This document shows positions 1 to 64,000 of a DNA stretch of 64,000 nt, piece after piece. A program made the position numbers and the translations under genes. How positions within the stretch are numbered: position 1 is the stretch's first letter; each line of letters opens with the position of its first letter. The notes under the pieces are model-generated. The model was not told the origin of the DNA, did no database searches, and saw only the letters and a program-made list of their open reading frames with translations. Source of the stretch: Rhodobium gokarnense (lineage in GTDB: Bacteria; Pseudomonadota; Alphaproteobacteria; Rhizobiales; Rhodobiaceae); NCBI RefSeq assembly GCF_025961475.1, contig NZ_JAOQNS010000001.1:124001-188000 (forward strand). The letters are read 5' to 3'.

Positions 1-1
1 G

Positions 2-340
2 GAACAGGCCGGCGTCATCCGCGGATATCGGACGCTTCTGGAGGAAAAGACGCTCGGCTTCGACGTCACGGCGTTCGCCATGGTCGGGCTCGCCTCCCAG
101 GCGGAAGCCGATCTCGTCGCGTTCGAAGATCTGGTGCGCGGCTGGGGCATCGTGCGCGACTGCTGGATGCTGTCGGGCGAGATCGACTTCATGCTGCTAT
201 GCGTCGCGCCGGACCTGCAGTCGTTCCAGAACTTCATCATCGGCGAGTTGACCAAGGCGCCGCAGGTCGACAGCGTGCGCACCGCGCTCACCATCCGCCA
301 CAGCAAGGACGCCGGCGGCGCGCCGCTGGAGCTGCTGTAG
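2..340 (+). CDS. Lrp/AsnC-family transcriptional regulator, C-terminal part (5' end outside window)
   Basis: The reading frame is open from the first bases of the window and ends at a TAG, so only the last 112 residues are present. They match the ligand-sensing RAM domain of Lrp/AsnC regulators: a beta-alpha-beta-beta-alpha-beta pattern with the typical W-x-L-S-G-x-x-D-F core near the middle and a closing stretch ending in T-A-L-T-I-R-H. The N-terminal winged helix that would bind DNA is missing because it lies outside the window. The ligand, usually an amino acid, cannot be told from this part. It converges on greA with about 30 bp between the stops. Confidence 0.85.
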   Translation, partial: EQAGVIRGYRTLLEEKTLGFDVTAFAMVGLASQAEADLVAFEDLVRGWGIVRDCWMLSGEIDFMLLCVAPDLQSFQNFIIGELTKAPQVDSVRTALTIRHSKDAGGAPLELL

Positions 341-370
341 CCCTGGCGGCGGCCGGAGACGGCTCGTTTT

Positions 371-844
371 CTAGACGAACTTGACCGCGAGGATCTCGTA
401 GGCGCGGGCGCCGCCCGGGGCCGCGACCTCGATCGAATCGCCGACGCTCTTGCCGATCATGGCGCGGGCGATCGGCGAGGAAATGGAAATCTTGCCCGAC
501 TTCACGTCGGCCTCGATGTCGCCGACGATCTTGTAGGTCTTTTCCTCGTCGGTGTCCTCGTCGACGATCGTCACCGTGGCGCCGAACTTGACGGTGTCGC
601 CGCCGAGCTTCGTCGGATCGATGATGTTGGCGCGCGAGAGCTGGTCCTCGATCTCGGCGATGCGGCCCTCATTGTGGCTCTGCTGTTCCTTGGCCGCATG
701 GTATTCCGCGTTTTCCGACAGGTCACCATGGGCGCGGGCTTCAGAAATCGCCTGGATGATGCGCGGACGCTCCTCAACGGTGCGCCGTTTGAACTCCGCC
801 TCGAGTGCCTGATGCCCCTCGATGGTCATCGGAATCTTATCCAT
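371..844 (-). CDS. greA: Transcription elongation factor GreA
   Basis: This 157-residue protein has the usual GreA length and layout. An N-terminal coiled coil of about 75 residues contains the acidic tip ([11 protein letters not shown]), and a C-terminal FKBP-like domain ends with the [10 protein letters not shown] motif. GreA enters the RNA polymerase secondary channel and stimulates cleavage of backtracked RNA. It lies 127 bp downstream of carB on the same strand, a common alphaproteobacterial arrangement, and may be co-transcribed with it. Confidence 0.97.
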
Positions 845-971
845 GGGTCAACGACCTCTTCATGTCTTCAATGCGGCCTTGTATATCGCGCATCCCGGCG
901 CGAAACCGCACACAGATGAACCCCCGCTCGGATACCGCGGCCATTTGCGCGGAGCCGGAACAGGCGGAAAA

Positions 972-4490
<3,519 letters not shown>

Positions 4491-4636
4491 GTGCTCTCGC
4501 AAGGGGGCCCGTGGGCCCGCGGGATTCGAACACCGAAAGTGCGTGGATGGCTATGCGAAGCCGCGCCGGGTTCTACACGATAGGATGGGCGATGGCCAGC
4601 CAAATCCGGCCAACATGACGCAGGCGCGCCGGCGGC

Positions 4637-5014
4637 CTACCCGGTGTTTTTGGCGGTATCGAGCGGCGTTTCGACGGCGACGCCGTCCGCCTTTGGCGCA
4701 TCGGCGGAAAGCTCCGGCTCGAGCGGGCCGGAATGGGCCTCCAGGTCGCCGCCCGGAGCGACCGCGACGACCAGTTCGCCGTCGAAATCGGTGACGCCTT
4801 TCGACAGCGCGTAGCAGGCGAGGCGCACCGATTTGGGGATGGTGACCTTCTTACCGTCGCGCCTGCCCTTTTCGTAGTACTGGATCATCCGCTTTTTCAG
4901 CCCGAGGGCGTCGGCGGCGTCCTTCTGTTTCCAGCCGAGGGCCCTGCGCCAGGCGCGGAATTTCTCCGGGCTCATCGGGATGTCGTCGTCGCCGGATTTT
5001 TCAGCTTTTTTCAT
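4637..5014 (-). CDS. XRE-type helix-turn-helix regulator, likely autoregulated
   Basis: The 125-residue protein has one HTH domain at about residues 16-71 (S-P-E-K-F-R-A-W-R-R-A-L-G-W-K-Q-K-D-A-A), with recognition helix K-K-R-M-I-Q-Y-Y-E-K-G. The C-terminal 50 residues are acidic, proline-rich and probably disordered. The ATG at residue MKKAEK was chosen. The open frame extends 43 codons further upstream, but that part crosses the operator cluster and has no regulator-like sequence. The gene is divergent from the first 41-codon gene, and the shared region holds three copies of a GCAC-N3-GTGC palindrome. Two later copies share the same layout in front of the second 41-codon gene. Inference: this protein binds those sites and represses both its own gene and the microprotein genes. 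Confidence 0.8.
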   Translation of the reverse strand: MKKAEKSGDDDIPMSPEKFRAWRRALGWKQKDAADALGLKKRMIQYYEKGRRDGKKVTIPKSVRLACYALSKGVTDFDGELVVAVAPGGDLEAHSGPLEPELSADAPKADGVAVETPLDTAKNTG

Positions 5015-5050
5015 GGAAACGCGCAGTTCGGAATCGGATGCGGCATCAGC

Positions 5051-5112
5051 GCACATTGTGCACCCTGGGCGTTGACAGAGGCGCACCGAGTACGCCAACG
5101 TGCACTCAGTGC
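5051..5112. promoter_or_regulatory. Operator cluster A: three GCAC-N3-GTGC palindromes in the divergent HTH/microprotein promoter region
   Basis: Sites are GCACATTGTGC at 5051-5061, GCACCGAGTAC at 5083-5093 (one mismatch in the right arm) and GCACTCAGTGC at 5102-5112. Centres are 32 and 19 bp apart. The middle site lies just after a perfect TTGACA. The adjacent HTH regulator is the obvious candidate ligand. That assignment is inference. Confidence 0.75.
5072..5100 (+). promoter_or_regulatory. Putative promoter for the first 41-codon gene
   Basis: A consensus -35 box TTGACA is at 5072-5077. A 17-bp spacer would place the -10 at 5095-5100, where the sequence CCAACG is poor. Support comes mainly from geometry. 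The palindromes are centred 16 bp before the first base and 11 bp after the last base of the -35 box, exactly as in the second promoter at 5617-5645. Confidence 0.4.
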
Positions 5113-5211
5113 TAATGAAGTCCGAATGGGCCTGCGGAGTCAATAGAGTCTCCGCAAACGTCGTGGGTTCGCAGCGGGGCGCAGGCTCGAACGAGCCGGG
5201 AGGAACGCGAG

Positions 5212-5337
5212 ATGCTGGCTGATCTCATCATAGGACGGGCGATGGTCGCTCCGCACGGGATCGATGTCCATCGGCATGCGACATTTTCCTGCAGCATGAC
5301 GCGCCTGATCCGCAAGGTGCTGAATTTCGGCGCCTGA
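5212..5337 (+). CDS. 41-residue microprotein, copy 1 (most divergent)
   Basis: The gene has an ATG with a strong Shine-Dalgarno (GGGAGGAA at 5198-5205, about six bases before the start) and ends in TGA after exactly 41 codons. The protein begins MLADLIIGRAMVAPHG and ends in a basic stretch R-L-I-R-K-V-L-N-F-G-A. It has the same length as the two related genes downstream and shares M1, R9, H20, A23, C27 and A41 with both, plus D18-V19 with copy 2. Most other positions are conservative changes. It is divergent from the HTH regulator and lies behind operator cluster A. No known domain was recognised and function is unknown. A chance open frame cannot be excluded from this copy alone. Confidence 0.6.
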   Translation: MLADLIIGRAMVAPHGIDVHRHATFSCSMTRLIRKVLNFGA

Positions 5338-5595
5338 CGGCCGCGTTTCTTGGGTCCGCCGAGGGCACCGCTTGCCGGCCTTTCGCGGCCTGCAACATGC
5401 CGCTTTCCGTCCCATCATACCGCTCGGCAGGCCACCGGCGCGTCGTGCCGCGACCGGTCGGCGGATTCTTCGGCGCCGGCCCGTCCGGGCGACGGCGAGC
5501 GGCCGGGATGTGCGGTTTTCGTCCCCTAATTCCTGGTTGCGGACCGGCGGCCGTGGCCGCTGCAGGAAACATTTACCGTAAATATCGCCATTTGC
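5338..5595. other. Non-coding stretch between microprotein genes 1 and 2
   Basis: No supported gene is visible in this 258-bp GC-rich stretch. Open frames cross it on both strands, but they lack ribosome-binding sites and family-like sequence. There is no clear terminator after copy 1, unlike after copies 2 and 3. The last 35 bp become AT-rich and lead into operator cluster B. Confidence 0.5.
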
Positions 5596-5669
5596 GCACA
5601 GTGTGCATTTTTTGGCTTGAAATAGTGGCACTCTGTGCGTATCTATCATTTCGAAGATGCACCAAGTGC
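5596..5669. promoter_or_regulatory. Operator cluster B: three phased GCAC-N3-GTGC palindromes
   Basis: Perfect copies are at 5596-5606 (GCACAGTGTGC), 5628-5638 (GCACTCTGTGC) and 5659-5669 (GCACCAAGTGC). Centres are 32 and 31 bp apart, close to three DNA turns, so all three face the same side of the helix. The middle copy lies inside the promoter spacer, a classic repressor position. The same element occurs in cluster A beside the HTH gene. Confidence 0.85.
5617..5645 (+). promoter_or_regulatory. Promoter of the second 41-codon gene
   Basis: TTGAAA at 5617-5622 and TATCTA at 5640-5645 are separated by 17 bp. The operator at 5628-5638 fills the spacer, so a bound protein would block RNA polymerase. 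The expected start would be near 5652, giving a leader of about 85 bases. Confidence 0.55.
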
Positions 5670-5736
5670 ACCCAAGACGACAAGCTCCCCTCAAGAGGGA
5701 GTCCCGGCGATGCCGGGTGACACAAGGAGAAGAAAA

Positions 5737-5862
5737 ATGGCCGTCAACATTCTTGTTGCGCGCAGCTATATGGGGCACCGCAAGGTGGACGTTCACACGT
5801 CCGCCCTGGTCTGGTGCAAGCTGAATGCCGCCTTCAAGCGGCTCCGCGGGCTGTTCGCCTGA
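5737..5862 (+). CDS. 41-residue microprotein, copy 2
   Basis: The ATG is preceded by a strong Shine-Dalgarno (AAGGAGAAG at 5724-5732), and the frame closes after 41 codons. The protein starts MAVNILVARSYMGHRKVDVH, has a W26-C27-K28-L29 core and ends in a basic tail (K-R-L-R-G-L-F-A). It shares 26 of 41 residues with copy 3, with no gaps. The frame is open further upstream, but the upstream codons run through the operators, so the internal ATG is the real start. A perfect 12-bp terminator stem follows. No domain was recognised. The N-terminal hydrophobic stretch plus basic C-terminal half suggests a small amphipathic or nucleic-acid or membrane-associated peptide, which is inference only. Confidence 0.8.
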   Translation: MAVNILVARSYMGHRKVDVHTSALVWCKLNAAFKRLRGLFA

Positions 5863-5887
5863 CCCAAGGCGATTTGTGACCCCCTGA

Positions 5888-5926
5888 ACGAAAGGGCGCG
5901 GCCTCGGCTGCGCCCTTTCGTTGTTT
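5888..5926 (+). terminator. Rho-independent terminator after microprotein gene 2
   Basis: ACGAAAGGGCGC (5888-5899) pairs perfectly with GCGCCCTTTCGT (5910-5921) around a 10-base loop and is followed by a short T-rich run. The stem core is repeated in the terminator of copy 3. Confidence 0.85.
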
Positions 5927-6056
5927 GCGGCGGGGCGGGCAACGGGGCATGAACGGAACTGTCACGGTAAGCCCGCGCTAACCGAATATATGCACGAATT
6001 CACAACTTTAGGATTGTAGTTTGCGGGCCTCGACCGGCTGACACGAGGATGAGCAG

Positions 6057-6182
6057 ATGGCTCTCAACATTCTGGTTGCCCGCAGCTATTTCGGACAGCG
6101 CAAGGTCAATCTGCACAACACCGCAGTGGCCTGGTGCAAGCTGACCTCCGCCGTCAAGCGGATCCGTCGGACCTTCGCCTGA
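6057..6182 (+). CDS. 41-residue microprotein, copy 3
   Basis: The gene uses an ATG with a GAGGATGAG ribosome site (6045-6053) and is exactly 41 codons long. The protein starts MALNILVARSYFGQRKVNLH, has the same W-C-K-L core as copy 2 and ends K-R-I-R-R-T-F-A. The changes from copy 2 are mostly conservative (V/L, D/N, L/I), which is the pattern expected for a selected protein. The 194-bp gap in front has only a GCAC half-site (5992-5995) and no full palindrome, so this copy may be under separate control. Its terminator resembles that of copy 2, which suggests duplication of a gene-plus-terminator unit. Confidence 0.8.
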   Translation: MALNILVARSYFGQRKVNLHNTAVAWCKLTSAVKRIRRTFA

Positions 6183-6211
6183 CGGCCCGCACTTTCCGAT
6201 GCAGGAACGAC

Positions 6212-6247
6212 AAGGGCGCGGCCCCGGCCGCGCCCTTTCGCTGTTTT
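6212..6247 (+). terminator. Rho-independent terminator after microprotein gene 3
   Basis: AAGGGCGCGGCC (6212-6223) pairs with GGCCGCGCCCTT (6226-6237) and is followed by TCGCTGTTTT. It is a near copy of the terminator at 5888-5926. Confidence 0.85.
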
Positions 6248-6361
6248 CGGCCCGCCCGTCTCTTTTCCTTCGAAACCGGTTCCCAGGTCCGGCAGTGACG
6301 CGCTACTGTCGCGCATTGCGGCCCGTGAGCGTGGCCGAGCCACGGATATGGGAGACCGGCG

Positions 6362-7216
6362 ATGCGCTGGCGGGGACGACGGCAGAGTTCCAACATCGAT
6401 GACCGGCGCGGCGGGCGCGTGGTGCGCCGGGCAGGTGGCGGCAGCATCCTTTTCGTGCTCATCGCCATCGGTGCCTCGCTCCTCTTCGGCATCGATCCGC
6501 GCCAGGTCCTTGGCATTCTTGAGGGCGGACAGACCGTCTCGCAGCAACGCCAGACGGCGCCGGCGGGCGGGCGCAACGACGAGGGCAGGGCGTTTGTCAG
6601 CGTCGTCCTCGCCGACACGGAAGACGTCTGGAACCGGGTCTTTGCCGCCAACGACCTGAAATATGAGGAGCCGACGCTGGTGCTCTTTTCCGGCCGCGCC
6701 CGCTCGGCCTGCGGGTTCGCCAGCGCCGCGAGCGGGCCGTTCTACTGTCCGGGAGACCGGCAGGTCTATATCGACCTGGCCTTCTATGAGGAGCTGCGCC
6801 GGCGCTTCAAGGCGCCGGGCGATTTCGCGCAGGCCTATGTGATTGCCCACGAGGTCGGCCACCATGTTCAGAACCTCACCGGCGTCCTGCCAGAGTTCAA
6901 CCGGCGCCGCCAGACCCTGTCGGAGCGCGAGGCCAACCAGCTCTCCGTGCGGGTCGAGTTACAGGCGGACTGCTATGCCGGGGTCTGGGCGCATTTCACC
7001 CAGCAAAAGGGGCTGCTGGAGGCCGGCGACATCGAGGAGGCGCTGAACGCGGCGCACCAGATCGGCGACGACGCGATCCAGAAGCGGACGCAGGGCTATG
7101 TGGTGCCCGACGCCTTCAACCACGGCACCTCGGAACAGCGCGCGCGCTGGTTCCGGCGCGGGCTGTCGTCGGGCAAGGTCTCGGACTGCGACACGTTTTC
7201 CGGGCGGCGGGTTTAA
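6362..7216 (+). CDS. YpfJ-family neutral zinc metallopeptidase, membrane-anchored
   Basis: The 284-residue protein belongs to the putative neutral zinc metallopeptidase family (YpfJ, PF04228). The N-terminus M-R-W-R-G-R-R-Q-S-S-N-I-D-D-R-R-G is the family signature. One membrane helix spans about residues 27-44, so the catalytic part probably faces the periplasm. The zinc site is H163-E-V-G-H167-H, with the E-L-Q-A-D-C-Y-A-G motif at 199-207 supplying the likely third ligand. Cysteines near 117 and 129 could form a disulphide. The substrate is unknown for the family. It lies 115 bp after the terminator of the third microprotein gene on the same strand, so it is probably transcribed separately. 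Confidence 0.93.
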   Translation: MRWRGRRQSSNIDDRRGGRVVRRAGGGSILFVLIAIGASLLFGIDPRQVLGILEGGQTVSQQRQTAPAGGRNDEGRAFVSVVLADTEDVWNRVFAANDLKYEEPTLVLFSGRARSACGFASAASGPFYCPGDRQVYIDLAFYEELRRRFKAPGDFAQAYVIAHEVGHHVQNLTGVLPEFNRRRQTLSEREANQLSVRVELQADCYAGVWAHFTQQKGLLEAGDIEEALNAAHQIGDDAIQKRTQGYVVPDAFNHGTSEQRARWFRRGLSSGKVSDCDTFSGRRV

Positions 7217-7252
7217 GAAAAAGTCCTGTTCACGCCGGAGGCGTGCCGGGTT

Positions 7253-8047
7253 CTATCTCGACGTCGCGGCTCGGCCCGGCGTTTTCCAGCTTCCGAACAG
7301 CGACTTCGGTTCCCGCGCCCGGGCCATGGCGACGATCCGCTCGACCATGAGGCGCCCGAAGGCGACGTTGGCGTGGTGGACGTCCTTGGGACCTTCATGG
7401 TCGTATTCCATGCGCGTCGTGCCGTCGGCGGCGATCGTCTCTTCCGGCTGCTCGACAATGTCGATATCCCGCGCGCGCAAACGGTCTTTCACATAGCTGC
7501 GATAGCGCTCCGATATGTGGCTGCACACCTCGAGCCTGTGCTTTTCCAGATAGGGGGAGTCGGAAAAAAACCGCGGCGCTTCGACGACGGCGACCTGAAG
7601 CCCGACATCGACGAGCGCTTCGACGAAGCCGCAGGCGTATTGCGCATCCTGCTGGATCAGGGCGGCGACCGCCGCCTCGGACAAGGGGATTTCCCAATCG
7701 GCCTGACGAAGGTTCCAGGGCACATAGGTGCGCCAATTGTATTCTCTGAGGATCCTCGATGTGTTCAAGGGCAGACTTACGAAGTAATGGGCAGCTTTTT
7801 TTTGCTTACGCAGGCTTTGGATGGGAAAAATGCGACCTTTGTTCAATCTTGTCCCGTCCGGTTTTTTTAACTCCCGAACGCGGACGAACTTTTTTTCCTC
7901 GTTGACGTTGAAGAAATCTTCCTTGGCAACCGCCCCTGAGCCGATCGGCTCGAAGAGGATGTCGTAGCCTTGTGCGAGCGGGCTCCGGTCGTAGCCCCGC
8001 TTCAAAACGCCGATATGGGAGTCTCCGGTGATGACGATCGGTTTCAT
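7253..8047 (-). CDS. SGNH-like hydrolase-fold protein paired with GSCFA gene
   Basis: The 264-residue product opens with M-K-P-I-V-I-T-G-D-S-H, an SGNH/GDSL block I variant with His after the nucleophile Ser. Near the end it has D-V-H-H-A-N, compatible with the Asp-x-x-His block V. This suggests an esterase- or acyltransferase-like fold acting on an acylated sugar or similar ester. The start overlaps the stop of the upstream GSCFA gene by four bases (ATGA), so the two are translationally coupled. The frame is open further upstream, but that part lies inside the GSCFA gene. Its exact substrate is unknown. Confidence 0.7.
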   Translation of the reverse strand: MKPIVITGDSHIGVLKRGYDRSPLAQGYDILFEPIGSGAVAKEDFFNVNEEKKFVRVRELKKPDGTRLNKGRIFPIQSLRKQKKAAHYFVSLPLNTSRILREYNWRTYVPWNLRQADWEIPLSEAAVAALIQQDAQYACGFVEALVDVGLQVAVVEAPRFFSDSPYLEKHRLEVCSHISERYRSYVKDRLRARDIDIVEQPEETIAADGTTRMEYDHEGPKDVHHANVAFGRLMVERIVAMARAREPKSLFGSWKTPGRAATSR

Positions 8048-9144
8048 CGCACGGCACTTTCCGGACCGAAGGCGGCGAGCAATTCTTCCTCGCAGGCGAT
8101 ATCGTCCTCCTCGTCGGCGGCCGATAAGGCGTCGTGGCCGGTGGTATCCTTGCCGGGGCTGGCCGCTTCGCCCGCCTCCATGTTCTTTTTGAAGCCCTTG
8201 TCGCCGAGGCAGGCAAAGAACGACGACATCACGAAATCGACGCCCTCGGGCGCCACCGAGCGCATGTTCGGCTCGAAGAAGAGCCCCCGGTAGCACGGGT
8301 TCGTGACGATCTCATAGGACGGAAAGTAGTCGACGAATTCGAAGGCCGATGCGGTGTCGCCGGCGACCGCGCGGAGCGTCGATTTGGAGTAGGTCGTCGC
8401 CACCAGGACATGGGTGTCGGTGGCCGTTGCGGTCAACGGCACCGGCGAGACGGTCAGGAGAAACCGGAGGTCCGGGTTGACTTCGCGCATCATGGTGATC
8501 GCGTCGTGCAAATCGGCCAGAATCTCCGGGTAGGTGAGATTTGAGAACACGTGCAGGTCGGGGTCGAACTCTCCGGCCGCCGTGCCCGGGCACATCGGGT
8601 AATGGATCCCGGTCTCCCGGTTCGACCAGCTTTCCGTCAATCCGAGGGTGAAAACGAAGACCTTCGCGTTGCCGATGGCCCGACGGACGGCATCGATCGT
8701 ACCGGCCCGGGAGATGCGCGCTTCGTCGAGGGATGCGAACCCGTCCGGCTCGACGACCGGCCGGAACGGATCGTAGTAGCGTCCGTCCTTTTCCCAGAAT
8801 TCGTCCGGCGGGGCTTCGCGTTTGAGGGCCCATGAAACCCATTGGCGCAGCAGCGCGGTGGTGTAGATGTTGCCGGTTCGAAAAGAGAAGATGCCGTAGT
8901 TGAACGCGTCGGCGCTGGCTTTTGGCATCTTCGGCGGAGCCGGTTCGGCATCAAACCAGTTGTACCGCCGTGCGCTGAAGGCGCGGCCGATATGCTGGGC
9001 GAAACACGACCCGGCCGTGACGATGGCATCGCGTCTTGAAATCGGAAATTTCGGGGTCCACAGCGGCCCTATCGCAAGGGCATTCTTTTCGGCGACGGCG
9101 GTGCGCCAGAATGCTGCCGGACCCTGACTGTTATAGGGCGTCAA
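8044..9144 (-). CDS. GSCFA-domain protein
   Basis: The 366-residue protein carries the name-giving motif A-G-S-C-F-A-Q-H-I-G at about residues 43-52 and the family's F-x-L-G-L-T-E-S-W and S-P-V-P-L-x-A-T motifs, as in PF08885. GSCFA proteins are SGNH-related and are thought to act on surface polysaccharides or their acyl groups. The C-terminal 50 residues are acidic and extend beyond the domain. The start appears to be TTG, with GGAGG nine bases upstream, because no ATG precedes the motif. It is coupled to the downstream SGNH-like gene. Confidence 0.85.
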   Translation of the reverse strand: MTPYNSQGPAAFWRTAVAEKNALAIGPLWTPKFPISRRDAIVTAGSCFAQHIGRAFSARRYNWFDAEPAPPKMPKASADAFNYGIFSFRTGNIYTTALLRQWVSWALKREAPPDEFWEKDGRYYDPFRPVVEPDGFASLDEARISRAGTIDAVRRAIGNAKVFVFTLGLTESWSNRETGIHYPMCPGTAAGEFDPDLHVFSNLTYPEILADLHDAITMMREVNPDLRFLLTVSPVPLTATATDTHVLVATTYSKSTLRAVAGDTASAFEFVDYFPSYEIVTNPCYRGLFFEPNMRSVAPEGVDFVMSSFFACLGDKGFKKNMEAGEAASPGKDTTGHDALSAADEEDDIACEEELLAAFGPESAVR

Positions 9145-9171
9145 TGGTGGCGGCCTCCGGAAATCGCACCA

Positions 9172-9200
9172 AATAAATCATGTATCCAGCGTATATGCAA
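9172..9200 (-). promoter_or_regulatory. Putative promoter of the GSCFA/SGNH pair
   Basis: On the minus strand, TTGCAT (9200-9195) and TTTATT (9177-9172) are separated by 17 bp, about 30 bp before the TTG start. This is the only AT-rich patch in the 303-bp gap between the GSCFA gene and carA. No other feature was seen in the rest of that gap. Confidence 0.4.
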
Positions 9201-9447
9201 TTCTGGATAGCTGTGAGTCGAGCGCTCAAAGTGACGCAATGTCGGCGCATTTTTTGTCGTCGTCGGCAATCTTCCCAGATGTTACCGACGATTTTCAGCC
9301 GCTCGTCGCCACGCCCCCGGAAGCCGGCATGTCTGTGCCGGGCGTTTCGCAGCACGGCGCAGGCTGAAAACGCAGCCCGATCGGAGGCGTCGTCGCACAG
9401 TTCCGCTGCCGCCGGGCGACGACGGCTGTTTGCTAGGGCGCCGGCGG

Positions 9448-10671
9448 CTATCCCGCGGCGCGGGCCTCGCCCGGTGCCGGGCGCTCGGCGATGGTCGCCT
9501 CGTTCTTGCGCTCACGGATGAGGTTGACGAAGCGGGTCATCAAATAGTGGCTGTCCTGCGGGCCGGGGGAGGCCTCCGGGTGGTACTGGACGGAGAATAC
9601 CGGCCGGTCCTTCAGCTTCAGCCCGCAATTGGAGCCGTCGAACAGCGAGACATGGGTCTCTTCCACATCGGCCGGCAGGCTGTCGCGGTCGACGGCGAAG
9701 CCGTGGTTCATGGAGGTGATCTCCACCTTGCCGGTGGTGTGGTCCTTGACCGGATGGTTGGCGCCGTGGTGGCCCTGGTGCATCTTCTTGGTGGCGCCGC
9801 CCAGCGCCAGCGCCAGCATCTGGTGGCCAAGGCAGATGCCGAAGACCGGCAGGTCGCTGTCGACGAGTTTTTTGATCTCCGGCACGGCATATTCGCCGGT
9901 CGCGGCCGGATCGCCCGGGCCGTTCGACAGGAACACCCCGTCCGGCTTAAGGGCCAGGATGTCGTCGGCCTTGGTGTCGGCCGGCACGACCGTCAGCTTG
10001 CAACCCTCGCGGGCGAGCAGGCGCAGGATGTTGCGCTTGATGCCGTAGTCGATGGCGACGACATGGTGGACCGGCTCTTCCATCCGGCCGTAGCCGGTGC
10101 CGAATTCCCACGGCGTCTCGTCCCAGGAAAAGCGCTGGGTGGAGGTCACCATTGGCACCAGGTCCATGCCCTCAAGGCCCGGCCAGGCGGCGGCCTCGGC
10201 CTTCAGCCGGTCGAGGTCGAACTTGCCGTCCGGGTCGTGGGCGATGACCGCATTCGGCATGCCGCTCTCGCGGATCAGGGCGGTGAGGGCGCGGGTGTCG
10301 ATGCCGGCGAGGCCGACGATGTCGCGGGCCTTCAGCCAGGCGTCCAGATGCTTGCCGGCGCGCCAGTTGGACGGGTCGGTGACCTCGGTCTTGGTGATGC
10401 AGCCGCGCACGCCCGAGGAGCCGGCCATGTTCACCGTCTCGATGTCCTCGTCATTGGTGCCGACATTGCCGATATGGGGGAAGGTGAAGGTGATGATCTG
10501 GCCGGCATAGGAGGGATCGGTCATGATCTCCTGGTAGCCGGTCATCGCGGTATTGAAGCAGACCTCGCCGACGGCCTCGCCGACGGCGCCGTAGCCGATC
10601 CCCTCAATCACGGTTCCGTTTGCGAGCACGAGCACCCCGGTCGGGCGCGGGTCTTGCCATGGGTCGGTCAT
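9448..10671 (-). CDS. carA: Carbamoyl-phosphate synthase small subunit
   Basis: The 407-residue glutaminase subunit hydrolyses glutamine and channels ammonia to CarB. The N-terminal CPSase small-chain domain is followed by a class I amidotransferase domain with nucleophile Cys280 in F-G-I-C-L-G-H-Q and the His364/Glu366 pair in Q-Y-H-P-E. The ATG giving MTDPWQ was chosen. The open frame extends 67 codons upstream, but that part runs through the promoter and has no CarA-like sequence. It is separated from carB by about 5 kb of accessory genes. Confidence 0.97.
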   Translation of the reverse strand: MTDPWQDPRPTGVLVLANGTVIEGIGYGAVGEAVGEVCFNTAMTGYQEIMTDPSYAGQIITFTFPHIGNVGTNDEDIETVNMAGSSGVRGCITKTEVTDPSNWRAGKHLDAWLKARDIVGLAGIDTRALTALIRESGMPNAVIAHDPDGKFDLDRLKAEAAAWPGLEGMDLVPMVTSTQRFSWDETPWEFGTGYGRMEEPVHHVVAIDYGIKRNILRLLAREGCKLTVVPADTKADDILALKPDGVFLSNGPGDPAATGEYAVPEIKKLVDSDLPVFGICLGHQMLALALGGATKKMHQGHHGANHPVKDHTTGKVEITSMNHGFAVDRDSLPADVEETHVSLFDGSNCGLKLKDRPVFSVQYHPEASPGPQDSHYLMTRFVNLIRERKNEATIAERPAPGEARAAG

Positions 10672-10843
10672 GATGCTGATTTTCCGTCCGAAACTGTTGT
10701 CTTTTCCGTCGCCGCGCCGCGCGTAAGGTGCGCGATAGCTCCGCACAAGAGCGTCCTCGCCGCGGAACTCCCTTGCGATGGCTGGCGTTACCGTGATGAC
10801 AGATGGGGTTCGCCCGCCCGGACTCAAGGCGTTCGAGCGCCAG

Positions 10844-10872
10844 AGACTAGGCCAAGGCGATGGGTCCGTCAA
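10844..10872 (-). promoter_or_regulatory. Putative carA promoter
   Basis: On the minus strand, TTGACG (10872-10867) and TAGTCT (10849-10844) are separated by 17 bp, which predicts a leader of about 165 bases before carA. The 319-bp gap also holds the oppositely directed promoter of the GatB/YqeY-like gene and an AT-rich block (10878-10915). Confidence 0.5.
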
Positions 10873-10926
10873 TAGGTGCGAAAAATAAAATCTGTATATA
10901 TATCAAACAGTTAATCCAGGAGAAAC

Positions 10927-10954
10927 TTGCCAGGACGGGGTTTTTCGGTGTAAT
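10927..10954 (+). promoter_or_regulatory. Putative promoter of the GatB/YqeY-like gene
   Basis: TTGCCA (10927-10932) and TGTAAT (10949-10954) are separated by 16 bp, about 35 bp before the ATG. Confidence 0.5.
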
Positions 10955-10990
10955 TTCCAAAACTCGGTCCGCGACATCCCGAGGTGGGTC

Positions 10991-11440
10991 ATGCGAGAAG
11001 CCATTCAGGCTGCATTGAAGGACGCGATGAAATCGCAGCAGAAGCGACGGGTCGCGACGCTGCGGCTCATCAGTGCTGCGATCAAGGATCGCGATATTGC
11101 CGCCCGCAGCCAGGGCAAGGATGCCGTCGGTGCCGACGAGATCCTGCAGATCCTCGCCAAGATGGTGAAGCAGCGCGAGGAATCGGCCCGCATCTACGAG
11201 GAGGCGGGGCGGTTGGAACTGGCGGAAGAAGAGCGCGAGGAAATCGAGATCATCTCCGAATTCCTGCCGCGCCAGCTCTCCGAGGAGGAGACGCGGGCGG
11301 TCTGCGCCGGGGTGATCGCGGAGATCGGCGCGAGCGGATTGCGCGACATGGGCAAGACCATGTCGGCCCTGAAGGAGCGCTATGCCGGCCAGATGGACTT
11401 TTCCAAGGCCAGCGGCATCGTCAAGGAACAGCTTCAGTAG
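10991..11440 (+). CDS. GatB/YqeY domain-containing protein
   Basis: This 149-residue helical protein resembles the tail domain of the amidotransferase subunit GatB (YqeY family, PF09424). Typical motifs are K-D-A-M-K-S-Q-Q-K near the start, L-R-L-I-S-A-A-I-K, and E-F-L-P-R-Q-L-S-E-E-E in the middle. Free-standing YqeY proteins may bind tRNA or aid amidotransferases, but the exact role is not settled. The gene commonly lies between carA and dnaG in alphaproteobacteria. Here a toxin-antitoxin pair separates it from dnaG. Confidence 0.93.
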   Translation: MREAIQAALKDAMKSQQKRRVATLRLISAAIKDRDIAARSQGKDAVGADEILQILAKMVKQREESARIYEEAGRLELAEEEREEIEIISEFLPRQLSEEETRAVCAGVIAEIGASGLRDMGKTMSALKERYAGQMDFSKASGIVKEQLQ

Positions 11441-11464
11441 GTACGGCGAGGCGAGGGCGCCCGG

Positions 11465-11782
11465 TCAGGCGTCCTCGGCCTCCTTCCTGCGGTGCTCCAT
11501 ATAGGAGCGCAGCACCTGGTTGATCCGGGTCTGGTAGCCGCGGCCCTCACTCTTGAAGAAATCGAGCACATCGGCGTCGAGGCGGATGGACACCGCCTTC
11601 TTCGGCGCCGGGACCACCAGCACGGCTTTCGACCAGTCGATGTCGAGGAGACCTTCCCAGTCGGGGTCTTCGCGTGCGGCGCGCTCGACCTCTTCATCGG
11701 TCAGGTTCCGGACCCGGTCCCAGTCCGTCCTGTCGCGAAGTTTGGCCCTGTCTGATTGCTTGATGATACGCGTTTCGCTCAT
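11465..11782 (-). CDS. brnA: BrnA-family antitoxin
   Basis: The 105-residue protein ends in a ribbon-helix-helix DNA-binding domain at about residues 61-98 (V-S-I-R-L-D-A-D-V-L-D-F-F-K) with the family's G-Y-Q-T-R-I-N-Q-V-L-R motif. The N-terminal part contains the D-W-D-R-V block that wraps the toxin. BrnA neutralises the RNase toxin BrnT and represses the operon. It is the second gene of the pair, and its first 89 bases overlap the end of the toxin frame. Confidence 0.92.
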   Translation of the reverse strand: MSETRIIKQSDRAKLRDRTDWDRVRNLTDEEVERAAREDPDWEGLLDIDWSKAVLVVPAPKKAVSIRLDADVLDFFKSEGRGYQTRINQVLRSYMEHRRKEAEDA

Positions 11783-12059
11783 TTGTTCGTGCCTTTCGTG
11801 CGGAGATCACTCGACAACGGTCAGTTCGGATCGTGTACACGACGGCGATGTCGATTGTGCCGACGGTACCAACTGCGATGAAGCGCGTTTCATCAAGCCG
11901 ATCAGAGCGACTGCAGAAATGGGGCCCGTCGAAAACGGATATGGCGGCAGAAAAGTCGATGCCGTGCTTTCTGATATTGGAGTTTCGTTTTTCTTCATCC
12001 CATTCAAATGCTGGAAATAGCTGGGATTCCAGAAGTTTATCCTGCCCATTATCTGTCAT
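11694..12059 (-). CDS. brnT: BrnT-family RNase toxin
   Basis: The 121-residue frame has BrnT features: F-E-W-D-E-E-K-R-N-S-N-I-R-K-H-G-I-D-F near the start, D-G-P, E-T-R-F-I-A-V-G and I-S-A-R-K-A-R-T-N-E-R. BrnT toxins cleave RNA and stop translation. Typical BrnT proteins end shortly after the last motif. Here about 20 extra residues run into brnA, giving an unusually long 89-base overlap. This could be natural read-through or a lost stop. The ATG at MTDNGQ was chosen because the frame upstream of it overlaps the promoter. Confidence 0.88.
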   Translation of the reverse strand: MTDNGQDKLLESQLFPAFEWDEEKRNSNIRKHGIDFSAAISVFDGPHFCSRSDRLDETRFIAVGTVGTIDIAVVYTIRTDRCRVISARKARTNERNAYHQAIRQGQTSRQDGLGPGPEPDR

Positions 12060-12118
12060 CCCTCTTATTCCATTTTGGCCAAATTCACGACCGGAAAAAG
12101 GTACGAAAATATGCATTT

Positions 12119-12147
12119 TGTATATACATACGCTTCCGGTTTGTCAA
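12119..12147 (-). promoter_or_regulatory. brnTA promoter with overlapping palindrome
   Basis: On the minus strand, consensus TTGACA (12147-12142) and TATACA (12124-12119) are separated by 17 bp. The -10 box lies within the 10-bp palindrome TGTATATACA. This is the likely site where the BrnA-BrnT complex represses the operon. Confidence 0.65.
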
Positions 12148-12216
12148 CATCTATCGCGGCCCATTAACGCGATTCCCGGCTGACGCCCGTTCTCGCTTTG
12201 GCCTATAGTCGCCGCC

Positions 12217-14187
12217 ATGCGGTTCACCACCTCCTTTCTCGATGAAATCCGCGCTCGGCTGCCGATCTCGGAGGTCGTTGCGCCGCGCGTTGCCTGGGAC
12301 CGGCGCAAGTCGCAGCCGGCCAAGGGCGACTTCTGGGCGTGCTGCCCGTTTCATCAGGAAAAGACGCCGAGCTTCCATGCCGACGACCGGCGCGGCCGCT
12401 ATCACTGCTTTTCTTGCGGCGCCTCGGGCGATCATTTCCGCTTTCTTGTCGAGACCGAGGGGGTCAGCTTTCCCGAAGCGGTGGAGCGGTTGGCGGGCCA
12501 GGCCGGGTTGCCGATGCCGGCGCCGGACCCGCAGGCGGAAAAGCGCGAGGCGCGCAAGAAGAGTCTCGGCGAGGTGGTCGAACTTGCCTGCCGGTATTTT
12601 GAGGAAATGCTGCGGCTACCGAGCTCCCAGGCCGCCCGCGACTACGTCGCCAAACGCCGGCTGCGCAAGGAGACCATCGCCGAATTCCGCATCGGCTATG
12701 CCCCGGATGCGCGCGACGGTCTGAAGAAGCATCTGCTCGCCCAGGGCATCGACGAGGCCTCCATGGTCGAGGCCGGGCTGATCCTGAAGCCGGAGGACGG
12801 GCGGGCGAGCTACGACCGGTTCCGGAACCGGCTGATCGTGCCGATCGAGGACGAGCGGGGCAGGGTCGTCGCCTTTGGCGGGCGCACCATCGACCCGCAC
12901 CGCGAGCCGAAATACCTGAACTCGCCCGAAACGCCGCTGTTCTATAAGAGCGCCGTCCTCTTCAATCTGCACCGGGCGCGAAAGCCGGCGCATGACACCG
13001 GCTCGGTCGTTGTCGTGGAGGGCTATCTCGACGCCATCGCCGTCTACCAGTCCGGCATTGCCTCGGTCGTCGCCACCCTCGGCACGGCCTTTACCGAGGA
13101 GCAGATGACGCGGCTCTGGCGGCTGGCGTCCGAGCCCGTCGTCTGTTTCGACGGCGACGCCGCGGGCACGGCCGCCGCGCACCGGGCCATCGACCGCATC
13201 CTGCCGCTTCTGAAAAGCGGGCTTTCCTTCAACTTCGCCTTCCTGCCGCCGGGGATGGACCCGGACGACCTTATCGCCAAGGGCGGCCGCGAGGCCCTGA
13301 TGGCCGAACTGCAGAAGGCGTTGCCGCTGTTCGATGTCCTGTGGGAGCGCGAGACGGCGGCGGCGCGGATCGATACGCCGGAGCGCAAGGCGGCGCTGGA
13401 AAAGCGTATTGAGGACCTGGTCGCGACCATTGCCGACGGCCTCGTTTCCCGCCGCTACCGTCAGGCTTACCGGGTGCGGCTCTCCGAGCTGTTCTGGCAG
13501 CAGACGCGCGGGTCGCAAGGGCCACGCGAAGGCCGGGCGCGGCGGTCCGCCCGCGACGGCGACGAGACGCCGGCGCTGAGGACGGTCCCGGGCTTCAAGG
13601 TGGAGGAGGCGACGACGCTGGAGCGCGCCGTCCTCGGCCTTTGCGTTTCCTTTCCGCAGCTCTTCGAGCAGCACTACGAGCGGCTGCAGGCGATCCCCTT
13701 CGTCAGCGGCGATTTCGACAGCTTCAAGGAGGAGCTGCACCGGGTCGTCATCGACCGGGACAGCGACGCGGTCTCGGCGCTCTATGAAGACCTCGACCCG
13801 AAATTCTTCGACGTCCTGCACGAGGTGCACGCAAGCGTGCTCTCCCGGGTCCGCGACAGCGCGGAGCGGCGGCGCAGCCTGTGGGCCGACCAGCCGATCC
13901 TGAAGTTCCATCCGCCGGAGCACTTCGTGGAGTCCTATCTGGAACTGCTGCTCGACCACCTGGAACTTCGCTCCATGCGCAACGAGCTCAACCACGACGT
14001 GGCGGCGGCCGACGGCGACATCGACCCGGCAACGGAGGCGCGCATCCTGGAGCTGTCACGGGAAGTCAACCGGCGCGCGGAAGAAGTTGCGCGCAGGGAG
14101 CGCGATCTTGCCGAGGCGGCACGGATCATCCGGCTGGAATTCGAGGCGGCGACGGGCGGCGAGGCGGCCGATCGCACGGCGGTTTGA
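12217..14187 (+). CDS. dnaG: DNA primase
   Basis: The 656-residue protein synthesises RNA primers at the replication fork. The N-terminal CHC2 zinc finger is visible at about residues 41-66 (C-P-F-H ... Y-H-C-F-S-C-G). The Toprim core follows with V-E-G-Y-L-D-A at about 268-274 and F-D-G-D-A-A-G near 310. A C-terminal helical DnaB-binding region completes it. The length is normal for the class. The start ATG gives MRFTTSFLDEIRARLP, the usual opening. It precedes rpoD, as in the macromolecular synthesis operon. Confidence 0.98.
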   Translation: MRFTTSFLDEIRARLPISEVVAPRVAWDRRKSQPAKGDFWACCPFHQEKTPSFHADDRRGRYHCFSCGASGDHFRFLVETEGVSFPEAVERLAGQAGLPMPAPDPQAEKREARKKSLGEVVELACRYFEEMLRLPSSQAARDYVAKRRLRKETIAEFRIGYAPDARDGLKKHLLAQGIDEASMVEAGLILKPEDGRASYDRFRNRLIVPIEDERGRVVAFGGRTIDPHREPKYLNSPETPLFYKSAVLFNLHRARKPAHDTGSVVVVEGYLDAIAVYQSGIASVVATLGTAFTEEQMTRLWRLASEPVVCFDGDAAGTAAAHRAIDRILPLLKSGLSFNFAFLPPGMDPDDLIAKGGREALMAELQKALPLFDVLWERETAAARIDTPERKAALEKRIEDLVATIADGLVSRRYRQAYRVRLSELFWQQTRGSQGPREGRARRSARDGDETPALRTVPGFKVEEATTLERAVLGLCVSFPQLFEQHYERLQAIPFVSGDFDSFKEELHRVVIDRDSDAVSALYEDLDPKFFDVLHEVHASVLSRVRDSAERRRSLWADQPILKFHPPEHFVESYLELLLDHLELRSMRNELNHDVAAADGDIDPATEARILELSREVNRRAEEVARRERDLAEAARIIRLEFEAATGGEAADRTAV

Positions 14188-14788
14188 GGGCTTTCGCCGC
14201 GCTTTCCCACCGGGGCGAATTCGCGAGTCCTTGGAATAACTTCGCCCTGGCTTGCGAATCAGCCTTGCGGAATTTTGCCCCCGCATTACATATCACGGTC
14301 GAGCGGAAGATCAGCGCCCAACGCATCGGCGACGAAAGCATCTCAGACCCGCTCCACAATCCGGATCGCGAGGCCGAAAGGGACCGGCAACGGTTTTCTT
14401 TTGCCGCCCGACACCGTATGACAGTTTTTTTGACCCTCATGCGGCAAAGAAATTTCGGTTAAACGGGAGTTAAGAGAGTTCCTCTACCGTTTACCGACGA
14501 CGAGATTTTGGCGTGGGCGCAGCACGACACATGCATTCGGGACGAGACGAACTGACGCGCGGCCGTGGACCGGCGCGCGGTTTCCTGGCGGGCGGCTCTG
14601 TGCCGTTCGCCGGCCTGTCGCGCCCGTTCGCCTTCGCCGCAGACACCGATTCGGCCGCGCAGTTGCTGCGGTCCGCCACCACCAGGAACTCGAGACGATC
14701 CTAGTGCGCGCCCGCCGGGCTCCCGCGACCCGCGGGCGTCCGGCTGCCGGCGCCGAGAGTTAAAGCGCGCAAGCGAGGCAAGACGATC
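14188..14788. other. 601-bp gap between dnaG and rpoD; leader/promoter region
   Basis: No supported gene was found. The first half is relatively AT-rich and contains a weak hairpin at about 14387-14410 and a run of seven T at about 14424-14430, which could end the dnaG transcript. The second half is GC-rich and is probably the 5' leader of rpoD. No promoter with good -35 and -10 boxes could be named with confidence. Confidence 0.4.
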
Positions 14789-16816
<2,028 letters not shown>

Positions 16817-16873
16817 ACAGAGACAGGGTGGCCGAAATATCGGTCGCCGTCCGCACGACGGATGAGACAAAAG

Positions 16874-16908
16874 AGCCGCGTGGTCCGGAAGGGCCGCGCG
16901 GCTTTTCT
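16874..16908 (+). terminator. rpoD terminator
   Basis: AGCCGCG (16874-16880) pairs with CGCGGCT (16897-16903). The inner bases continue the stem, with two wobble pairs, to a GGAA tetraloop. Four T residues follow within TTTTCTTC. Confidence 0.9.
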
Positions 16909-17045
16909 TCGTGAGAGTGCGGCCAACGGTGCGTTGATTGCCAATCTGGATAAACGGTCGCGACTGTAACCAAAGCTACAGAACGCTCCGGCCGCCTTCG
17001 TTATGTCGTCAGGGCAATCGTTCCCTATCGACAGGAGCCACGCCC

Positions 17046-18434
17046 GTGACCGTCGCATTGCTTTTGCCGCTCCTGGCCGTTTGCGGTCTTGGCGTGCTGG
17101 TCCTCGTGTCCGGCGAGCTGTCTCGGCGCCTCGGCGTGGCGTCGCCCGGCCGGATCGGACTTGCTGCGCTCCTCGGCTTCGGCATTCTCGCCATGTCGAT
17201 CAAGGCCGTGGTGCTCCTCTCCCTGCAGCCGACGGGCGCTTTGGCCGCCGTTGCGGCCGCCGCGCGTGCCATCGACCCCGCGTCGGCGGAGCGGATGGGG
17301 CGCTCCGCCGATCTCGGTCTTTCCTTAGGCACTCCGTCTTTGCAGCCCTTCGGGCGCGACAAGGCCTGGAAGGCCCTGCCGGTCGCCACCGATGTGCCGG
17401 ACGCGGCGCTGGTCGATCTGGGACGCCGGCTTTTCTTCGACAAACGGCTTTCCGCCGACGGGACGGTCTCTTGCGCGTCCTGCCACGACATCGCCGGCGG
17501 CGGTGACGACGGGCGCCCGACCGCCGTCGGTATTGCCGGAGCGACAGGCACGCGCAACGCGCCGACCGTCCTCAATGCCGGGTTCCTGAGGCGCCTGTTC
17601 TGGGACGGGCGCGCCGCTTCGCTTGAGGAACAGGCGCTCGGACCGCTCCTCAACCCGGTGGAGATGGGTCTGCCGTCGATGGCGCGCGCGGTGGCGATCG
17701 TTGCCGGCGATGCTGACTACCGGGCGCGTTTCGCCGAGGCGCTGTCCGCGCCCGTCACCGCCGAGGATATTGTCCGAGCGATCGCCGCCTTCGAGCGCAC
17801 CCTTGTGACGCCCGGATCGGCCTATGACCGGTTCGTGCTGGGCGACGACGACGCCCTCAGTGCGCGCCAGAAGCGCGGCCTGTTTCTCTTCGACGAGATC
17901 GGATGCCGGACCTGCCATGCCGATCCGTGGTTTACGGTCGCCGGCGATCGATACGCTTCGCCCTACCGGCTTTTCCCCGTCTTCCGGACAAGCCCGCTGC
18001 TGGCGCGCTTCGCCCTGACGGCGGATGCAGGGCGTAACGGGGCCGGAGTGTGGCGGGTGCCGTCCTTGCGGAACGTGGCGCTGACAGCGCCCTATTTTCA
18101 CAACGGTTCGGTCGACACCCTCGAAGATGCCGTCCGGATCATGGCCGAAGCCCAGCTTCGCCGTTCGACTACGGGCGACGTTTCCGGCACGACATCGCTT
18201 GTGCGCGATCGTGCCGGGCGCCCGGTCGTCGGGCCCGGGCGCGTCCTGACGGAAACGGACATCGCCGATATCGCGGCCTTCCTGCGATCGCTGACCGGTG
18301 TCGCTCCCGTCGTCGATGCACCATCCTTCCAGAAACGGATGCAGCTGCGCTTATTCCGACTTTGGCAACCATCACCCAAGCGTGACGGATTGCGACTGGC
18401 GATTTTCCGGCAAAGGACCATATTCCGTTGGTGA
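17046..18434 (+). CDS. Membrane-anchored di-haem cytochrome c peroxidase-like protein
   Basis: The 462-residue protein has two c-type haem motifs, C143-A-S-C-H147 and C287-R-T-C-H291, in the order and spacing of bacterial di-haem peroxidases and MauG-like proteins. Two hydrophobic segments at about residues 2-21 and 37-60 replace the usual cleavable signal, so the enzyme is probably anchored in the inner membrane with haems in the periplasm. The GTG start with CAGGAG upstream was chosen. The frame is open 36 codons earlier without a ribosome site. The likely role is reduction of hydrogen peroxide or oxidation of an unknown partner. Confidence 0.85.
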   Translation: MTVALLLPLLAVCGLGVLVLVSGELSRRLGVASPGRIGLAALLGFGILAMSIKAVVLLSLQPTGALAAVAAAARAIDPASAERMGRSADLGLSLGTPSLQPFGRDKAWKALPVATDVPDAALVDLGRRLFFDKRLSADGTVSCASCHDIAGGGDDGRPTAVGIAGATGTRNAPTVLNAGFLRRLFWDGRAASLEEQALGPLLNPVEMGLPSMARAVAIVAGDADYRARFAEALSAPVTAEDIVRAIAAFERTLVTPGSAYDRFVLGDDDALSARQKRGLFLFDEIGCRTCHADPWFTVAGDRYASPYRLFPVFRTSPLLARFALTADAGRNGAGVWRVPSLRNVALTAPYFHNGSVDTLEDAVRIMAEAQLRRSTTGDVSGTTSLVRDRAGRPVVGPGRVLTETDIADIAAFLRSLTGVAPVVDAPSFQKRMQLRLFRLWQPSPKRDGLRLAIFRQRTIFRW

Positions 18435-18501
18435 CGCGGCGGAAGGCGCTTCTTCCGCGCCCGTCCTTTCTTTCTTCCACCTGCTAGGACGACCTGCTGC
18501 C

Positions 18502-19743
18502 GTGAACGTTGTCGATCTCCCGACCCCGGAATTCACCAAGACCAAGCCGCTGCCCCAGGAGCGGTGGCTGAAGGCCAAGGCCGCGATCGGCTGGCTGCTC
18601 GGCGACGGCCGGCGCGCCACCGACGGCGCCACCTTCATCGAGGGCCTGTGCGCCCATGCCCGCGCCGCCGGCCTTCCCGTGGAACGGGCCGCGATCGCCA
18701 TCCGGCTCCTGCATTCCGAATATGCCGGCCTCGGCTTCCACTGGCAGCTCGGCCAGCCGGCGACCATCAACCCCTACGCCTATACGCCCGGGCCCTCGCC
18801 GGCCTATGACAACAGCCCCTACAAGGCCGCCCACGACACCGGCGAATGGGTCATGCTGTGGCTCGCCGACACGCCCGACGACGCCTATGGCATCGTGCCG
18901 GAGCTGAAGGCGGGCGGCTATACCCACTATATCTGCATCCCGTTCTCCTCCCGCTTCGGCCTCTCCAACGGGCTGACGCTGGCGACCCGTGATCCGGCCG
19001 GCTTTTCCGATGACGATCTGATGGTCATCGCGATGCTGGCCCCGGCCGTTGCCGCGGCGGCGGAAATCCTTTCCCTCGACCGCATGCTCGACGACCTCCT
19101 CCGGATCTATCTCGGCGACGAGCCGCACCGGCGGGTGCTGGAGGGCAATGTCCACCGCGGCGAGGTCACGCGCGTGCGCGCGGCGATCCTCTTTGCCGAC
19201 ATGCGCCAGTTCACGACCCTGTCGCTCGACATGTCGGCCGAGGCCGTCACCGGGCTCCTCAACCGTTACTACGACTGCGTGGTGCCGGCCGTGGAGGAGC
19301 GGGGCGGTGAGATCCTGAAATTCATCGGCGACGGCGTCCTTGCCATGTTCCCGGCCGAGGAAGGATCGAGCGGCGATGCCTGCCAGGCGGCCTATGCGGC
19401 GGCCAAGGACGTGCAGAAGCGGGCAGCGCGGATCGGGGCGGAGGCCGAGCCCGGCTTTTCCGTCGGCGTGGCGCTGCATTTCGGCCGCGTTGCCTATGGC
19501 AATGTGGGCTCCGGCCACCGGCTCGACTTCACCATGATCGGCCGCGACGTCAACGCGGCAAGCCGGATCGCCAGCCTGTGCGGCGAGTTGCAGCGCAAGA
19601 TCCTGATGTCGAAGGACTTCGCCGAGCGGCTGAAGGGCGACCCGACGCGCTATCTCGGCGCCTATCCGTTGCGCGGCATTCCCGGCCTGCAGGAGATCCA
19701 CGAGGTTTCCTGCGGCCCCGATCCGTCCGTCGCGCCGGCCTGA
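18502..19743 (+). CDS. Class III adenylate cyclase
   Basis: The 413-residue protein ends in a class III cyclase domain. Metal-binding Asp233 (F-A-D-M-R-Q-F) and Asp277 (F-I-G-D-G-V), adenine-selecting Lys273 and Asp342, and transition-state Asn351 and Arg355 are all present, so it should be active and make cAMP. The N-terminal 190 residues resemble a GAF-like sensory region and have no membrane helix. The GTG start at VNVVDLPTPEF is the best guess, since the frame is open upstream into the end of the peroxidase gene. It follows that gene by 67 bp on the same strand and may share its transcript. Confidence 0.88.
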   Translation: MNVVDLPTPEFTKTKPLPQERWLKAKAAIGWLLGDGRRATDGATFIEGLCAHARAAGLPVERAAIAIRLLHSEYAGLGFHWQLGQPATINPYAYTPGPSPAYDNSPYKAAHDTGEWVMLWLADTPDDAYGIVPELKAGGYTHYICIPFSSRFGLSNGLTLATRDPAGFSDDDLMVIAMLAPAVAAAAEILSLDRMLDDLLRIYLGDEPHRRVLEGNVHRGEVTRVRAAILFADMRQFTTLSLDMSAEAVTGLLNRYYDCVVPAVEERGGEILKFIGDGVLAMFPAEEGSSGDACQAAYAAAKDVQKRAARIGAEAEPGFSVGVALHFGRVAYGNVGSGHRLDFTMIGRDVNAASRIASLCGELQRKILMSKDFAERLKGDPTRYLGAYPLRGIPGLQEIHEVSCGPDPSVAPA

Positions 19744-19821
19744 ACGGCGGCGGCGTTTTTCCTCGACATGGCTGCGAAAACCCGGCCGGCAAGGCGCGGC
19801 GCCGGGACGCCGCGCGCGGAC

Positions 19822-19849
19822 TTGCGGCGCCGGGCTCACATGCTATAGG
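19822..19849 (+). promoter_or_regulatory. Promoter of the CAT-anticodon tRNA gene
   Basis: TTGCGG (19822-19827) and TATAGG (19844-19849) are separated by 16 bp, 22 bp before the tRNA. Confidence 0.55.
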
Positions 19850-19871
19850 GGACGGGCGCTCAACGCGGCGC

Positions 19872-19948
19872 GGGCCCGTAGCTCAATTGGTTAGAGCCGA
19901 CCGCTCATAACGGTCTGGTTGCAGGTTCGAGTCCTGCCGGGCCTACCA
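19872..19948 (+). tRNA. tRNA with anticodon CAT, probably tRNA-Ile2 (lysidine type)
   Basis: The 77-base cloverleaf is complete. It has the acceptor GGGCCCG/CGGGCCT, a D arm starting GCTC, anticodon stem GACCG/CGGTC around the loop CTCATAA (anticodon 19906-19908), T arm GCAGG-TTCGAGT-CCTGC and an encoded CCA. CAT is used by Met-elongator, Met-initiator and Ile2 tRNAs. The acceptor pairs C4-G69 and C5-G68 are the known TilS-positive elements, and initiator features are absent, so Ile2 is favoured. The first pair is G1-T72 (a wobble pair in RNA), which is unusual. Elongator Met remains the alternative. Confidence 0.9.
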
Positions 19949-19952
19949 TTCC

Positions 19953-19976
19953 GTCCGCCCGTTCCCGTCGGCGGAC
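19953..19976 (+). terminator. Hairpin after the tRNA gene
   Basis: GTCCGCC (19953-19959) pairs with GGCGGAC (19970-19976) four bases after the CCA. There is no T run, so it may act as a processing or stability element rather than a full terminator. Confidence 0.45.
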
Positions 19977-20051
19977 CCCCGTCCTGGCAGCAATGGCGAT
20001 GTTCCGCGCCTTTCCGGCGAGCCCGGCAATCGGCGGCGAGCGGTCTCTGCC

Positions 20052-21125
20052 TTACGCGTGCTGCTCCTGGCCGGCGAGGGTGAGGAAGACGCCTGCTGCC
20101 CGGTCGATGTCCGCGTCCGTGATATGGCGATGGGTGACGCAGCGCAGCAGGGCAGGGTCGACGGTGCGCGTCAGGACGCCGCCGGCGGTCAGCGCGTCGA
20201 CCCATTCAAAGCTCGTGCGGCCCGTTTTCGAGACGTCGACCTGGACGATGTTGGTTTCAGGCGTGCTCGCCGCCAGCGTCGTTCCTGCCCTGTTGAGGGC
20301 CTCGCTGAGGCGGGCGGCGCGGGCGTGGTCTTCGCCGAGCCGGTGGCGCATGACCTCGATAGCCTCGATGCCGGCCGCCGCAAGGACGCCGATCTGGCGC
20401 TGCGTGCCGCCCAGCAGCTTGCGCATCTGGCGCGCCCGCCGGATCGTCTCGGCGGGGCCGACCAGCACGGCTCCGGCCGGCGCGCTCAACCCCTTGGACA
20501 GGCAGATGGCGACGGTATCGGCATGGGACGCGATCCGCTCGGGGGCGACATCGAGGGCGACCGCGGCATTGAAGATCCGGGCACCGTCGAGATGGACCCT
20601 GATGCCGTATTCCGCCGCCAAGGCGCGGATCGCTTCCATGTGCGGCAACGTCAGTACGGTGCCGCCGGCGGCATTGTGCGAGGTTTCCAGGCAGATCAGC
20701 GAGGTCGCGATGCGGCTGCGGTCGACGGTCAGGATCTCCGCGACGGCGTCGCGGTCGACGGCGCCGCGGAAGGTCGGGACGGCCCTGATGCAAACGCCGG
20801 TGAAGATCGCGTTGCCTCGCTCCATCCGGAGCATGTGGGCGTTGTCCCCGACGAGGATCTGGTCGGCGCGCTGGGCCTGCGCCAGGACGGCGATCAGATT
20901 GGCCATGGTGCAGGTGGGAACGAAGACGCCGGCCTCCTTGCCGAGGAGGTCGGCCGTGCGCCGTTCCAGTTCGAGCGCGGTCGGATCGCCGTCGAGCCCG
21001 TCGTCGCCGAGCGGCGCGCTCCGCATGCGCTCATACATCGCCTCGGTCGGCTTGGTGACGGTGTCGCTGCGCAGGTCGATGGCCTCGTTGCCAGGTTCGA
21101 TCGCGGCGGGGTGTTGAACGACCAT
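20052..21125 (-). CDS. Threonine aldolase-family PLP enzyme
   Basis: The 357-residue product matches low-specificity threonine/beta-hydroxy-amino-acid aldolases, which split threonine or related amino acids into glycine and an aldehyde. Key features are I-D-L-R-S-D-T-V-T-K-P-T near the start, H178-L-D180-G-A-R with the pyridine-binding Asp, and the PLP lysine K211 in C-L-S-K-G-L. The stereochemistry and true substrate cannot be told. A start at MVVQHP is preferred over an ATG-like start six codons earlier. It is divergent from a LysR gene with a likely shared control region. Confidence 0.9.
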   Translation of the reverse strand: MVVQHPAAIEPGNEAIDLRSDTVTKPTEAMYERMRSAPLGDDGLDGDPTALELERRTADLLGKEAGVFVPTCTMANLIAVLAQAQRADQILVGDNAHMLRMERGNAIFTGVCIRAVPTFRGAVDRDAVAEILTVDRSRIATSLICLETSHNAAGGTVLTLPHMEAIRALAAEYGIRVHLDGARIFNAAVALDVAPERIASHADTVAICLSKGLSAPAGAVLVGPAETIRRARQMRKLLGGTQRQIGVLAAAGIEAIEVMRHRLGEDHARAARLSEALNRAGTTLAASTPETNIVQVDVSKTGRTSFEWVDALTAGGVLTRTVDPALLRCVTHRHITDADIDRAAGVFLTLAGQEQHA

Positions 21126-21276
21126 CTTGAAATTTCTCCGCATGCAAGGTGCCGGGCGCTTCCAGGCGCCCTGGCGGTTCGCGTCGGGCCCCGCGGTCGC
21201 TTTTCGACCCTCGCGCCCGAGCCGTCCTTCGGTGCGCGGATGATCGCATGGCGGGTGACATATCGGAAATGCGTAT

Positions 21277-21292
21277 TATGATCATTGTCATA
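21277..21292. promoter_or_regulatory. Candidate LysR binding box between the aldolase and lysR genes
   Basis: TATGATCATTGTCATA has 5-bp inverted arms (TATGA/TCATA) with six bases between, similar to the T-N11-A boxes of LysR regulators. A consensus TATAAT (21302-21307) just downstream could be the -10 of the lysR gene. Confidence 0.45.
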
Positions 21293-21369
21293 CTTATTTG
21301 ATATAATGCGGCGAAGCGGGGCAGGCGCCGGCCCTCCGGCCGCATGTCCGAAACCGCCGCGGAGGATCC

Positions 21370-22314
21370 ATGACCGCCAGACGCATGGGACTGCAGCATA
21401 TCGAGACCTTTCGGGCCGTCGTCATGACCGGCTCCATGACCCGTGCCGCGGAGGAACTGCACACCTCGCAGCCGCAGATCAGCCGGCTGATCGGCCAACT
21501 GGAAGAGATCGCCGGCTTTTCCCTGTTCACCCGCAACGGCACGCGCATCGCCACATCGGCGGAGGGCGCGAAGTTCTTCGAGGAGGTGGAAAAGGCCTTC
21601 GTCGGGCTGAAGACCCTGGAGGCGGCGGCCGACGATATCCGCTCGTTCCGGGCGCAGAACCTCAGGGTCGCCGCCATGCCGCGGCTCGCCGGCGGACTGC
21701 TCACCCGGGCGGTCGCGGCGCTTAAGACCGATTATCCCGATGTCATGGTGTCGATCCATTCGGGCACGGCCAGCGCCGTCGATACCTGGGTGGGGTCCGG
21801 TATCTGCGACGTCGGCCTCGTCATGCTGTACGGCGCCGGCGGCACGGGGCTCGACATGGTGCCGGTGTCGACGTCCCAGTGCGTGTGCGTCCTGCCGGCC
21901 GGGCATCGGCTTGCGGACCGGGAGGCCGTGGGCGCTGCCGACCTTGCCGGCGAGCGTTTCATCGCCTTTTCCAGCGGCGGTTCCCTGCGTCGCCAGGTCG
22001 ATGCGTTCTTTCGCGAGGAGGGCGTGGAGCCGGCGATCGCGGTGGAGACCGATCTCGGCGCTTCGGCCTGCGCGCTGGTGCGCGCCGGGCTCGGGGTCAG
22101 CATCATCAATCCGATGGCGGCGCTGGAGGAGGCCGCCGGGATGGACATCGTCGTTCGCCCGGTCCGGCCCGAACTGACGGTGACGCTGGGGCTGATCTTT
22201 CCGCCGTATCGCCAACGCACGAGACTGGTCGACCTGTTCGAGGATTATTCACGCGCGACCATCGGCGACGCCCTGCGCGGCGCCTTCGCGGCACCGGGCG
22301 GCCGCACGCGTTGA
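21370..22314 (+). CDS. LysR-family transcriptional regulator
   Basis: The 314-residue protein has an N-terminal winged HTH (F-R-A-V-V-M-T-G-S-M-T-R-A-A-E-E-L-H-T-S) and a periplasmic-binding-like effector domain from about residue 95. It is divergent from the threonine aldolase gene, so it probably controls that gene and itself. The effector could be a beta-hydroxy amino acid, which is inference from context. A GGAGGATCC ribosome site (21359-21367) sits directly before the ATG. Confidence 0.93.
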   Translation: MTARRMGLQHIETFRAVVMTGSMTRAAEELHTSQPQISRLIGQLEEIAGFSLFTRNGTRIATSAEGAKFFEEVEKAFVGLKTLEAAADDIRSFRAQNLRVAAMPRLAGGLLTRAVAALKTDYPDVMVSIHSGTASAVDTWVGSGICDVGLVMLYGAGGTGLDMVPVSTSQCVCVLPAGHRLADREAVGAADLAGERFIAFSSGGSLRRQVDAFFREEGVEPAIAVETDLGASACALVRAGLGVSIINPMAALEEAAGMDIVVRPVRPELTVTLGLIFPPYRQRTRLVDLFEDYSRATIGDALRGAFAAPGGRTR

Positions 22315-22340
22315 GGCGCCGGTGCCAGGGCTTCGTGTGG

Positions 22341-22388
22341 TTGACAAGGTGTCCGCCGGATGCCAGATTTCAATTGACTATGCAATTG
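22341..22388 (+). promoter_or_regulatory. gntR promoter and candidate operator
   Basis: TTGACA at 22341-22346 is followed 17 bp later by CAGATT. Directly after lies CAATTGACTATGCAATTG (22371-22388). Its core TGACTATGCA matches 8 of 10 bases of a perfect palindrome in front of hyuA (23385-23394), and both are preceded by AT. This suggests autoregulation by the GntR protein. Confidence 0.45.
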
Positions 22389-22418
22389 TCTGGAAATGAC
22401 TGGTAGACGGGGATATCC

Positions 22419-23165
22419 TTGGCCGAGACGAACCATGCCGCCGGCGCCGGGAGGGGGGTGCCGCTGTACCAGCAGATTCGCAATCACTTGCTGGAGCTGA
22501 TGGAGTCCGGCCAGCTCCAGCCCGGGGATAAGCTGCCGTCGGAAAACGCGCTTGCCAAACAGTTCAGCACGACGCGCGCGACGGTGGTCAGCGGCTTCCA
22601 GCAACTGGTCCATGAGGGACGGGTGGTGCGCAAGGCCGGCCGCGGCTCGTTCGTCGCCGAACGCACGGTCGATGCCGCGCTGGTCTCCTCCGGCGTGCAG
22701 TCGATCGAGGAGCAGCTGGCGCGCCAGGGCGCGGTGGTCTCCTACAAGTTCCTGCGGTTCGACCTGACGCAGCCGAATGACAAGGTGCGCGCGGCGCTCG
22801 GTCTCGGCGAGGGCGAGGACGTCTACCGGCTGGAGCGGGTGCGGCTTTCGGACGGCCGCCCGATCAGCCTGGAAATCCGCCATATCCGGCGCGATCTCGG
22901 CCGCGGCATCACGGTGCGCGCGCTGGAGGAGATGGCCTTTATCGACATACTGCACCGCGAACTGGGCCTCAGCCCCGACAAGATCGTCGGCACGCTGACG
23001 GCGACCGCGGCAACGGAAAAACAGGCCGGCCTTCTCGCCATCCGTCCGGGCACCCCGCTCGTCCTTCGCGAGTACACCTTCTACGACGGTGACGACCAGC
23101 CGCTGACGCATGGCGAATCCTGCTATCGCAACGATGTCCGGTTCCAGTACACGAGCGGCGCCTGA
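22419..23165 (+). CDS. GntR-family regulator with UTRA domain (HutC subfamily)
   Basis: The 248-residue protein has a GntR winged helix (V-P-L-Y-Q-Q-I-R-N-H-L, L-P-S-E-N-A-L-A-K-Q-F, T-V-V-S-G-F-Q-Q-L, G-R-G-S-F-V) and a UTRA ligand-binding domain from about residue 95 to the end. The start seems to be TTG. It sits upstream of hyuA on the same strand and most likely represses the hyuAB-tctCBA genes until a substrate is present. The ligand is not identifiable. Confidence 0.92.
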   Translation: MAETNHAAGAGRGVPLYQQIRNHLLELMESGQLQPGDKLPSENALAKQFSTTRATVVSGFQQLVHEGRVVRKAGRGSFVAERTVDAALVSSGVQSIEEQLARQGAVVSYKFLRFDLTQPNDKVRAALGLGEGEDVYRLERVRLSDGRPISLEIRHIRRDLGRGITVRALEEMAFIDILHRELGLSPDKIVGTLTATAATEKQAGLLAIRPGTPLVLREYTFYDGDDQPLTHGESCYRNDVRFQYTSGA

Positions 23166-23384
23166 CGGGTAGCCGTTTGCGCTGCGGTGCCGGGCATTGC
23201 GGTGCGTCGCGCCCAGGTGGCCGACCCCGGAAGGATGCTCCGCCCGGTGCCGATCCGTCCCAACTTTTCACGCTTTTCCGGCCCGGGCAGAACGGCGGTC
23301 GCATCCGGTGGGCGGCGACCGCCGTTCCGGGTATTTCCGCGGTTTGTCGCCGTCGCCGCTCAAATGCATGGTCAAGATTATTAT

Positions 23385-23394
23385 TGACTAGTCA
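23385..23394. promoter_or_regulatory. Candidate GntR operator in front of hyuA
   Basis: TGACTAGTCA is a perfect 10-bp palindrome in an AT-rich patch about 50 bp before the hyuA GTG. A near match occurs in the gntR promoter. No other feature was seen in the 281-bp gap. Confidence 0.5.
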
Positions 23395-23446
23395 TTTTTG
23401 ATATGCCTTGCTTGCTTCGTCCCTGGGCGAAGAGAAGGAAGCGGGC

Positions 23447-25483
23447 GTGCTCGTTGGTATCGACATCGGCGGAACATTCACGGATGTGGTGGCGCTCGAC
23501 CCCGTCAACGGTCGCGTCTTCCTCCACAAGCTCCCCTCGACCAACGACAATCCGGCGTTCGCCGCGCTCCTGGGCCTTCGCGAAATCCTCGCCCAGAGCG
23601 GCACCGACCATGCCCGGCTGGAAGGCGTCTCGCACGGTACGACCGTGGCGACCAATGCCGTGCTGCAGAGCCGCTACGCCCGGACCGCGCTGGTGACCAC
23701 GAAGGGCTTTCGCGACGTCCTCGACATCGGCCGCCAGCGCCGGCCGGATCTCTGGGACATCGACAAGGACAAGCCCGATCCCATCGCCGCGCCCGGCGAC
23801 CGTTTCGAGATCGACGAGCGGCTCGACCGCAACGGCGACATCCTGAAGGAGCCGCCGGCGGCCGAAATCGCGGCGCTCGTTCCGTGGCTCCGGACGGCCG
23901 GCGTCGAGGCAGTCGCGGTCTGCTTCCTGCATGCCTATGCAAGCAGCCGGCACGAGGAGCGGATCGCGGGCGAGATCCGCCGCCGCCTGCCGGGCGTCTA
24001 TGTCTGCACGTCGGCGGAAGTGGTGAACGAGTTCCGCGAGTACGAGCGGTTCTGCTCCACGGTGGTCAATGCCAGCCTGCTGCCGGTCATGGACCGGTAC
24101 CTGGCCGAGCTCGAAGGCGGCGTGCGCGACCTCTCCGGCAAGGCGTTCCTGAGGGTCATGCAGTCGAGCGGCGGCACCATGTCGGCGACGGCGGCTCGGG
24201 AAAAGCCGATCAACACCTTCCTGTCGGGTCCGTCGGCCGGCGTTATCGGCGCGGTCGCCGTGGCCGCGGCGGCCGGGCAGGGGGATTTCATCACCCTCGA
24301 CGTCGGCGGCACCAGCGCCGATGTCTGCCTCGTGGAGAACGGGCAGTCGCAGCTCCGCCTCGACCAGCGCATCGCCGGCCTGCCGGTCAAGACCCCGACC
24401 GTCGATGTGCACACGGTCGGCACCGGCGGCGGCAGCATCGCCTGGATCGATGCGTCGGGCCTTCTCAAGGTCGGCCCGCAGAGCGCCGGCGCGACGCCCG
24501 GACCCGCCTGCTACGGCCGCGGCGGGACGATGCCGACCGTCTCCGATGCCAATCAGGTGCTCGGCCGGCTCAATCCGGACACCCTGCTCGGTGGCCGGCT
24601 GAAGGTCGACTGGGAGGCCGCCAACGGCGTTATCTCCAACCTTGCCGGAGAGCTGAACCTCAGCCCGACGGAAGCGGCGTTCGGCGTCATCCGGATCGCC
24701 AATGCCCAGATCGTCCAGGCCATTCGCGTCATTTCCGTTGAACGGGGCCACGACCCGCGCGACTTCGCGCTCTTGGCGGCCGGCGGCGGCGGGCCGGCCC
24801 AGGCGGCCGAAGTCGCCCGCGAACTCGGTATCAGGAAGGTCATCGTGCCGGCCAATCCCGGCCTTTTGTGCGCCTATGGCCTCCTGCATTCCCGGCAGCG
24901 GGCGGACTTCTCGAGGACGCGGCTGATCCCGGTCGTCGACGGCGCGTCCGGCGCGATCTCCGATTTGCGCGATGACGTGCTGGCCGAGGTCGGGGCGTGG
25001 CGGCTGCGCGAGGGCAAGGCGCCCGACGACTTCGAAATCGCCTGCTTCGGAGACTTCCGCTATGGCGGCCAGGATTCCGAACTGCAGGTCGAGATCGGCC
25101 TCGGCGCCATCGACGAGGTCGTCGCGGCGTCCCTGAGGAACGCCTTCCACGACGCCCATGAGGCGAACTACGGTTATGCCGCGCGGGCGCAGCGGGTCGA
25201 ACTGGTCGCCATCCGCATCGTCGCGACCGGCCGGCAGCCGCGCTATCCCGCAGACGATCTCTCTGCTGCCGGCGACGGGCGCCCGTCCGCCACGAGATCC
25301 GTGTGGTTCGAAGACACCGGCTGGACCGACACGCCGATCTACCAGCGCAGCAGCCTGATCCCGGGAACGCGCATGGACGGCCCGGCGATCATCGAGCAGA
25401 TGGACACCAGCACGCTCGTCTTGCCCGGCATGTCGTTCACGCTGCTTGCGAGCGGTGTCCTGGTTCTGGAGGAGGCCGAATGA
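23447..25483 (+). CDS. Hydantoinase/oxoprolinase subunit A
   Basis: The 678-residue protein belongs to the HyuA family of ATP-dependent ring-opening enzymes (hydantoinase A / 5-oxoprolinase / acetone carboxylase beta). The actin-like ATPase motif G-I-D-I-G-G-T-F-T-D starts at residue 4. H-G-T-T-V-A-T-N-A follows at about 66, and the second-half motif T-L-D-V-G-G-T-S-A-D occurs near 283. GTG with AGAAGGAAG upstream was chosen as start. It overlaps hyuB by four bases, so the subunits are coupled. Together with the TTT transporter the likely substrate is a cyclic amide or related acid, but 5-oxoproline, hydantoin or others cannot be separated by sequence reading. Confidence 0.93.
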   Translation: MLVGIDIGGTFTDVVALDPVNGRVFLHKLPSTNDNPAFAALLGLREILAQSGTDHARLEGVSHGTTVATNAVLQSRYARTALVTTKGFRDVLDIGRQRRPDLWDIDKDKPDPIAAPGDRFEIDERLDRNGDILKEPPAAEIAALVPWLRTAGVEAVAVCFLHAYASSRHEERIAGEIRRRLPGVYVCTSAEVVNEFREYERFCSTVVNASLLPVMDRYLAELEGGVRDLSGKAFLRVMQSSGGTMSATAAREKPINTFLSGPSAGVIGAVAVAAAAGQGDFITLDVGGTSADVCLVENGQSQLRLDQRIAGLPVKTPTVDVHTVGTGGGSIAWIDASGLLKVGPQSAGATPGPACYGRGGTMPTVSDANQVLGRLNPDTLLGGRLKVDWEAANGVISNLAGELNLSPTEAAFGVIRIANAQIVQAIRVISVERGHDPRDFALLAAGGGGPAQAAEVARELGIRKVIVPANPGLLCAYGLLHSRQRADFSRTRLIPVVDGASGAISDLRDDVLAEVGAWRLREGKAPDDFEIACFGDFRYGGQDSELQVEIGLGAIDEVVAASLRNAFHDAHEANYGYAARAQRVELVAIRIVATGRQPRYPADDLSAAGDGRPSATRSVWFEDTGWTDTPIYQRSSLIPGTRMDGPAIIEQMDTSTLVLPGMSFTLLASGVLVLEEAE

Positions 25484-27144
25484 GCGCGGCAGAGACGACG
25501 GCGGCGACACCGCCGGCAAGCATCGACCCCATCATGACGGAGGTCATCTACAACCAGGTCCTCGGTGCTGCCGAAGAGATGGGGACCGCGCTCGCGCGCA
25601 CGGCCTATTCGCCGAACATCAAGCAGCGCTTCGACTTTTCCACCGCCGTCATCGGTCTCGATGGCGAAGTGCTGGCCCAGGCGCCGCGCATTCCGATCCA
25701 TCTCGGCTCGATGATCGGGTCCGTGCGCGAACTCGTCCGGACGCGGCCACTGGAGACGCTGCGGCCGGGCGACATGTTCCTCGCCAACGACCCCTATAAT
25801 GGCGGCGGCCAGCACCTTCCCGACATCAACGTCATGGCGCCGGTGTTCTTCGACGACGAACCCGTCGCCTTCGTTGCCAACATCGCGCACCACGCCGACG
25901 TCGGCGGCATGCTGGCGGGCAGCGAGGCGATCGCCTGCAAGACCATCTTCCAGGAAGGCATCCGGTTTCCGACCGTGCAGGTGATGCGCGAGGGAGAGAT
26001 CGTGGAGGACATCCTGTCGATCGTTGCGCTGAACTCGCGCACGCCCGACGAACGCCGCGGCGACCTCCTCGCCCAGATCGCCGCCAACCAGGTGGGATCG
26101 CGCCGGGTCAAGGAGTGCGTCGCCAAGTTCGGCGCGGCGGCGACGCTCGGTGCCCTGACCAGCTACATGAACGCGACCGAGACCCGGTTCCGTTCGGTCC
26201 TTGCCGACATTCCCGACGGCACCGCGACGGTGGAGGATTTCCTCGATCCGGACGTCTACGCGCCGGAGCGGCCGGTGCCGATCCGCCTCACGCTGGAAAA
26301 GCGCGGCACCGACATCTTCCTCGATTTCGCCGGCTCGGCCGAGCAGTTGCAGAGCGCGCGCAACGTGCCGCTCGGGGCGCTCCATTCGACCATCTATTCG
26401 GTCCTCAAGATGCTGCTCGACCCTGGCCTTGCGGCCAATTCGGGCTATTTCCGCGCCATTCACATCTCCTCGCCCGAGGGCAGCGTCCTCAACCCGAATG
26501 TGGGGGCGGCCGTCGGCGCGCGCGCCCTGCCGTGCGCCGTCATCGGCGACGTCGTCGCCCGGGCGATCTCGGAACTGGTGCCGGAGCGGGCGCTCTCCGG
26601 CTGCGGCCCGCACCACCAGATCATCTTTTCCGGCGAACGCGAGCAGCCGGGCCAGTTCTGGGTCAATTACGAGACCTATGCCGGAGCGCTCGGCGCGCGT
26701 CCCTACAAGGACGGTACCGACGCGATCCGCGTCCATGCGTCGGGTTCCTCCAACCTGCCCGTGGAGGCGCTGGAGCAGTCCTATCCGCTCTTGATCGAGG
26801 AATACGCCCTCAACCCGGCATCGGCCGGCGAGGGCCAGTATCGCGGCGGCGCGGGCATCATTCGCAGCTACCGCGCGCTCGCCGACATGCGCGTCACCCT
26901 GGCGGCCGAGCGGCAGACGGTGCCCGCCAAGGGCCTTGCCGGCGGCGAGGACGGACAACCCGGAACCTTCATCCTCAATCCGGGAACGACAGGTGAGGAA
27001 ATCCTCTACAGCGCCCTTGGAGAGCGGGAGATTCGGGCCGGCGAGGTGATCAGCGTGCAGACTCCGGGCGCTGGCGGATATGGCCCGAAAACCGCGCGCG
27101 TCAGCGCCACGAAGGCCGGTGCGCGGCCCGGACGAGACACCTGA
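25480..27144 (+). CDS. Hydantoinase/oxoprolinase subunit B
   Basis: The 554-residue partner of the preceding protein has the HyuB hallmarks F-S-T-A-V-I-G-L-D-G, L-A-N-D-P-Y-N-G-G-G-Q-H-L-P-D, H-H-A-D-V-G-G and G-G-A-G-I-I-R-S-Y. HyuB carries the hydrolytic part of the enzyme and pairs with HyuA to couple ATP use to ring opening. Its length is typical. It begins inside the hyuA stop and is followed after 76 bp by the transporter genes. Confidence 0.93.
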   Translation: MSAAETTAATPPASIDPIMTEVIYNQVLGAAEEMGTALARTAYSPNIKQRFDFSTAVIGLDGEVLAQAPRIPIHLGSMIGSVRELVRTRPLETLRPGDMFLANDPYNGGGQHLPDINVMAPVFFDDEPVAFVANIAHHADVGGMLAGSEAIACKTIFQEGIRFPTVQVMREGEIVEDILSIVALNSRTPDERRGDLLAQIAANQVGSRRVKECVAKFGAAATLGALTSYMNATETRFRSVLADIPDGTATVEDFLDPDVYAPERPVPIRLTLEKRGTDIFLDFAGSAEQLQSARNVPLGALHSTIYSVLKMLLDPGLAANSGYFRAIHISSPEGSVLNPNVGAAVGARALPCAVIGDVVARAISELVPERALSGCGPHHQIIFSGEREQPGQFWVNYETYAGALGARPYKDGTDAIRVHASGSSNLPVEALEQSYPLLIEEYALNPASAGEGQYRGGAGIIRSYRALADMRVTLAAERQTVPAKGLAGGEDGQPGTFILNPGTTGEEILYSALGEREIRAGEVISVQTPGAGGYGPKTARVSATKAGARPGRDT

Positions 27145-27220
27145 CGACCCTTTGCGGCCGTCGCGGGAACACCGGAGAACAACAACCACCTGAAGCAAAG
27201 AACACACAGAGGAGAAGACC

Positions 27221-28240
27221 ATGAGTTTCGTTGATCGCATAGCGCACGGCACCAGGTGCCTGGTGTCGGCCGCGCTTTTCGCCCTGCCGCTTGCCGCCGC
27301 GCCGGTGCTGGCCTCGTCGGGTGCCGAGGCCGCCGACGACTTTCCCTCCCGTCCGGTCAACCTGGTCGTCAGCTACGGCGCCGGCGGCGGCACCGACCGC
27401 CAGGCCCGGATGATGGCCGGCTTCCTGGAAAAGAAGCTCGGCTCGTCCGTCGTCGTCCAGAACATGCCGGGTGCCGGCGGCCAGGTCGCGATCACCGCGA
27501 TGCTGCGCGAAGAGCCGGACGGCTACACCATCGTTGCCACCAACGAACCGGACATCTCCATGACGGTCGCCCTGCGCAACGCGCCCTACGCCCGCGAGGA
27601 CGTCGAAGTGCTGGCCGTCGACATCGTCGACCCGCGCCTCCTCCTGGTGCAGAAGGACGCCCCCTACGAGACCTTCGACGACTTCGTGAAGGCGGCCAAG
27701 GAAAATCCGGGCGAGCTCTCGGTCGCGGTCAATTCGGGCGCCGTCCAGGAGCAGTTCGCCAAGTGGCTGTTCAAGGCGCTCGATGTCGACATCAACTTCG
27801 TCGGCTACAAGTCCGGCGGCGAGACCACGGCAGCCCTGCTCGGCGGCCACGTCACCTCGCTGGTCGGCGATGATTTTGCCCGCTTCGACGTCCGCGACCA
27901 GACCAAGGCGCTGATGATCGGCTCCGCCACGGGCAGCCCGCGCTGGCCCGAGGCCAAGATCATGGTCGATGCACTGAAGCCCTACGGCGTGACGCCGCCG
28001 ACCCCGGACTTCCTCGCCCGGCACATGGTCTATATGGTTCCTTCCGCGCTGCACGAGAAATACCCCGCGCGGTTCCAGAAACTGCAGGACGCCATCACCT
28101 CGCTGGCGACCGATCCGGAGTACCAGAAGCTGATCAAGGACCAGGGCGCCGGCGACCTGACCAAGATGGCTCCCGGCAGCGACTACCGCGACGCGTTCCA
28201 GAAGTCGCTGGAGGCCTTGAAGGCAACGGTCGCAAACTGA
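27221..28240 (+). CDS. tctC: Tripartite tricarboxylate transporter substrate-binding protein (TctC/Bug family)
   Basis: The 339-residue protein has a long signal peptide (cleavage near residue 38, after S-G-A-E-A) and the Bug-family core: F-P-S-R-P-V-N-L-V-V near the start, Y-G-A-G-G-G-T-D-R, and N-M-P-G-A-G-G. It captures an organic acid in the periplasm and hands it to TctAB. A GAGGAGAAG ribosome site is present. A strong hairpin follows the gene. Confidence 0.94.
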   Translation: MSFVDRIAHGTRCLVSAALFALPLAAAPVLASSGAEAADDFPSRPVNLVVSYGAGGGTDRQARMMAGFLEKKLGSSVVVQNMPGAGGQVAITAMLREEPDGYTIVATNEPDISMTVALRNAPYAREDVEVLAVDIVDPRLLLVQKDAPYETFDDFVKAAKENPGELSVAVNSGAVQEQFAKWLFKALDVDINFVGYKSGGETTAALLGGHVTSLVGDDFARFDVRDQTKALMIGSATGSPRWPEAKIMVDALKPYGVTPPTPDFLARHMVYMVPSALHEKYPARFQKLQDAITSLATDPEYQKLIKDQGAGDLTKMAPGSDYRDAFQKSLEALKATVAN

Positions 28241-28257
28241 TCCGACGATCCGGTCGG

Positions 28258-28285
28258 CCGCCGGCCCGCGCTGAAGGGCCGGCGG
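28258..28285 (+). promoter_or_regulatory. Intra-operon hairpin after tctC
   Basis: CCGCCGGCCC (28258-28267) pairs perfectly with GGGCCGGCGG (28276-28285) around eight bases, 18 bases after the stop and 21 before tctB. With no T run it is more likely to protect the upstream mRNA or reduce read-through than to fully terminate. Confidence 0.75.
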
Positions 28286-28306
28286 TGCCACGCCAGGGAG
28301 ATCGCC

Positions 28307-28822
28307 ATGCAAAAGACGTCTGAAGGCACCGGACGGCTTGCCGGGGAACTCGTCGTGCCGGCGATCGGCCTGGCGTTCCTTGCGGCCTATTGGTTGCAGG
28401 CCGCGTCGCTGTCGTTCCTGGCCATGGTGTTTCCGGCGCTGGTCTCGGCCAGCATGCTGCTCTTGATCGTCATCCGCTGCGTGGCGATCGGCCGGGAGTT
28501 CCTGGCGGAACGGGCCGTGGTCGAGGAGGCCGGGCCTGCGGTTGCGGCGGACAGGGCGGCGAACGCGCCGGACGGTGCCTGGCTGGGTACTCTCCGGCGG
28601 GGCGGGCTCCTGGCGCTGGCGACGCTGATGATGGTGCTTTGGCGCGACCTCGGCGCCATGGTCTGCATCTTCCTGTTTCTCCTCGGCGCCCTGCTCGTCC
28701 TCGGCGAGCGCCGGATCGCCGTCCTCGTCCTGTTGCCGGGGATCATGACCGTGACGCTGGTCTATCTGTTCAAGACCGTGCTGGCGGCGGTGTTTCCCGC
28801 AGGCATCTTTTCCCTGTTCTGA
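28307..28822 (+). CDS. tctB: Tripartite tricarboxylate transporter small membrane subunit
   Basis: The 171-residue protein has four predicted membrane helices (about residues 16-30, 35-55, 95-120 and 130-160) in the TctB pattern. It forms the membrane complex with the large subunit TctA. The position between tctC and tctA agrees. Confidence 0.85.
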   Translation: MQKTSEGTGRLAGELVVPAIGLAFLAAYWLQAASLSFLAMVFPALVSASMLLLIVIRCVAIGREFLAERAVVEEAGPAVAADRAANAPDGAWLGTLRRGGLLALATLMMVLWRDLGAMVCIFLFLLGALLVLGERRIAVLVLLPGIMTVTLVYLFKTVLAAVFPAGIFSLF

Positions 28823-28863
28823 ACAGGTGCATCCCCGTTCGCACAGAAGGTGACGCCAACCCC

Positions 28864-30372
28864 ATGGACGCTCTTCAGCAGATCGCTACCGGCGCCCTCT
28901 CGATCCTGTCGTTCGAGACGATCTTCTGGATCATCCTCGGCAGCTTCCTCGGCATGATCGTCGGCGCCATCCCGGGCCTGTCGTCGGGCATGGCCGTGGC
29001 CTTGCTGCTGCCGCTGACCTACGCGCTGACGCCGCTCAACGCGCTGATCTTCCTCACCTGTGTCTATGTCGCCGTCACCTATGGCGGCTCGCTCTCGGCG
29101 ATCCTTTTGAACACGCCCGGCGCCCCGGAAAACGCGGCGACCGCCTTCGACGGCTATCCGATGGCGAGGGAGGGCAGGGCCGGTGAGGCGCTCGGCCTTG
29201 CCATTGCAGCGTCGGCACTCGGCGGCTCGATCTCCTACCTGTTCCTGATGGGCGGCATCGGCTATGTCGCCGATATTGCTCTCAGCTTCGGGCCGGCCGA
29301 GCTCTTTCTGCTGGCCCTCCTCGGCGTCCTCATCCTCAGTGCGGTCGGCACCGCCGATCCGGTCAAGGCGCTGATCTCCGGCGCGCTCGGGCTTCTCATC
29401 GGGACGATCGGGCTGGTGCCGACGGGCGAATCCCGGGCGACCTTCGGCAGCCTCTATCTCGTCGAAGGCGTCCAGATCGTCCCGGTTCTGATCGGCATGC
29501 TGGTGATCACCGAACTCCTGTTGATGATCGACCAGGACTATATCGTCGACCGGGATAAGATGGCCGGGAACCGCGGCGTGGCGGGGATGTTCCGCGGGTT
29601 CCGGCGCGCGCTCGACTATCCCGTCAACCTCGGCCGGTCGACCGTCATCGGCATCGTCATCGGGCTGATCCCGGCGACGGGGGCCACCCTTGCGGCCCTT
29701 GCCTCCTACACCATCACGCGGCGCACATCGAAGGACCCGGAAAGCTTCGGCAAGGGCAATCCGCAGGGCATCGTGGCAGCCGAATCCGCCAACAACGCCT
29801 GCTCGGGCGGCGCGCTGATGACGACGCTCACCCTCGGCGTGCCGGGCAGCGTCGCGACGGCGGTGCTGCTCGGGGCGCTCACCATCCACGGCCTGCGGCC
29901 CGGACCGGCGCTGGTGCAGCAGCAGGGCCCGCTGGTCTACGGCCTGATCTCGGCGGCGATCCTGTCGCAGGTCTTCATGGTGGCGATCGCCGGCGGGCTC
30001 GGCCACGCCTTTTCCGGCTCGCTCGCCATCCACACCCGGATCCTCGTCCCGCTCTTGATGATCTTTTCCATCCTCGGCAGCTATGCCGGGCGCAATGTGA
30101 GCTTCGATGCCTATCTGATGATCGGCTTCGGCCTCCTCGGCTACGTGATGAAGAAATACGGCTACCTGCCCGTTGCCCTGGTGATGGGCGTGATGCTGGG
30201 CTCGATCGCCGACAACGAGCTGGTGCGCGTCCTGCAATTGTTCCGCTCGCACTGGTATCGCGCCTTCTTCGAGCGGCCGATCGCCTTCGTCCTCCTGGTC
30301 GTCCTGGTCTCCATTCTGGCAAGGGCGCTCTATCAGGGCCTGTTCGGTCGGCGCAGAAAGCCGGCCGATTGA
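28864..30372 (+). CDS. tctA: Tripartite tricarboxylate transporter large membrane subunit
   Basis: The 502-residue protein has about 11-12 membrane helices and the TctA signatures G-A-I-P-G-L-S-S-G-M-A at about residues 36-46, L-L-N-T-P-G-A-P-E-N-A-A-T-A-F-D-G-Y-P, and the second-half repeat G-L-I-P-A-T-G-A-T near 265. The ATG giving MDALQQIATG was chosen. The open frame extends far upstream through tctB and is not coding there. It is the transport channel for the substrate caught by TctC. Confidence 0.95.
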   Translation: MDALQQIATGALSILSFETIFWIILGSFLGMIVGAIPGLSSGMAVALLLPLTYALTPLNALIFLTCVYVAVTYGGSLSAILLNTPGAPENAATAFDGYPMAREGRAGEALGLAIAASALGGSISYLFLMGGIGYVADIALSFGPAELFLLALLGVLILSAVGTADPVKALISGALGLLIGTIGLVPTGESRATFGSLYLVEGVQIVPVLIGMLVITELLLMIDQDYIVDRDKMAGNRGVAGMFRGFRRALDYPVNLGRSTVIGIVIGLIPATGATLAALASYTITRRTSKDPESFGKGNPQGIVAAESANNACSGGALMTTLTLGVPGSVATAVLLGALTIHGLRPGPALVQQQGPLVYGLISAAILSQVFMVAIAGGLGHAFSGSLAIHTRILVPLLMIFSILGSYAGRNVSFDAYLMIGFGLLGYVMKKYGYLPVALVMGVMLGSIADNELVRVLQLFRSHWYRAFFERPIAFVLLVVLVSILARALYQGLFGRRRKPAD

Positions 30373-30538
30373 TGGCCCGGATGGGCGGTGTGCCGTCGGG
30401 CCCGGCCCGCCATCGCGCGCCGGCGCGGCAGCCTTGCGTGAACGGTCAATGCCGGAAATACTCTTCGGGAACAGAACCTCCGACAGCCCCGGCGCCGATG
30501 CCGGCGCGGGCGTCGAGCGATCAGCCGAAGGCACACCG

Positions 30539-31483
30539 ATGGACATCCGCACCTATGCCGGCTTCGTCACCGCCGCCGAGCTTCTCAACATCACCTCGGC
30601 CGCGCAGCGGCTCAACATCACCCAGTCGGCGCTGTCGCGGCAGATCCACAGCCTTGAGGATTCCCTCGGGCTCAGGCTGTTCGAGAGACACAAGCGCAAC
30701 ATCCGCCTGACGGCAGCCGGCGAGGCGCTGCTGTCGCGGATCAACGGCGTGCTCGCCGCCGACAGGGACTTGCGCGCCTTTGCCGGCGACCTTGCCCGCG
30801 ACCAGAGCGGGCTCCTGAAAATCGGCGCCTGCTCGCAGCTCATCGAGCGCTATCTGCCGGCGTTCCTCAGCGACTGGCGCGCGGCCAATGCCGGCATCGA
30901 CGTGCGGCTCGAAGACGGCGGCGGGCCGGAACTGTCGGAACGGCTGCTGGCGGGCGCGGTGCATGTGATCATCAGTTCGATGCCGTCGACGCCGATCGAG
31001 CCGTTCGAGATGGTGCGGCTCGGGGACCTTGCCTTCGTCGCGGTGGCGACGCCCGACCTGTTGCCGGATGCCGGGTCGCCCATCGAGATCTCGGACCTCC
31101 TGGAAAGCCCGATCCTGACCCTCAACCGGCGCCACGCCTCGCGCGAGGTGTTCGATGCGGCCTGCCGGCTGTCGCGGGCGGTGCCGCGCATCGTGCTGGA
31201 AGCGACGTCGCCGCACACGCTGTTCGCGCTCGCCGAGGGCGGCAACGGGATCGCGGTCGTGCCCTCGTCCGCCCGCTTTGCCGGGCGCTCGCTGGTCAGC
31301 CGGCCGATCACGCTGCGCGGCGAACAGGTGCGCTTCGATATCTGCGCCATGTGGGACAGCCGGGTGCCGCTGCCGGCCTATGGCCGCCGCTTCGTGGAGG
31401 CGCTGCGCGCCCATATCATGGCCGAAGAGGGCATGACCGAGGCGCCGGCCGGCACCACACACGGGCACCTGCGCGTTATTTGA
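30539..31483 (+). CDS. LysR-family transcriptional regulator
   Basis: The 314-residue protein has an N-terminal HTH (A-A-E-L-L-N-I-T-S-A-A-Q-R-L-N-I-T-Q-S-A, L-S-R-Q-I) and an effector domain. ATG at MDIRTYAGF matches the usual LysR opening. An earlier in-frame start would add 35 unlikely residues. It lies between the TTT operon and the ribose-type ABC operon, on the same strand as both, so it may control either. Confidence 0.92.
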   Translation: MDIRTYAGFVTAAELLNITSAAQRLNITQSALSRQIHSLEDSLGLRLFERHKRNIRLTAAGEALLSRINGVLAADRDLRAFAGDLARDQSGLLKIGACSQLIERYLPAFLSDWRAANAGIDVRLEDGGGPELSERLLAGAVHVIISSMPSTPIEPFEMVRLGDLAFVAVATPDLLPDAGSPIEISDLLESPILTLNRRHASREVFDAACRLSRAVPRIVLEATSPHTLFALAEGGNGIAVVPSSARFAGRSLVSRPITLRGEQVRFDICAMWDSRVPLPAYGRRFVEALRAHIMAEEGMTEAPAGTTHGHLRVI

Positions 31484-31607
31484 ACACATTCCCGTTCTGC
31501 ATGGGTTTTAAGCCGAATCTTTCATTGGACGGCAGGTTTTGCCGCTCGCTAAGCTTTTCCCAACGGGCTCCGTTCGGGGCTTTGAGCAATCGAGAAAAGA
31601 GGCGTGC

Positions 31608-32594
31608 ATGGGCGGCAGTGCGGGGGTTTTCCTGCGGAATCTGAACCAGGAACGCATCGTCCTAGTCGTCGCCCTCGCTGTCTTCGTCGCGGCCATGGTC
31701 GGCCTTCCGGGCTTCCTGACGGCCGGCAATCTGATCGCCATCGTCCGCTCCATCGCGGTCCTCGGCATTCTGGCATTCGGCATGTCGGTGGTCATCATCG
31801 GCCGCGGCATCGACCTTTCCATGGTCGCGGTGATGGCGATGTCGGTCGCCTGGTACCTGCAGCTCCTCGGCGACGGCATGCCCGACTACCAGGCCTTCGC
31901 GCTGGTCCTTGGCGGCGTGCTGGCGATCGGCCTCGTCAACGGCTTCCTCGTCGCCTATGCCGACGTGCCGGCGATCTTCGTGACGCTGGCGAGCGGCTCC
32001 TTCGTCTTCGGCTATGTGCGCTCGCAGCTCATCTCGTCCGACGCCGTCCCCGTCCCCGACGGCCACTGGGTGGAACTCCTCGGCGGCCTGCGCTTCCTCG
32101 GCGTGCCGATCGAGGTCTACCTGTTCCTGGCGCTTGCCGCCCTCGTCTTCGTGTTCCTGCGCTTCACGGTCTGGGGCCGCTACGTCTACTACGCTGGCGA
32201 CAATCCGGTCGCGGCGCGCAATATCGGCATCCCGGTCAGGCCGATGCTGTTGCTGCGCTATGCGCTGTCGGCGGTAACGGCCTTCCTTGCCGGGCTTTTG
32301 ACGGCGGCGAGCCTTCATTCCATCAACACCCGCGTCGTCAACTCCACGCTGCTCTACGACATCGTGCTGGTCGCGGTGATCGGCGGCATCGGCCTTTCCG
32401 GCGGCAAGGGGGGCGTGCGCAATGTGCTGGTGGGTGCGGCGCTGATCGGCATCCTCTTGAACGCGATGACGATCATCGACATCCCGCTGCTCTACCAGAA
32501 CCTCATCAAGTCAACGATCCTGCTCGCTGCGATCATCGTCGATGGACTGCTCAATCCACGCGACGAACAAACCGCGCAACAGGGGGACATCTGA
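31608..32594 (+). CDS. Ribose-type ABC transporter permease
   Basis: The 328-residue protein belongs to the RbsC/BPD-2 permease family, with about nine membrane helices and the conserved G-M-S-V-V-I-I-G-R-G-I-D-L-S motif near residues 62-75. The partner permease is the fused protein two genes downstream, so the importer is probably a heterodimer. The internal ATG with AAAAGAGG upstream was chosen. It opens an eight-gene operon-like run. Confidence 0.9.
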   Translation: MGGSAGVFLRNLNQERIVLVVALAVFVAAMVGLPGFLTAGNLIAIVRSIAVLGILAFGMSVVIIGRGIDLSMVAVMAMSVAWYLQLLGDGMPDYQAFALVLGGVLAIGLVNGFLVAYADVPAIFVTLASGSFVFGYVRSQLISSDAVPVPDGHWVELLGGLRFLGVPIEVYLFLALAALVFVFLRFTVWGRYVYYAGDNPVAARNIGIPVRPMLLLRYALSAVTAFLAGLLTAASLHSINTRVVNSTLLYDIVLVAVIGGIGLSGGKGGVRNVLVGAALIGILLNAMTIIDIPLLYQNLIKSTILLAAIIVDGLLNPRDEQTAQQGDI

Positions 32595-32645
32595 TCCCCG
32601 ATGGCGCGCAACAACAAACCTTCCAACAGGGCAAAGGACACAAGC

Positions 32646-33665
32646 ATGAAACCGATCAAGACCTTTCTGGCCGCGGCCGTCATGGCTGCCACGGCGCTCG
32701 CCGCGCTGCCCGCAAACGCCGAGGATCCGGCGCCGGCCGCCTATGCCGCTGCGCTGAAGGACAAGCGCGTGCTCCTGGTGCCTATGGCCATGGGCTTCGA
32801 CCTGGCGCAGGGCTGGGCCGCCATCCTCAAGCACGAAGTGGAGGCCTTCGGCGGCGTCTTTGAGACCCGCGATCCGAACTGGAGCGTGGAAGCCGGCGCC
32901 CAGGCGATCACCGAGGCGATCGCCTCCGATCCCAAGCCCGACGTGCTGGTCGTCATGTCGCCGGACCTCAACTCCTACTCCAAGCTGATGAAGCGCGCCC
33001 AGCAGGCCGGCATCTACGTGCTGCTCGTCGACAACCCGGCCAACTTCAAGGCCGACGCCTATCTCGGCAGCGACTGGACCGAGCTTGGCCGCCTCGAGGC
33101 GGAAGCCGTGGTCGCCGGATGCGGTCCGGACTCCTCCAAGAAGATCGGCCTGGTGCAGGGCGACCAGGTCAACGCGACGAGCCTCTTCCAGTATGCCGGC
33201 ATCATGGAAGTGCTGGAGAAGTATCCCGACTTCGAGGTCGTCGCCAAGCCGGACTCCAACTGGGACGCCACCACCTCGCGCAACGTCACCACGACCATGC
33301 TGCAGCAGCATCCGGAGATCTGCGGCATCATCGACTTCTGGGACGGCGACGCCACCGGTGCGGCAGCCGCCATCCGCGATGCCGGGAAAGAGGATCAGGT
33401 GTTCCTGGTGACCACCGGCGGCGGCGAGAAGACGGCCGACTGCGACCGCATTGCCGACGGCACCTATGGCGCCGTGGTCATGACCGAGCTGAAGCAGGAG
33501 AGTTACAACATGGTCACCATGATCAAGTACCTGCTGCAGAGCGGCCAGCCGGCCGGCACCTCGTCGGCCTACATCTACACGCTGCTGCACGCGACGACGA
33601 AGGACAACATGATGCCGGACAGCTGCTGGGACCTGAAGGCCCTGCAGGAAATGGCCGGCAACTGA
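32646..33665 (+). CDS. ABC transporter periplasmic sugar-binding protein (ribose-type)
   Basis: The 339-residue protein has a signal peptide (M-K-P-I-K-T-F-L-A-A-A-V-M-A-A-T-A, cleavage near residue 25) and the Peripla_BP_4 fold of ribose/xylose-binding proteins. Three or four cysteines in the mature part may form disulphides. It delivers a sugar-like ligand to the permeases on either side. It is followed by a strong hairpin. The ligand is unknown. Confidence 0.9.
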   Translation: MKPIKTFLAAAVMAATALAALPANAEDPAPAAYAAALKDKRVLLVPMAMGFDLAQGWAAILKHEVEAFGGVFETRDPNWSVEAGAQAITEAIASDPKPDVLVVMSPDLNSYSKLMKRAQQAGIYVLLVDNPANFKADAYLGSDWTELGRLEAEAVVAGCGPDSSKKIGLVQGDQVNATSLFQYAGIMEVLEKYPDFEVVAKPDSNWDATTSRNVTTTMLQQHPEICGIIDFWDGDATGAAAAIRDAGKEDQVFLVTTGGGEKTADCDRIADGTYGAVVMTELKQESYNMVTMIKYLLQSGQPAGTSSAYIYTLLHATTKDNMMPDSCWDLKALQEMAGN

Positions 33666-33699
33666 CGCGACCGACACCGGGCGATTTCGCCCTGACACG

Positions 33700-33722
33700 G
33701 GCGGCCGGAGTTTCCGGCCGCC
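33700..33722 (+). promoter_or_regulatory. Intra-operon hairpin after the substrate-binding protein gene
   Basis: GGCGGCCGG (33700-33708) pairs perfectly with CCGGCCGCC (33714-33722) around AGTTT, followed by TTTCCCTCC. It resembles an attenuating terminator 27 bp before the next gene. Confidence 0.75.
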
Positions 33723-33749
33723 TTTCCCTCCTGGTTTTGTGAATCGTCG

Positions 33750-35873
33750 ATGAAACTCCGCGAGCGGCTGCAGGCCTGGCGCTACAATCTCGTCCCCGAC
33801 CATCTGATCGGCGAGATCCTGACCAAGCGCTGGACCGACAACGCCATCCCGTTCCTCGCCCTCGTCATCACGGTGGCGACGTTCGGCAGCATCATTCCGG
33901 GCTTTTTCCAGCTCTATTCGCTGCAGGAATCGACGCGCCAGCTCGGCGAGTTCAGCCTCGTCGTCATCGGGCTGACCGTCGTCATGCTGGGCGGCGGCAT
34001 CGACCTTGCCGTCGGCTCGATCTTCGCCCTGTCGGCATTTTCGGCCGTTGCCACCTTCTTCATCCTGGAACAGCCGGTCTGGGTCGCGCTCGCCGCCTCG
34101 CTGGCGACCGGGCTCGTCTTCGGCGCCATCAACGGCTACCTGATCGGCTTCCTGCGCCTTCGCGCCTTCATCACCACGCTCGTCACCTTCATCATCGGCC
34201 GGGCGCTCTACGACATCCTCATCGTCGCCCATGGCTCCAAGATCCAGATGTCGTTCGTCTCCTCCGACACCTGGGATTTCATCGGCGACGGCACGTTCCT
34301 CGGCATCTCGGTGCCGATCTGGTCGGCGATCGTGCTTGCCGTCGTCACCCATGTGGCGCTGACCCGCTCGCGCCCCGGCTGGCATGTGCTGGCCGTCGGC
34401 GGCTCGCGGCGGTCGGCCCACAATGCCGGCATCCAGGTCCGGCTGACGGTGTTCTTCACCTATGTCTTTTCGGGCCTGTGCTCGGCGCTCGCCGGGTTCC
34501 TGATCGCCACGCGGCTCTCCGGTGCCGGGCCCGGCACCGGCGGCGGGCTGGAGATTCTTGCCCTGACCGCGGCGGTCGTCGGCGGCAACAGCCTCGGCGG
34601 CGGGCGCGGCTCGGTGGTCAAGGGCCTGATGGGCGCGGTCATCGTCCTTGTCCTGACCAACGGGCTGATCCGCCTCGGCTATGGCACCGGCACCAACCAG
34701 ATGGTGCTCGGCATCCTGCTCGCCGTTGCCGTGACCATCGACATCCGCTGGCTGAAGAACCGCCACAAGGTGCTGAACGAGGTCTATGTGGCGCCGGTCT
34801 ATCTGCGGATGGGCGAGCCGCAGTCGGCCGTGCCGGGTTCGGGCACGCCCTATGCGCTGAACAACAAGCTGTCGGAGGCCGACCATATCGGCCTCGGCGA
34901 GCTGGAAGGCCCGGAAGACGTCATCCTCGACCGCAACGACAACCTTTATTGCGGCACCAGGCACGGCGAGATCATCCGCTTCTTTGCCCCCGACTACACG
35001 CGCTCGGAGGTCTTTGCCCATATCGGCGGCTTCCCGCTCGGCCTTGCCTTCGATGCCGCCGGAAACCTCATCACCTGCGTCGGCGCCATGGGGCTCTATG
35101 CGATCTCGCCGGACGGCGTGGTGACGCGGCTTTCGGCGGAGACGGCGCGGTCCTGGACGTCGGTCAACGACGATGCGCGGCTGCGCGACCCGAACGACCT
35201 CGACATCGCCCAGGACGGCAAGATCTACTTCACCGATTCCACCAAGCGCTACGACGCCCATGACTGGGCGCTCGATTCCATCGAGAACCGCGGCACCGGC
35301 CGGCTGCTGGTCTACGATCCGGCCGACGGGACCACAAAGACCCTGCTCGACGGCTACCGCTACACCAACGGCGTGTGCATGGCGCACGACAACAAGTCGC
35401 TGTTCTTTGCCGAGAGCTGGCGCTGCCGCATCCACCGCTACTGGCTGGAAGGGCCGAAGGCGGGGACGGCCGAATGCGTCATCAAGGACATGCCGGGCTA
35501 CACCGACAACATCAACCGGGCCTCGGACGGCACCTACTGGATGGCCTGGCTCGGCATGCGCACGCCGTCCTTCGACCTGTCGCTGCGCCATCCGGCGATG
35601 CGCAAGCGCATGACGCGGCGGCTGCCCCAGGACGAGTGGCTGTTCCCCAACATCAATACCGGCGGCGTCGTCAAGTTCGACGAGACCTTCAACATCGTGC
35701 GCACCATGGCCGACCTCTCCGGCGTCTCGCATCCGATGGTCACCTCCATGCGCGAGCACAAGGGCGAACTCTTCATCGGCGGCATCCTCAACAACCGCAT
35801 CGGCCGGTTCAAGATCGAGGGCGCCGATCCGACCTGGGACGCCAACACCGCCTATTGGGGGAGCCGGTCATGA
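33750..35873 (+). CDS. Fusion: ribose-type ABC permease with C-terminal strictosidine-synthase-like beta-propeller
   Basis: The 707-residue protein joins two domains. Residues 1 to about 335 are an RbsC-type permease with the V-V-M-L-G-G-G-I-D-L-A-V-G-S motif and eight to nine helices. Residues of about 375-700 are a beta-propeller of the SMP-30/strictosidine synthase type, with G-P-E-D-V-I-L-D, D-P-N-D-L-D-I, Y-T-N-G-V-C-M-A-H-D and M-P-G-Y-T-D-N-I as metal-site and family motifs. No frameshift or internal ribosome site separates the domains. Such propellers are often lactonases or lack known activity. If the permease has an odd number of helices, the propeller would be on the opposite face to the N-terminus, so its side is unsettled. 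The next gene overlaps its stop. Confidence 0.88.
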   Translation: MKLRERLQAWRYNLVPDHLIGEILTKRWTDNAIPFLALVITVATFGSIIPGFFQLYSLQESTRQLGEFSLVVIGLTVVMLGGGIDLAVGSIFALSAFSAVATFFILEQPVWVALAASLATGLVFGAINGYLIGFLRLRAFITTLVTFIIGRALYDILIVAHGSKIQMSFVSSDTWDFIGDGTFLGISVPIWSAIVLAVVTHVALTRSRPGWHVLAVGGSRRSAHNAGIQVRLTVFFTYVFSGLCSALAGFLIATRLSGAGPGTGGGLEILALTAAVVGGNSLGGGRGSVVKGLMGAVIVLVLTNGLIRLGYGTGTNQMVLGILLAVAVTIDIRWLKNRHKVLNEVYVAPVYLRMGEPQSAVPGSGTPYALNNKLSEADHIGLGELEGPEDVILDRNDNLYCGTRHGEIIRFFAPDYTRSEVFAHIGGFPLGLAFDAAGNLITCVGAMGLYAISPDGVVTRLSAETARSWTSVNDDARLRDPNDLDIAQDGKIYFTDSTKRYDAHDWALDSIENRGTGRLLVYDPADGTTKTLLDGYRYTNGVCMAHDNKSLFFAESWRCRIHRYWLEGPKAGTAECVIKDMPGYTDNINRASDGTYWMAWLGMRTPSFDLSLRHPAMRKRMTRRLPQDEWLFPNINTGGVVKFDETFNIVRTMADLSGVSHPMVTSMREHKGELFIGGILNNRIGRFKIEGADPTWDANTAYWGSRS

Positions 35874-36907
35874 TCTTCGATCCGATCCTCGACCTCTTCC
35901 GCGGCAAGGCGATCACCATCCCGCCGCTCGACGGCGCGTTTCTCGCCAATGCCGCGCTCGACGAGGCCCCCGTCGTTACCGAACTTACCGTCGCCGACAA
36001 TCTGTGCGTTGCTGCCGGCACCGTCTACGCCTCGAGCGGCCCGGGCCTCTACAGGCTGGACGACGGCGGGGAGCGGGAACGGGTGGAGGGCTTTGCCGAG
36101 CCGATCACCGCGCTGGCCGCCAGCGCCGACGGCACGCTCGCCGTTGCCCTCGACGACGGCACGCTGATCGAAGGCGGCGTCCAGGTGCCGTTGCCCAAGG
36201 GCATTTCCTGCATCACGGCGCTCGCCTATGGCGAGGACGGCTCGTTGTGGCTGGCCAACGGCTCCGGGCAGCACCCGCCCTCGGCCTGGGTCGCCGACCT
36301 GATGGAAAAGAACGCCTCCGGCTCGGTCTGGCGGCGCAAGGCCGGCGGGGCCTTTGAACGCATGGCGCGCGGCCTCGCCTGGCCCTATGGCGTGCTGCCG
36401 CGCAGCGGCGACATGGCGATCGTCTCGGAAAGCTGGCGCCACCGCCTCGTCAGGGTCGATGCCGGCGGGGCCGATCCGGTCCTGAAGCACCTGCCGGGCT
36501 ATCCGGCGCGGCTCGCGCCCGCCGCGGACGGCGGGGTGCTGCTGTCGATCTTTGCGCCGCGCAACCGGCTCATCGAACTGGTGCTGCAGGAAAAGCACTA
36601 TCGCTACGACATGATGCTGGAGGTGCCGCGCGAATACTGGATCGCGCCGACCCTGTCCTCGGGCCGCAGCTTCCTGGAGCCGCTGCAATGCGGCGGCATC
36701 CGCACCATGGGCGTCCACAAGGCCTGGGCGCCGAGCCGGTCCTACGGCATGGTCGTGCGGCTCGATGAGCATCTGGCGCCCGTCGCGAGCCTCCACAGCC
36801 GCGCCAACGGCCAGCGCCACGGCACGACCAGCGCCATCGAGGCGGACGGCCGCCTGCTCGTCGCCTCCAAGGGCGGCAACTGCATCCTCGCACCGGAGGG
36901 CTTGTGA
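35870..36907 (+). CDS. Second beta-propeller protein (SMP-30/strictosidine-synthase-like)
   Basis: The 345-residue soluble protein has no signal peptide or membrane helix. It shows weak propeller repeats, with motifs such as G-L-A-W-P-Y-G-V-L, V-S-E-S-W-R-H-R-L-V-R-V and H-L-P-G-Y-P-A-R-L. These parallel the Y-T-N-G-V, A-E-S-W-R-C-R and M-P-G-Y-T-D-N sequences of the fused propeller upstream, which suggests a diverged duplicate. The ATG overlaps the upstream stop by four bases. Catalytic residues are less clear than in the fused copy. The frame is open upstream, but inside the preceding gene. Confidence 0.75.
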   Translation: MIFDPILDLFRGKAITIPPLDGAFLANAALDEAPVVTELTVADNLCVAAGTVYASSGPGLYRLDDGGERERVEGFAEPITALAASADGTLAVALDDGTLIEGGVQVPLPKGISCITALAYGEDGSLWLANGSGQHPPSAWVADLMEKNASGSVWRRKAGGAFERMARGLAWPYGVLPRSGDMAIVSESWRHRLVRVDAGGADPVLKHLPGYPARLAPAADGGVLLSIFAPRNRLIELVLQEKHYRYDMMLEVPREYWIAPTLSSGRSFLEPLQCGGIRTMGVHKAWAPSRSYGMVVRLDEHLAPVASLHSRANGQRHGTTSAIEADGRLLVASKGGNCILAPEGL

Positions 36908-38403
36908 TGGACCCGATCGTGCGGATGGACAAGATCACCAAGTCCTATCGCAGCGTGCCGGCGGTCAAGGACGTCGACTTCGAGCTGCGCGAGGGCGAGA
37001 TCCACGCCCTCCTCGGCGAGAACGGCGCCGGCAAGTCGACGCTGACCAAGGTCATGGCCGGCGTCGTCGAGGCGACCTCGGGCCGCATGTTCTACCGCGG
37101 CGAGGAGGCCCGGTTCACGTCGCCGCACGAGGCCCTTGAGGCCGGCATCGCCATGGTGTTCCAGGAGACCAGCCTGGTGCCGTCGATGACCGTGGCCCAG
37201 AACCTCTATCTCGGCTCGGAAAGCTTCCTCAACCGGCTGCGCGGCGTCTACATCTCCGCCCAGCAGTTCCTGCAGTCGCTGAACTTTCCCGTCGATCCGA
37301 CGGCGATGGTCGAGACGCTCGGCGCCGCAAAGCGGCAGATGGTGGAGATCGCCCGCGCCGTCCACCACCAGGCCCGCGTCATCATCTTCGACGAGCCGAC
37401 CGCCTCGCTGACGCCGGAGGAAAAGCGCCACTTCTTCGCGCTACTGCGCCGGCTGAAGGGGCAGGGCGTCTCCATCGTCTTCATCAGCCACGCGCTGGAA
37501 GAGGCGCTCCTGATCTCCGACCGCATCACCATCCTGCGCGACGGCGTTCTGGTGGCGAGCGGGCCGACGGCGGAGTTCGACCGCGACAAGATCATCGCCG
37601 CCATGGTCGGCCGGTCGCTCTCGGGCCAACTCTACAACAAGCGCGACGTCAGCCATCTGCGCAAGCCCGGCCGCAAGGTGCTGTCGGTGCAGGACATCTC
37701 GATGGGTGCGGCGGTCCGCAACACCTCGTTCTCGATCTTCGAGGGCCAGATCACCGGCGTCTTCGGCCTGATCGGCTCGGGCCGCACGGAGACCTTCAAG
37801 ATCGTCTCCGGCATCTACAAGCGCGACTTCCTGCGCGGCGGCGCCATCGCCCTCGACGACCGCGCGGTGCGCTACTACACGCCCGCCGAGGCGGTCCGCG
37901 ACGGCATCGCCTACATCACCGAGGACCGCAAGTCCGAGGGCTTCTTCGAGACGATGGGGATCGGCGAGAACCTCTATAGCGGCCTGCTGGCGGCCGGCCG
38001 CGAGGCGAACCTCGTCGTGCGCCTTCGCGCCATCCGCGACCTCGCCGAGGAGTGGACCGGGCGCCTCAACATCAAGACGATCAACGCCAATGCCCGCGTC
38101 GTGGAACTTTCCGGCGGCAACCAGCAGAAGGTGGTGATCGGCAAGGGGCTGGTGCAGAAGCCGCGCGTCGTCATCTTCGACGAGCCGACCCGCGGCGTCG
38201 ACGTCGCGGCTATTGCGGAAATCCACCAGCTCATCAAGGAACTCGCCGACCGCGGCCTCGCGGTGGTGATGATCTCGTCGTACCTGCCGGAGGTCATGAA
38301 CCTGTCCGACCGCATCCTGGTCTGCCGGCAGGGACGCATCGTGGAAGAATTGTCGCCCGTCGAGGCGACGGAAGAAAAGATCATGTACGCCGCCGTCCAT
38401 TAG
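36907..38403 (+). CDS. Ribose-type ABC transporter ATP-binding protein (two ABC domains)
   Basis: The 498-residue protein has two nucleotide-binding domains, as in RbsA. The first has Walker A G-E-N-G-A-G-K-S-T near residue 38 and F-D-E-P-T-A-S. The second has the degenerate Walker A G-L-I-G-S-G-R-T-E usual for this family, the signature L-S-G-G-N-Q-Q-K and F-D-E-P-T-R-G-V-D. It powers the importer formed by the two neighbouring permeases. Start and upstream stop overlap, so translation is coupled. Confidence 0.95.
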   Translation: MDPIVRMDKITKSYRSVPAVKDVDFELREGEIHALLGENGAGKSTLTKVMAGVVEATSGRMFYRGEEARFTSPHEALEAGIAMVFQETSLVPSMTVAQNLYLGSESFLNRLRGVYISAQQFLQSLNFPVDPTAMVETLGAAKRQMVEIARAVHHQARVIIFDEPTASLTPEEKRHFFALLRRLKGQGVSIVFISHALEEALLISDRITILRDGVLVASGPTAEFDRDKIIAAMVGRSLSGQLYNKRDVSHLRKPGRKVLSVQDISMGAAVRNTSFSIFEGQITGVFGLIGSGRTETFKIVSGIYKRDFLRGGAIALDDRAVRYYTPAEAVRDGIAYITEDRKSEGFFETMGIGENLYSGLLAAGREANLVVRLRAIRDLAEEWTGRLNIKTINANARVVELSGGNQQKVVIGKGLVQKPRVVIFDEPTRGVDVAAIAEIHQLIKELADRGLAVVMISSYLPEVMNLSDRILVCRQGRIVEELSPVEATEEKIMYAAVH

Positions 38404-38439
38404 GGCCCGAGGGCTTCGGGCGGCGCAAAGGAGGCACTT

Positions 38440-39288
38440 GTGGCTAAGACTATCTGGACTTACTGGCGCGGCGACTGGCACGAGGGCGATTTGCGCATCC
38501 TCGGCGCGACGTCGCACGGAACCTGGCTCGGCAGCCTCGTCTTCGACGGCGCGCGCCTGTTCGACGGCGTTTCTCCCGACCTCGACCGCCATTCGGCCCG
38601 CGTCAACGCCAGCGCGGAGGCCCTCGGCCTTGCGCCGACGCTGACCGGCGAAGAGATCGAGGCGCTGACCTTCGAGGGCCTGAAGAAGTTCGCGCCGGGC
38701 ACCGACGTCTACATCCGGCCGATGTACTGGGCCGAGGAGAACGACATCGGCATCCTGCCGCCGAAGCCCGACACCACCGATTTCGCGCTGTGCCTGGAAG
38801 AGATGCCGATGGTCGAGCCGACCGGCTTCACCATCACCACCACGCGGTTCCGCCGCCCGACCATGGAAGTCATGCCGGTCAACGCCAAGGCCGCCTGCCT
38901 CTACGCCAACAATGCGCGCATGGTCCGCGACGCGCAGGCCAAGGGCTACCAGAACGCGCTCTGCTGCGACGCCAACGGCAATGTGGCGGAGCTGGCGACG
39001 TCCAACGTCTTCATGGCGCGCGGCGGCGAGGTGTTCACGCCGATGCCGAACGGCACCTTCCTCAACGGCATTACCCGCCAGCGCGTCCTCGGCCTTTTGC
39101 GCGATGCCGGCGTGACCGTCCATGAGGCGACGTTGAGCGTCGACGACTTCCGCGAGGCGGAGGAAATCTTTTCGACCGGCAACATTTCCAAGGTCGTGCC
39201 GGTGATCGGTTTCGACGACGCCCAATTGCAGTTCGGACCGATCGCGCGCAAGGCGCGCCAGCTTTATTGGGACTGGGCGAAAGCCTGA
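38440..39288 (+). CDS. Class IV PLP aminotransferase (branched-chain/D-amino-acid type)
   Basis: The 282-residue protein matches fold-type IV aminotransferases. The catalytic Lys lies in V-N-A-K-A-A (about residue 149), the PLP-binding Glu in V-A-E-L-A-T-S-N-V-F, and L-N-G-I-T-R and F-S-T-G-N-I-S-K-V-V-P-V follow. Within the family it could act on branched-chain, D-amino or aromatic/alkyl amine substrates. The sequence does not decide. GTG with AAAGGAGG upstream is the start. It lies 36 bp after the ATPase gene, so it probably acts on the imported compound. Confidence 0.88.
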   Translation: MAKTIWTYWRGDWHEGDLRILGATSHGTWLGSLVFDGARLFDGVSPDLDRHSARVNASAEALGLAPTLTGEEIEALTFEGLKKFAPGTDVYIRPMYWAEENDIGILPPKPDTTDFALCLEEMPMVEPTGFTITTTRFRRPTMEVMPVNAKAACLYANNARMVRDAQAKGYQNALCCDANGNVAELATSNVFMARGGEVFTPMPNGTFLNGITRQRVLGLLRDAGVTVHEATLSVDDFREAEEIFSTGNISKVVPVIGFDDAQLQFGPIARKARQLYWDWAKA

Positions 39289-39305
39289 CAGATCAGGAGG
39301 AAACA

Positions 39306-39716
39306 ATGGCGACCGTAAAGATTTTGAGCGATGCCGATGCCGAGGCGAACCCCGCCGTCAAGGCCGTGTTCGACGACATCAGGGCGACCCGCAAGACCGA
39401 TTTCATCAACAATTTCTGGCGTGGCCTCGCCAATGACCCGGTGACGCTGAAGCGGACCTGGGAGGGCCTGAAGGCGGTGATGACGGGCGACACGGCGCTC
39501 TCGCCGGTGATGCAGGAGATGATCTACATCGCCGTTTCCACGGCCAATGGCTGCAACTACTGCATCCATTCGCACACCGCTTCGGCGCGCGCCAAGGGCA
39601 TGACCGACGCGGAGTATTCTGAACTCCTGGCGCTGATCGGGCTGGCCGCCCAGACCAACCATCTGGTGACGGCCATGCAGTTGCCGGTCGATCCGGCCTT
39701 CCTGGTGGAAGGCTGA
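39306..39716 (+). CDS. Carboxymuconolactone decarboxylase/AhpD-like protein
   Basis: The 136-residue helical protein has the AhpD-type redox centre C83-N-Y-C86-I-H-S-H90 with a Glu at position 71 (Q-E-M-I-Y-I-A). Proteins of this family act as thiol peroxidases or as lactone decarboxylases. The CxxC pattern favours redox chemistry. It has a GGAGGAAAC ribosome site 17 bp after the aminotransferase stop and precedes a quinone oxidoreductase, which is consistent with a detoxification or redox role in the same pathway. Confidence 0.88.
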   Translation: MATVKILSDADAEANPAVKAVFDDIRATRKTDFINNFWRGLANDPVTLKRTWEGLKAVMTGDTALSPVMQEMIYIAVSTANGCNYCIHSHTASARAKGMTDAEYSELLALIGLAAQTNHLVTAMQLPVDPAFLVEG

Positions 39717-39720
39717 GGCG

Positions 39721-40695
39721 ATGGGCGGCGGACTGATTGCCGAGGCCCCTGGCGGCCCGGAGGCGATGGTCTGGACGGACCTGCCGCTGGAGAAGCCGGG
39801 GCCGGGCGAGGTCGTCGTGGCCCATACGGCCGTCGGCGTCAATTTCATCGACGTCTATTTCCGCAGCGGCCTCTATCCCTGGCCCGAGACGCCGATGATC
39901 CCCGGCGCGGAGGCGTCCGGCGTGGTGGAAGCAGTCGGTCCGGACGTTGCCGATCTGAAGGTCGGCGACCGGGTCGCCTATGTGCTGCCGCGCGGCGCCT
40001 ATCGCGAACAGCGGGTGCTGCCGGCGGAACGGCTGGTGCCGCTGCCGGACGGCATCGATGCCACCGCGATCGCCGGCGCCATGCTGAAGGGGCTGACGGC
40101 GCACTACCTCGTCACCTCGTCCTATCAGGTGAAGCCGGGCGACACCGTCCTCGTCCATGCCGCTGCCGGCGGCGTCGGCCTGATCCTCGGCCAGTGGCTG
40201 AAGGCGCTGGGCGTCGCGGCCATCGGCACCGCCGGAGGGCCGGAAAAGGTCGCGCTCGCCAGGGAGCATGGCTACGACCACGTGATCGACTACAAGTCGG
40301 AGGATTTCGTCGCCGAGGTCGAGCGGCTGACAGACGGGGCGGGCTGCGAGGTGGTCTATGACAGCGTCGGGGCCGATACCTGGCGCGGCTCGCTGAAATG
40401 CCTGAAGCGGCGCGGCATGTTCGTCAATTTCGGCCAGTCGTCGGGCATGCTCCGCGACTTCCAGATGTCGGATCTGGCCAAGGGCGGCTCGCTGTCGGCG
40501 AACCGGCCGATGCTGTTCGACTACATCGTCGACCGCAGCGAACTGCTGGAGCGTTCCTCGGCCCTGTTCGAGCGCATCCTCGACGGCACCATCCGCCTCG
40601 ACGTGGCGGCGACGCGGCCGCTGAAGGAGGCGGCTGCCGCCCACGCCGACCTGGAAGCCCGCAAGACCGTCGGCTCGACCATCCTCCTCGTCTGA
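39721..40695 (+). CDS. NADPH:quinone oxidoreductase, zinc-independent MDR family
   Basis: The 324-residue protein belongs to the QOR branch of medium-chain reductases. It has the GroES-like N-terminal domain, a nucleotide site H-A-A-A-G-G-V-G-L-I near residues 142-151 and no structural zinc cysteines. It reduces quinones or other activated alkenes with NADPH. It starts four bases after the AhpD-like stop and is the last gene of the run. The physiological substrate is unknown. Confidence 0.93.
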   Translation: MGGGLIAEAPGGPEAMVWTDLPLEKPGPGEVVVAHTAVGVNFIDVYFRSGLYPWPETPMIPGAEASGVVEAVGPDVADLKVGDRVAYVLPRGAYREQRVLPAERLVPLPDGIDATAIAGAMLKGLTAHYLVTSSYQVKPGDTVLVHAAAGGVGLILGQWLKALGVAAIGTAGGPEKVALAREHGYDHVIDYKSEDFVAEVERLTDGAGCEVVYDSVGADTWRGSLKCLKRRGMFVNFGQSSGMLRDFQMSDLAKGGSLSANRPMLFDYIVDRSELLERSSALFERILDGTIRLDVAATRPLKEAAAAHADLEARKTVGSTILLV

Positions 40696-40788
40696 GGAGC
40701 GGCCGACTGCGGACCGCAAGCTTTCTGCCCCGTCGTCACAGCCAAGGCCTGGCGACGGGGCAGGAGCCCTGTGCGGCCGCGCATTTCC

Positions 40789-41562
40789 TCACTCGGTCGG
40801 CCCGTCATAGCCGAATTCGACGACATGGAGCGCAAGGCCGGTGCCGGTCTCGACGATGACGCTGTAGGCGGGCGGCAGGCCGGGTGCGCTGATGAAGGTG
40901 TCGTCGGCAAGGTTGGGGATGGCCTGGTAGATCAGCGACCTCAGCCCGAAGGCCGGAATGCGCCCCACCATGCCCGCAACGCTCATGTGACAATGGCCGA
41001 AGAAGACCGCCTCGACCGTCTCGGAGTGCCGCGACAGGCAGGCGCCGACGGCTTCGATATCGTCGAGGGCGATGGTGGCGAAGGCCGGCAGGGCGGTGTC
41101 GATCGGCGGATGGTGGAGGAAGACGAGGCATTGGCGGTCGCTTGCGGCGAGCGTTTCGTCCAGCCATTCCAGGCGTCCGCCGTCGAGCCGTCCGCCGTGG
41201 TAGCCCGGCACGTTGGTGTCGAGGAGCACGCAGCGCCGGTCCCCGACATCGGCAACCGACTGGATGAAGCCGTTGCCGTCGCGCGGGACTTCTCCGAACT
41301 GCTTCAGGAAATTGGCGCGGTCGTCGTGGTTGCCGAGGGTGTAGGCGATCGGCATCGGCAGACCCGAGAGGAGGTCGGCAAGGTCCGCGTATTCCGCCGG
41401 CAGCCCTTCGTCGGCGAGGTCGCCGAGGAGGATGCAGAGGTCGGCGTCGCCATGGTGCTCGCCGATATGGGTGACGGCGCGGGCGAGGGACGCCTGGGGC
41501 GAGCGGCCGCAAATGTCGGCGTTTGCCTTGATGTGGATATCGCTCATGACGACGAACTTCAT
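40789..41562 (-). CDS. Metallophosphoesterase, CpdA/GpdQ-like
   Basis: The 257-residue protein has all calcineurin-type metal motifs: D8-I-H10, G47-D48, G77-N-H79-D-D, H-H-P near residue 150 and G-H-C-H near 193. The closest relatives by motif layout are cyclic-nucleotide or glycerophosphodiester phosphodiesterases. It is coupled to the upstream lacI-type gene by an ATGA overlap and lies near an importer. A role in cleaving an imported phosphodiester is possible but is inference. No signal peptide is present. Confidence 0.88.
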   Translation of the reverse strand: MKFVVMSDIHIKANADICGRSPQASLARAVTHIGEHHGDADLCILLGDLADEGLPAEYADLADLLSGLPMPIAYTLGNHDDRANFLKQFGEVPRDGNGFIQSVADVGDRRCVLLDTNVPGYHGGRLDGGRLEWLDETLAASDRQCLVFLHHPPIDTALPAFATIALDDIEAVGACLSRHSETVEAVFFGHCHMSVAGMVGRIPAFGLRSLIYQAIPNLADDTFISAPGLPPAYSVIVETGTGLALHVVEFGYDGPTE

Positions 41563-42578
41563 GGAAGTCTTTCCTGTGCGGGGGCTTTTTCGCGGGTCGT
41601 TTCGCGAACGACCAGCCTTGTGGGGATGCGCCGGATCTCGCTTGGCCGGTCCGGATCGGCAAGGCGGCTGTCGAGCAGGTCCATAATACCGGAAACGACG
41701 GCGGAGATCGGGTAGTCGATGGTGGTAAGCCGGTAGCTGCGCCGGGCCGCCATCGGCACGTTGTTGAAGCCGACGATGGCGATATCGCCCGGCACCGAGA
41801 GGCCGACGGCGCGGGCGGCCTCGACCGCTGCCACCGCCATGCTGTCGGTGGAGGCGAACAGGCCGTCCGGCGGCGCTGGCCCGGCAAGGAGGTCCGTTGC
41901 CGCCTGGAAGACGGCGTTATGATCGCGGTCGGTGACGGCCGTGGTCGCAACGGCGCGGCCGGCATTGGCGGCGGTCGCGGAAAACCCCTCATAGCGCTCG
42001 CGGTCGGAAAAGGTGGCGCCGCCGCGGCCGAGATAGGCGAGCCGGCGGCAGCCGGTGCGGATAAGAAGGTCGGCCGCCTGGCGTCCGCCGCCGACATTGT
42101 CGGCAAGGACGCTGTCGACGCCCGGGGCGTCGAGCACCCGGCCGGAGAGGATCACCGGCAGGCCGGCGCGCACGCAGAGCCCGGCATGCTCCGGCGACAT
42201 GGTGCCGGCGGCGACGATCACCGCATCGGACTTGTAGTCGAGCGCCTGCAGGAGGCCGCTGTCGCCCGGTGCGTCGCGCCCGGCCGAGGCCAGCATCAGC
42301 CGGGTGCCGCGGGCGGCCAGCGCTTCGGCGAGTTCGTCGAGGAAGAGGGCGTCGAATGGGTCGTTCATCCGCCCCATCACCAGGGTGACGAGGTTGGTGC
42401 GCGTGCCGACGAGGCCGCGGGCGAGCAGGGAGGGCCGGTAGCCGAGGTCCCTGGCCGCCGCCAGCACCTTTTCGCGCGTTGCCTCCGAGGCGCTGGCGCC
42501 GTCGGTGAAGACGCGCGAGACGGCCGAGGGCGAGACCCCCGCGATCCTGGCGACGTCCTTGATGGTAACCCGAGTCAT
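41559..42578 (-). CDS. LacI-family transcriptional regulator
   Basis: The 339-residue protein has the LacI HTH (T-I-K-D-V-A-R-I-A-G-V-S-P-S-A-V-S-R-V-F) and a periplasmic-binding-like sugar domain. It is divergent from an ABC importer. The intergenic region contains the perfect LacI-type palindrome TGCAAACGTTTGCA and a weaker copy close to its own start, so it probably represses both directions. Confidence 0.95.
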   Translation of the reverse strand: MTRVTIKDVARIAGVSPSAVSRVFTDGASASEATREKVLAAARDLGYRPSLLARGLVGTRTNLVTLVMGRMNDPFDALFLDELAEALAARGTRLMLASAGRDAPGDSGLLQALDYKSDAVIVAAGTMSPEHAGLCVRAGLPVILSGRVLDAPGVDSVLADNVGGGRQAADLLIRTGCRRLAYLGRGGATFSDRERYEGFSATAANAGRAVATTAVTDRDHNAVFQAATDLLAGPAPPDGLFASTDSMAVAAVEAARAVGLSVPGDIAIVGFNNVPMAARRSYRLTTIDYPISAVVSGIMDLLDSRLADPDRPSEIRRIPTRLVVRETTREKAPAQERLP

Positions 42579-42610
42579 GGCGGAGATTATTGGAAGAGCG
42601 GCGTTATTTT

Positions 42611-42624
42611 TGCAATCGTTTTTG
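42611..42624. promoter_or_regulatory. Secondary LacI-type operator near the lacI-type gene start
   Basis: TGCAATCGTTTTTG matches 10 of 14 bases of the main palindrome 100 bp away and lies 33 bp before the LacI start. It may serve autoregulation or looping. Confidence 0.4.
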
Positions 42625-42710
42625 ATGTTTCAAAGCCGCAGTTTTTAGCCGTCGAAGCTCCTTTCGGCTTCACAAAAGCGTCACCTCGAAGCGGTAATGT
42701 GAGACTGTCG

Positions 42711-42724
42711 TGCAAACGTTTGCA
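42711..42724. promoter_or_regulatory. LacI-family operator in front of the ABC importer
   Basis: TGCAAACGTTTGCA is a perfect 14-bp palindrome with the central CG step typical of LacI-family operators. It lies 115 bp before the importer's first gene and 132 bp from the regulator's start. Confidence 0.85.
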
Positions 42725-42839
42725 ATTGCCTTGTGCGATGCATGGGAAGCAGCTTTAGCCCGGAACACGGGCGTCGAATTTTCCGGGGCGCCGGGTGGCG
42801 GTCCGCTGACAGGAACCAAGCAATCACGGGAGATGCAAC

Positions 42840-44075
42840 ATGAAGGTGCTGACTTCGGCCCTCCTGGCCGGTGCCCTGGCGCTGACGGCGGTCGCCGCCA
42901 AGGCCGAGACGCTGGTCATCGCCGGTCGCGACGGCGGCTATGGCAAGGCGCTAGCCCTTGCCGTCGAGGCCTATAAGGCAAAGAATCCGGACCTTGAGAT
43001 CGAACGGCTGGAACTGACCGGCGGCGGCCTGTTCGAGAAGGTCACCATCGCCATGCGCGAGAAGTCCGGCGCCTATGACGTCATCATGCTCGACGATCCG
43101 TGGGCGGTGGAGTTCATGGCCAAGGGCTGGCTCGCCGACCTGACCGCGCTCGGCGGCGGCGTCGACGAGGATTTCGTCGCCCCAGCCCGGGCCGTCTCGC
43201 GCTATCCGGTCGGGACGGGCCCCTATTACGCCGTGCCCTTCGTCGGCAATGTGGAGCTCTTCGCCTATCGCAAGGACCTCTTCGACAAGTTCGGCCTCGG
43301 CGCCCCGGAGAGCTGGACCGACGTGGTCAAGGCCGCCAAGGTCATCTCGGAAGGGGAAGACGGCGTTTCCGGCGTCGTCTATCGCGGCCAGAAGGCGAAT
43401 CCGATCGTCACCGGCTTCCTGCCGATCCTGTGGGCCCATGGCGCCCGCATCGTCGATGGCGACGGCAACGCCTCGCTCGATAGCGCAGCGGCGCTCGATG
43501 CCCTGAACCTGTGGCTGGAGCTGAAGTCCTACGCGCCGAAGGGCGTTGAGACCTACAACGCGACGGAAGTCCGCGACGCGCTGATGCAGGGCACGACGGC
43601 GATGACCATCGAGTTGTGGCCGGCCTGGGCGCCGTCCCTCGACGACCCGTCCGCCTCCAAGGTGCCGGGCAAGATCGAGATCATGGCCGCTCCCGGCCAG
43701 GCCCAGGGTCCGGCGCCGATGCTCGGCTCCTGGCTGGTCGCCGTTCCGGCGGACTCCAACAACAAGGACCGCGCCCGCGACTTCATCGATTTTTTGACCT
43801 CGCCTGAGATGCAGAAGACGCTTGCGCTCGAAGTCGGCACCCCGCCGACGCGCGCCAGCGTCTACAAGGATGCCGATGTGGTTGCCAAGTACCGCTGGTA
43901 TCCGAACCAGGTCGCGGCCCTGATGAACGCCCAGCCGCGGCCGCGCATCACCCAGTGGTCGAAGGTCGAGACCATCCTCGGCGACTATCTGCAGCTCGCC
44001 CTCATCGGTCAGATGGCGCCGAAGGACGCGCTCACCGAGGCCAACGGCAAGATCGCCCGCGCCCTGTCGCACTAA
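42840..44075 (+). CDS. ABC transporter extracellular solute-binding protein (family 1)
   Basis: The 411-residue protein has a short signal peptide (M-K-V-L-T-S-A-L-L-A-G-A-L-A-L, cleavage near residue 21) and the MalE-like family 1 fold (V-I-M-L-D-D-P-W-A-V-E-F, P-Y-Y-A-V-P-F-V-G-N-V-E-L-F-A-Y-R). It captures a sugar or sugar-like ligand. LacI-type control fits a carbohydrate. The gene is followed by a perfect 11-bp hairpin and then by two permease genes. Confidence 0.92.
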   Translation: MKVLTSALLAGALALTAVAAKAETLVIAGRDGGYGKALALAVEAYKAKNPDLEIERLELTGGGLFEKVTIAMREKSGAYDVIMLDDPWAVEFMAKGWLADLTALGGGVDEDFVAPARAVSRYPVGTGPYYAVPFVGNVELFAYRKDLFDKFGLGAPESWTDVVKAAKVISEGEDGVSGVVYRGQKANPIVTGFLPILWAHGARIVDGDGNASLDSAAALDALNLWLELKSYAPKGVETYNATEVRDALMQGTTAMTIELWPAWAPSLDDPSASKVPGKIEIMAAPGQAQGPAPMLGSWLVAVPADSNNKDRARDFIDFLTSPEMQKTLALEVGTPPTRASVYKDADVVAKYRWYPNQVAALMNAQPRPRITQWSKVETILGDYLQLALIGQMAPKDALTEANGKIARALSH

Positions 44076-44095
44076 ACGTCAGCGAATCAAGAACC

Positions 44096-44120
44096 GGGGA
44101 AGCGGGCCTCCCGCTTCCCC
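44096..44120 (+). promoter_or_regulatory. Intra-operon hairpin after the solute-binding protein gene
   Basis: GGGGAAGCGGG (44096-44106) pairs perfectly with CCCGCTTCCCC (44110-44120) around CCT. Only two T follow. It lies 20 bases after the stop. Confidence 0.8.
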
Positions 44121-44163
44121 TTGCGATGTGATTTTGACGGCGAAAGACCCCACAGGAATTGGA

Positions 44164-45036
44164 ATGAAAACCGGGCGCCTGGTCCCCCTGTTGTTTCTCG
44201 CGCCGGCGCTGTTCCTCTTCGGCCTGTTGACGATCTATCCGCTCGTCCGCGTCTTGTTGCTCTCCTTCTTCTACACCGAGTACGGCTTTGCCGGCGCCAG
44301 CTTCGTCGGGCTGGAGAACTACGCCGCTCTCCTCGGCGACAGCTTCTTCCGCATCGCCACCTGGAACACGATCTTCTTTACCGTCGTAGCGACGGCAAGC
44401 GAGGTCGGGCTCGGCCTTCTCCTGGCGCTCCTCGTCAGCAAGCGCTTTCCCGGCCGCTTTGTCGTCATCCCGACGCTGGTCGCCCCCTTCGTGCTCTCCA
44501 CCATGGTCGTCACCGCCATCTGGCGGGCCTGGTTCCACTACGATTTCGGCTTCCTCAACAACGTGCTGAGGGCCGGCGGCCTGCCGCCCGTCGCATGGCT
44601 GTTCGATCCGGACATCGCCATGCTGTCGCTGGTCCTCGTCGACGTCTGGCAGACCGTGCCGCTGACCTTCCTGATCCTCCTTGCCGGCCTGCAGTCGATC
44701 CAGCCGGAGATCTATGAGGCCGCGCGCATGGACGGTGCCGGCCCGCGGCAGATTCTCTTGAGGATCACCATTCCGCTGCTGGTTCCGCACATCCTGCTGG
44801 CCAGCCTTTTGCGCTCCATCGACAGCTTCAAGATCTTCGACAAGGTCTATGCGCTGACCGGCGGCGGGCCGGGCCAGGCGACCGAGACGCTCTCCATGTA
44901 TGTCTACCGGCTCGGATTCCAGTTCTTCGACGTCGGCATGGCCTCGGCCGCCGCCGTCATCATGATCCTTGTCGCCGGCGCGCTCGCCGCGCTCTATGCG
45001 GTCCGGATCATCAGGAGCGAGTCCCATGCGGGGTAA
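44164..45036 (+). CDS. Sugar ABC transporter permease (MalF-type)
   Basis: The 290-residue protein has six predicted helices and the EAA loop E-A-A-R-M-D-G-A-G-P-R-Q-I-L at about residues 185-198, which contacts the ATPase. The ATG giving MKTGRLVP, with an AGGAATTGG site, was chosen. It overlaps the next permease gene by 11 bases, so the pair is coupled. Confidence 0.92.
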   Translation: MKTGRLVPLLFLAPALFLFGLLTIYPLVRVLLLSFFYTEYGFAGASFVGLENYAALLGDSFFRIATWNTIFFTVVATASEVGLGLLLALLVSKRFPGRFVVIPTLVAPFVLSTMVVTAIWRAWFHYDFGFLNNVLRAGGLPPVAWLFDPDIAMLSLVLVDVWQTVPLTFLILLAGLQSIQPEIYEAARMDGAGPRQILLRITIPLLVPHILLASLLRSIDSFKIFDKVYALTGGGPGQATETLSMYVYRLGFQFFDVGMASAAAVIMILVAGALAALYAVRIIRSESHAG

Positions 45037-45841
45037 GCTGCTTCGCCCGGCGCTCGCCTATCTGGTCACCGCGATCGTGCTCCTGCCGATCGTCTGGATG
45101 GTCGGCACCTCGGTGAAGCCGCCGATCGAATATGTCTCGCCGGTCGTCGATCTCCTGCCCAATGCGCCGACAGCTCAGCACTACCGCCAGCTCATCGGCG
45201 ACGGCATCCTCGGCAAGATGCTGAACAGCCTCATCGTCTCTTTCGGGGCAACGTTCCTGGCGCTGTTCGCCGGCTTCCTCGCCGCCTATGCGCTGGTGCG
45301 CCTGAAGCTGCCGAAGAACGCCGACATGGCCTTCCTGCTCTTCGTGCTTTTGATCAAGCTGTCGCCGCCGATCGTGCTCGCCATCCCGCTCTACCAGGTG
45401 CTGCGGACCCTTGGCCTGCTCGACACGCTCGCCGGACTGGTGCTCGTCTACCAGGTCTACGCCCTGCCGTTCGCGATCTGGATGCTGCTCGGCTTCGTGC
45501 GCGACGTTCCGGTCGCCTATGAGGAGGCGGCGCTCATGGACGGCGCCTCGCTCTTCCAGCGCATGGTCCATGTGGTGGTGCCGCTGATGACGCCGGGGCT
45601 GATCGCCACCGCCGTGTTCCTTCTGATCTTGTGCTGGAACGAGTTCGTCTATGCGCTGCTCTTCATCCAGACGCCGTCGAAATTCACCCTGCCGACCTTC
45701 ATCGCGACGCTGATCACCGAGGACGAGACGTTCTGGGGCCGGCTGTCGGCCATCGGCTTCATCGCCTCGCTGCCGATCCTCGCCCTCGTCGGCGTCGTCC
45801 AAAAGGGGCTGACACGGGGCTTTGCCGGCGGGCTGAAGTGA
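45026..45841 (+). CDS. Sugar ABC transporter permease (MalG-type)
   Basis: The 271-residue protein has six helices and the EAA loop E-E-A-A-L-M-D-G-A-S-L-F-Q near residue 170. It forms the channel with the preceding permease. No ATPase gene follows, because the next gene converges from the other strand. The importer must therefore use an ATPase made elsewhere, for example the UgpC-like protein at 61563-62651. Confidence 0.92.
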   Translation: MRGKLLRPALAYLVTAIVLLPIVWMVGTSVKPPIEYVSPVVDLLPNAPTAQHYRQLIGDGILGKMLNSLIVSFGATFLALFAGFLAAYALVRLKLPKNADMAFLLFVLLIKLSPPIVLAIPLYQVLRTLGLLDTLAGLVLVYQVYALPFAIWMLLGFVRDVPVAYEEAALMDGASLFQRMVHVVVPLMTPGLIATAVFLLILCWNEFVYALLFIQTPSKFTLPTFIATLITEDETFWGRLSAIGFIASLPILALVGVVQKGLTRGFAGGLK

Positions 45842-45883
45842 CGGCGAGGCGGCGGCCATTTGAATCGCGGAGCGGGTGCCTGG

Positions 45884-48800
45884 CTACCGCCGGGACGAGG
45901 TCCAGTCGACGTTCAATCCTGCAAGGTCCGGCGGCAGGCAGGGGGCCGTGATCTCCTCGCCGAATTCCCGCCTGCTGCCGAGGGCGTGGCGGATCAGCAT
46001 GTTGATGAAGAGGCCGGGGCCGCTGGAATAGATGCGCCAGCCGCCCTCCACCGGGATCGTTCCGTCCCGGACCCGCTCCCATTCGCGCGAGGCCTCGTAG
46101 CGGTCGGCGAAGGCGGCGTCGCTACTGGAGAAATAGGCGTTGCGCTGGCGCAGCGCGGCATTCGCCACCTCGTCCGTCACCGCAATCGGATTGACGACCG
46201 CAAGGGCGTTCCAGAGGCGGGTACTATCGCCGAGTCCGGCCAGCATTTCCGCATAGCGCAGATGGGCGTGGACGTACATGAGCCCGATCTCGCGGCCGAA
46301 ATAGGCGGCGGATTCCGCCCGCCGGAACACGGTCTCGACGCCGCCGCGATAGGGGACCGGCCGGTCCATGAGCCGGACGCCGTCGGGGAAGGACAGGCGG
46401 TCGTTGAGCAGGCGGAGGTGCGCGCTCACTTCGTCGGGCGTCAGGAGGCCGGCGACCACGGCCTCGGTGATCGAAATGAGGGAGAGGGAGACGCCGGTCG
46501 TTTTGTCCGTCGGGTGGAGCAGCAGGTCGGGCGTTTTCCCGTCCGCGTCGAACACCGCATAGCCGGCGACGATGCCGTCGCGGAGCAGATATTTGCGGAA
46601 GTCGTCGCGCATTGCCGCGGCCATCGTCTCGCAGCGCTTGGCGGCCTCAAGGCGTCCGGCCTTGTGCATGAGTGCTGCATAACGGCGGAGTTGCCGATAG
46701 AGCAGGGCAACGGTCCAACTGCTGACCATCCAGTCGCGCTTTTGCGGGTCGACGGGTTGCAGGGAGTCGTTCCAGTCGCCATTGCCGTAGCGGATGAGGT
46801 GGGTGCCGGCAAGGAAGCGGCTTTCGACGGTGGCGATCAATCGCGCGGCGTGGTCTTCGACGGTGCTCTCCGCATCGCTCGCCGCGCCGCCGCCTTCGCG
46901 GCGCCAGCCGACTTTTTCATCGAGGAAGGCGAGGTCGCCGGTCTCTTCCAGATAGTCGCAGACGGCCTTCAGCGGCCAGACGATGACGTCGCCATGGGCG
47001 CCGGCGTCGCGGATGAAGGAATAGGGCTCCAGCATGAACCATTGCGGCCAGTCGCCCTTGACCTCGTCCTGCTGGGAAAAGACCGTTTTCAGAATCTCCC
47101 TCGCAGGCGTGTCCTGGCGCAGGGTCAGGAGGAGTTCCAGGGGGCCCTGGCAGACGTCGCGTGTGCCCCAGGCAGCGCCCGTATATTGCTCCAGCCCGTG
47201 CGGCGCGGCGACGTGGATGCGGGCGTTGTGGATCAGCCAGGGAAGGGCGGTGTTCATCGCCTCGACCGTGTCGTCGCTTTGGTTCTCGTCGAGGATGAGG
47301 CGGGGCGAGACTGCGTCCCAGATGGGTTTTGTGCCGGCCACCATCGCCGCATCGTCGATGCCGCTTGCGTAGCGCTCTGCGAGGGTCGCAGCCGCGTCTT
47401 GCGACGTCATCGAGCCGACGATGGCGAGGCTGAAGTCGTTGGTGGCACGGGTGCGGACGGCGACGACGTCGCCGGTCGGGTTTCTGGAATCCTCAAAGAG
47501 GAGTCCGTCGCAGCCGATGGCCTCGATTTCGTCCGGCGTGCTGGTAACGAGGTGGAAGACGGCCTCGGGGTAGCGCTCGTCCCAGAGCCGGTTCTCGGCG
47601 GGCCGGAAGGTCGCGCGCTTGGTCGCGCCGTCGATCTCGATGCGTCCGCCGCCATCGAGCTCGCGCTCACCGAGGACGAGGTGGCCGGTGACGAGGAATC
47701 GGCAGGGTCCGCTGTCGGCGACCACGCGCAATTGGGCGGCGGCATCGCCGCCGACCGTCATGGAGACGGTGATCGTCCGGTCGCCCAGCCGGTAGATCCA
47801 GCGACAGTCCTGAAGGCCCATCTCGAAGGCGGAGGGCACCGTGAGGTGGCGCCAGCCCTCGCCGGTATCGACGAGGATTCTGAGGCCGTTGGAGCGGACG
47901 ATGTTGTAGGGATCTCGCGAGACGGAAAACAGCTTGTGCAGCGAGGTGTTGCCGATGGTGAGCTGGGCGCCGAAGACGCCGTGCATCCAGGCGGTCAGCG
48001 ACAGGGCATCGTCCTCGGGCATCCAGCTCGTGCCGCTGAGGAGGATGGTGCCATGGCGGCGGGCCACCAGCCGTTCCTTGTCGCGCAGGACGACGTGGCG
48101 GTTTTGCCGGCCTTCGGGGACGAAGAACGACAGCATCTCGGCGCCGTCCCGTTCCTCGTGAAAGCGATCCGGATAGCGCTCGGCGATCTCGGCATCGCTC
48201 AGGGGCCCCACGGCAAGGGGCGGGGCCTCCTCAAGGACACTGCGGCGGATTTTTTGGAGGGGGATGTCCCGCGGCTCGAATACCTCGCTGGCGCGCTGGG
48301 CCTCTTCCACCACGCCGAGGTCGGCGTCGCTCGAGGCGGCCGGATGGTCGGGCTGGTAGACGCCGAAGAAGGTTTGGGACGCCGTGCCGCCGGGGGCGAT
48401 TTTTTGGGGGGCGGATTGCAGGATCGCGCCGGCGCATTCGCCCTGCAGGCGTTTTGACGGCAGGTCCGTTCCGAAGGGGAGGTCGACGCCGACCCGGTCG
48501 CGGTGGTCCGGCCCGAGCACCTGGCGGAAGTCGGTGGCAAAGCCGGCGGCGCCGTCAAGGCAGCCATGGGCGACCCAGGGATGGGCGTTCCATTGGGCAA
48601 GGTTCTGGCGGGTCAGGATCACCGGGCCGGCGTCCGGGTGGTGTGCGATGTGGTGGTCGAGATACTGGCAGGCGAAGGCTTCGTTGTTGGTGAGGAAGCC
48701 GCGGTCGGCGAGGCCGAGGTCCTGCATCAGGATGGCATCGCACCGCAGCGGGGCCTCGCCCCCGTTGGTGACGTCGATCCGCCAGAGCCACAACAGTTGC

Positions 48801-49138
48801 GTGGGATGGAGCCAGAGCGTGGTGCGGTACGCGACGCCGTCGTCCTCGCATTGCCAGACGATACGGTTGTCCTGGCAGCCGACGAGGCCGCGCGCGCCCG
48901 AGCCGGCGATGGGGATGACGGCGCCATCAGCGAGCCGCAGGACGATGCGCCCGAGGCCGCCGCCGAGGGGCGAGCCCAGCACCTGGCTGACCATGGTGCG
49001 GTGATCTCCCGCGTCGTGCTCGATGGCAAAGAGCGCGCCGTTGGGGAGCACTGTGGCGCCGAGCCCGGAGGGGCTGGTGGCATGCCCGAGATCAAGGTCC
49101 GCGTCCGTGGGAGTGGTCCGTCTTTCCGTGCCCGTCAT
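45884..49138 (-). CDS. GH94-like carbohydrate phosphorylase/glycoside hydrolase
   Basis: The 1084-residue protein has the architecture of GH94 enzymes (cellobiose/chitobiose phosphorylase and cyclic glucan synthase C-terminus). A large beta-sandwich N-terminal part is followed by an (alpha/alpha)6 barrel from about residue 590. The catalytic-acid motif reads Y-G-N-G-D-W-N-D at about 778-785, and Y-T-G-A-A-W-G-T-R-D-V-C-Q-G is the family's substrate-loop motif. It is longer than cellobiose phosphorylases (about 800), with extra N-terminal material, and has no signal peptide. It probably splits an imported beta-glucoside with phosphate. The exact family and bond are not certain. It is the last gene of a minus-strand carbohydrate run. 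Confidence 0.8.
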   Translation of the reverse strand: MTGTERRTTPTDADLDLGHATSPSGLGATVLPNGALFAIEHDAGDHRTMVSQVLGSPLGGGLGRIVLRLADGAVIPIAGSGARGLVGCQDNRIVWQCEDDGVAYRTTLWLHPTQLLWLWRIDVTNGGEAPLRCDAILMQDLGLADRGFLTNNEAFACQYLDHHIAHHPDAGPVILTRQNLAQWNAHPWVAHGCLDGAAGFATDFRQVLGPDHRDRVGVDLPFGTDLPSKRLQGECAGAILQSAPQKIAPGGTASQTFFGVYQPDHPAASSDADLGVVEEAQRASEVFEPRDIPLQKIRRSVLEEAPPLAVGPLSDAEIAERYPDRFHEERDGAEMLSFFVPEGRQNRHVVLRDKERLVARRHGTILLSGTSWMPEDDALSLTAWMHGVFGAQLTIGNTSLHKLFSVSRDPYNIVRSNGLRILVDTGEGWRHLTVPSAFEMGLQDCRWIYRLGDRTITVSMTVGGDAAAQLRVVADSGPCRFLVTGHLVLGERELDGGGRIEIDGATKRATFRPAENRLWDERYPEAVFHLVTSTPDEIEAIGCDGLLFEDSRNPTGDVVAVRTRATNDFSLAIVGSMTSQDAAATLAERYASGIDDAAMVAGTKPIWDAVSPRLILDENQSDDTVEAMNTALPWLIHNARIHVAAPHGLEQYTGAAWGTRDVCQGPLELLLTLRQDTPAREILKTVFSQQDEVKGDWPQWFMLEPYSFIRDAGAHGDVIVWPLKAVCDYLEETGDLAFLDEKVGWRREGGGAASDAESTVEDHAARLIATVESRFLAGTHLIRYGNGDWNDSLQPVDPQKRDWMVSSWTVALLYRQLRRYAALMHKAGRLEAAKRCETMAAAMRDDFRKYLLRDGIVAGYAVFDADGKTPDLLLHPTDKTTGVSLSLISITEAVVAGLLTPDEVSAHLRLLNDRLSFPDGVRLMDRPVPYRGGVETVFRRAESAAYFGREIGLMYVHAHLRYAEMLAGLGDSTRLWNALAVVNPIAVTDEVANAALRQRNAYFSSSDAAFADRYEASREWERVRDGTIPVEGGWRIYSSGPGLFINMLIRHALGSRREFGEEITAPCLPPDLAGLNVDWTSSRR

Positions 49139-49239
49139 TGCCGCCTGTCCTTGGTTGGATCAGGTGAACCTAGGGCGCTTCGTTGTCGGATTGAAGGCAT
49201 CCTTCCGCGCGCGGTTGCCCGAAGGAAAAAGCCCGAGCC

Positions 49240-50004
49240 TCACGCGTCCTCGGTGTCGTCGGCGCTTTCCGCGCCTTCCATGATCATTTTCGCCAGCGCG
49301 TCGGCCGAGACGCCCTCCAGGGACAGGGACGTGACCGCCCGGCCGCCCTTCAGGATCGTCGCGCGGTCGGCGACGGCGACCACGTCGGCCATGTTGTGGC
49401 TGATGAGGAGGACGGTGGCGCCGCGGTTGCGCAGCTCGTTGATCAGCCGGACGACCTCCTGGGTCTCGCGGACGCCCAGCGCCGCCGTCGGCTCGTCCAT
49501 GATGATGATCTCGGCGTTCCAGCGCAGGGCCCTTGCGATCGCGACGGCCTGGCGCTGGCCGCCGGAAAGGGCTTCTACCGGCTTGGTCATGTCGGTCATG
49601 ACCGAGTTCATCTTGGCGAGGATCTCCCGCGCGCCGCGCATCATCGCCCGCTTCTGCAGGATCGGGATGCCGGCAAAGCGGACGCGCAGTTCGGAGCCAA
49701 GATAGATGTTCTGGTAGATGGCCATGGCTGGCGCCAGGCCGAGATCCTGATGGATGGTGGCGATGCCCGCGGCGAGCGCATCCTGGGGGTCGTCGAAGGC
49801 GACGGGCGTGCCGCGCACTTCGATGGTTCCCGCGTCCGGCGTCTCGACGCCCGCGATCAGCTTGATGAGCGTCGACTTGCCGGCGCCGTTGTCGCCGCAA
49901 ATCGCATGCACTTCGCCGGCGGTTACCGAAAGGTCGGCGCCGCGGAGGGCGGTGACCGCACCGTACTTCTTGAAGGCGCCCTGGACGGAAAGGATCTGGG
50001 TCAT
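49240..50004 (-). CDS. Sugar ABC transporter ATP-binding protein, single-domain (FrcA-like)
   Basis: The 254-residue protein has only one ABC domain: Walker A G-D-N-G-A-G-K-S-T near residue 38, signature L-S-G-G-Q-R-Q-A-V-A, and Walker B I-I-M-D-E-P-T-A. Single-domain ATPases of this kind serve fructose/ribose-type importers in rhizobia. It follows its binding protein and permease, so the three genes make a complete importer if the permease and the ATPase are homodimers. Confidence 0.93.
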   Translation of the reverse strand: MTQILSVQGAFKKYGAVTALRGADLSVTAGEVHAICGDNGAGKSTLIKLIAGVETPDAGTIEVRGTPVAFDDPQDALAAGIATIHQDLGLAPAMAIYQNIYLGSELRVRFAGIPILQKRAMMRGAREILAKMNSVMTDMTKPVEALSGGQRQAVAIARALRWNAEIIIMDEPTAALGVRETQEVVRLINELRNRGATVLLISHNMADVVAVADRATILKGGRAVTSLSLEGVSADALAKMIMEGAESADDTEDA

Positions 50005-50013
50005 GGGAATGCA

Positions 50014-50035
50014 GCGGGCGACCGAAGCCGCCCGC
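50014..50035 (-). promoter_or_regulatory. Intra-operon hairpin after the substrate-binding protein gene
   Basis: Read on the minus strand, GCGGGCGGC and GTCGCCCGC form a nine-pair stem (one G-T wobble) closed by a TTCG tetraloop, a very stable C(UUCG)G cap in RNA. It lies 11 bases after the binding-protein stop and nine before the ATPase start. Confidence 0.75.
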
Positions 50036-50046
50036 CTGTCCGCTTT

Positions 50047-50988
50047 CTAGTCGAGATACTTGTCGACATTGGCCGCGTCGACCAGTTCGGCGTCCAGGAA
50101 GAGGTAGGGGCCGGAGGTGATGGTCGCCTTGTCGGCGCCGTCGACGGCGATCTTCTGCATGGCATCGACGGCCGCCTCGCCCATCTTCTCGAACGGAATG
50201 GCGACGGTCGCCATCAGCATGGAGTCCGGGTCCTTGATCCGGCGATAGGTCTCCGCGCCGCCGTCGATGGAGACGAGGACGACGTCGCCCTTGTTCATGC
50301 CCTGCTCCTTCAGGAGATCATCGATGATGAAGGCCTGACCGTCGAAGGAGGCCCAGATGCCTTTAAAATTACCGGCGTTCTGGAGGATGAGCGCGCTCAT
50401 GCCGCTGCGCACGTCCTCGCGCCAGCTCTTGGTGCGGGCCATGGAGTGGGTGCCGACGACTTCGACGCCGGTGTTCTCCGACAGCACCACGTCGAGCATC
50501 TTGCCGCGCACGCGGGTGCCGACGTTGGATTCAAAGCGCTGGGTGAGGATCGGACCCTGGTAGCCGATCTGGCCGAGGAGGTACAGCGCGGCCGAGGCGC
50601 CGACGGCGTATTCGTTGACCTGGACGTCCATCAGGGCGTGCGGGCTGGCGCCGCTCATGACGGTGATCAGCGGAATGCCGGCTTCCTTGACGGCGGCCAT
50701 CTGGGCGTCGAATTCGACGGGCTTCGACATGGCGAGAATGATGCCGTCGACGCCGCGCTGGACGAGGTTCTCGATCTGCTCGGCGTGGGTCGGCAGGGTG
50801 CCGTTGGAATTCAGCACGGTGACGTCCCAGCCCTTCTCCTTGGCGGCGGCCTCCACGGCGTTGGCGACGCGGGCGTGGGTCTCCGACGACATCTGGAAGG
50901 CGACGACGCCGATTTCAAAGGCGTTGGCGGCGGCGGACTGGGCGAGCAGCGCCGCTGCCGCGGCAAGCCCGATGAGGGTTTTCTTCAT
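50047..50988 (-). CDS. ABC transporter sugar-binding protein (ribose-type)
   Basis: The 313-residue protein has a signal peptide (M-K-K-T-L-I-G-L-A-A-A-A-A-L-L-A, cleavage near residue 23) and the Peripla_BP_4 fold (P-V-E-F-D-A-Q-M-A-A-V, V-S-I-D-G-G-A-E-T-Y). It lies between the permease and the ATPase genes of the same importer, which is a normal order for this family. A GGAGAAACC ribosome site precedes the ATG. Confidence 0.92.
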   Translation of the reverse strand: MKKTLIGLAAAAALLAQSAAANAFEIGVVAFQMSSETHARVANAVEAAAKEKGWDVTVLNSNGTLPTHAEQIENLVQRGVDGIILAMSKPVEFDAQMAAVKEAGIPLITVMSGASPHALMDVQVNEYAVGASAALYLLGQIGYQGPILTQRFESNVGTRVRGKMLDVVLSENTGVEVVGTHSMARTKSWREDVRSGMSALILQNAGNFKGIWASFDGQAFIIDDLLKEQGMNKGDVVLVSIDGGAETYRRIKDPDSMLMATVAIPFEKMGEAAVDAMQKIAVDGADKATITSGPYLFLDAELVDAANVDKYLD

Positions 50989-51011
50989 TTGGTTTCTCCT
51001 TCTGGAATTTA

Positions 51012-51959
51012 TCAGACCGAGAACGCGGCCTTCTTGAGCACGCTGGCGGATACGCCGACCGAGCCGATGACGATGACACCGAGCATGATGTCCTGGAGGT
51101 AATAGGGAGCGCCGAAGAGCACGAGGCCGTTGGCGAGAACGGCGAGGATCAGGGCGCCGACGAAGCTGCCGGCGATGTTCGGCCGGCCGGGGTCGAACAT
51201 GGTCATGCCGAGGAGCACGGCGGCGATGGCATTGAGGAGGAAGTCCCCGGCCATCTGCGGCGCCGCGGAACTGAGGTTCGCGACAAGGAGGACGGCGGCG
51301 GCGCCTGCGGCCGCTCCGGAAAGGGTCAGGCCGAGGAGCTTCATGCGCTTGGTGGCGATGCCGGCGCGGTGGGCCGCGCCCTCGGCCTCGCCGGTCGCCT
51401 GCATGTGGACGCCGAGGGGCGTCAGCCGGGTGACGAACCAGGAAATGGCGACGATCGCGAACATGATGAGGACGAGGAGCGGAATGCCGAGGAGCTTGCC
51501 GCGGGCAAGGGCGAGGAAGTTCGCATCGAAGCGGCCGACGAAGGCAACGCCGCCGGTGACCATGAAGGCGGTGCCGGTGGCGATCGAGGCAGTCCCCAGG
51601 GTGGCGATCAGCGAGGGTACCTTGATTGCGGTCACCAGGAGCCCGTTCACAAGTCCGCCGATTGTGCCGATGGCGAGGCCGGCGGCGACGGCGATGAGCC
51701 AGGACGTGTCGGAATGGAGGAGCCAGCCGACGATCACGGCGGCAAGGCTGGCGATGCTGGCAAAGGAGAGGTCGAGCTCCGACGTCAGAAGCGCGAAGGT
51801 GAAGCCGCAGGCAAAGATCGCCAGAAAGCTCGCCTGCTTCAGCACGGTCAAGAGGTTCGCCGGCGAGGCGAAATTGCGCGCGAACAGCAGGAAGACGACG
51901 AACAGGGCGAGGCCGGAAAGGGCGGTGCCGTATTTGGCGACGAGCTGCTTCATCGGCAC
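51012..51959 (-). CDS. Ribose-type ABC transporter permease
   Basis: The 315-residue RbsC-type permease has about nine helices and the L-L-T-S-E-L-D-L-S-F-A-S motif near residue 60. It is the only permease of this importer, so it probably forms a homodimer. M1 or M3 could be the start. It begins 48 bp after the kinase stop. Confidence 0.92.
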   Translation of the reverse strand: MPMKQLVAKYGTALSGLALFVVFLLFARNFASPANLLTVLKQASFLAIFACGFTFALLTSELDLSFASIASLAAVIVGWLLHSDTSWLIAVAAGLAIGTIGGLVNGLLVTAIKVPSLIATLGTASIATGTAFMVTGGVAFVGRFDANFLALARGKLLGIPLLVLIMFAIVAISWFVTRLTPLGVHMQATGEAEGAAHRAGIATKRMKLLGLTLSGAAAGAAAVLLVANLSSAAPQMAGDFLLNAIAAVLLGMTMFDPGRPNIAGSFVGALILAVLANGLVLFGAPYYLQDIMLGVIVIGSVGVSASVLKKAAFSV

Positions 51960-52007
51960 GGCCTTTGTCTCGTGGCGGCGAACGGGGAGGGCATCATCGG
52001 CTGGATA

Positions 52008-53492
52008 TCATGTGGGCCGGCCGCTTGCGAGGCCGGTGAGCTTGCGGGAGATCGTCGTCACCGTATCGAAGCTTTCAAGGAAAAGCTCGTATAGCAAATC
52101 CATCCGCTCGCGGCGATCGGGGCTTGGGTCAAAGCGAACGGTCTTGTGGGCGAGCGCGGTCGCGGCCTCGGCAAGGCTTGCCCTTCGGCCGCCCGCGACC
52201 CGGGCAAGGGCGAGGCAGCCCATCAGGCCGGCCTCGGGGTCTTCGGAAACGATGACCGGGCGGTTCAGCATGTCGGCGCGGATCTGCGGCCATTCGGGTA
52301 CGCGTGCGCCGCCGCCGGCGAGGAACACCTCATTCGCCCGGATTCCCGCCGCGCTTTCCGCCAGCTCCAGGGTCCGCCTGTTCACCATCGCAATGCCTTC
52401 CATGGCCGCGCGCACCATATCGCCGCGTCCGTGTTCGGAGGATAGGCCATAAAACGCCGCGGCGAGGTTTTCGTCCCAGAACGGCACCCGCTCGCCGAAG
52501 AGGAACGGATGGAAGAGCAGGGGGCGGGGCGAGGGCGGTTCGGCCAAAAGCGCAGCAATGGCGTCAGCCGTGTTTCCGGTGCCGAGCCCAATGCGGTCGA
52601 GCAGCCAGTCGAGCACGTTGGCGCCGTTGAGGCCGGGTCCGCCGATGTGCCAGATGTCGCCCCAGTCGAGGGTGATGAGGCCCTCGGCGCTCGCCGGGCG
52701 GTCGGTCATCAGGCCGAACACCTCGCTCGACCCGGAGATGCAATAGGCGCTGCCGGGGTTCATGGCGCCGATGCCGGCGACCGCCGACCAGGTGTCGTGG
52801 GAGCCGCAACAGACCGTGGCGCCGGCAAGGAGACCCAACGCGCCGGGCAATCCCTCCCGAACCGTGCCGACCCGGTCCCAGGGCTGGCCGATGGGGGGCA
52901 GTACGTCCGGCAGGCCGAGCGCCGCGGCGAGGGAGGCGGGGCCACCGTCATAGGACGCGATCAACCGGGCCTCGGAGATCCGGTCGGTCATCTTCTCGCC
53001 GGTGAGGCGGAAGGTGAGGTAGTCCTTGGGTTCGAGGATCGCGTTCAGCCGTGCGGCGGCGTCCGGCTCGTGGTCCTTCAGCCAGGCAAGCCTTGCGGCG
53101 GGATGGTAGGCGTTTAGGTTCGCCGCCTCGGGGATGCGCGAGGGATCGAGCTTTTCTCTGGCTTCAAGGGCCACCCGCTCGGCGCGCCGGTCTCTGAAGC
53201 CGATGGCCGGCCGGATCGGGTTTCCGGCTTCGTCCAGAAAGACCTGGGTGCGGGTCATGCCGCAGATTGCCACCGCGCCCGTGTCGGCAAGGGCCGTTCG
53301 TGCGGTCTCGGCGATCTCGGCAACGGCCGCTTCCAGCAGGCGCCACCACTCGTCGGGGTCCTGTTCCGACGAGACCTCGTCCGGCCGAGAGAAACCTGCC
53401 GGGAGGCGCGCGCTCGCCAGGATCCGGTCCGTTCCATCATAGAGCCGCGCCTTCAGGGCGGACCCGCCGAGATCGATTGCCAATATGTTCAC
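52008..53492 (-). CDS. FGGY-family carbohydrate kinase (xylulokinase-like)
   Basis: The 494-residue protein has the two actin-like halves of FGGY kinases. A-I-D-L-G-G-S-A-L-K opens the first, C-G-M-T-R-T-Q-V-F is the substrate-side motif, and the adenosine motif F-L-A-G-G-G-A-R occurs near residue 390. It would phosphorylate a sugar or polyol brought in by the adjacent ribose-type importer. The sequence does not identify which one. It is the second FGGY kinase in the locus. Confidence 0.9.
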   Translation of the reverse strand: MNILAIDLGGSALKARLYDGTDRILASARLPAGFSRPDEVSSEQDPDEWWRLLEAAVAEIAETARTALADTGAVAICGMTRTQVFLDEAGNPIRPAIGFRDRRAERVALEAREKLDPSRIPEAANLNAYHPAARLAWLKDHEPDAAARLNAILEPKDYLTFRLTGEKMTDRISEARLIASYDGGPASLAAALGLPDVLPPIGQPWDRVGTVREGLPGALGLLAGATVCCGSHDTWSAVAGIGAMNPGSAYCISGSSEVFGLMTDRPASAEGLITLDWGDIWHIGGPGLNGANVLDWLLDRIGLGTGNTADAIAALLAEPPSPRPLLFHPFLFGERVPFWDENLAAAFYGLSSEHGRGDMVRAAMEGIAMVNRRTLELAESAAGIRANEVFLAGGGARVPEWPQIRADMLNRPVIVSEDPEAGLMGCLALARVAGGRRASLAEAATALAHKTVRFDPSPDRRERMDLLYELFLESFDTVTTISRKLTGLASGRPT

Positions 53493-53615
53493 TGGACGCG
53501 CGCTTTCGGCCTCTCCCGGCGATCCTGCCGGTTTGACGCCTCACATATCCCCAAGCGGCATTGCTGTTCAACACGCCAGGCGTTGCGGAGGTGCCCTGAA
53601 AGCGAGGCGGGGATG

Positions 53616-54251
53616 TCAGGCCGCGCTGACGATGTCGAGCACTTCGTCCAGTGCCGCGATCGTGCGGTCGGCATCGCCGACATCGACCGGGGAGGCGGCA
53701 AAGCCGACGGAGACGACGCCGGCTGCGCGCGCCGAGGCGATGCCGGAGGGGCTGTCCTCGATGGAGAGGACCTCGGACGGGGCAAGGCCGAGGCGTTCGG
53801 CGACCACACGATAGGGGGCGGGATCGGGCTTGCCGGCCGGCACGTCGTCGAGGGACAGGGAAAACCGCATCAGGCCGGCGACGCCGAGGGCTTTCAAATT
53901 CGTGTCGACGACGATGCGGTTGGAATTGGAAACGGCGACCTGGGGGATGCCGCGATCGGCGAGCGCCCGCACGGTTTCGGCCGCCCCGGGGATCGGCTTG
54001 AGGCTGTCGGCGTTGCGCTGGTAGTGCTCGTTGAGGACGATGATCCACCGATCCCGGGAAAGGCTCCAGGGGAAGCGATCCTTCAGCGCGTCCCAGACGC
54101 CGTAGAGATTGACGCCGACGAAGCGGTCGTCGGGAAGGTCGGAGATGTCGACGCCATAGGCCGCGCAGGTCGCCAGCAGGGCCTTCAGGTGCAGCGGTTC
54201 GCTGTCGACGAGGGTCCCGTCGACGTCCCAGGCAACGGCGCGGATGGTCAT
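53616..54251 (-). CDS. HAD-family phosphatase/phosphomutase (beta-PGM-like)
   Basis: The 211-residue protein has HAD motif I D-V-D-G-T-L-V-D-S (nucleophile Asp9), motif II S-N-S-N-R, a motif III Lys in G-K-P-D-P, and motif IV I-E-D-S-P-S-G near residue 168. A helical cap of the beta-phosphoglucomutase type lies between motifs I and II. Sugar-phosphate phosphatase or mutase is likely. It overlaps the upstream kinase gene by four bases. Confidence 0.9.
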   Translation of the reverse strand: MTIRAVAWDVDGTLVDSEPLHLKALLATCAAYGVDISDLPDDRFVGVNLYGVWDALKDRFPWSLSRDRWIIVLNEHYQRNADSLKPIPGAAETVRALADRGIPQVAVSNSNRIVVDTNLKALGVAGLMRFSLSLDDVPAGKPDPAPYRVVAERLGLAPSEVLSIEDSPSGIASARAAGVVSVGFAASPVDVGDADRTIAALDEVLDIVSAA

Positions 54252-55759
54252 TGGGCAAGCGTCCGGCGGGCGGACGCGAGCGCCTCATAGTTGGCGCGGA
54301 AGCGCGCATAGCCGGCGTCATAGAGGTCGGCGTTAGCCGGGTCCGGCTCGACGCGCTCGCCATAGGAGACGAATTTCGAGACCCCGTCCCAGTCGTCGGT
54401 CAGGCCGGCGCCGATGGCGGCCATCCAGGCCGCGCCGAGGCACGAACCGGGATGGCCGACGAGCAACTGCACCGGATGCTGGAGGACGTCGGCGCAGATC
54501 TGCATCCACAGGCGCGAACCCGACCCGCCGTCTGAGGCGAGGTAGCTGAGGGTCGGGTGGCCGATATCGTTGAAGACCTCGATGTGGTGGCGCAGCGCAT
54601 AGGCGTAGCTCTCAAGCAATGCGCGCCAGACATGGCGGATGTCGTGGTTGAGGCTGAGGCCGTTGATGACACCGCGGGCGTCCGGATCGTGCAGCGGCGT
54701 CTTCTCGCCGAGGAAATAGGGGATGATCTCGACGCCGTCGGCCGCGGGGGGCGTCTCCGCCGCGATCGCATCGAGGTGCTGGTGCAGGGTGAGGTCGGCG
54801 CCAGCGGCCGCCTCCGCCTCGCCGCGGGCGAATTTTTCCGCGAACCAGTTGAGCGCCGAGCCGCCGGTCGCCATGCAGCCATTGGGCATGAAGAGGCCCG
54901 GGATCAGGTGCCGGTCGAGGAACATGCGCGGATCGGGCCTGGCCTCTTCCGAGGCCAGCATGATGTCGATGGCCCCGCCGAACTTCAGAAGAACGTCGCC
55001 GGGCTTCGTGATGCCGGCGGCATAGGCCGAGGCGATGTGATCGGCCGCGCCGCCGACGACCGGAATGCCTTCGGGCAGGCCGGTCGCCTTCGCAGCAGAC
55101 GCGCTGACGGGGCCGAGGACCTCGTGGCAGCCGATCTGGCGTGGCACGGCGGAGCGGGGGATATGGGCCAGCGCGATGAGGTCGTCGGCAAGGTCGCCGG
55201 TCGAAAGATCGACGAAGCCGGCCTCCAGGGCCCAGTTCTGCTCCACGGCCTTCATGCCCGTCAGCCGCCAGTTGATGTAGTCGTAGGAGCCGAAGACGGT
55301 GTCGATGCCGGCAAAGACGTCCGGCTCGTGCTTTTCGATCCAGCGCAGCTTGGCGGCGACGAGCTGCTGGTTGATGCCGTTGCCGGCCTTCCGGACGAAC
55401 TCGGCCTCGGGGACCTCCGCGGCGAGTTCGCTCACTTCCTTGCCGCAGCGGCCGTCGCTTTGCTGGATCGAGGGACGCAGGAGGCGGTCCTCACGGTCGA
55501 GCAGAACGACGGCCGGCAGCATTCCGGTGACGCCGACGGCGACGATGTCGGCGGCCCTAATGCCGGCCTCGGCGATCAGGTCGGGCACGATCCCGGCGAC
55601 GTTCTCCCACCATTCCTCCGGGTTCTCCTCCGCCCAGCCCTGTCTGGGCGAGGAGAAGGTGACCGGGCGGGAGGTCTTTGCCAGCACCGTGTCCGGCAGG
55701 GAGATCAGGATGCCGATCGTCGACGTGGTGCCGATGTCGAGGCCGAGGACGCATGCCAT
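54248..55759 (-). CDS. FGGY-family carbohydrate kinase
   Basis: The 503-residue FGGY kinase starts with L-G-L-D-I-G-T-T-S-T and has V-G-V-T-G-M-L-P, L-K-F-G-G-A-I-D and the nucleotide motif S-D-G-G-S-G-S-R-L-W-M-Q-I near residue 415. It is diverged from the second kinase 700 bp downstream, so the two probably act on different substrates or steps. It starts 12 bases after the BtpA-family stop. The sugar is unknown; xylulose-like sugars or polyols are typical. Confidence 0.9.
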   Translation of the reverse strand: MACVLGLDIGTTSTIGILISLPDTVLAKTSRPVTFSSPRQGWAEENPEEWWENVAGIVPDLIAEAGIRAADIVAVGVTGMLPAVVLLDREDRLLRPSIQQSDGRCGKEVSELAAEVPEAEFVRKAGNGINQQLVAAKLRWIEKHEPDVFAGIDTVFGSYDYINWRLTGMKAVEQNWALEAGFVDLSTGDLADDLIALAHIPRSAVPRQIGCHEVLGPVSASAAKATGLPEGIPVVGGAADHIASAYAAGITKPGDVLLKFGGAIDIMLASEEARPDPRMFLDRHLIPGLFMPNGCMATGGSALNWFAEKFARGEAEAAAGADLTLHQHLDAIAAETPPAADGVEIIPYFLGEKTPLHDPDARGVINGLSLNHDIRHVWRALLESYAYALRHHIEVFNDIGHPTLSYLASDGGSGSRLWMQICADVLQHPVQLLVGHPGSCLGAAWMAAIGAGLTDDWDGVSKFVSYGERVEPDPANADLYDAGYARFRANYEALASARRTLAQ

Positions 55760-55771
55760 GGCGCGGGGGCC

Positions 55772-56575
55772 CTATCTGACGGAGTTGACGACGTCCATGA
55801 AGCGCTTGACCCGCTCACCGTCGACCGAATTCCAGGTGTCGCCGTCGACCTTGAAATGGGTGCCGATGACGCAGCCGGAGGCGACCGACATGACGTCGCG
55901 GACGTTGTCGACGTTGACGCCGGTGTTGGCAAAGACCGGCACCATGCCCTCGACCGCCTCGGCGGCGGTGCGCAGGTCCGAGGCATCGGCCGGCTGGCCG
56001 GTGATCGGGCCGGAGACGAGGATGGCGTCGGCGAGGGACGAGAACACGGCGGACTTGGCGCGCAGGCCGATCGGCCGCTGGTCCAGCGAATGGGCGAACT
56101 CGGCGTTGATGTTGAAGAGCATCTTCATGTCGGTGCGGCCGAGGTTGCGGCGCAGGCGCGACGGGGTCGCGCAGTCGGGCGCCCAGACCCCCATGTCGGA
56201 GGCAAAGACGCCGGTGAAGATCTCGCGCACGAACGAGGCGCCGGTGGCCACGCCGATGGAGACGGTGGCGGTCGGATCCCAGAGATAGTTGACGCCGAAC
56301 GGGACCTTGAGGACCTGTTTGGCGGCGGCGACCACCGCGGTCATGGCGGCGATGCTTTCCGGCGTTGCTTTCAGCAGATAGGGCCGGTCGTTCTCGTTGC
56401 CGAACATGATCGCATCGACGCCGCCGGCCTGCAGCTTTTCGATGTCGCTGACGACGTCGTCGACGAGCTTCGCCATCCCGCCATCGGCATTATAGAGCGG
56501 CGAGCCGGGCAGCGCGCCGATATGCGCCATGGCGATCACGGCCTTCTTCTTGTCGCCGAAAAAGTCGAAAATCAT
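55772..56575 (-). CDS. BtpA/SgcQ-family TIM-barrel protein
   Basis: The 267-residue protein has the BtpA family pattern (PF03437): A-M-A-H-I-G-A-L-P-G-S-P, G-G-V-D-A-I-M-F-G-N-E-N-D-R-P-Y, P-F-G-V-N-Y-L-W-D-P and V-F-A-N-T-G-V. BtpA was first linked to photosystem I stability in cyanobacteria. Bacterial homologues such as SgcQ lie in sugar operons and may be sugar-phosphate enzymes. Here the neighbours (DeoR, two kinases, HAD) favour a sugar-pathway enzyme. An ATG with GAAGGAAAACC upstream was chosen. The longer frame runs back into the deoR region. Confidence 0.88.
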   Translation of the reverse strand: MIFDFFGDKKKAVIAMAHIGALPGSPLYNADGGMAKLVDDVVSDIEKLQAGGVDAIMFGNENDRPYLLKATPESIAAMTAVVAAAKQVLKVPFGVNYLWDPTATVSIGVATGASFVREIFTGVFASDMGVWAPDCATPSRLRRNLGRTDMKMLFNINAEFAHSLDQRPIGLRAKSAVFSSLADAILVSGPITGQPADASDLRTAAEAVEGMVPVFANTGVNVDNVRDVMSVASGCVIGTHFKVDGDTWNSVDGERVKRFMDVVNSVR

Positions 56576-56610
56576 CTGGTTTTCCTTCGTTCTTGGTCTT
56601 TTCGTGGTCG

Positions 56611-57399
56611 TCAGCCGGCGATCTCGACGCGCACGCCGGCATCGGCCAGCGCATCGGCGAGCGGTTCGGGCGGGCGGGCGTCGGTGACGAGGACGTCGAT
56701 CTCGCCCATGCTGGCGACGAGGGCGACGGACATGCGCTCGAATTTCGAGCTGTCGAGGAGGACGACGGATTGCTCGGAGCGGGCGATCAGGGTGCGCTTG
56801 ATCTCCGCGTCGGCGAGCGAATAGTCGAAGAACCCCTCGGTGGAGAGGCTGGAGACGCCGATAAAGGCGATGTCGAAATAATAGCCGTTGAGGTAGTGGG
56901 CGGCCCGGGCGCCGATCAGCGAGGGCTCGGTGCCGGAAACCTGTCCGCCTGGCATGTAGACGTCGGGCGTTGCGGCGCTCAGATGGCCGGCGATCTTCAG
57001 GCTGTTGGTGAAGATGTTGACGGCGACGTCTTGCAGCAGGTCGGCGAGCTCGAAGGTCGAGGTGCCGATATCGAGGGCGATGCTTGTCCCCGGATCGATC
57101 ATCTGGACCGCGCGCCGGGCGATCGCCTGCTTGGCCGCCCTGTTGCGGGTGGCGCGGGCATCGACGCTCGGCTCCACCAGATCGACGGTGAGGCCGCCGG
57201 AGCGCTCCAGCGAGACCGCGCCGCCATGGGTGCGCACCAGGACGTTCTGCTCGGCGAGCTGGTCTAGGTCGCGGCGCAGGGTCATTTCGGAGACGCGGCA
57301 GAGATCGGCCATGCCCGGTACGGTCACGAAGCCCTCGGCCTGGACGGTTTCCAGGATGAGCTTGTGCCTTTGCACCGCTGGCATTTTGACGTCCGGCAT
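56611..57399 (-). CDS. DeoR/GlpR-family transcriptional regulator
   Basis: The 262-residue protein has an N-terminal DeoR HTH (Q-A-E-G-F-V-T-V-P-G-M-A-D-L-C-R-V-S-E-M-T, L-R-R-D-L) and a DeoRC sensor domain that normally binds a phosphorylated sugar (I-A-L-D-I-G-T-S-T near residue 108). It is the first gene of the minus-strand run and is divergent from the dehydrogenase and MalFGK-type importer, so it probably controls both directions. Confidence 0.94.
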   Translation of the reverse strand: MPDVKMPAVQRHKLILETVQAEGFVTVPGMADLCRVSEMTLRRDLDQLAEQNVLVRTHGGAVSLERSGGLTVDLVEPSVDARATRNRAAKQAIARRAVQMIDPGTSIALDIGTSTFELADLLQDVAVNIFTNSLKIAGHLSAATPDVYMPGGQVSGTEPSLIGARAAHYLNGYYFDIAFIGVSSLSTEGFFDYSLADAEIKRTLIARSEQSVVLLDSSKFERMSVALVASMGEIDVLVTDARPPEPLADALADAGVRVEIAG

Positions 57400-57531
57400 G
57401 AAGGAGCACCCATTCCCGAGTTGTGCTTGGCCCGATTTGCACCAGGTCCGATCCGGCCTGATTTTTCCGCGGCCCGATATGTATCCGGTTTGTGCAATTT
57501 TGTTTGTTTGGTCAATCTAAAACAGAAAAAG

Positions 57532-57583
57532 CACATTTTCAAACGAAATGTGATTGATATGTGTTCGTTTATGTGAGAATGTG
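57532..57583. promoter_or_regulatory. Candidate DeoR operator region with interlocked repeats
   Basis: Two overlapping inverted repeats are present: CACATTT/AAATGTG (57532-57538, 57546-57552) and AAACGAA/TTCGTTT (57541-57547, 57564-57570). In addition, ATGTG occurs four times in direct orientation (starts at 57548, 57559, 57571 and 57579). The region lies 28 bp before the dehydrogenase ATG and 133 bp before deoR. Confidence 0.6.
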
Positions 57584-57610
57584 ACGCTATAACGACCGTG
57601 TGGGAACGAA

Positions 57611-58372
57611 ATGAACAAAACCGTCCTCATCACCGGGGCCGCCAACGGGATCGGCCTCGCCGCGGCCAGGGCTTTTGCCAAAAAGGGCTGCCGGCTCGCC
57701 CTGACCGACATCGATGCCGAGCGGCTCCAGGGCGTTGCTGCCGAGTTCGACGAGGGCACGGTTACAGCCAAAGTCGACGTGCGCGACAGGGCGACGATCG
57801 AGGCGGCGTTCGCCAAGGCCGGCGAAGCGTTCGGGACGATCGACATCGTCGTTGCCAATGCCGGCGTTTCCAGCATGAAGCGGGCGATCGACCTCACGGA
57901 AGAAGACTGGGACTTCAATGTCGACGTCAACGCCAAGGGCGTCTTCCTGACCAACCAGGCGGCGGTCCGGCATTTCCTCGCCAAAAAACACCCCGGCGTC
58001 ATCGTCAACACCGCCTCGCTGGCGGCCAAGGTCGGCGCGCCGTTCCTTGCCCATTATTCGGCGAGCAAGTTCGCCGTCGTCGGCTGGACACAGGCGCTCG
58101 CCCGCGAGCACGCCAGGGACGGCATCCGCGTCAACGCGGTCTGCCCGGGCTTCGTGCGCACCCCCATGCAGGACCGCGAGGTCATCTGGGAAGCAAAGCT
58201 CGCCGGCTCGACGCCGGAGGCCGTGCGCCAGTCCTATATCGACCAGACGCCGCTCGGCCGGCTGGAGGAGCCCGAAGACGTCGCCGACGTCATCGTCTTC
58301 CTCGCCTCCGACGCGGCGCGGTTCATGACCGGCCAGGCGATCAACGTGACGGGCGGCGTCTACACGACTTGA
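57611..58372 (+). CDS. Short-chain dehydrogenase/reductase
   Basis: The 253-residue classical SDR has the cofactor motif T8-G-A-A-N-G-I-G15, N-A-G-V near residue 88, catalytic Tyr149-S-A-S-K153 and a preceding Ser in the T-A-S-L-A stretch. Asp at the end of strand 2 (L-T-D-I-D) favours NAD over NADP. It probably oxidises an imported polyol or sugar. It is divergent from deoR and precedes an importer. Confidence 0.93.
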   Translation: MNKTVLITGAANGIGLAAARAFAKKGCRLALTDIDAERLQGVAAEFDEGTVTAKVDVRDRATIEAAFAKAGEAFGTIDIVVANAGVSSMKRAIDLTEEDWDFNVDVNAKGVFLTNQAAVRHFLAKKHPGVIVNTASLAAKVGAPFLAHYSASKFAVVGWTQALAREHARDGIRVNAVCPGFVRTPMQDREVIWEAKLAGSTPEAVRQSYIDQTPLGRLEEPEDVADVIVFLASDAARFMTGQAINVTGGVYTT

Positions 58373-58557
58373 GGAGGCCGGCAGGACAACAGAACACCTC
58401 AAAAAACAAGAGTGCCGCATGTGACGGACGGCACCGGGGAGAAGGCGGAGAGAAAGGCACCATCGAGAGCCCGACGGGCGCATCCTAAGCGTCTTTTGGA
58501 GGAGCGCGGCCCGCAAGACGGCCGCCGGAACAGACGCTGTCAGCGAAAGGAAAAGCG

Positions 58558-59799
58558 ATGAACAGACTATGCAAATGGTCCCTGACCACACTCATGACCG
58601 GGGCCGCGGCCGTGATGATTTCCGGGGCGAGCCTTGCGGCGGAGCTGAACATCATCATCGAGGAAGTGCCGGACTACGACATCGTCAAGAAGCTGACGGA
58701 GAAGTTCGAGGCGGCGAACCCCGACATCAAGGTCACCTTCGACGCCATGCCGTTCGACGCCATGCGCGACAAGATCCTGACCTCGAGCCTGGCGCCGAGC
58801 GCCACCTATGACGTCATCATCATCGACAATCCGTGGATGGAAGAGTTCTCGCGCGCCGGCTACCTGACCCCGCTCGACGACTTCATCAAGGCCGAAGACG
58901 GCTACAAGTACGACGACTTCATCAAGGCCGTTGCCGATGTCGGCGTCGTCGACGGCAAGACCTACGGCGTTCCCTACTACAACTACGCCCTCGGCCTGAT
59001 CGTCCGCCAGGACATCTTCGACGAGAAAGGCATCGAGGTTCCGACGACGCTGGAAGACTACGTTTCCGTCGTCAAGGAGCTGACCACCGACGACTTCTAC
59101 GGCGCCGCCATGCAGCCCCAGAAGGGCTACAAGATCATGGAGGAGTGGAAGAACTGGCTCTATGCCGAGGGCGGCGAGCTGTTCGACGAGAACGGTGAGG
59201 TGATCATCAACAACGACGCCGCCGTCAAGGCGCTCGACATGTATATCGACACCTACAACACCGCCGCGCCGAAGAACTCGCTCAACTGGGGCTTCGACGA
59301 GGCGCTGCGCGCCGTGTCCTCCGGCAAGGCCGCGACCATGCTGAGCTACAACTGGATGCTGCCGACGCTGAACGCCAAGGACGGCATGTCGGGCGACCTC
59401 GCCGGCAAGTTCAAGCTCTATGAAGTGCCCGGCGGCAAGGCGGCGCTCGGCGCCTGGTTCTGGGGCATCCCGGCCAATGCCGAGGACAAGGACGCGGCCT
59501 GGAAGTTCGTTTCCTGGATCACCAGCCCGGAGGTTGCCAAGGAACGCGTGATCGCCGGCGGCGCGCCGGTGCGCACCAGCGTCATCAACGACAAGGACGT
59601 CTGGGAAAAGGGCTTCGGCGAGGACTACTACACGACGCTGCAGGGCATCCTTGAGGATGCCGCGCCGCTCGCCACCGGCCCCCATGCCGAAGAGCTGATC
59701 GAGATCGTCGGAACGGAGCTGAGCGCGGCCGTTTCGGGACAGAAGACCGTAAAACAAGCGCTCGACGCCGCCGCAAGCGGCGTGAAACGGACCCAATAG
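58558..59799 (+). CDS. ABC transporter extracellular solute-binding protein (family 1)
   Basis: The 413-residue protein has a signal peptide (hydrophobic to about residue 28, ending S-G-A-S-L-A-A) and the MalE-like fold (I-I-I-D-N-P-W-M-E-E-F, Y-G-V-P-Y-Y-N-Y-A-L-G-L-I). D-N-P-W-M-E parallels D-D-P-W-A-V-E in the binding protein at 42840-44075, so the two importers may be paralogues. It begins a four-gene importer cluster. A perfect hairpin follows at once. Confidence 0.92.
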   Translation: MNRLCKWSLTTLMTGAAAVMISGASLAAELNIIIEEVPDYDIVKKLTEKFEAANPDIKVTFDAMPFDAMRDKILTSSLAPSATYDVIIIDNPWMEEFSRAGYLTPLDDFIKAEDGYKYDDFIKAVADVGVVDGKTYGVPYYNYALGLIVRQDIFDEKGIEVPTTLEDYVSVVKELTTDDFYGAAMQPQKGYKIMEEWKNWLYAEGGELFDENGEVIINNDAAVKALDMYIDTYNTAAPKNSLNWGFDEALRAVSSGKAATMLSYNWMLPTLNAKDGMSGDLAGKFKLYEVPGGKAALGAWFWGIPANAEDKDAAWKFVSWITSPEVAKERVIAGGAPVRTSVINDKDVWEKGFGEDYYTTLQGILEDAAPLATGPHAEELIEIVGTELSAAVSGQKTVKQALDAAASGVKRTQ

Positions 59800-59817
59800 G
59801 TCCTCCAGCAAGCAATC

Positions 59818-59844
59818 GCGACCGGCGCCCATCCTGCCGGTCGC
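59818..59844 (+). promoter_or_regulatory. Intra-operon hairpin after the solute-binding protein gene
   Basis: GCGACCGGC (59818-59826) pairs perfectly with GCCGGTCGC (59836-59844) around nine bases, followed by GGTCCTTTT. It lies 18 bases after the stop and could act as a partial terminator before the permease genes. Confidence 0.8.
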
Positions 59845-59878
59845 GGTCCTTTTGGCCTCTGACGGGAAGATCGGCATC

Positions 59879-60721
59879 GTGTCGCTGCGCTATCGACTGA
59901 TCCTGCCCCTGACGCTGCTTCTTGCAGCGGTGATGGCCTACCCGCTGGTCTTTTCGGCCTGGATATCGCTGCACGACTACCGGCTGACCCGGCTCTACGA
60001 CGTCCGCTTCCGCGGCCTCGACAACTACCTCTTCATCTTCGGCGACGCGCCGTTCCTGAAAGCGATGACGAACACGCTGATGTTCGTCGCCGGTGCCGTC
60101 AGCCTGGAACTGGTGCTCGGCCTCGGCCTTGCGCTGCTGCTGCAGCGGCTGGTGCGGTTCCAGAATTTCGCCCGCGCCGTGCTCTTGGCGCCGATGTTCA
60201 TCACGCCGATCGCCGTCGGCCTGATGTTCCGCTTCATGCTCAGTTCCGAACTCGGCGTCATCCCGCACTATCTGCGCCTGATGGGGCTCGGGGTCGACTG
60301 GTTCAACGCCGATCTCGCCCTCTTCAGCCTGATGCTGATCGATGCCTGGCAGTGGACGCCGTTCATGCTGCTGATGTTCCTTGCCGGGCTGGAAGCGCTG
60401 CCGCGCTCGCCCTTCGAGGCGGCCAAGGTCGACGGCGCCTCGCCCTGGATGACGTTCTGGCACGTCACCCTGCCGATGCTGCGGCCCGTCATCCTCGTTG
60501 CCCTCATCATCCGCGCCCTCGATGCCTTCAAGGTGTTCGAATATGTCTACGCGATCACCCGCGGCGGGCCGGGGGACGCGACGGAGGTCATCCTCTTTCA
60601 CATCTACAAGACCGGGTTCCGGTTCTTCCGCATGGGCGAGGCCGCGGCCATGGCCTTCGTGCTGATCGCCATCACCCTGGTGCTGGTCGTCATCCTCTAT
60701 TCGGCGATGCAGAGGAAGTAG
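59879..60721 (+). CDS. Sugar ABC transporter permease (MalF-type)
   Basis: The protein of about 280 residues has six helices and the EAA loop F-E-A-A-K-V-D-G-A-S-P-W-M-T-F-W near residue 180. A GTG start with GGGAAGA upstream is preferred. A TTG nine codons earlier is possible but has no ribosome site. It pairs with the next permease. Confidence 0.9.
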   Translation: MSLRYRLILPLTLLLAAVMAYPLVFSAWISLHDYRLTRLYDVRFRGLDNYLFIFGDAPFLKAMTNTLMFVAGAVSLELVLGLGLALLLQRLVRFQNFARAVLLAPMFITPIAVGLMFRFMLSSELGVIPHYLRLMGLGVDWFNADLALFSLMLIDAWQWTPFMLLMFLAGLEALPRSPFEAAKVDGASPWMTFWHVTLPMLRPVILVALIIRALDAFKVFEYVYAITRGGPGDATEVILFHIYKTGFRFFRMGEAAAMAFVLIAITLVLVVILYSAMQRK

Positions 60722-60726
60722 GGCTC

Positions 60727-61554
60727 ATGACCAACACCGTCGGACAGAGCCGTCTTGCCAGCCTAGCCGTTGCGCTCCTCGTGGCGCTGGCGATCGTCAT
60801 CGTGCTGTTCCCGTTCCTGTGGATTTTTCTCGCCTCGATCAAGCCGGCGAGCGTCGTTGCGCTGCCGGACGTGTGGACCTTCTCGCCGACCGCGAAGAAC
60901 TGGAACGACGTGCTGCTCGGTTCGGACGTTCCGAAGAACATCCTCAACAGCCTGATCGTCTCCGTCGTCACCGTCAGCGTCGCGCTCTTCACGGGGGCGC
61001 CGGCCGCCTACTCCTTCTCGCGCTACAAGACCGGCGCCGGGTTCCGCTTCACCATCCTTGCGGCCGAAATGATGCCGCCGGCGATCCTGATCCTGCCGCT
61101 GTTTCTGATCCTCTACCAGCTCGGCCTCATCGACTCGCTGATGGGCGTCATCCTTGCGCACCTCACCTTCGTCGTGCCGGTCGTCACCTGGTTTCTGATC
61201 GGCTTTTTCGACGACGTGCCGCGCGAGCTTGAGGACCAGGCGATGATCGACGGTTACACGCGCTTCCAGGCCTTCTACAAGGTGATCCTGCCGGCGATCC
61301 GGCCGGGCATCGCGGCGGCCGCCGTGTTCGGCTTCGTGCTGTCCTGGAACGACATGTTCTACGCCCTCATCCTCACCGGCGGCGAGAGCAAGACCCTGCC
61401 GGTGGCGATCGCCGGCTTCTGGACCTTCCGCGGCATCGACATGGGCAAGATGGCGGTCGCCATCCTGATTGCCGTGGTGCCGATCCTGATCGTTTCCTTC
61501 TTCATCCAGAAACATTTGGTGCGCGGCCTCGGCGGCGGCGCCGTCAAGTTCTAG
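60727..61554 (+). CDS. Sugar ABC transporter permease (MalG-type)
   Basis: The 275-residue protein has six helices and the EAA loop E-L-E-D-Q-A-M-I-D-G-Y-T-R-F-Q near residue 168, where Glu-Ala-Ala is changed to Glu-Asp-Gln-Ala, a common variant. It starts five bases after the upstream permease stop and is followed by the ATPase gene after eight bases. Confidence 0.93.
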   Translation: MTNTVGQSRLASLAVALLVALAIVIVLFPFLWIFLASIKPASVVALPDVWTFSPTAKNWNDVLLGSDVPKNILNSLIVSVVTVSVALFTGAPAAYSFSRYKTGAGFRFTILAAEMMPPAILILPLFLILYQLGLIDSLMGVILAHLTFVVPVVTWFLIGFFDDVPRELEDQAMIDGYTRFQAFYKVILPAIRPGIAAAAVFGFVLSWNDMFYALILTGGESKTLPVAIAGFWTFRGIDMGKMAVAILIAVVPILIVSFFIQKHLVRGLGGGAVKF

Positions 61555-61562
61555 GGCTGTCC

Positions 61563-62651
61563 ATGGCTGGCGTTCGACTGAAAGACCTATCGAAGAGCTT
61601 CGGCGCCGTTGAGGTGCTGAAGGGCATCGACCTCGTCGTCGAGCCGCACGAGTTCGCCGTCCTCCTCGGGCCCTCCGGCTGCGGCAAGTCGACGACGCTG
61701 AGGATGCTGGCGGGCCTGGAACCGGCCACCGGCGGCGAGATCTGGATCGGCGAGCGGAATGTCACCAACCTTGAGCCGCGCGAGCGCGACATCGCCATGG
61801 TGTTCCAGAACTACGCGCTCTACCCGCATATGACGATCGCCCAGAACATGGGCTTCGGCCTCAAGGCGCGGAAGCTGCCGGCCGACGAGATCGCTGCCCG
61901 CGTCACCAAGGCCGCGGAGATGCTCGGCATCACCGATCTCCTCAACCGCCGGCCGCGCGAGCTTTCCGGCGGCCAGCAGCAGCGGGTCGCCATCGGCCGG
62001 GCGATCGTGCGCGAGCCGAGCCTGTTCCTGTTCGACGAGCCGCTCTCCAACCTCGACGCCAAGCTGCGGGTGGAGATGCGCACGGAACTCCTGCAGCTCC
62101 ACCGCAGCCTCGATGCGACGACCGTCTACGTCACCCACGACCAGGAAGAGGCCATGACCATGGCCGACCGGATCGTCGTCATGAACAAGGGGCGGATCGA
62201 GCAGATCGGATCGCCCTCGGAGATCTATTTCCGGCCGGCCTCGCTGATGGTCGCCGGCTTCATCGGCAGCCCGGCGATGAACTTCGTCGACGGCAAGGTG
62301 GCGGGCGGTAAGGTCGAGACGCCGATCGGCGCCATCGCGGCGTCCTCGCTGCCGGAGGACGGCACCAAGGTCACCATCGGCTTCCGGCCGGACGACTTTT
62401 ATTTCCCCGACGACCTGCCGGCCGAGGAGACCGCGGCGACGATCTCCTTCTCGGTCCGCTTCATCGAACTCCTCGGCGCCCGCGGCATCGTCACGCTGAG
62501 GGCCGGCACCACCGACTTCAAGGCGATCTTCGAGGAGCGCTTCCTCAACCGCTTCACCGAAGGCGCCACCGTGCCGCTGTCGCTCAGCAGGGACCGGCTG
62601 CACGTTTTCCTGAAAGAGACCGGCGCACGGTGGGGCGGCGAGGCGTCCTGA
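61563..62651 (+). CDS. Sugar ABC transporter ATP-binding protein (MalK/UgpC-type)
   Basis: The 362-residue protein has Walker A G-P-S-G-C-G-K-S-T near residue 36, the signature L-S-G-G-Q-Q-Q-R-V-A, Walker B L-F-D-E-P-L-S-N-L-D, and a C-terminal TOBE/OB region from about 240. It drives the adjacent importer. ATPases of this class can serve several importers, so it may also energise the importer at 42840-45841, which lacks one. Confidence 0.96.
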   Translation: MAGVRLKDLSKSFGAVEVLKGIDLVVEPHEFAVLLGPSGCGKSTTLRMLAGLEPATGGEIWIGERNVTNLEPRERDIAMVFQNYALYPHMTIAQNMGFGLKARKLPADEIAARVTKAAEMLGITDLLNRRPRELSGGQQQRVAIGRAIVREPSLFLFDEPLSNLDAKLRVEMRTELLQLHRSLDATTVYVTHDQEEAMTMADRIVVMNKGRIEQIGSPSEIYFRPASLMVAGFIGSPAMNFVDGKVAGGKVETPIGAIAASSLPEDGTKVTIGFRPDDFYFPDDLPAEETAATISFSVRFIELLGARGIVTLRAGTTDFKAIFEERFLNRFTEGATVPLSLSRDRLHVFLKETGARWGGEAS

Positions 62652-62679
62652 CGCCGTCCGTCCGCTTGGTGGGTTGGCC

Positions 62680-63612
62680 CTATTGCGCGTTGAGGAACGA
62701 CAGCCACAGGAACAGGCTGACGACCGACAGCAGCGTTGCCAGGATGATCGTCGCCGAGACTTCCATTTCCGCCGCGCCGTAGCGCTTGGCGACCAGGTAG
62801 CTGTTGATGCCCGACGGCAGGGCGGCATAGATGACCGCGACGCCGCCGACCACGGGCGGCAGGCCGAACAGCTTGAAGGCCAGCACCCAGACCGCCAGCG
62901 GGTGAATGACGAGCTTGACGAGGCTCAGCATCAGGCCGCTGGTCAGCCCCCGCACCAGATTGTAGCGCGCCAGCGACATGCCCATGGCAAGGAGGGCGCA
63001 GGTCGCGGTCGTCTTGCCGATGCCCTCCAGGAGCGTTGCCAGGATGCCGCCGGGCGTCAGGCCCGTGAGCTTCAGGAACAGTCCCACGATCATGGCGACG
63101 ACGATCGGATTGCGGATCAGCGAGCCGCCGATCTTGGCGAATTGCGTCCTGAGGCCGGTGCCGGAGGTCGGGCCTTCGACCATCAGCGTGACGGCCGTCA
63201 TCATGATCGGCAGGTGGACGGCGAGAAGCAGGAACATCGGCATCGCCGCGGCATCGCCATAGACCCGGATGATCAGCGGAATGCCGAGGAGGACCGTGTT
63301 GGACTGGGCCGAGACGAAGCCGAAGAGGACGCTTTCCTTCCAGGTGCCGTTGCCGAGCCGGGTCGCGAGCAGCATGCCGGCGAGCCAGGCGACCGCGACG
63401 CCGGAGAAATAGGCGACCAGGTAGGCCCAGGAGAAATCCGCACTATCGAAGTCCTTGGTCAGGGTGAGGACGATCAGGGCCGGCACGGCAATGGAAAAGA
63501 CGTACTCGGTGAGGCCTTCCTCGGCCGCGCGCGAGACGAGGCGCGTCTTCTGCGCCAGCCAGCCGACGGCGATGAGACCGATCACCGGGAGGATGATGGC
63601 AAGGATGGACAT
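62680..63612 (-). CDS. AEC-family transporter
   Basis: The 310-residue membrane protein has about ten helices in two five-helix repeats, as in auxin efflux carrier-type transporters (P-V-I-G-L-I-A-V-G-W-L-A-Q-K near the start, and a mid-protein N-P-I-V-V-A-M-I-V-G). Members move small organic acids or amino acids. It converges on the MalK-type gene with 28 bp between the stops and is followed on its strand by a ketopantoate-reductase-like gene. Confidence 0.9.
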   Translation of the reverse strand: MSILAIILPVIGLIAVGWLAQKTRLVSRAAEEGLTEYVFSIAVPALIVLTLTKDFDSADFSWAYLVAYFSGVAVAWLAGMLLATRLGNGTWKESVLFGFVSAQSNTVLLGIPLIIRVYGDAAAMPMFLLLAVHLPIMMTAVTLMVEGPTSGTGLRTQFAKIGGSLIRNPIVVAMIVGLFLKLTGLTPGGILATLLEGIGKTTATCALLAMGMSLARYNLVRGLTSGLMLSLVKLVIHPLAVWVLAFKLFGLPPVVGGVAVIYAALPSGINSYLVAKRYGAAEMEVSATIILATLLSVVSLFLWLSFLNAQ

Positions 63613-63635
63613 GGGCGATCTGCCGGGTGAGGGGT

Positions 63636-64000
63636 TCAGGACTCGGTGGGGTTCGGGAAGGGCGCGATGCCGAGCGTCTCCGCCCGGGCGCGGGTGAGAG
63701 CCAGCAGCATGTCGATGGTCGGCACCGGAACGCCCTTCAGCCGGCCGAGATCGCTGACGCCGCCCATCAGGGTCTCGATCTCCGGCTTCCGGCGCAATTC
63801 GAAGTCCTGCAGCATGGAGGACTTGTGATTGCCGACCTTGGCGACCGTCTCTTTCATCGGGGCAAGCACGTCGGTCAGGCCGAAGGCGGCGGCGACGGCG
63901 CCGACCTCCAGCCAGGCGTCGCGGGTCAGATCAGCGAGCGGCGGGAAGATGAGGAGGTTGCGCGAGGTCATGCCGGTCAGTGCGCCGATCCCGCCGGTCA
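63636..64000 (-). CDS. 2-dehydropantoate 2-reductase-family protein, C-terminal part (5' end outside window)
   Basis: The last 120 or so residues are present and the frame is open to the window edge, so the NADP-binding N-terminal domain lies beyond it. The helical C-terminal domain matches the ApbA/PanE family: G-A-L-T-G-M-T-S-R near the edge, K-S-S-M-L-Q-D-F-E-L-R-R-K-P-E-I-E with the conserved Lys, Ser and Glu, and G-V-P-V-P-T. Family members reduce ketopantoate or related 2-oxo acids. Ends with P-F-P-N-P-T-E-S. Confidence 0.88.
   Translation of the reverse strand, partial: TGGIGALTGMTSRNLLIFPPLADLTRDAWLEVGAVAAAFGLTDVLAPMKETVAKVGNHKSSMLQDFELRRKPEIETLMGGVSDLGRLKGVPVPTIDMLLALTRARAETLGIAPFPNPTES

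Follow-up and report, generated by a model that had tools for sequence, protein, structure and literature searches.

The window, by which we mean the whole stretch of 64,000 nucleotides of Rhodobium gokarnense DNA analysed here, carries three tandem genes that are members of a genuine, unnamed family of proteins of about 41 residues found in one alphaproteobacterial order, Hyphomicrobiales. The family is more than chance, because dozens of genomes have it at one and the same chromosomal location and it shows an excess of synonymous changes. With moderate confidence, we read its members as new small cationic, probably two-helix proteins whose genes would be repressed by a divergently encoded HTH protein through the palindrome GCACNNNGTGC, and which would act as effectors by protein contact.

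The preliminary description of this DNA had reported three genes on one strand, each encoding 41 residues and each preceded by a ribosome site, and the coordinates and translations agree with it (Table 1); the ribosome-site motifs upstream of copies 1, 2 and 3 are GGAGG, AAGGAG and GAGGA. Read along the plus strand, the order is the HTH gene (itself on the minus strand), copy 1, copy 2, copy 3 and then a YpfJ-like gene. Copies 2 and 3 are identical at 26 of 41 positions (63%) without gaps, as described. Among the residues that copy 1 was said to keep, M1, R9, H20, A23 and C27 are common to copies 2 and 3 and also occur in members from a genus-mate and from another taxonomic family, but A41 is not a family residue, because the C-terminus varies in both length and sequence. 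All three copies fall within one family, which upholds their proposed relatedness, but copy 1 does not emerge as the sister of the other two: in a tree of 29 members, 4 of the 26 inner branches are well supported, there being too few columns, and copies 2 and 3 do not group with the Rhodobium copy 1. The similar terminators proposed for copies 2 and 3 stand only as stem-loops. These are alike, and the 12-mer AAGGGCGCGGCC occurs exactly in the window only within them, but the terminator scan as a whole found 2 sites against 2.5 expected from shuffles. Only the window's own genome and that of Rhodobium orientis yielded copies 2 and 3, while the third genome examined from the genus has a single copy. 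The window and R. orientis agree in their coding parts, while much of the interval between copies 1 and 2 has diverged; the stop codon of the R. orientis copy 3 (locus L123, 2798-2944) has become TGG, so that the frame reads 49 aa.

Table 1. Positions in the window of the three microprotein genes, their flanking signals and the neighbouring genes.
Feature	Position	Strand	Remarks
carB (carbamoyl-phosphate synthase large chain; presumed)	972..4490	-	Downstream of the HTH gene, same strand; ORF
HTH_3/XRE-type regulator, 125 aa	4637..5014	-	Divergent from copy 1; PF01381 30.6 bits, cut-off 23
Operator array before copy 1	5051..5112	.	GCACATTGTGC 5051-5061; GCACCGAGTAC 5083-5093, one mismatch; GCACTCAGTGC 5102-5112
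Microprotein copy 1	5212..5337	+	41 aa; HTH-adjacent position, as used in single-copy relatives
Operator array before copy 2	5596..5669	.	5596-5606, 5628-5638, 5659-5669; 32 and 31 bp apart
Microprotein copy 2	5737..5862	+	41 aa
Terminator-like stem-loop after copy 2	5889..5927	+	Read by eye; absent from the terminator scan list
Microprotein copy 3	6057..6182	+	41 aa; without upstream operator
Terminator-like stem-loop after copy 3	6212..6247	+	Listed by the terminator scan
YpfJ-like neutral zinc metallopeptidase	6362..7216	+	NF050010 378.8 bits, cut-off 250; PF04228

A real family had been expected to have homologues elsewhere, to recur beside the same HTH gene and to show low dN/dS, and all three expectations were borne out. 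As a sole query, copy 3 reached only the genus (2 of 61 genomes), and copy 1 gave matches in the third Rhodobium genome and in one other taxonomic family. A family profile built from eight sequences, with matches counted at E<=0.01, gave 63 matches in 58 of 397 genomes of the order, covering 28 of 141 genera. Fifty-four of the 63 matches, in 50 of the 58 genomes, are divergent from the same HTH gene and no more than 1.1 kb away from it. At E<=1e-4 the only match located away from the HTH gene is a 42-residue member abutting carA in genome G157; eight other matches away from it, at E 3e-4 or worse, are treated together as chance. In the loci L014-L041 the HTH gene is present in 28 of 28 (L032 was not read by the search pattern used on this set). 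Members are 35-51 residues long, with 41 the commonest length. A class-wide profile search of 385 genomes, our own included, returned no convincing member outside the order; three short partial matches outside our own genome, at 1e-4 to 1e-3, were not counted as members.

The same distribution can be viewed from the HTH gene. A scan of named genomes with the HTH alignment, of which the best 80 of 152 relatives were retained, placed a clear member in 27 of these 80 loci. In the 75 loci scanned by script, 24 have a clear member (E below 1e-9); the other five (L138, L168, L174, L179 and L201) lack the core string of the script, and among them L168, L174 and L179 carry the microprotein and L201, which is contig G161:C174, has a profile match. 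Clear carriers include Cohaesibacter, Afifella, Tepidamorphus, Lutibaculum, Breoghania, three Pseudovibrio and a Devosiaceae MAG. The loci of Roseibium, Labrenzia, Stappia and Pannonibacter have no member within 1.3 kb on the divergent strand. One doubtful case, L178 (45 aa, E 0.06), is excluded from the carrier counts unless stated. A 45-aa ORF stands at the family's position there (3581-3715) and in L097 (1633-1770), keeping the N-terminal ML..LILARA and lacking the DxH..A...C core; it is possibly a far diverged member.

Coding capacity is under selection in this family. Orthologue pairs with many changes have an omega of 0.02-0.12, and pairs with only few changes 0.11-0.32. Thus G067 and G102 differ by 19 synonymous and 4 nonsynonymous changes and G188 and G165 by 19.5 and 5.5, while G137, G029 and G106 encode identical proteins despite 3-5 synonymous changes. 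Few-change pairs are less telling: they give 2 and 2 (G301/G272) and 2 and 1 (G315/G148), and the window compared with R. orientis gives 3 and 1 for copy 1, 1 and 1 for copy 2, and 4 and 3 for copy 3. For copies 2 and 3 themselves, the pair that the preliminary description had singled out for a dN/dS test, omega is 0.44. Copy 1 of the Rhodobium lineage has changed faster, since its omega against G001 is 0.62. Chance short ORFs are common, and a conserved regulatory RNA could also be imagined at such a place, but it is hardly credible that these genes do not encode proteins: synonymous changes dominate between orthologues, members from different taxonomic families retain the start, the ribosome site and the stop, and Rfam finds only a tRNA in the whole window.

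Library searches agree with the earlier statement that the three genes belong to no recognised family, with no convincing match in Pfam, NCBIfam or PHROGs. Weak matches of single members (Galanin 0.054, Ago_Mid 0.082, three PHROGs at 0.04-0.08 and PRK06113 0.023) were set aside as chance. In the open PMC literature, no description of the 41-residue family, or of an HTH gene between carA and carB, was present among the matches listed. DUF1127 (PF06568) comes to mind as a group of short alphaproteobacterial proteins with several per genome, and in Agrobacterium a DUF1127 protein is described as acting by protein-protein contact with PhoR (PMC12501420, as far as its accessible text goes). The three genes had been held to be distinct from it, rightly so, as PF06568 hits the genome at four sites elsewhere but none of the three genes, and 0 of 25 members. 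Two structure predictions place helices at about residues 2-12 (3-12) and 19-40, with low confidence (pLDDT 66 and 68), and the microprotein is thus probably two-helical by prediction. Comparison of the first predicted structure with the PDB by fold gave no match, and comparison of the family by sequence gave one at E 0.65, which is chance. D18, H20 and C27 are conserved, yet for each of them there are members that lack it, which makes a catalytic or metal site unlikely; metal binding by these residues was rejected, as copy 3 has N18, L135 has Q20 and Pseudovibrio has no C27.

The gene at 4637-5014 is an HTH_3/XRE-type regulator, scoring above the PF01381 cut-off, and that at 6362-7216 is a member of KPN_02809/YpfJ by NF050010. 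The genes that we take to be carA, carB and MerR were named from their own sequences and not by a family search. In the loci L014-L041, ypfJ lies beyond the microprotein in 23 of 28 within the short flanks examined, and it lies divergent beside the HTH gene in 13 of 25 carrier-marked loci (L178 included). The commoner link is that of the HTH gene with carB, which lies downstream on the same strand in 72 of the 80 named HTH loci, and the HTH and microprotein genes can co-occur elsewhere, as three loci (L154, L196 and L197) have both with no carA or carB within 4 kb on each side (2.6 kb downstream for L197). We therefore regard it as very unlikely that the microprotein or the HTH protein tunes CarA/CarB from within a carA-carB block. 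This proposal draws on the frequency of carB just given, on the presence of carA on the other side in 65 of 80 loci (hand count) and on the orphan microprotein of G157 beside carA, but the evidence is one of linkage; the three loci just named speak against it, as do the 11 HTH loci outside the order, none of which has carA or carB within about 1.5 kb.

The association of the HTH and microprotein genes is close and can be broken from either side. G157, a genome that is 99% complete, has the microprotein, with no HTH match at E<=1e-8 and no exact operator there. The HTH gene was probably lost in G157, because G848, of the same taxonomic family, has the full set of HTH gene, operators, microprotein and ypfJ. 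Conversely, Roseibium, Labrenzia, Stappia and others retain the HTH gene with no microprotein, and so the HTH protein has other work too. In these Roseibium- and Labrenzia-type loci the HTH gene sits between carA/MerR and carB, and the microprotein-free loci (L161 and other Roseibium and Labrenzia) often have a single GCACNNNGTGC about 150 bases before the HTH core, as if for autoregulation. The persistence of the microprotein in G157 without an HTH match or exact operator indicates a role beyond the HTH protein. Together with the Roseibium-type loci, G157 argues against an obligate toxin-antitoxin or antirepressor pair.

The charge and shape of the proteins raise the possibility of a toxin-like module, in which a basic amphipathic C-terminal helix would disturb the membrane and the HTH protein would silence the gene. 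The eight members examined have a net charge of +2 to +8 and an amphipathic C-terminal stretch, and each promoter usually has several operators, as would suit a gene kept silent. Such a role is nevertheless decidedly unlikely, given that the gene survives without the HTH gene in G157, that the Cohaesibacter members (35-39 residues) lack most of the helix tail, that the family is under purifying selection at one chromosomal place, and that plasmids gave no match when searched with two members as query. Likeness to known toxins was also considered and set aside: the 25 members have no convincing match in Pfam or NCBIfam, and copies 1 and 2 have none in PADLOC.

The reading that we favour, of a repressed effector gene, is built on the operators and promoters. 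The palindrome GCACNNNGTGC is usually present three times, 30-32 bp apart, around a TTGACA/CATATT-like promoter. Exact sites number 67 in the 33 upstream regions of family genes, against 0.16 expected (mononucleotide shuffles), with at least one in 30 of the 33. The window itself has 7 exact sites against 1.56 expected, five of which lie at 5051-5669; once one mismatch is tolerated, the count over the whole window shows no enrichment (53 sites against 46.7 expected). Before copy 2, the middle operator falls within the 17-bp spacer between the -35 (TTGAAA, 5617-5622) and the -10 (TATCTA, 5640-5645), and this array holds the only exact operator pairs of such spacing in its own genome. Copy 1 has TTGACA at 5072-5077 with no recognisable -10, and its operator sites are the same in R. 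orientis. No operator site was found upstream of copy 3. The operator arrays, their lack before copy 3 and the carB/carA/ypfJ surroundings are additions to the preliminary description. A stricter consensus promoter scan found no promoter in the region.

Of the 29 family promoters examined, 21 have a site between the -35 and the -10, and 16 of these have further sites on both sides; among the 8 with no site in the spacer of a recognised promoter are those of both Rhodobium copies 1 and of copy 3. An overlap of sites with the core promoter, the arrangement looked for in a gene under an XRE repressor, is thus found in 21 of 29 promoters, that of copy 2 among them and those of copies 1 and 3 not. 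The spacers are 17-18 bp long and give no hint of a MerR-type activator. Since occupation of the spacer by a protein would be expected to obstruct RNA polymerase, we infer that the palindromes over the promoter form a repressor architecture, through which the HTH protein would bind the operators and repress the microprotein gene. Two or more near-exact sites were counted by hand in 21 of 24 clear carriers versus 3 of 50 microprotein-free loci, most of the latter being close relatives and hence not independent.

Beyond single loci, exact operator pairs of such spacing are found in 27 of 67 genomes and at the HTH locus in 23; in the window's genome (G000) and in R. orientis (G002) the pair stands before copy 2. 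Pairs away from the HTH locus occupy six places (in G018, G022, G061, G157, G244 and G253), and beside the one in G018 (L080 1501-1543) no family-like ORF was recognised. G085 has an exact pair by the HTH gene, and the microprotein was not found there. The site-in-spacer pattern occurs at 65 places in 66 genomes versus 21 for a reversed control; manual assignment puts 21 of them at HTH loci and 44 elsewhere, so that a wider regulon could exist beyond the HTH loci. One of the 44, L244 (G196), lies between convergent genes with no small family gene.

There are possible explanations for so constant a pairing of regulator and microprotein. One hypothesis is that the two proteins are feedback partners, with the microprotein binding the HTH protein as antirepressor or co-repressor in a self-adjusting switch. 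The tight genomic pairing in 54 of the 63 profile matches, the occurrence of the pair in L154, L196 and L197 away from carA and carB, and the way in which operator number goes with microprotein presence would all fit. The hypothesis is still rather unlikely in our judgment, as the 99% complete G157 keeps the microprotein in the face of its missing HTH match and exact operator. Repression of an independent effector accounts for the layout as follows. The divergent HTH protein would bind the GCACNNNGTGC palindromes upstream of the -35, within the spacer and downstream of the -10, and once bound would shut out RNA polymerase, acting as a local repressor of the microprotein gene. When repression is lifted, a short separate mRNA would be made and translated into the microprotein, which would most likely then bind and tune another protein. 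Of the three Rhodobium copies, copy 2 has the full promoter of this presumably repressed type, copy 1 has operators with a poor -10, and copy 3 has no operator.

For the last step, our guess that the microprotein is a post-translational effector follows the example of HfiA of Caulobacter crescentus. As presented in the available text of PMC3900383 and PMC10688885, HfiA is a protein of 65-68 residues with no known domain that is repressed by XRE regulators and inhibits an enzyme by direct contact, the repressors of its gene being StaR, RtrA and RtrB. The likeness, a small protein under XRE-type regulators, is drawn by analogy and not by sequence comparison. Whereas the Caulobacter motif, according to the part of the source available, has one strong and one weak half-site, the operator here is fully palindromic and usually occurs two or three times. 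When the HTH protein was compared by tblastn with phage records (E<=1e-3), only two Caudoviricetes records were matched (37% identity), and TgrL (gp216) of phiCbK was not among them. An XRE regulator beside a small protein is also described for Scr1/Scr2 (XRE-DUF397; PMC6262351, from the accessible portion), and this adjacency is shared with type II toxin-antitoxin systems. The present genes differ in being divergent, in that the microprotein, of about 41 residues, matches neither DUF397 nor a toxin, and in that it can persist without the HTH protein. A type II toxin-antitoxin operon was itself rejected, the HTH and microprotein genes being divergent.

Of 289 genomes sampled across the class, 25, our own among them, gave a match to the same HTH protein. 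Among 11 HTH loci outside the order, five (L208, L209, L211, L215 and L216) combine a pair of sites with a small divergent ORF that has a ribosome site; in the other six, sites or ORF are missing or doubtful. L208 and L209 (G619 and G516, of one genus) share a near-identical 50-aa ORF, 178 bases upstream of the HTH core, that is preceded by two operators with a spacing of 31 bp. Beside the HTH gene in G543 (L218 1165-1317 and 1501-1656) and G777 (L219) there is a tandem paralogous pair of 52 and 51 aa, with the motifs WRGY, EWA, RR and PFH, which is divergent from the HTH gene and has a site-in-spacer promoter; that of L218, read by eye, is TTGAAA, GCACTTCGTGC, CATACT. An 80-aa family lies beside the same HTH gene with GCACNNNGTGC sites in G424, G790, G795 and G798 (L220-L223, match at 1501), and the promoter of L221, also by eye, is TTGTCC, GCACAGAGTGC, CATATA. 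Synonymous and nonsynonymous codon changes in these outside-order small proteins are 7 and 2, 8 and 4, and 27 and 14. Against Pfam they have no match, the G424 80-aa member included, and comparison of their profiles with that of the 41-residue family gave probabilities of 1.1% and 0.1%; given their shortness, they could be related to it beyond detection.

The pairing of the HTH protein with dissimilar small proteins outside the order also weighs against feedback partnership, for each of them would need to gain HTH binding. We tentatively suggest that the HTH repressor and its site-in-spacer promoter may be a reusable regulatory socket for unrelated, lineage-specific small proteins, in which effectors are swapped and the switch stays. 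Such a socket might conceivably span Alphaproteobacteria, holding the proteins of about 41 aa in Hyphomicrobiales and the 52/51-aa pair and the 80-aa family in other orders.

These genes add a protein family that lies below the usual size limit of annotation, and the family is accompanied by a probable regulator, an operator of defined sequence and a promoter. The near-constant HTH neighbour and the repeated sites over the promoter suggest a tightly switched small regulator. If the same switch does serve unrelated small proteins in other orders, the operator array would be a signpost to unannotated microproteins across Alphaproteobacteria.
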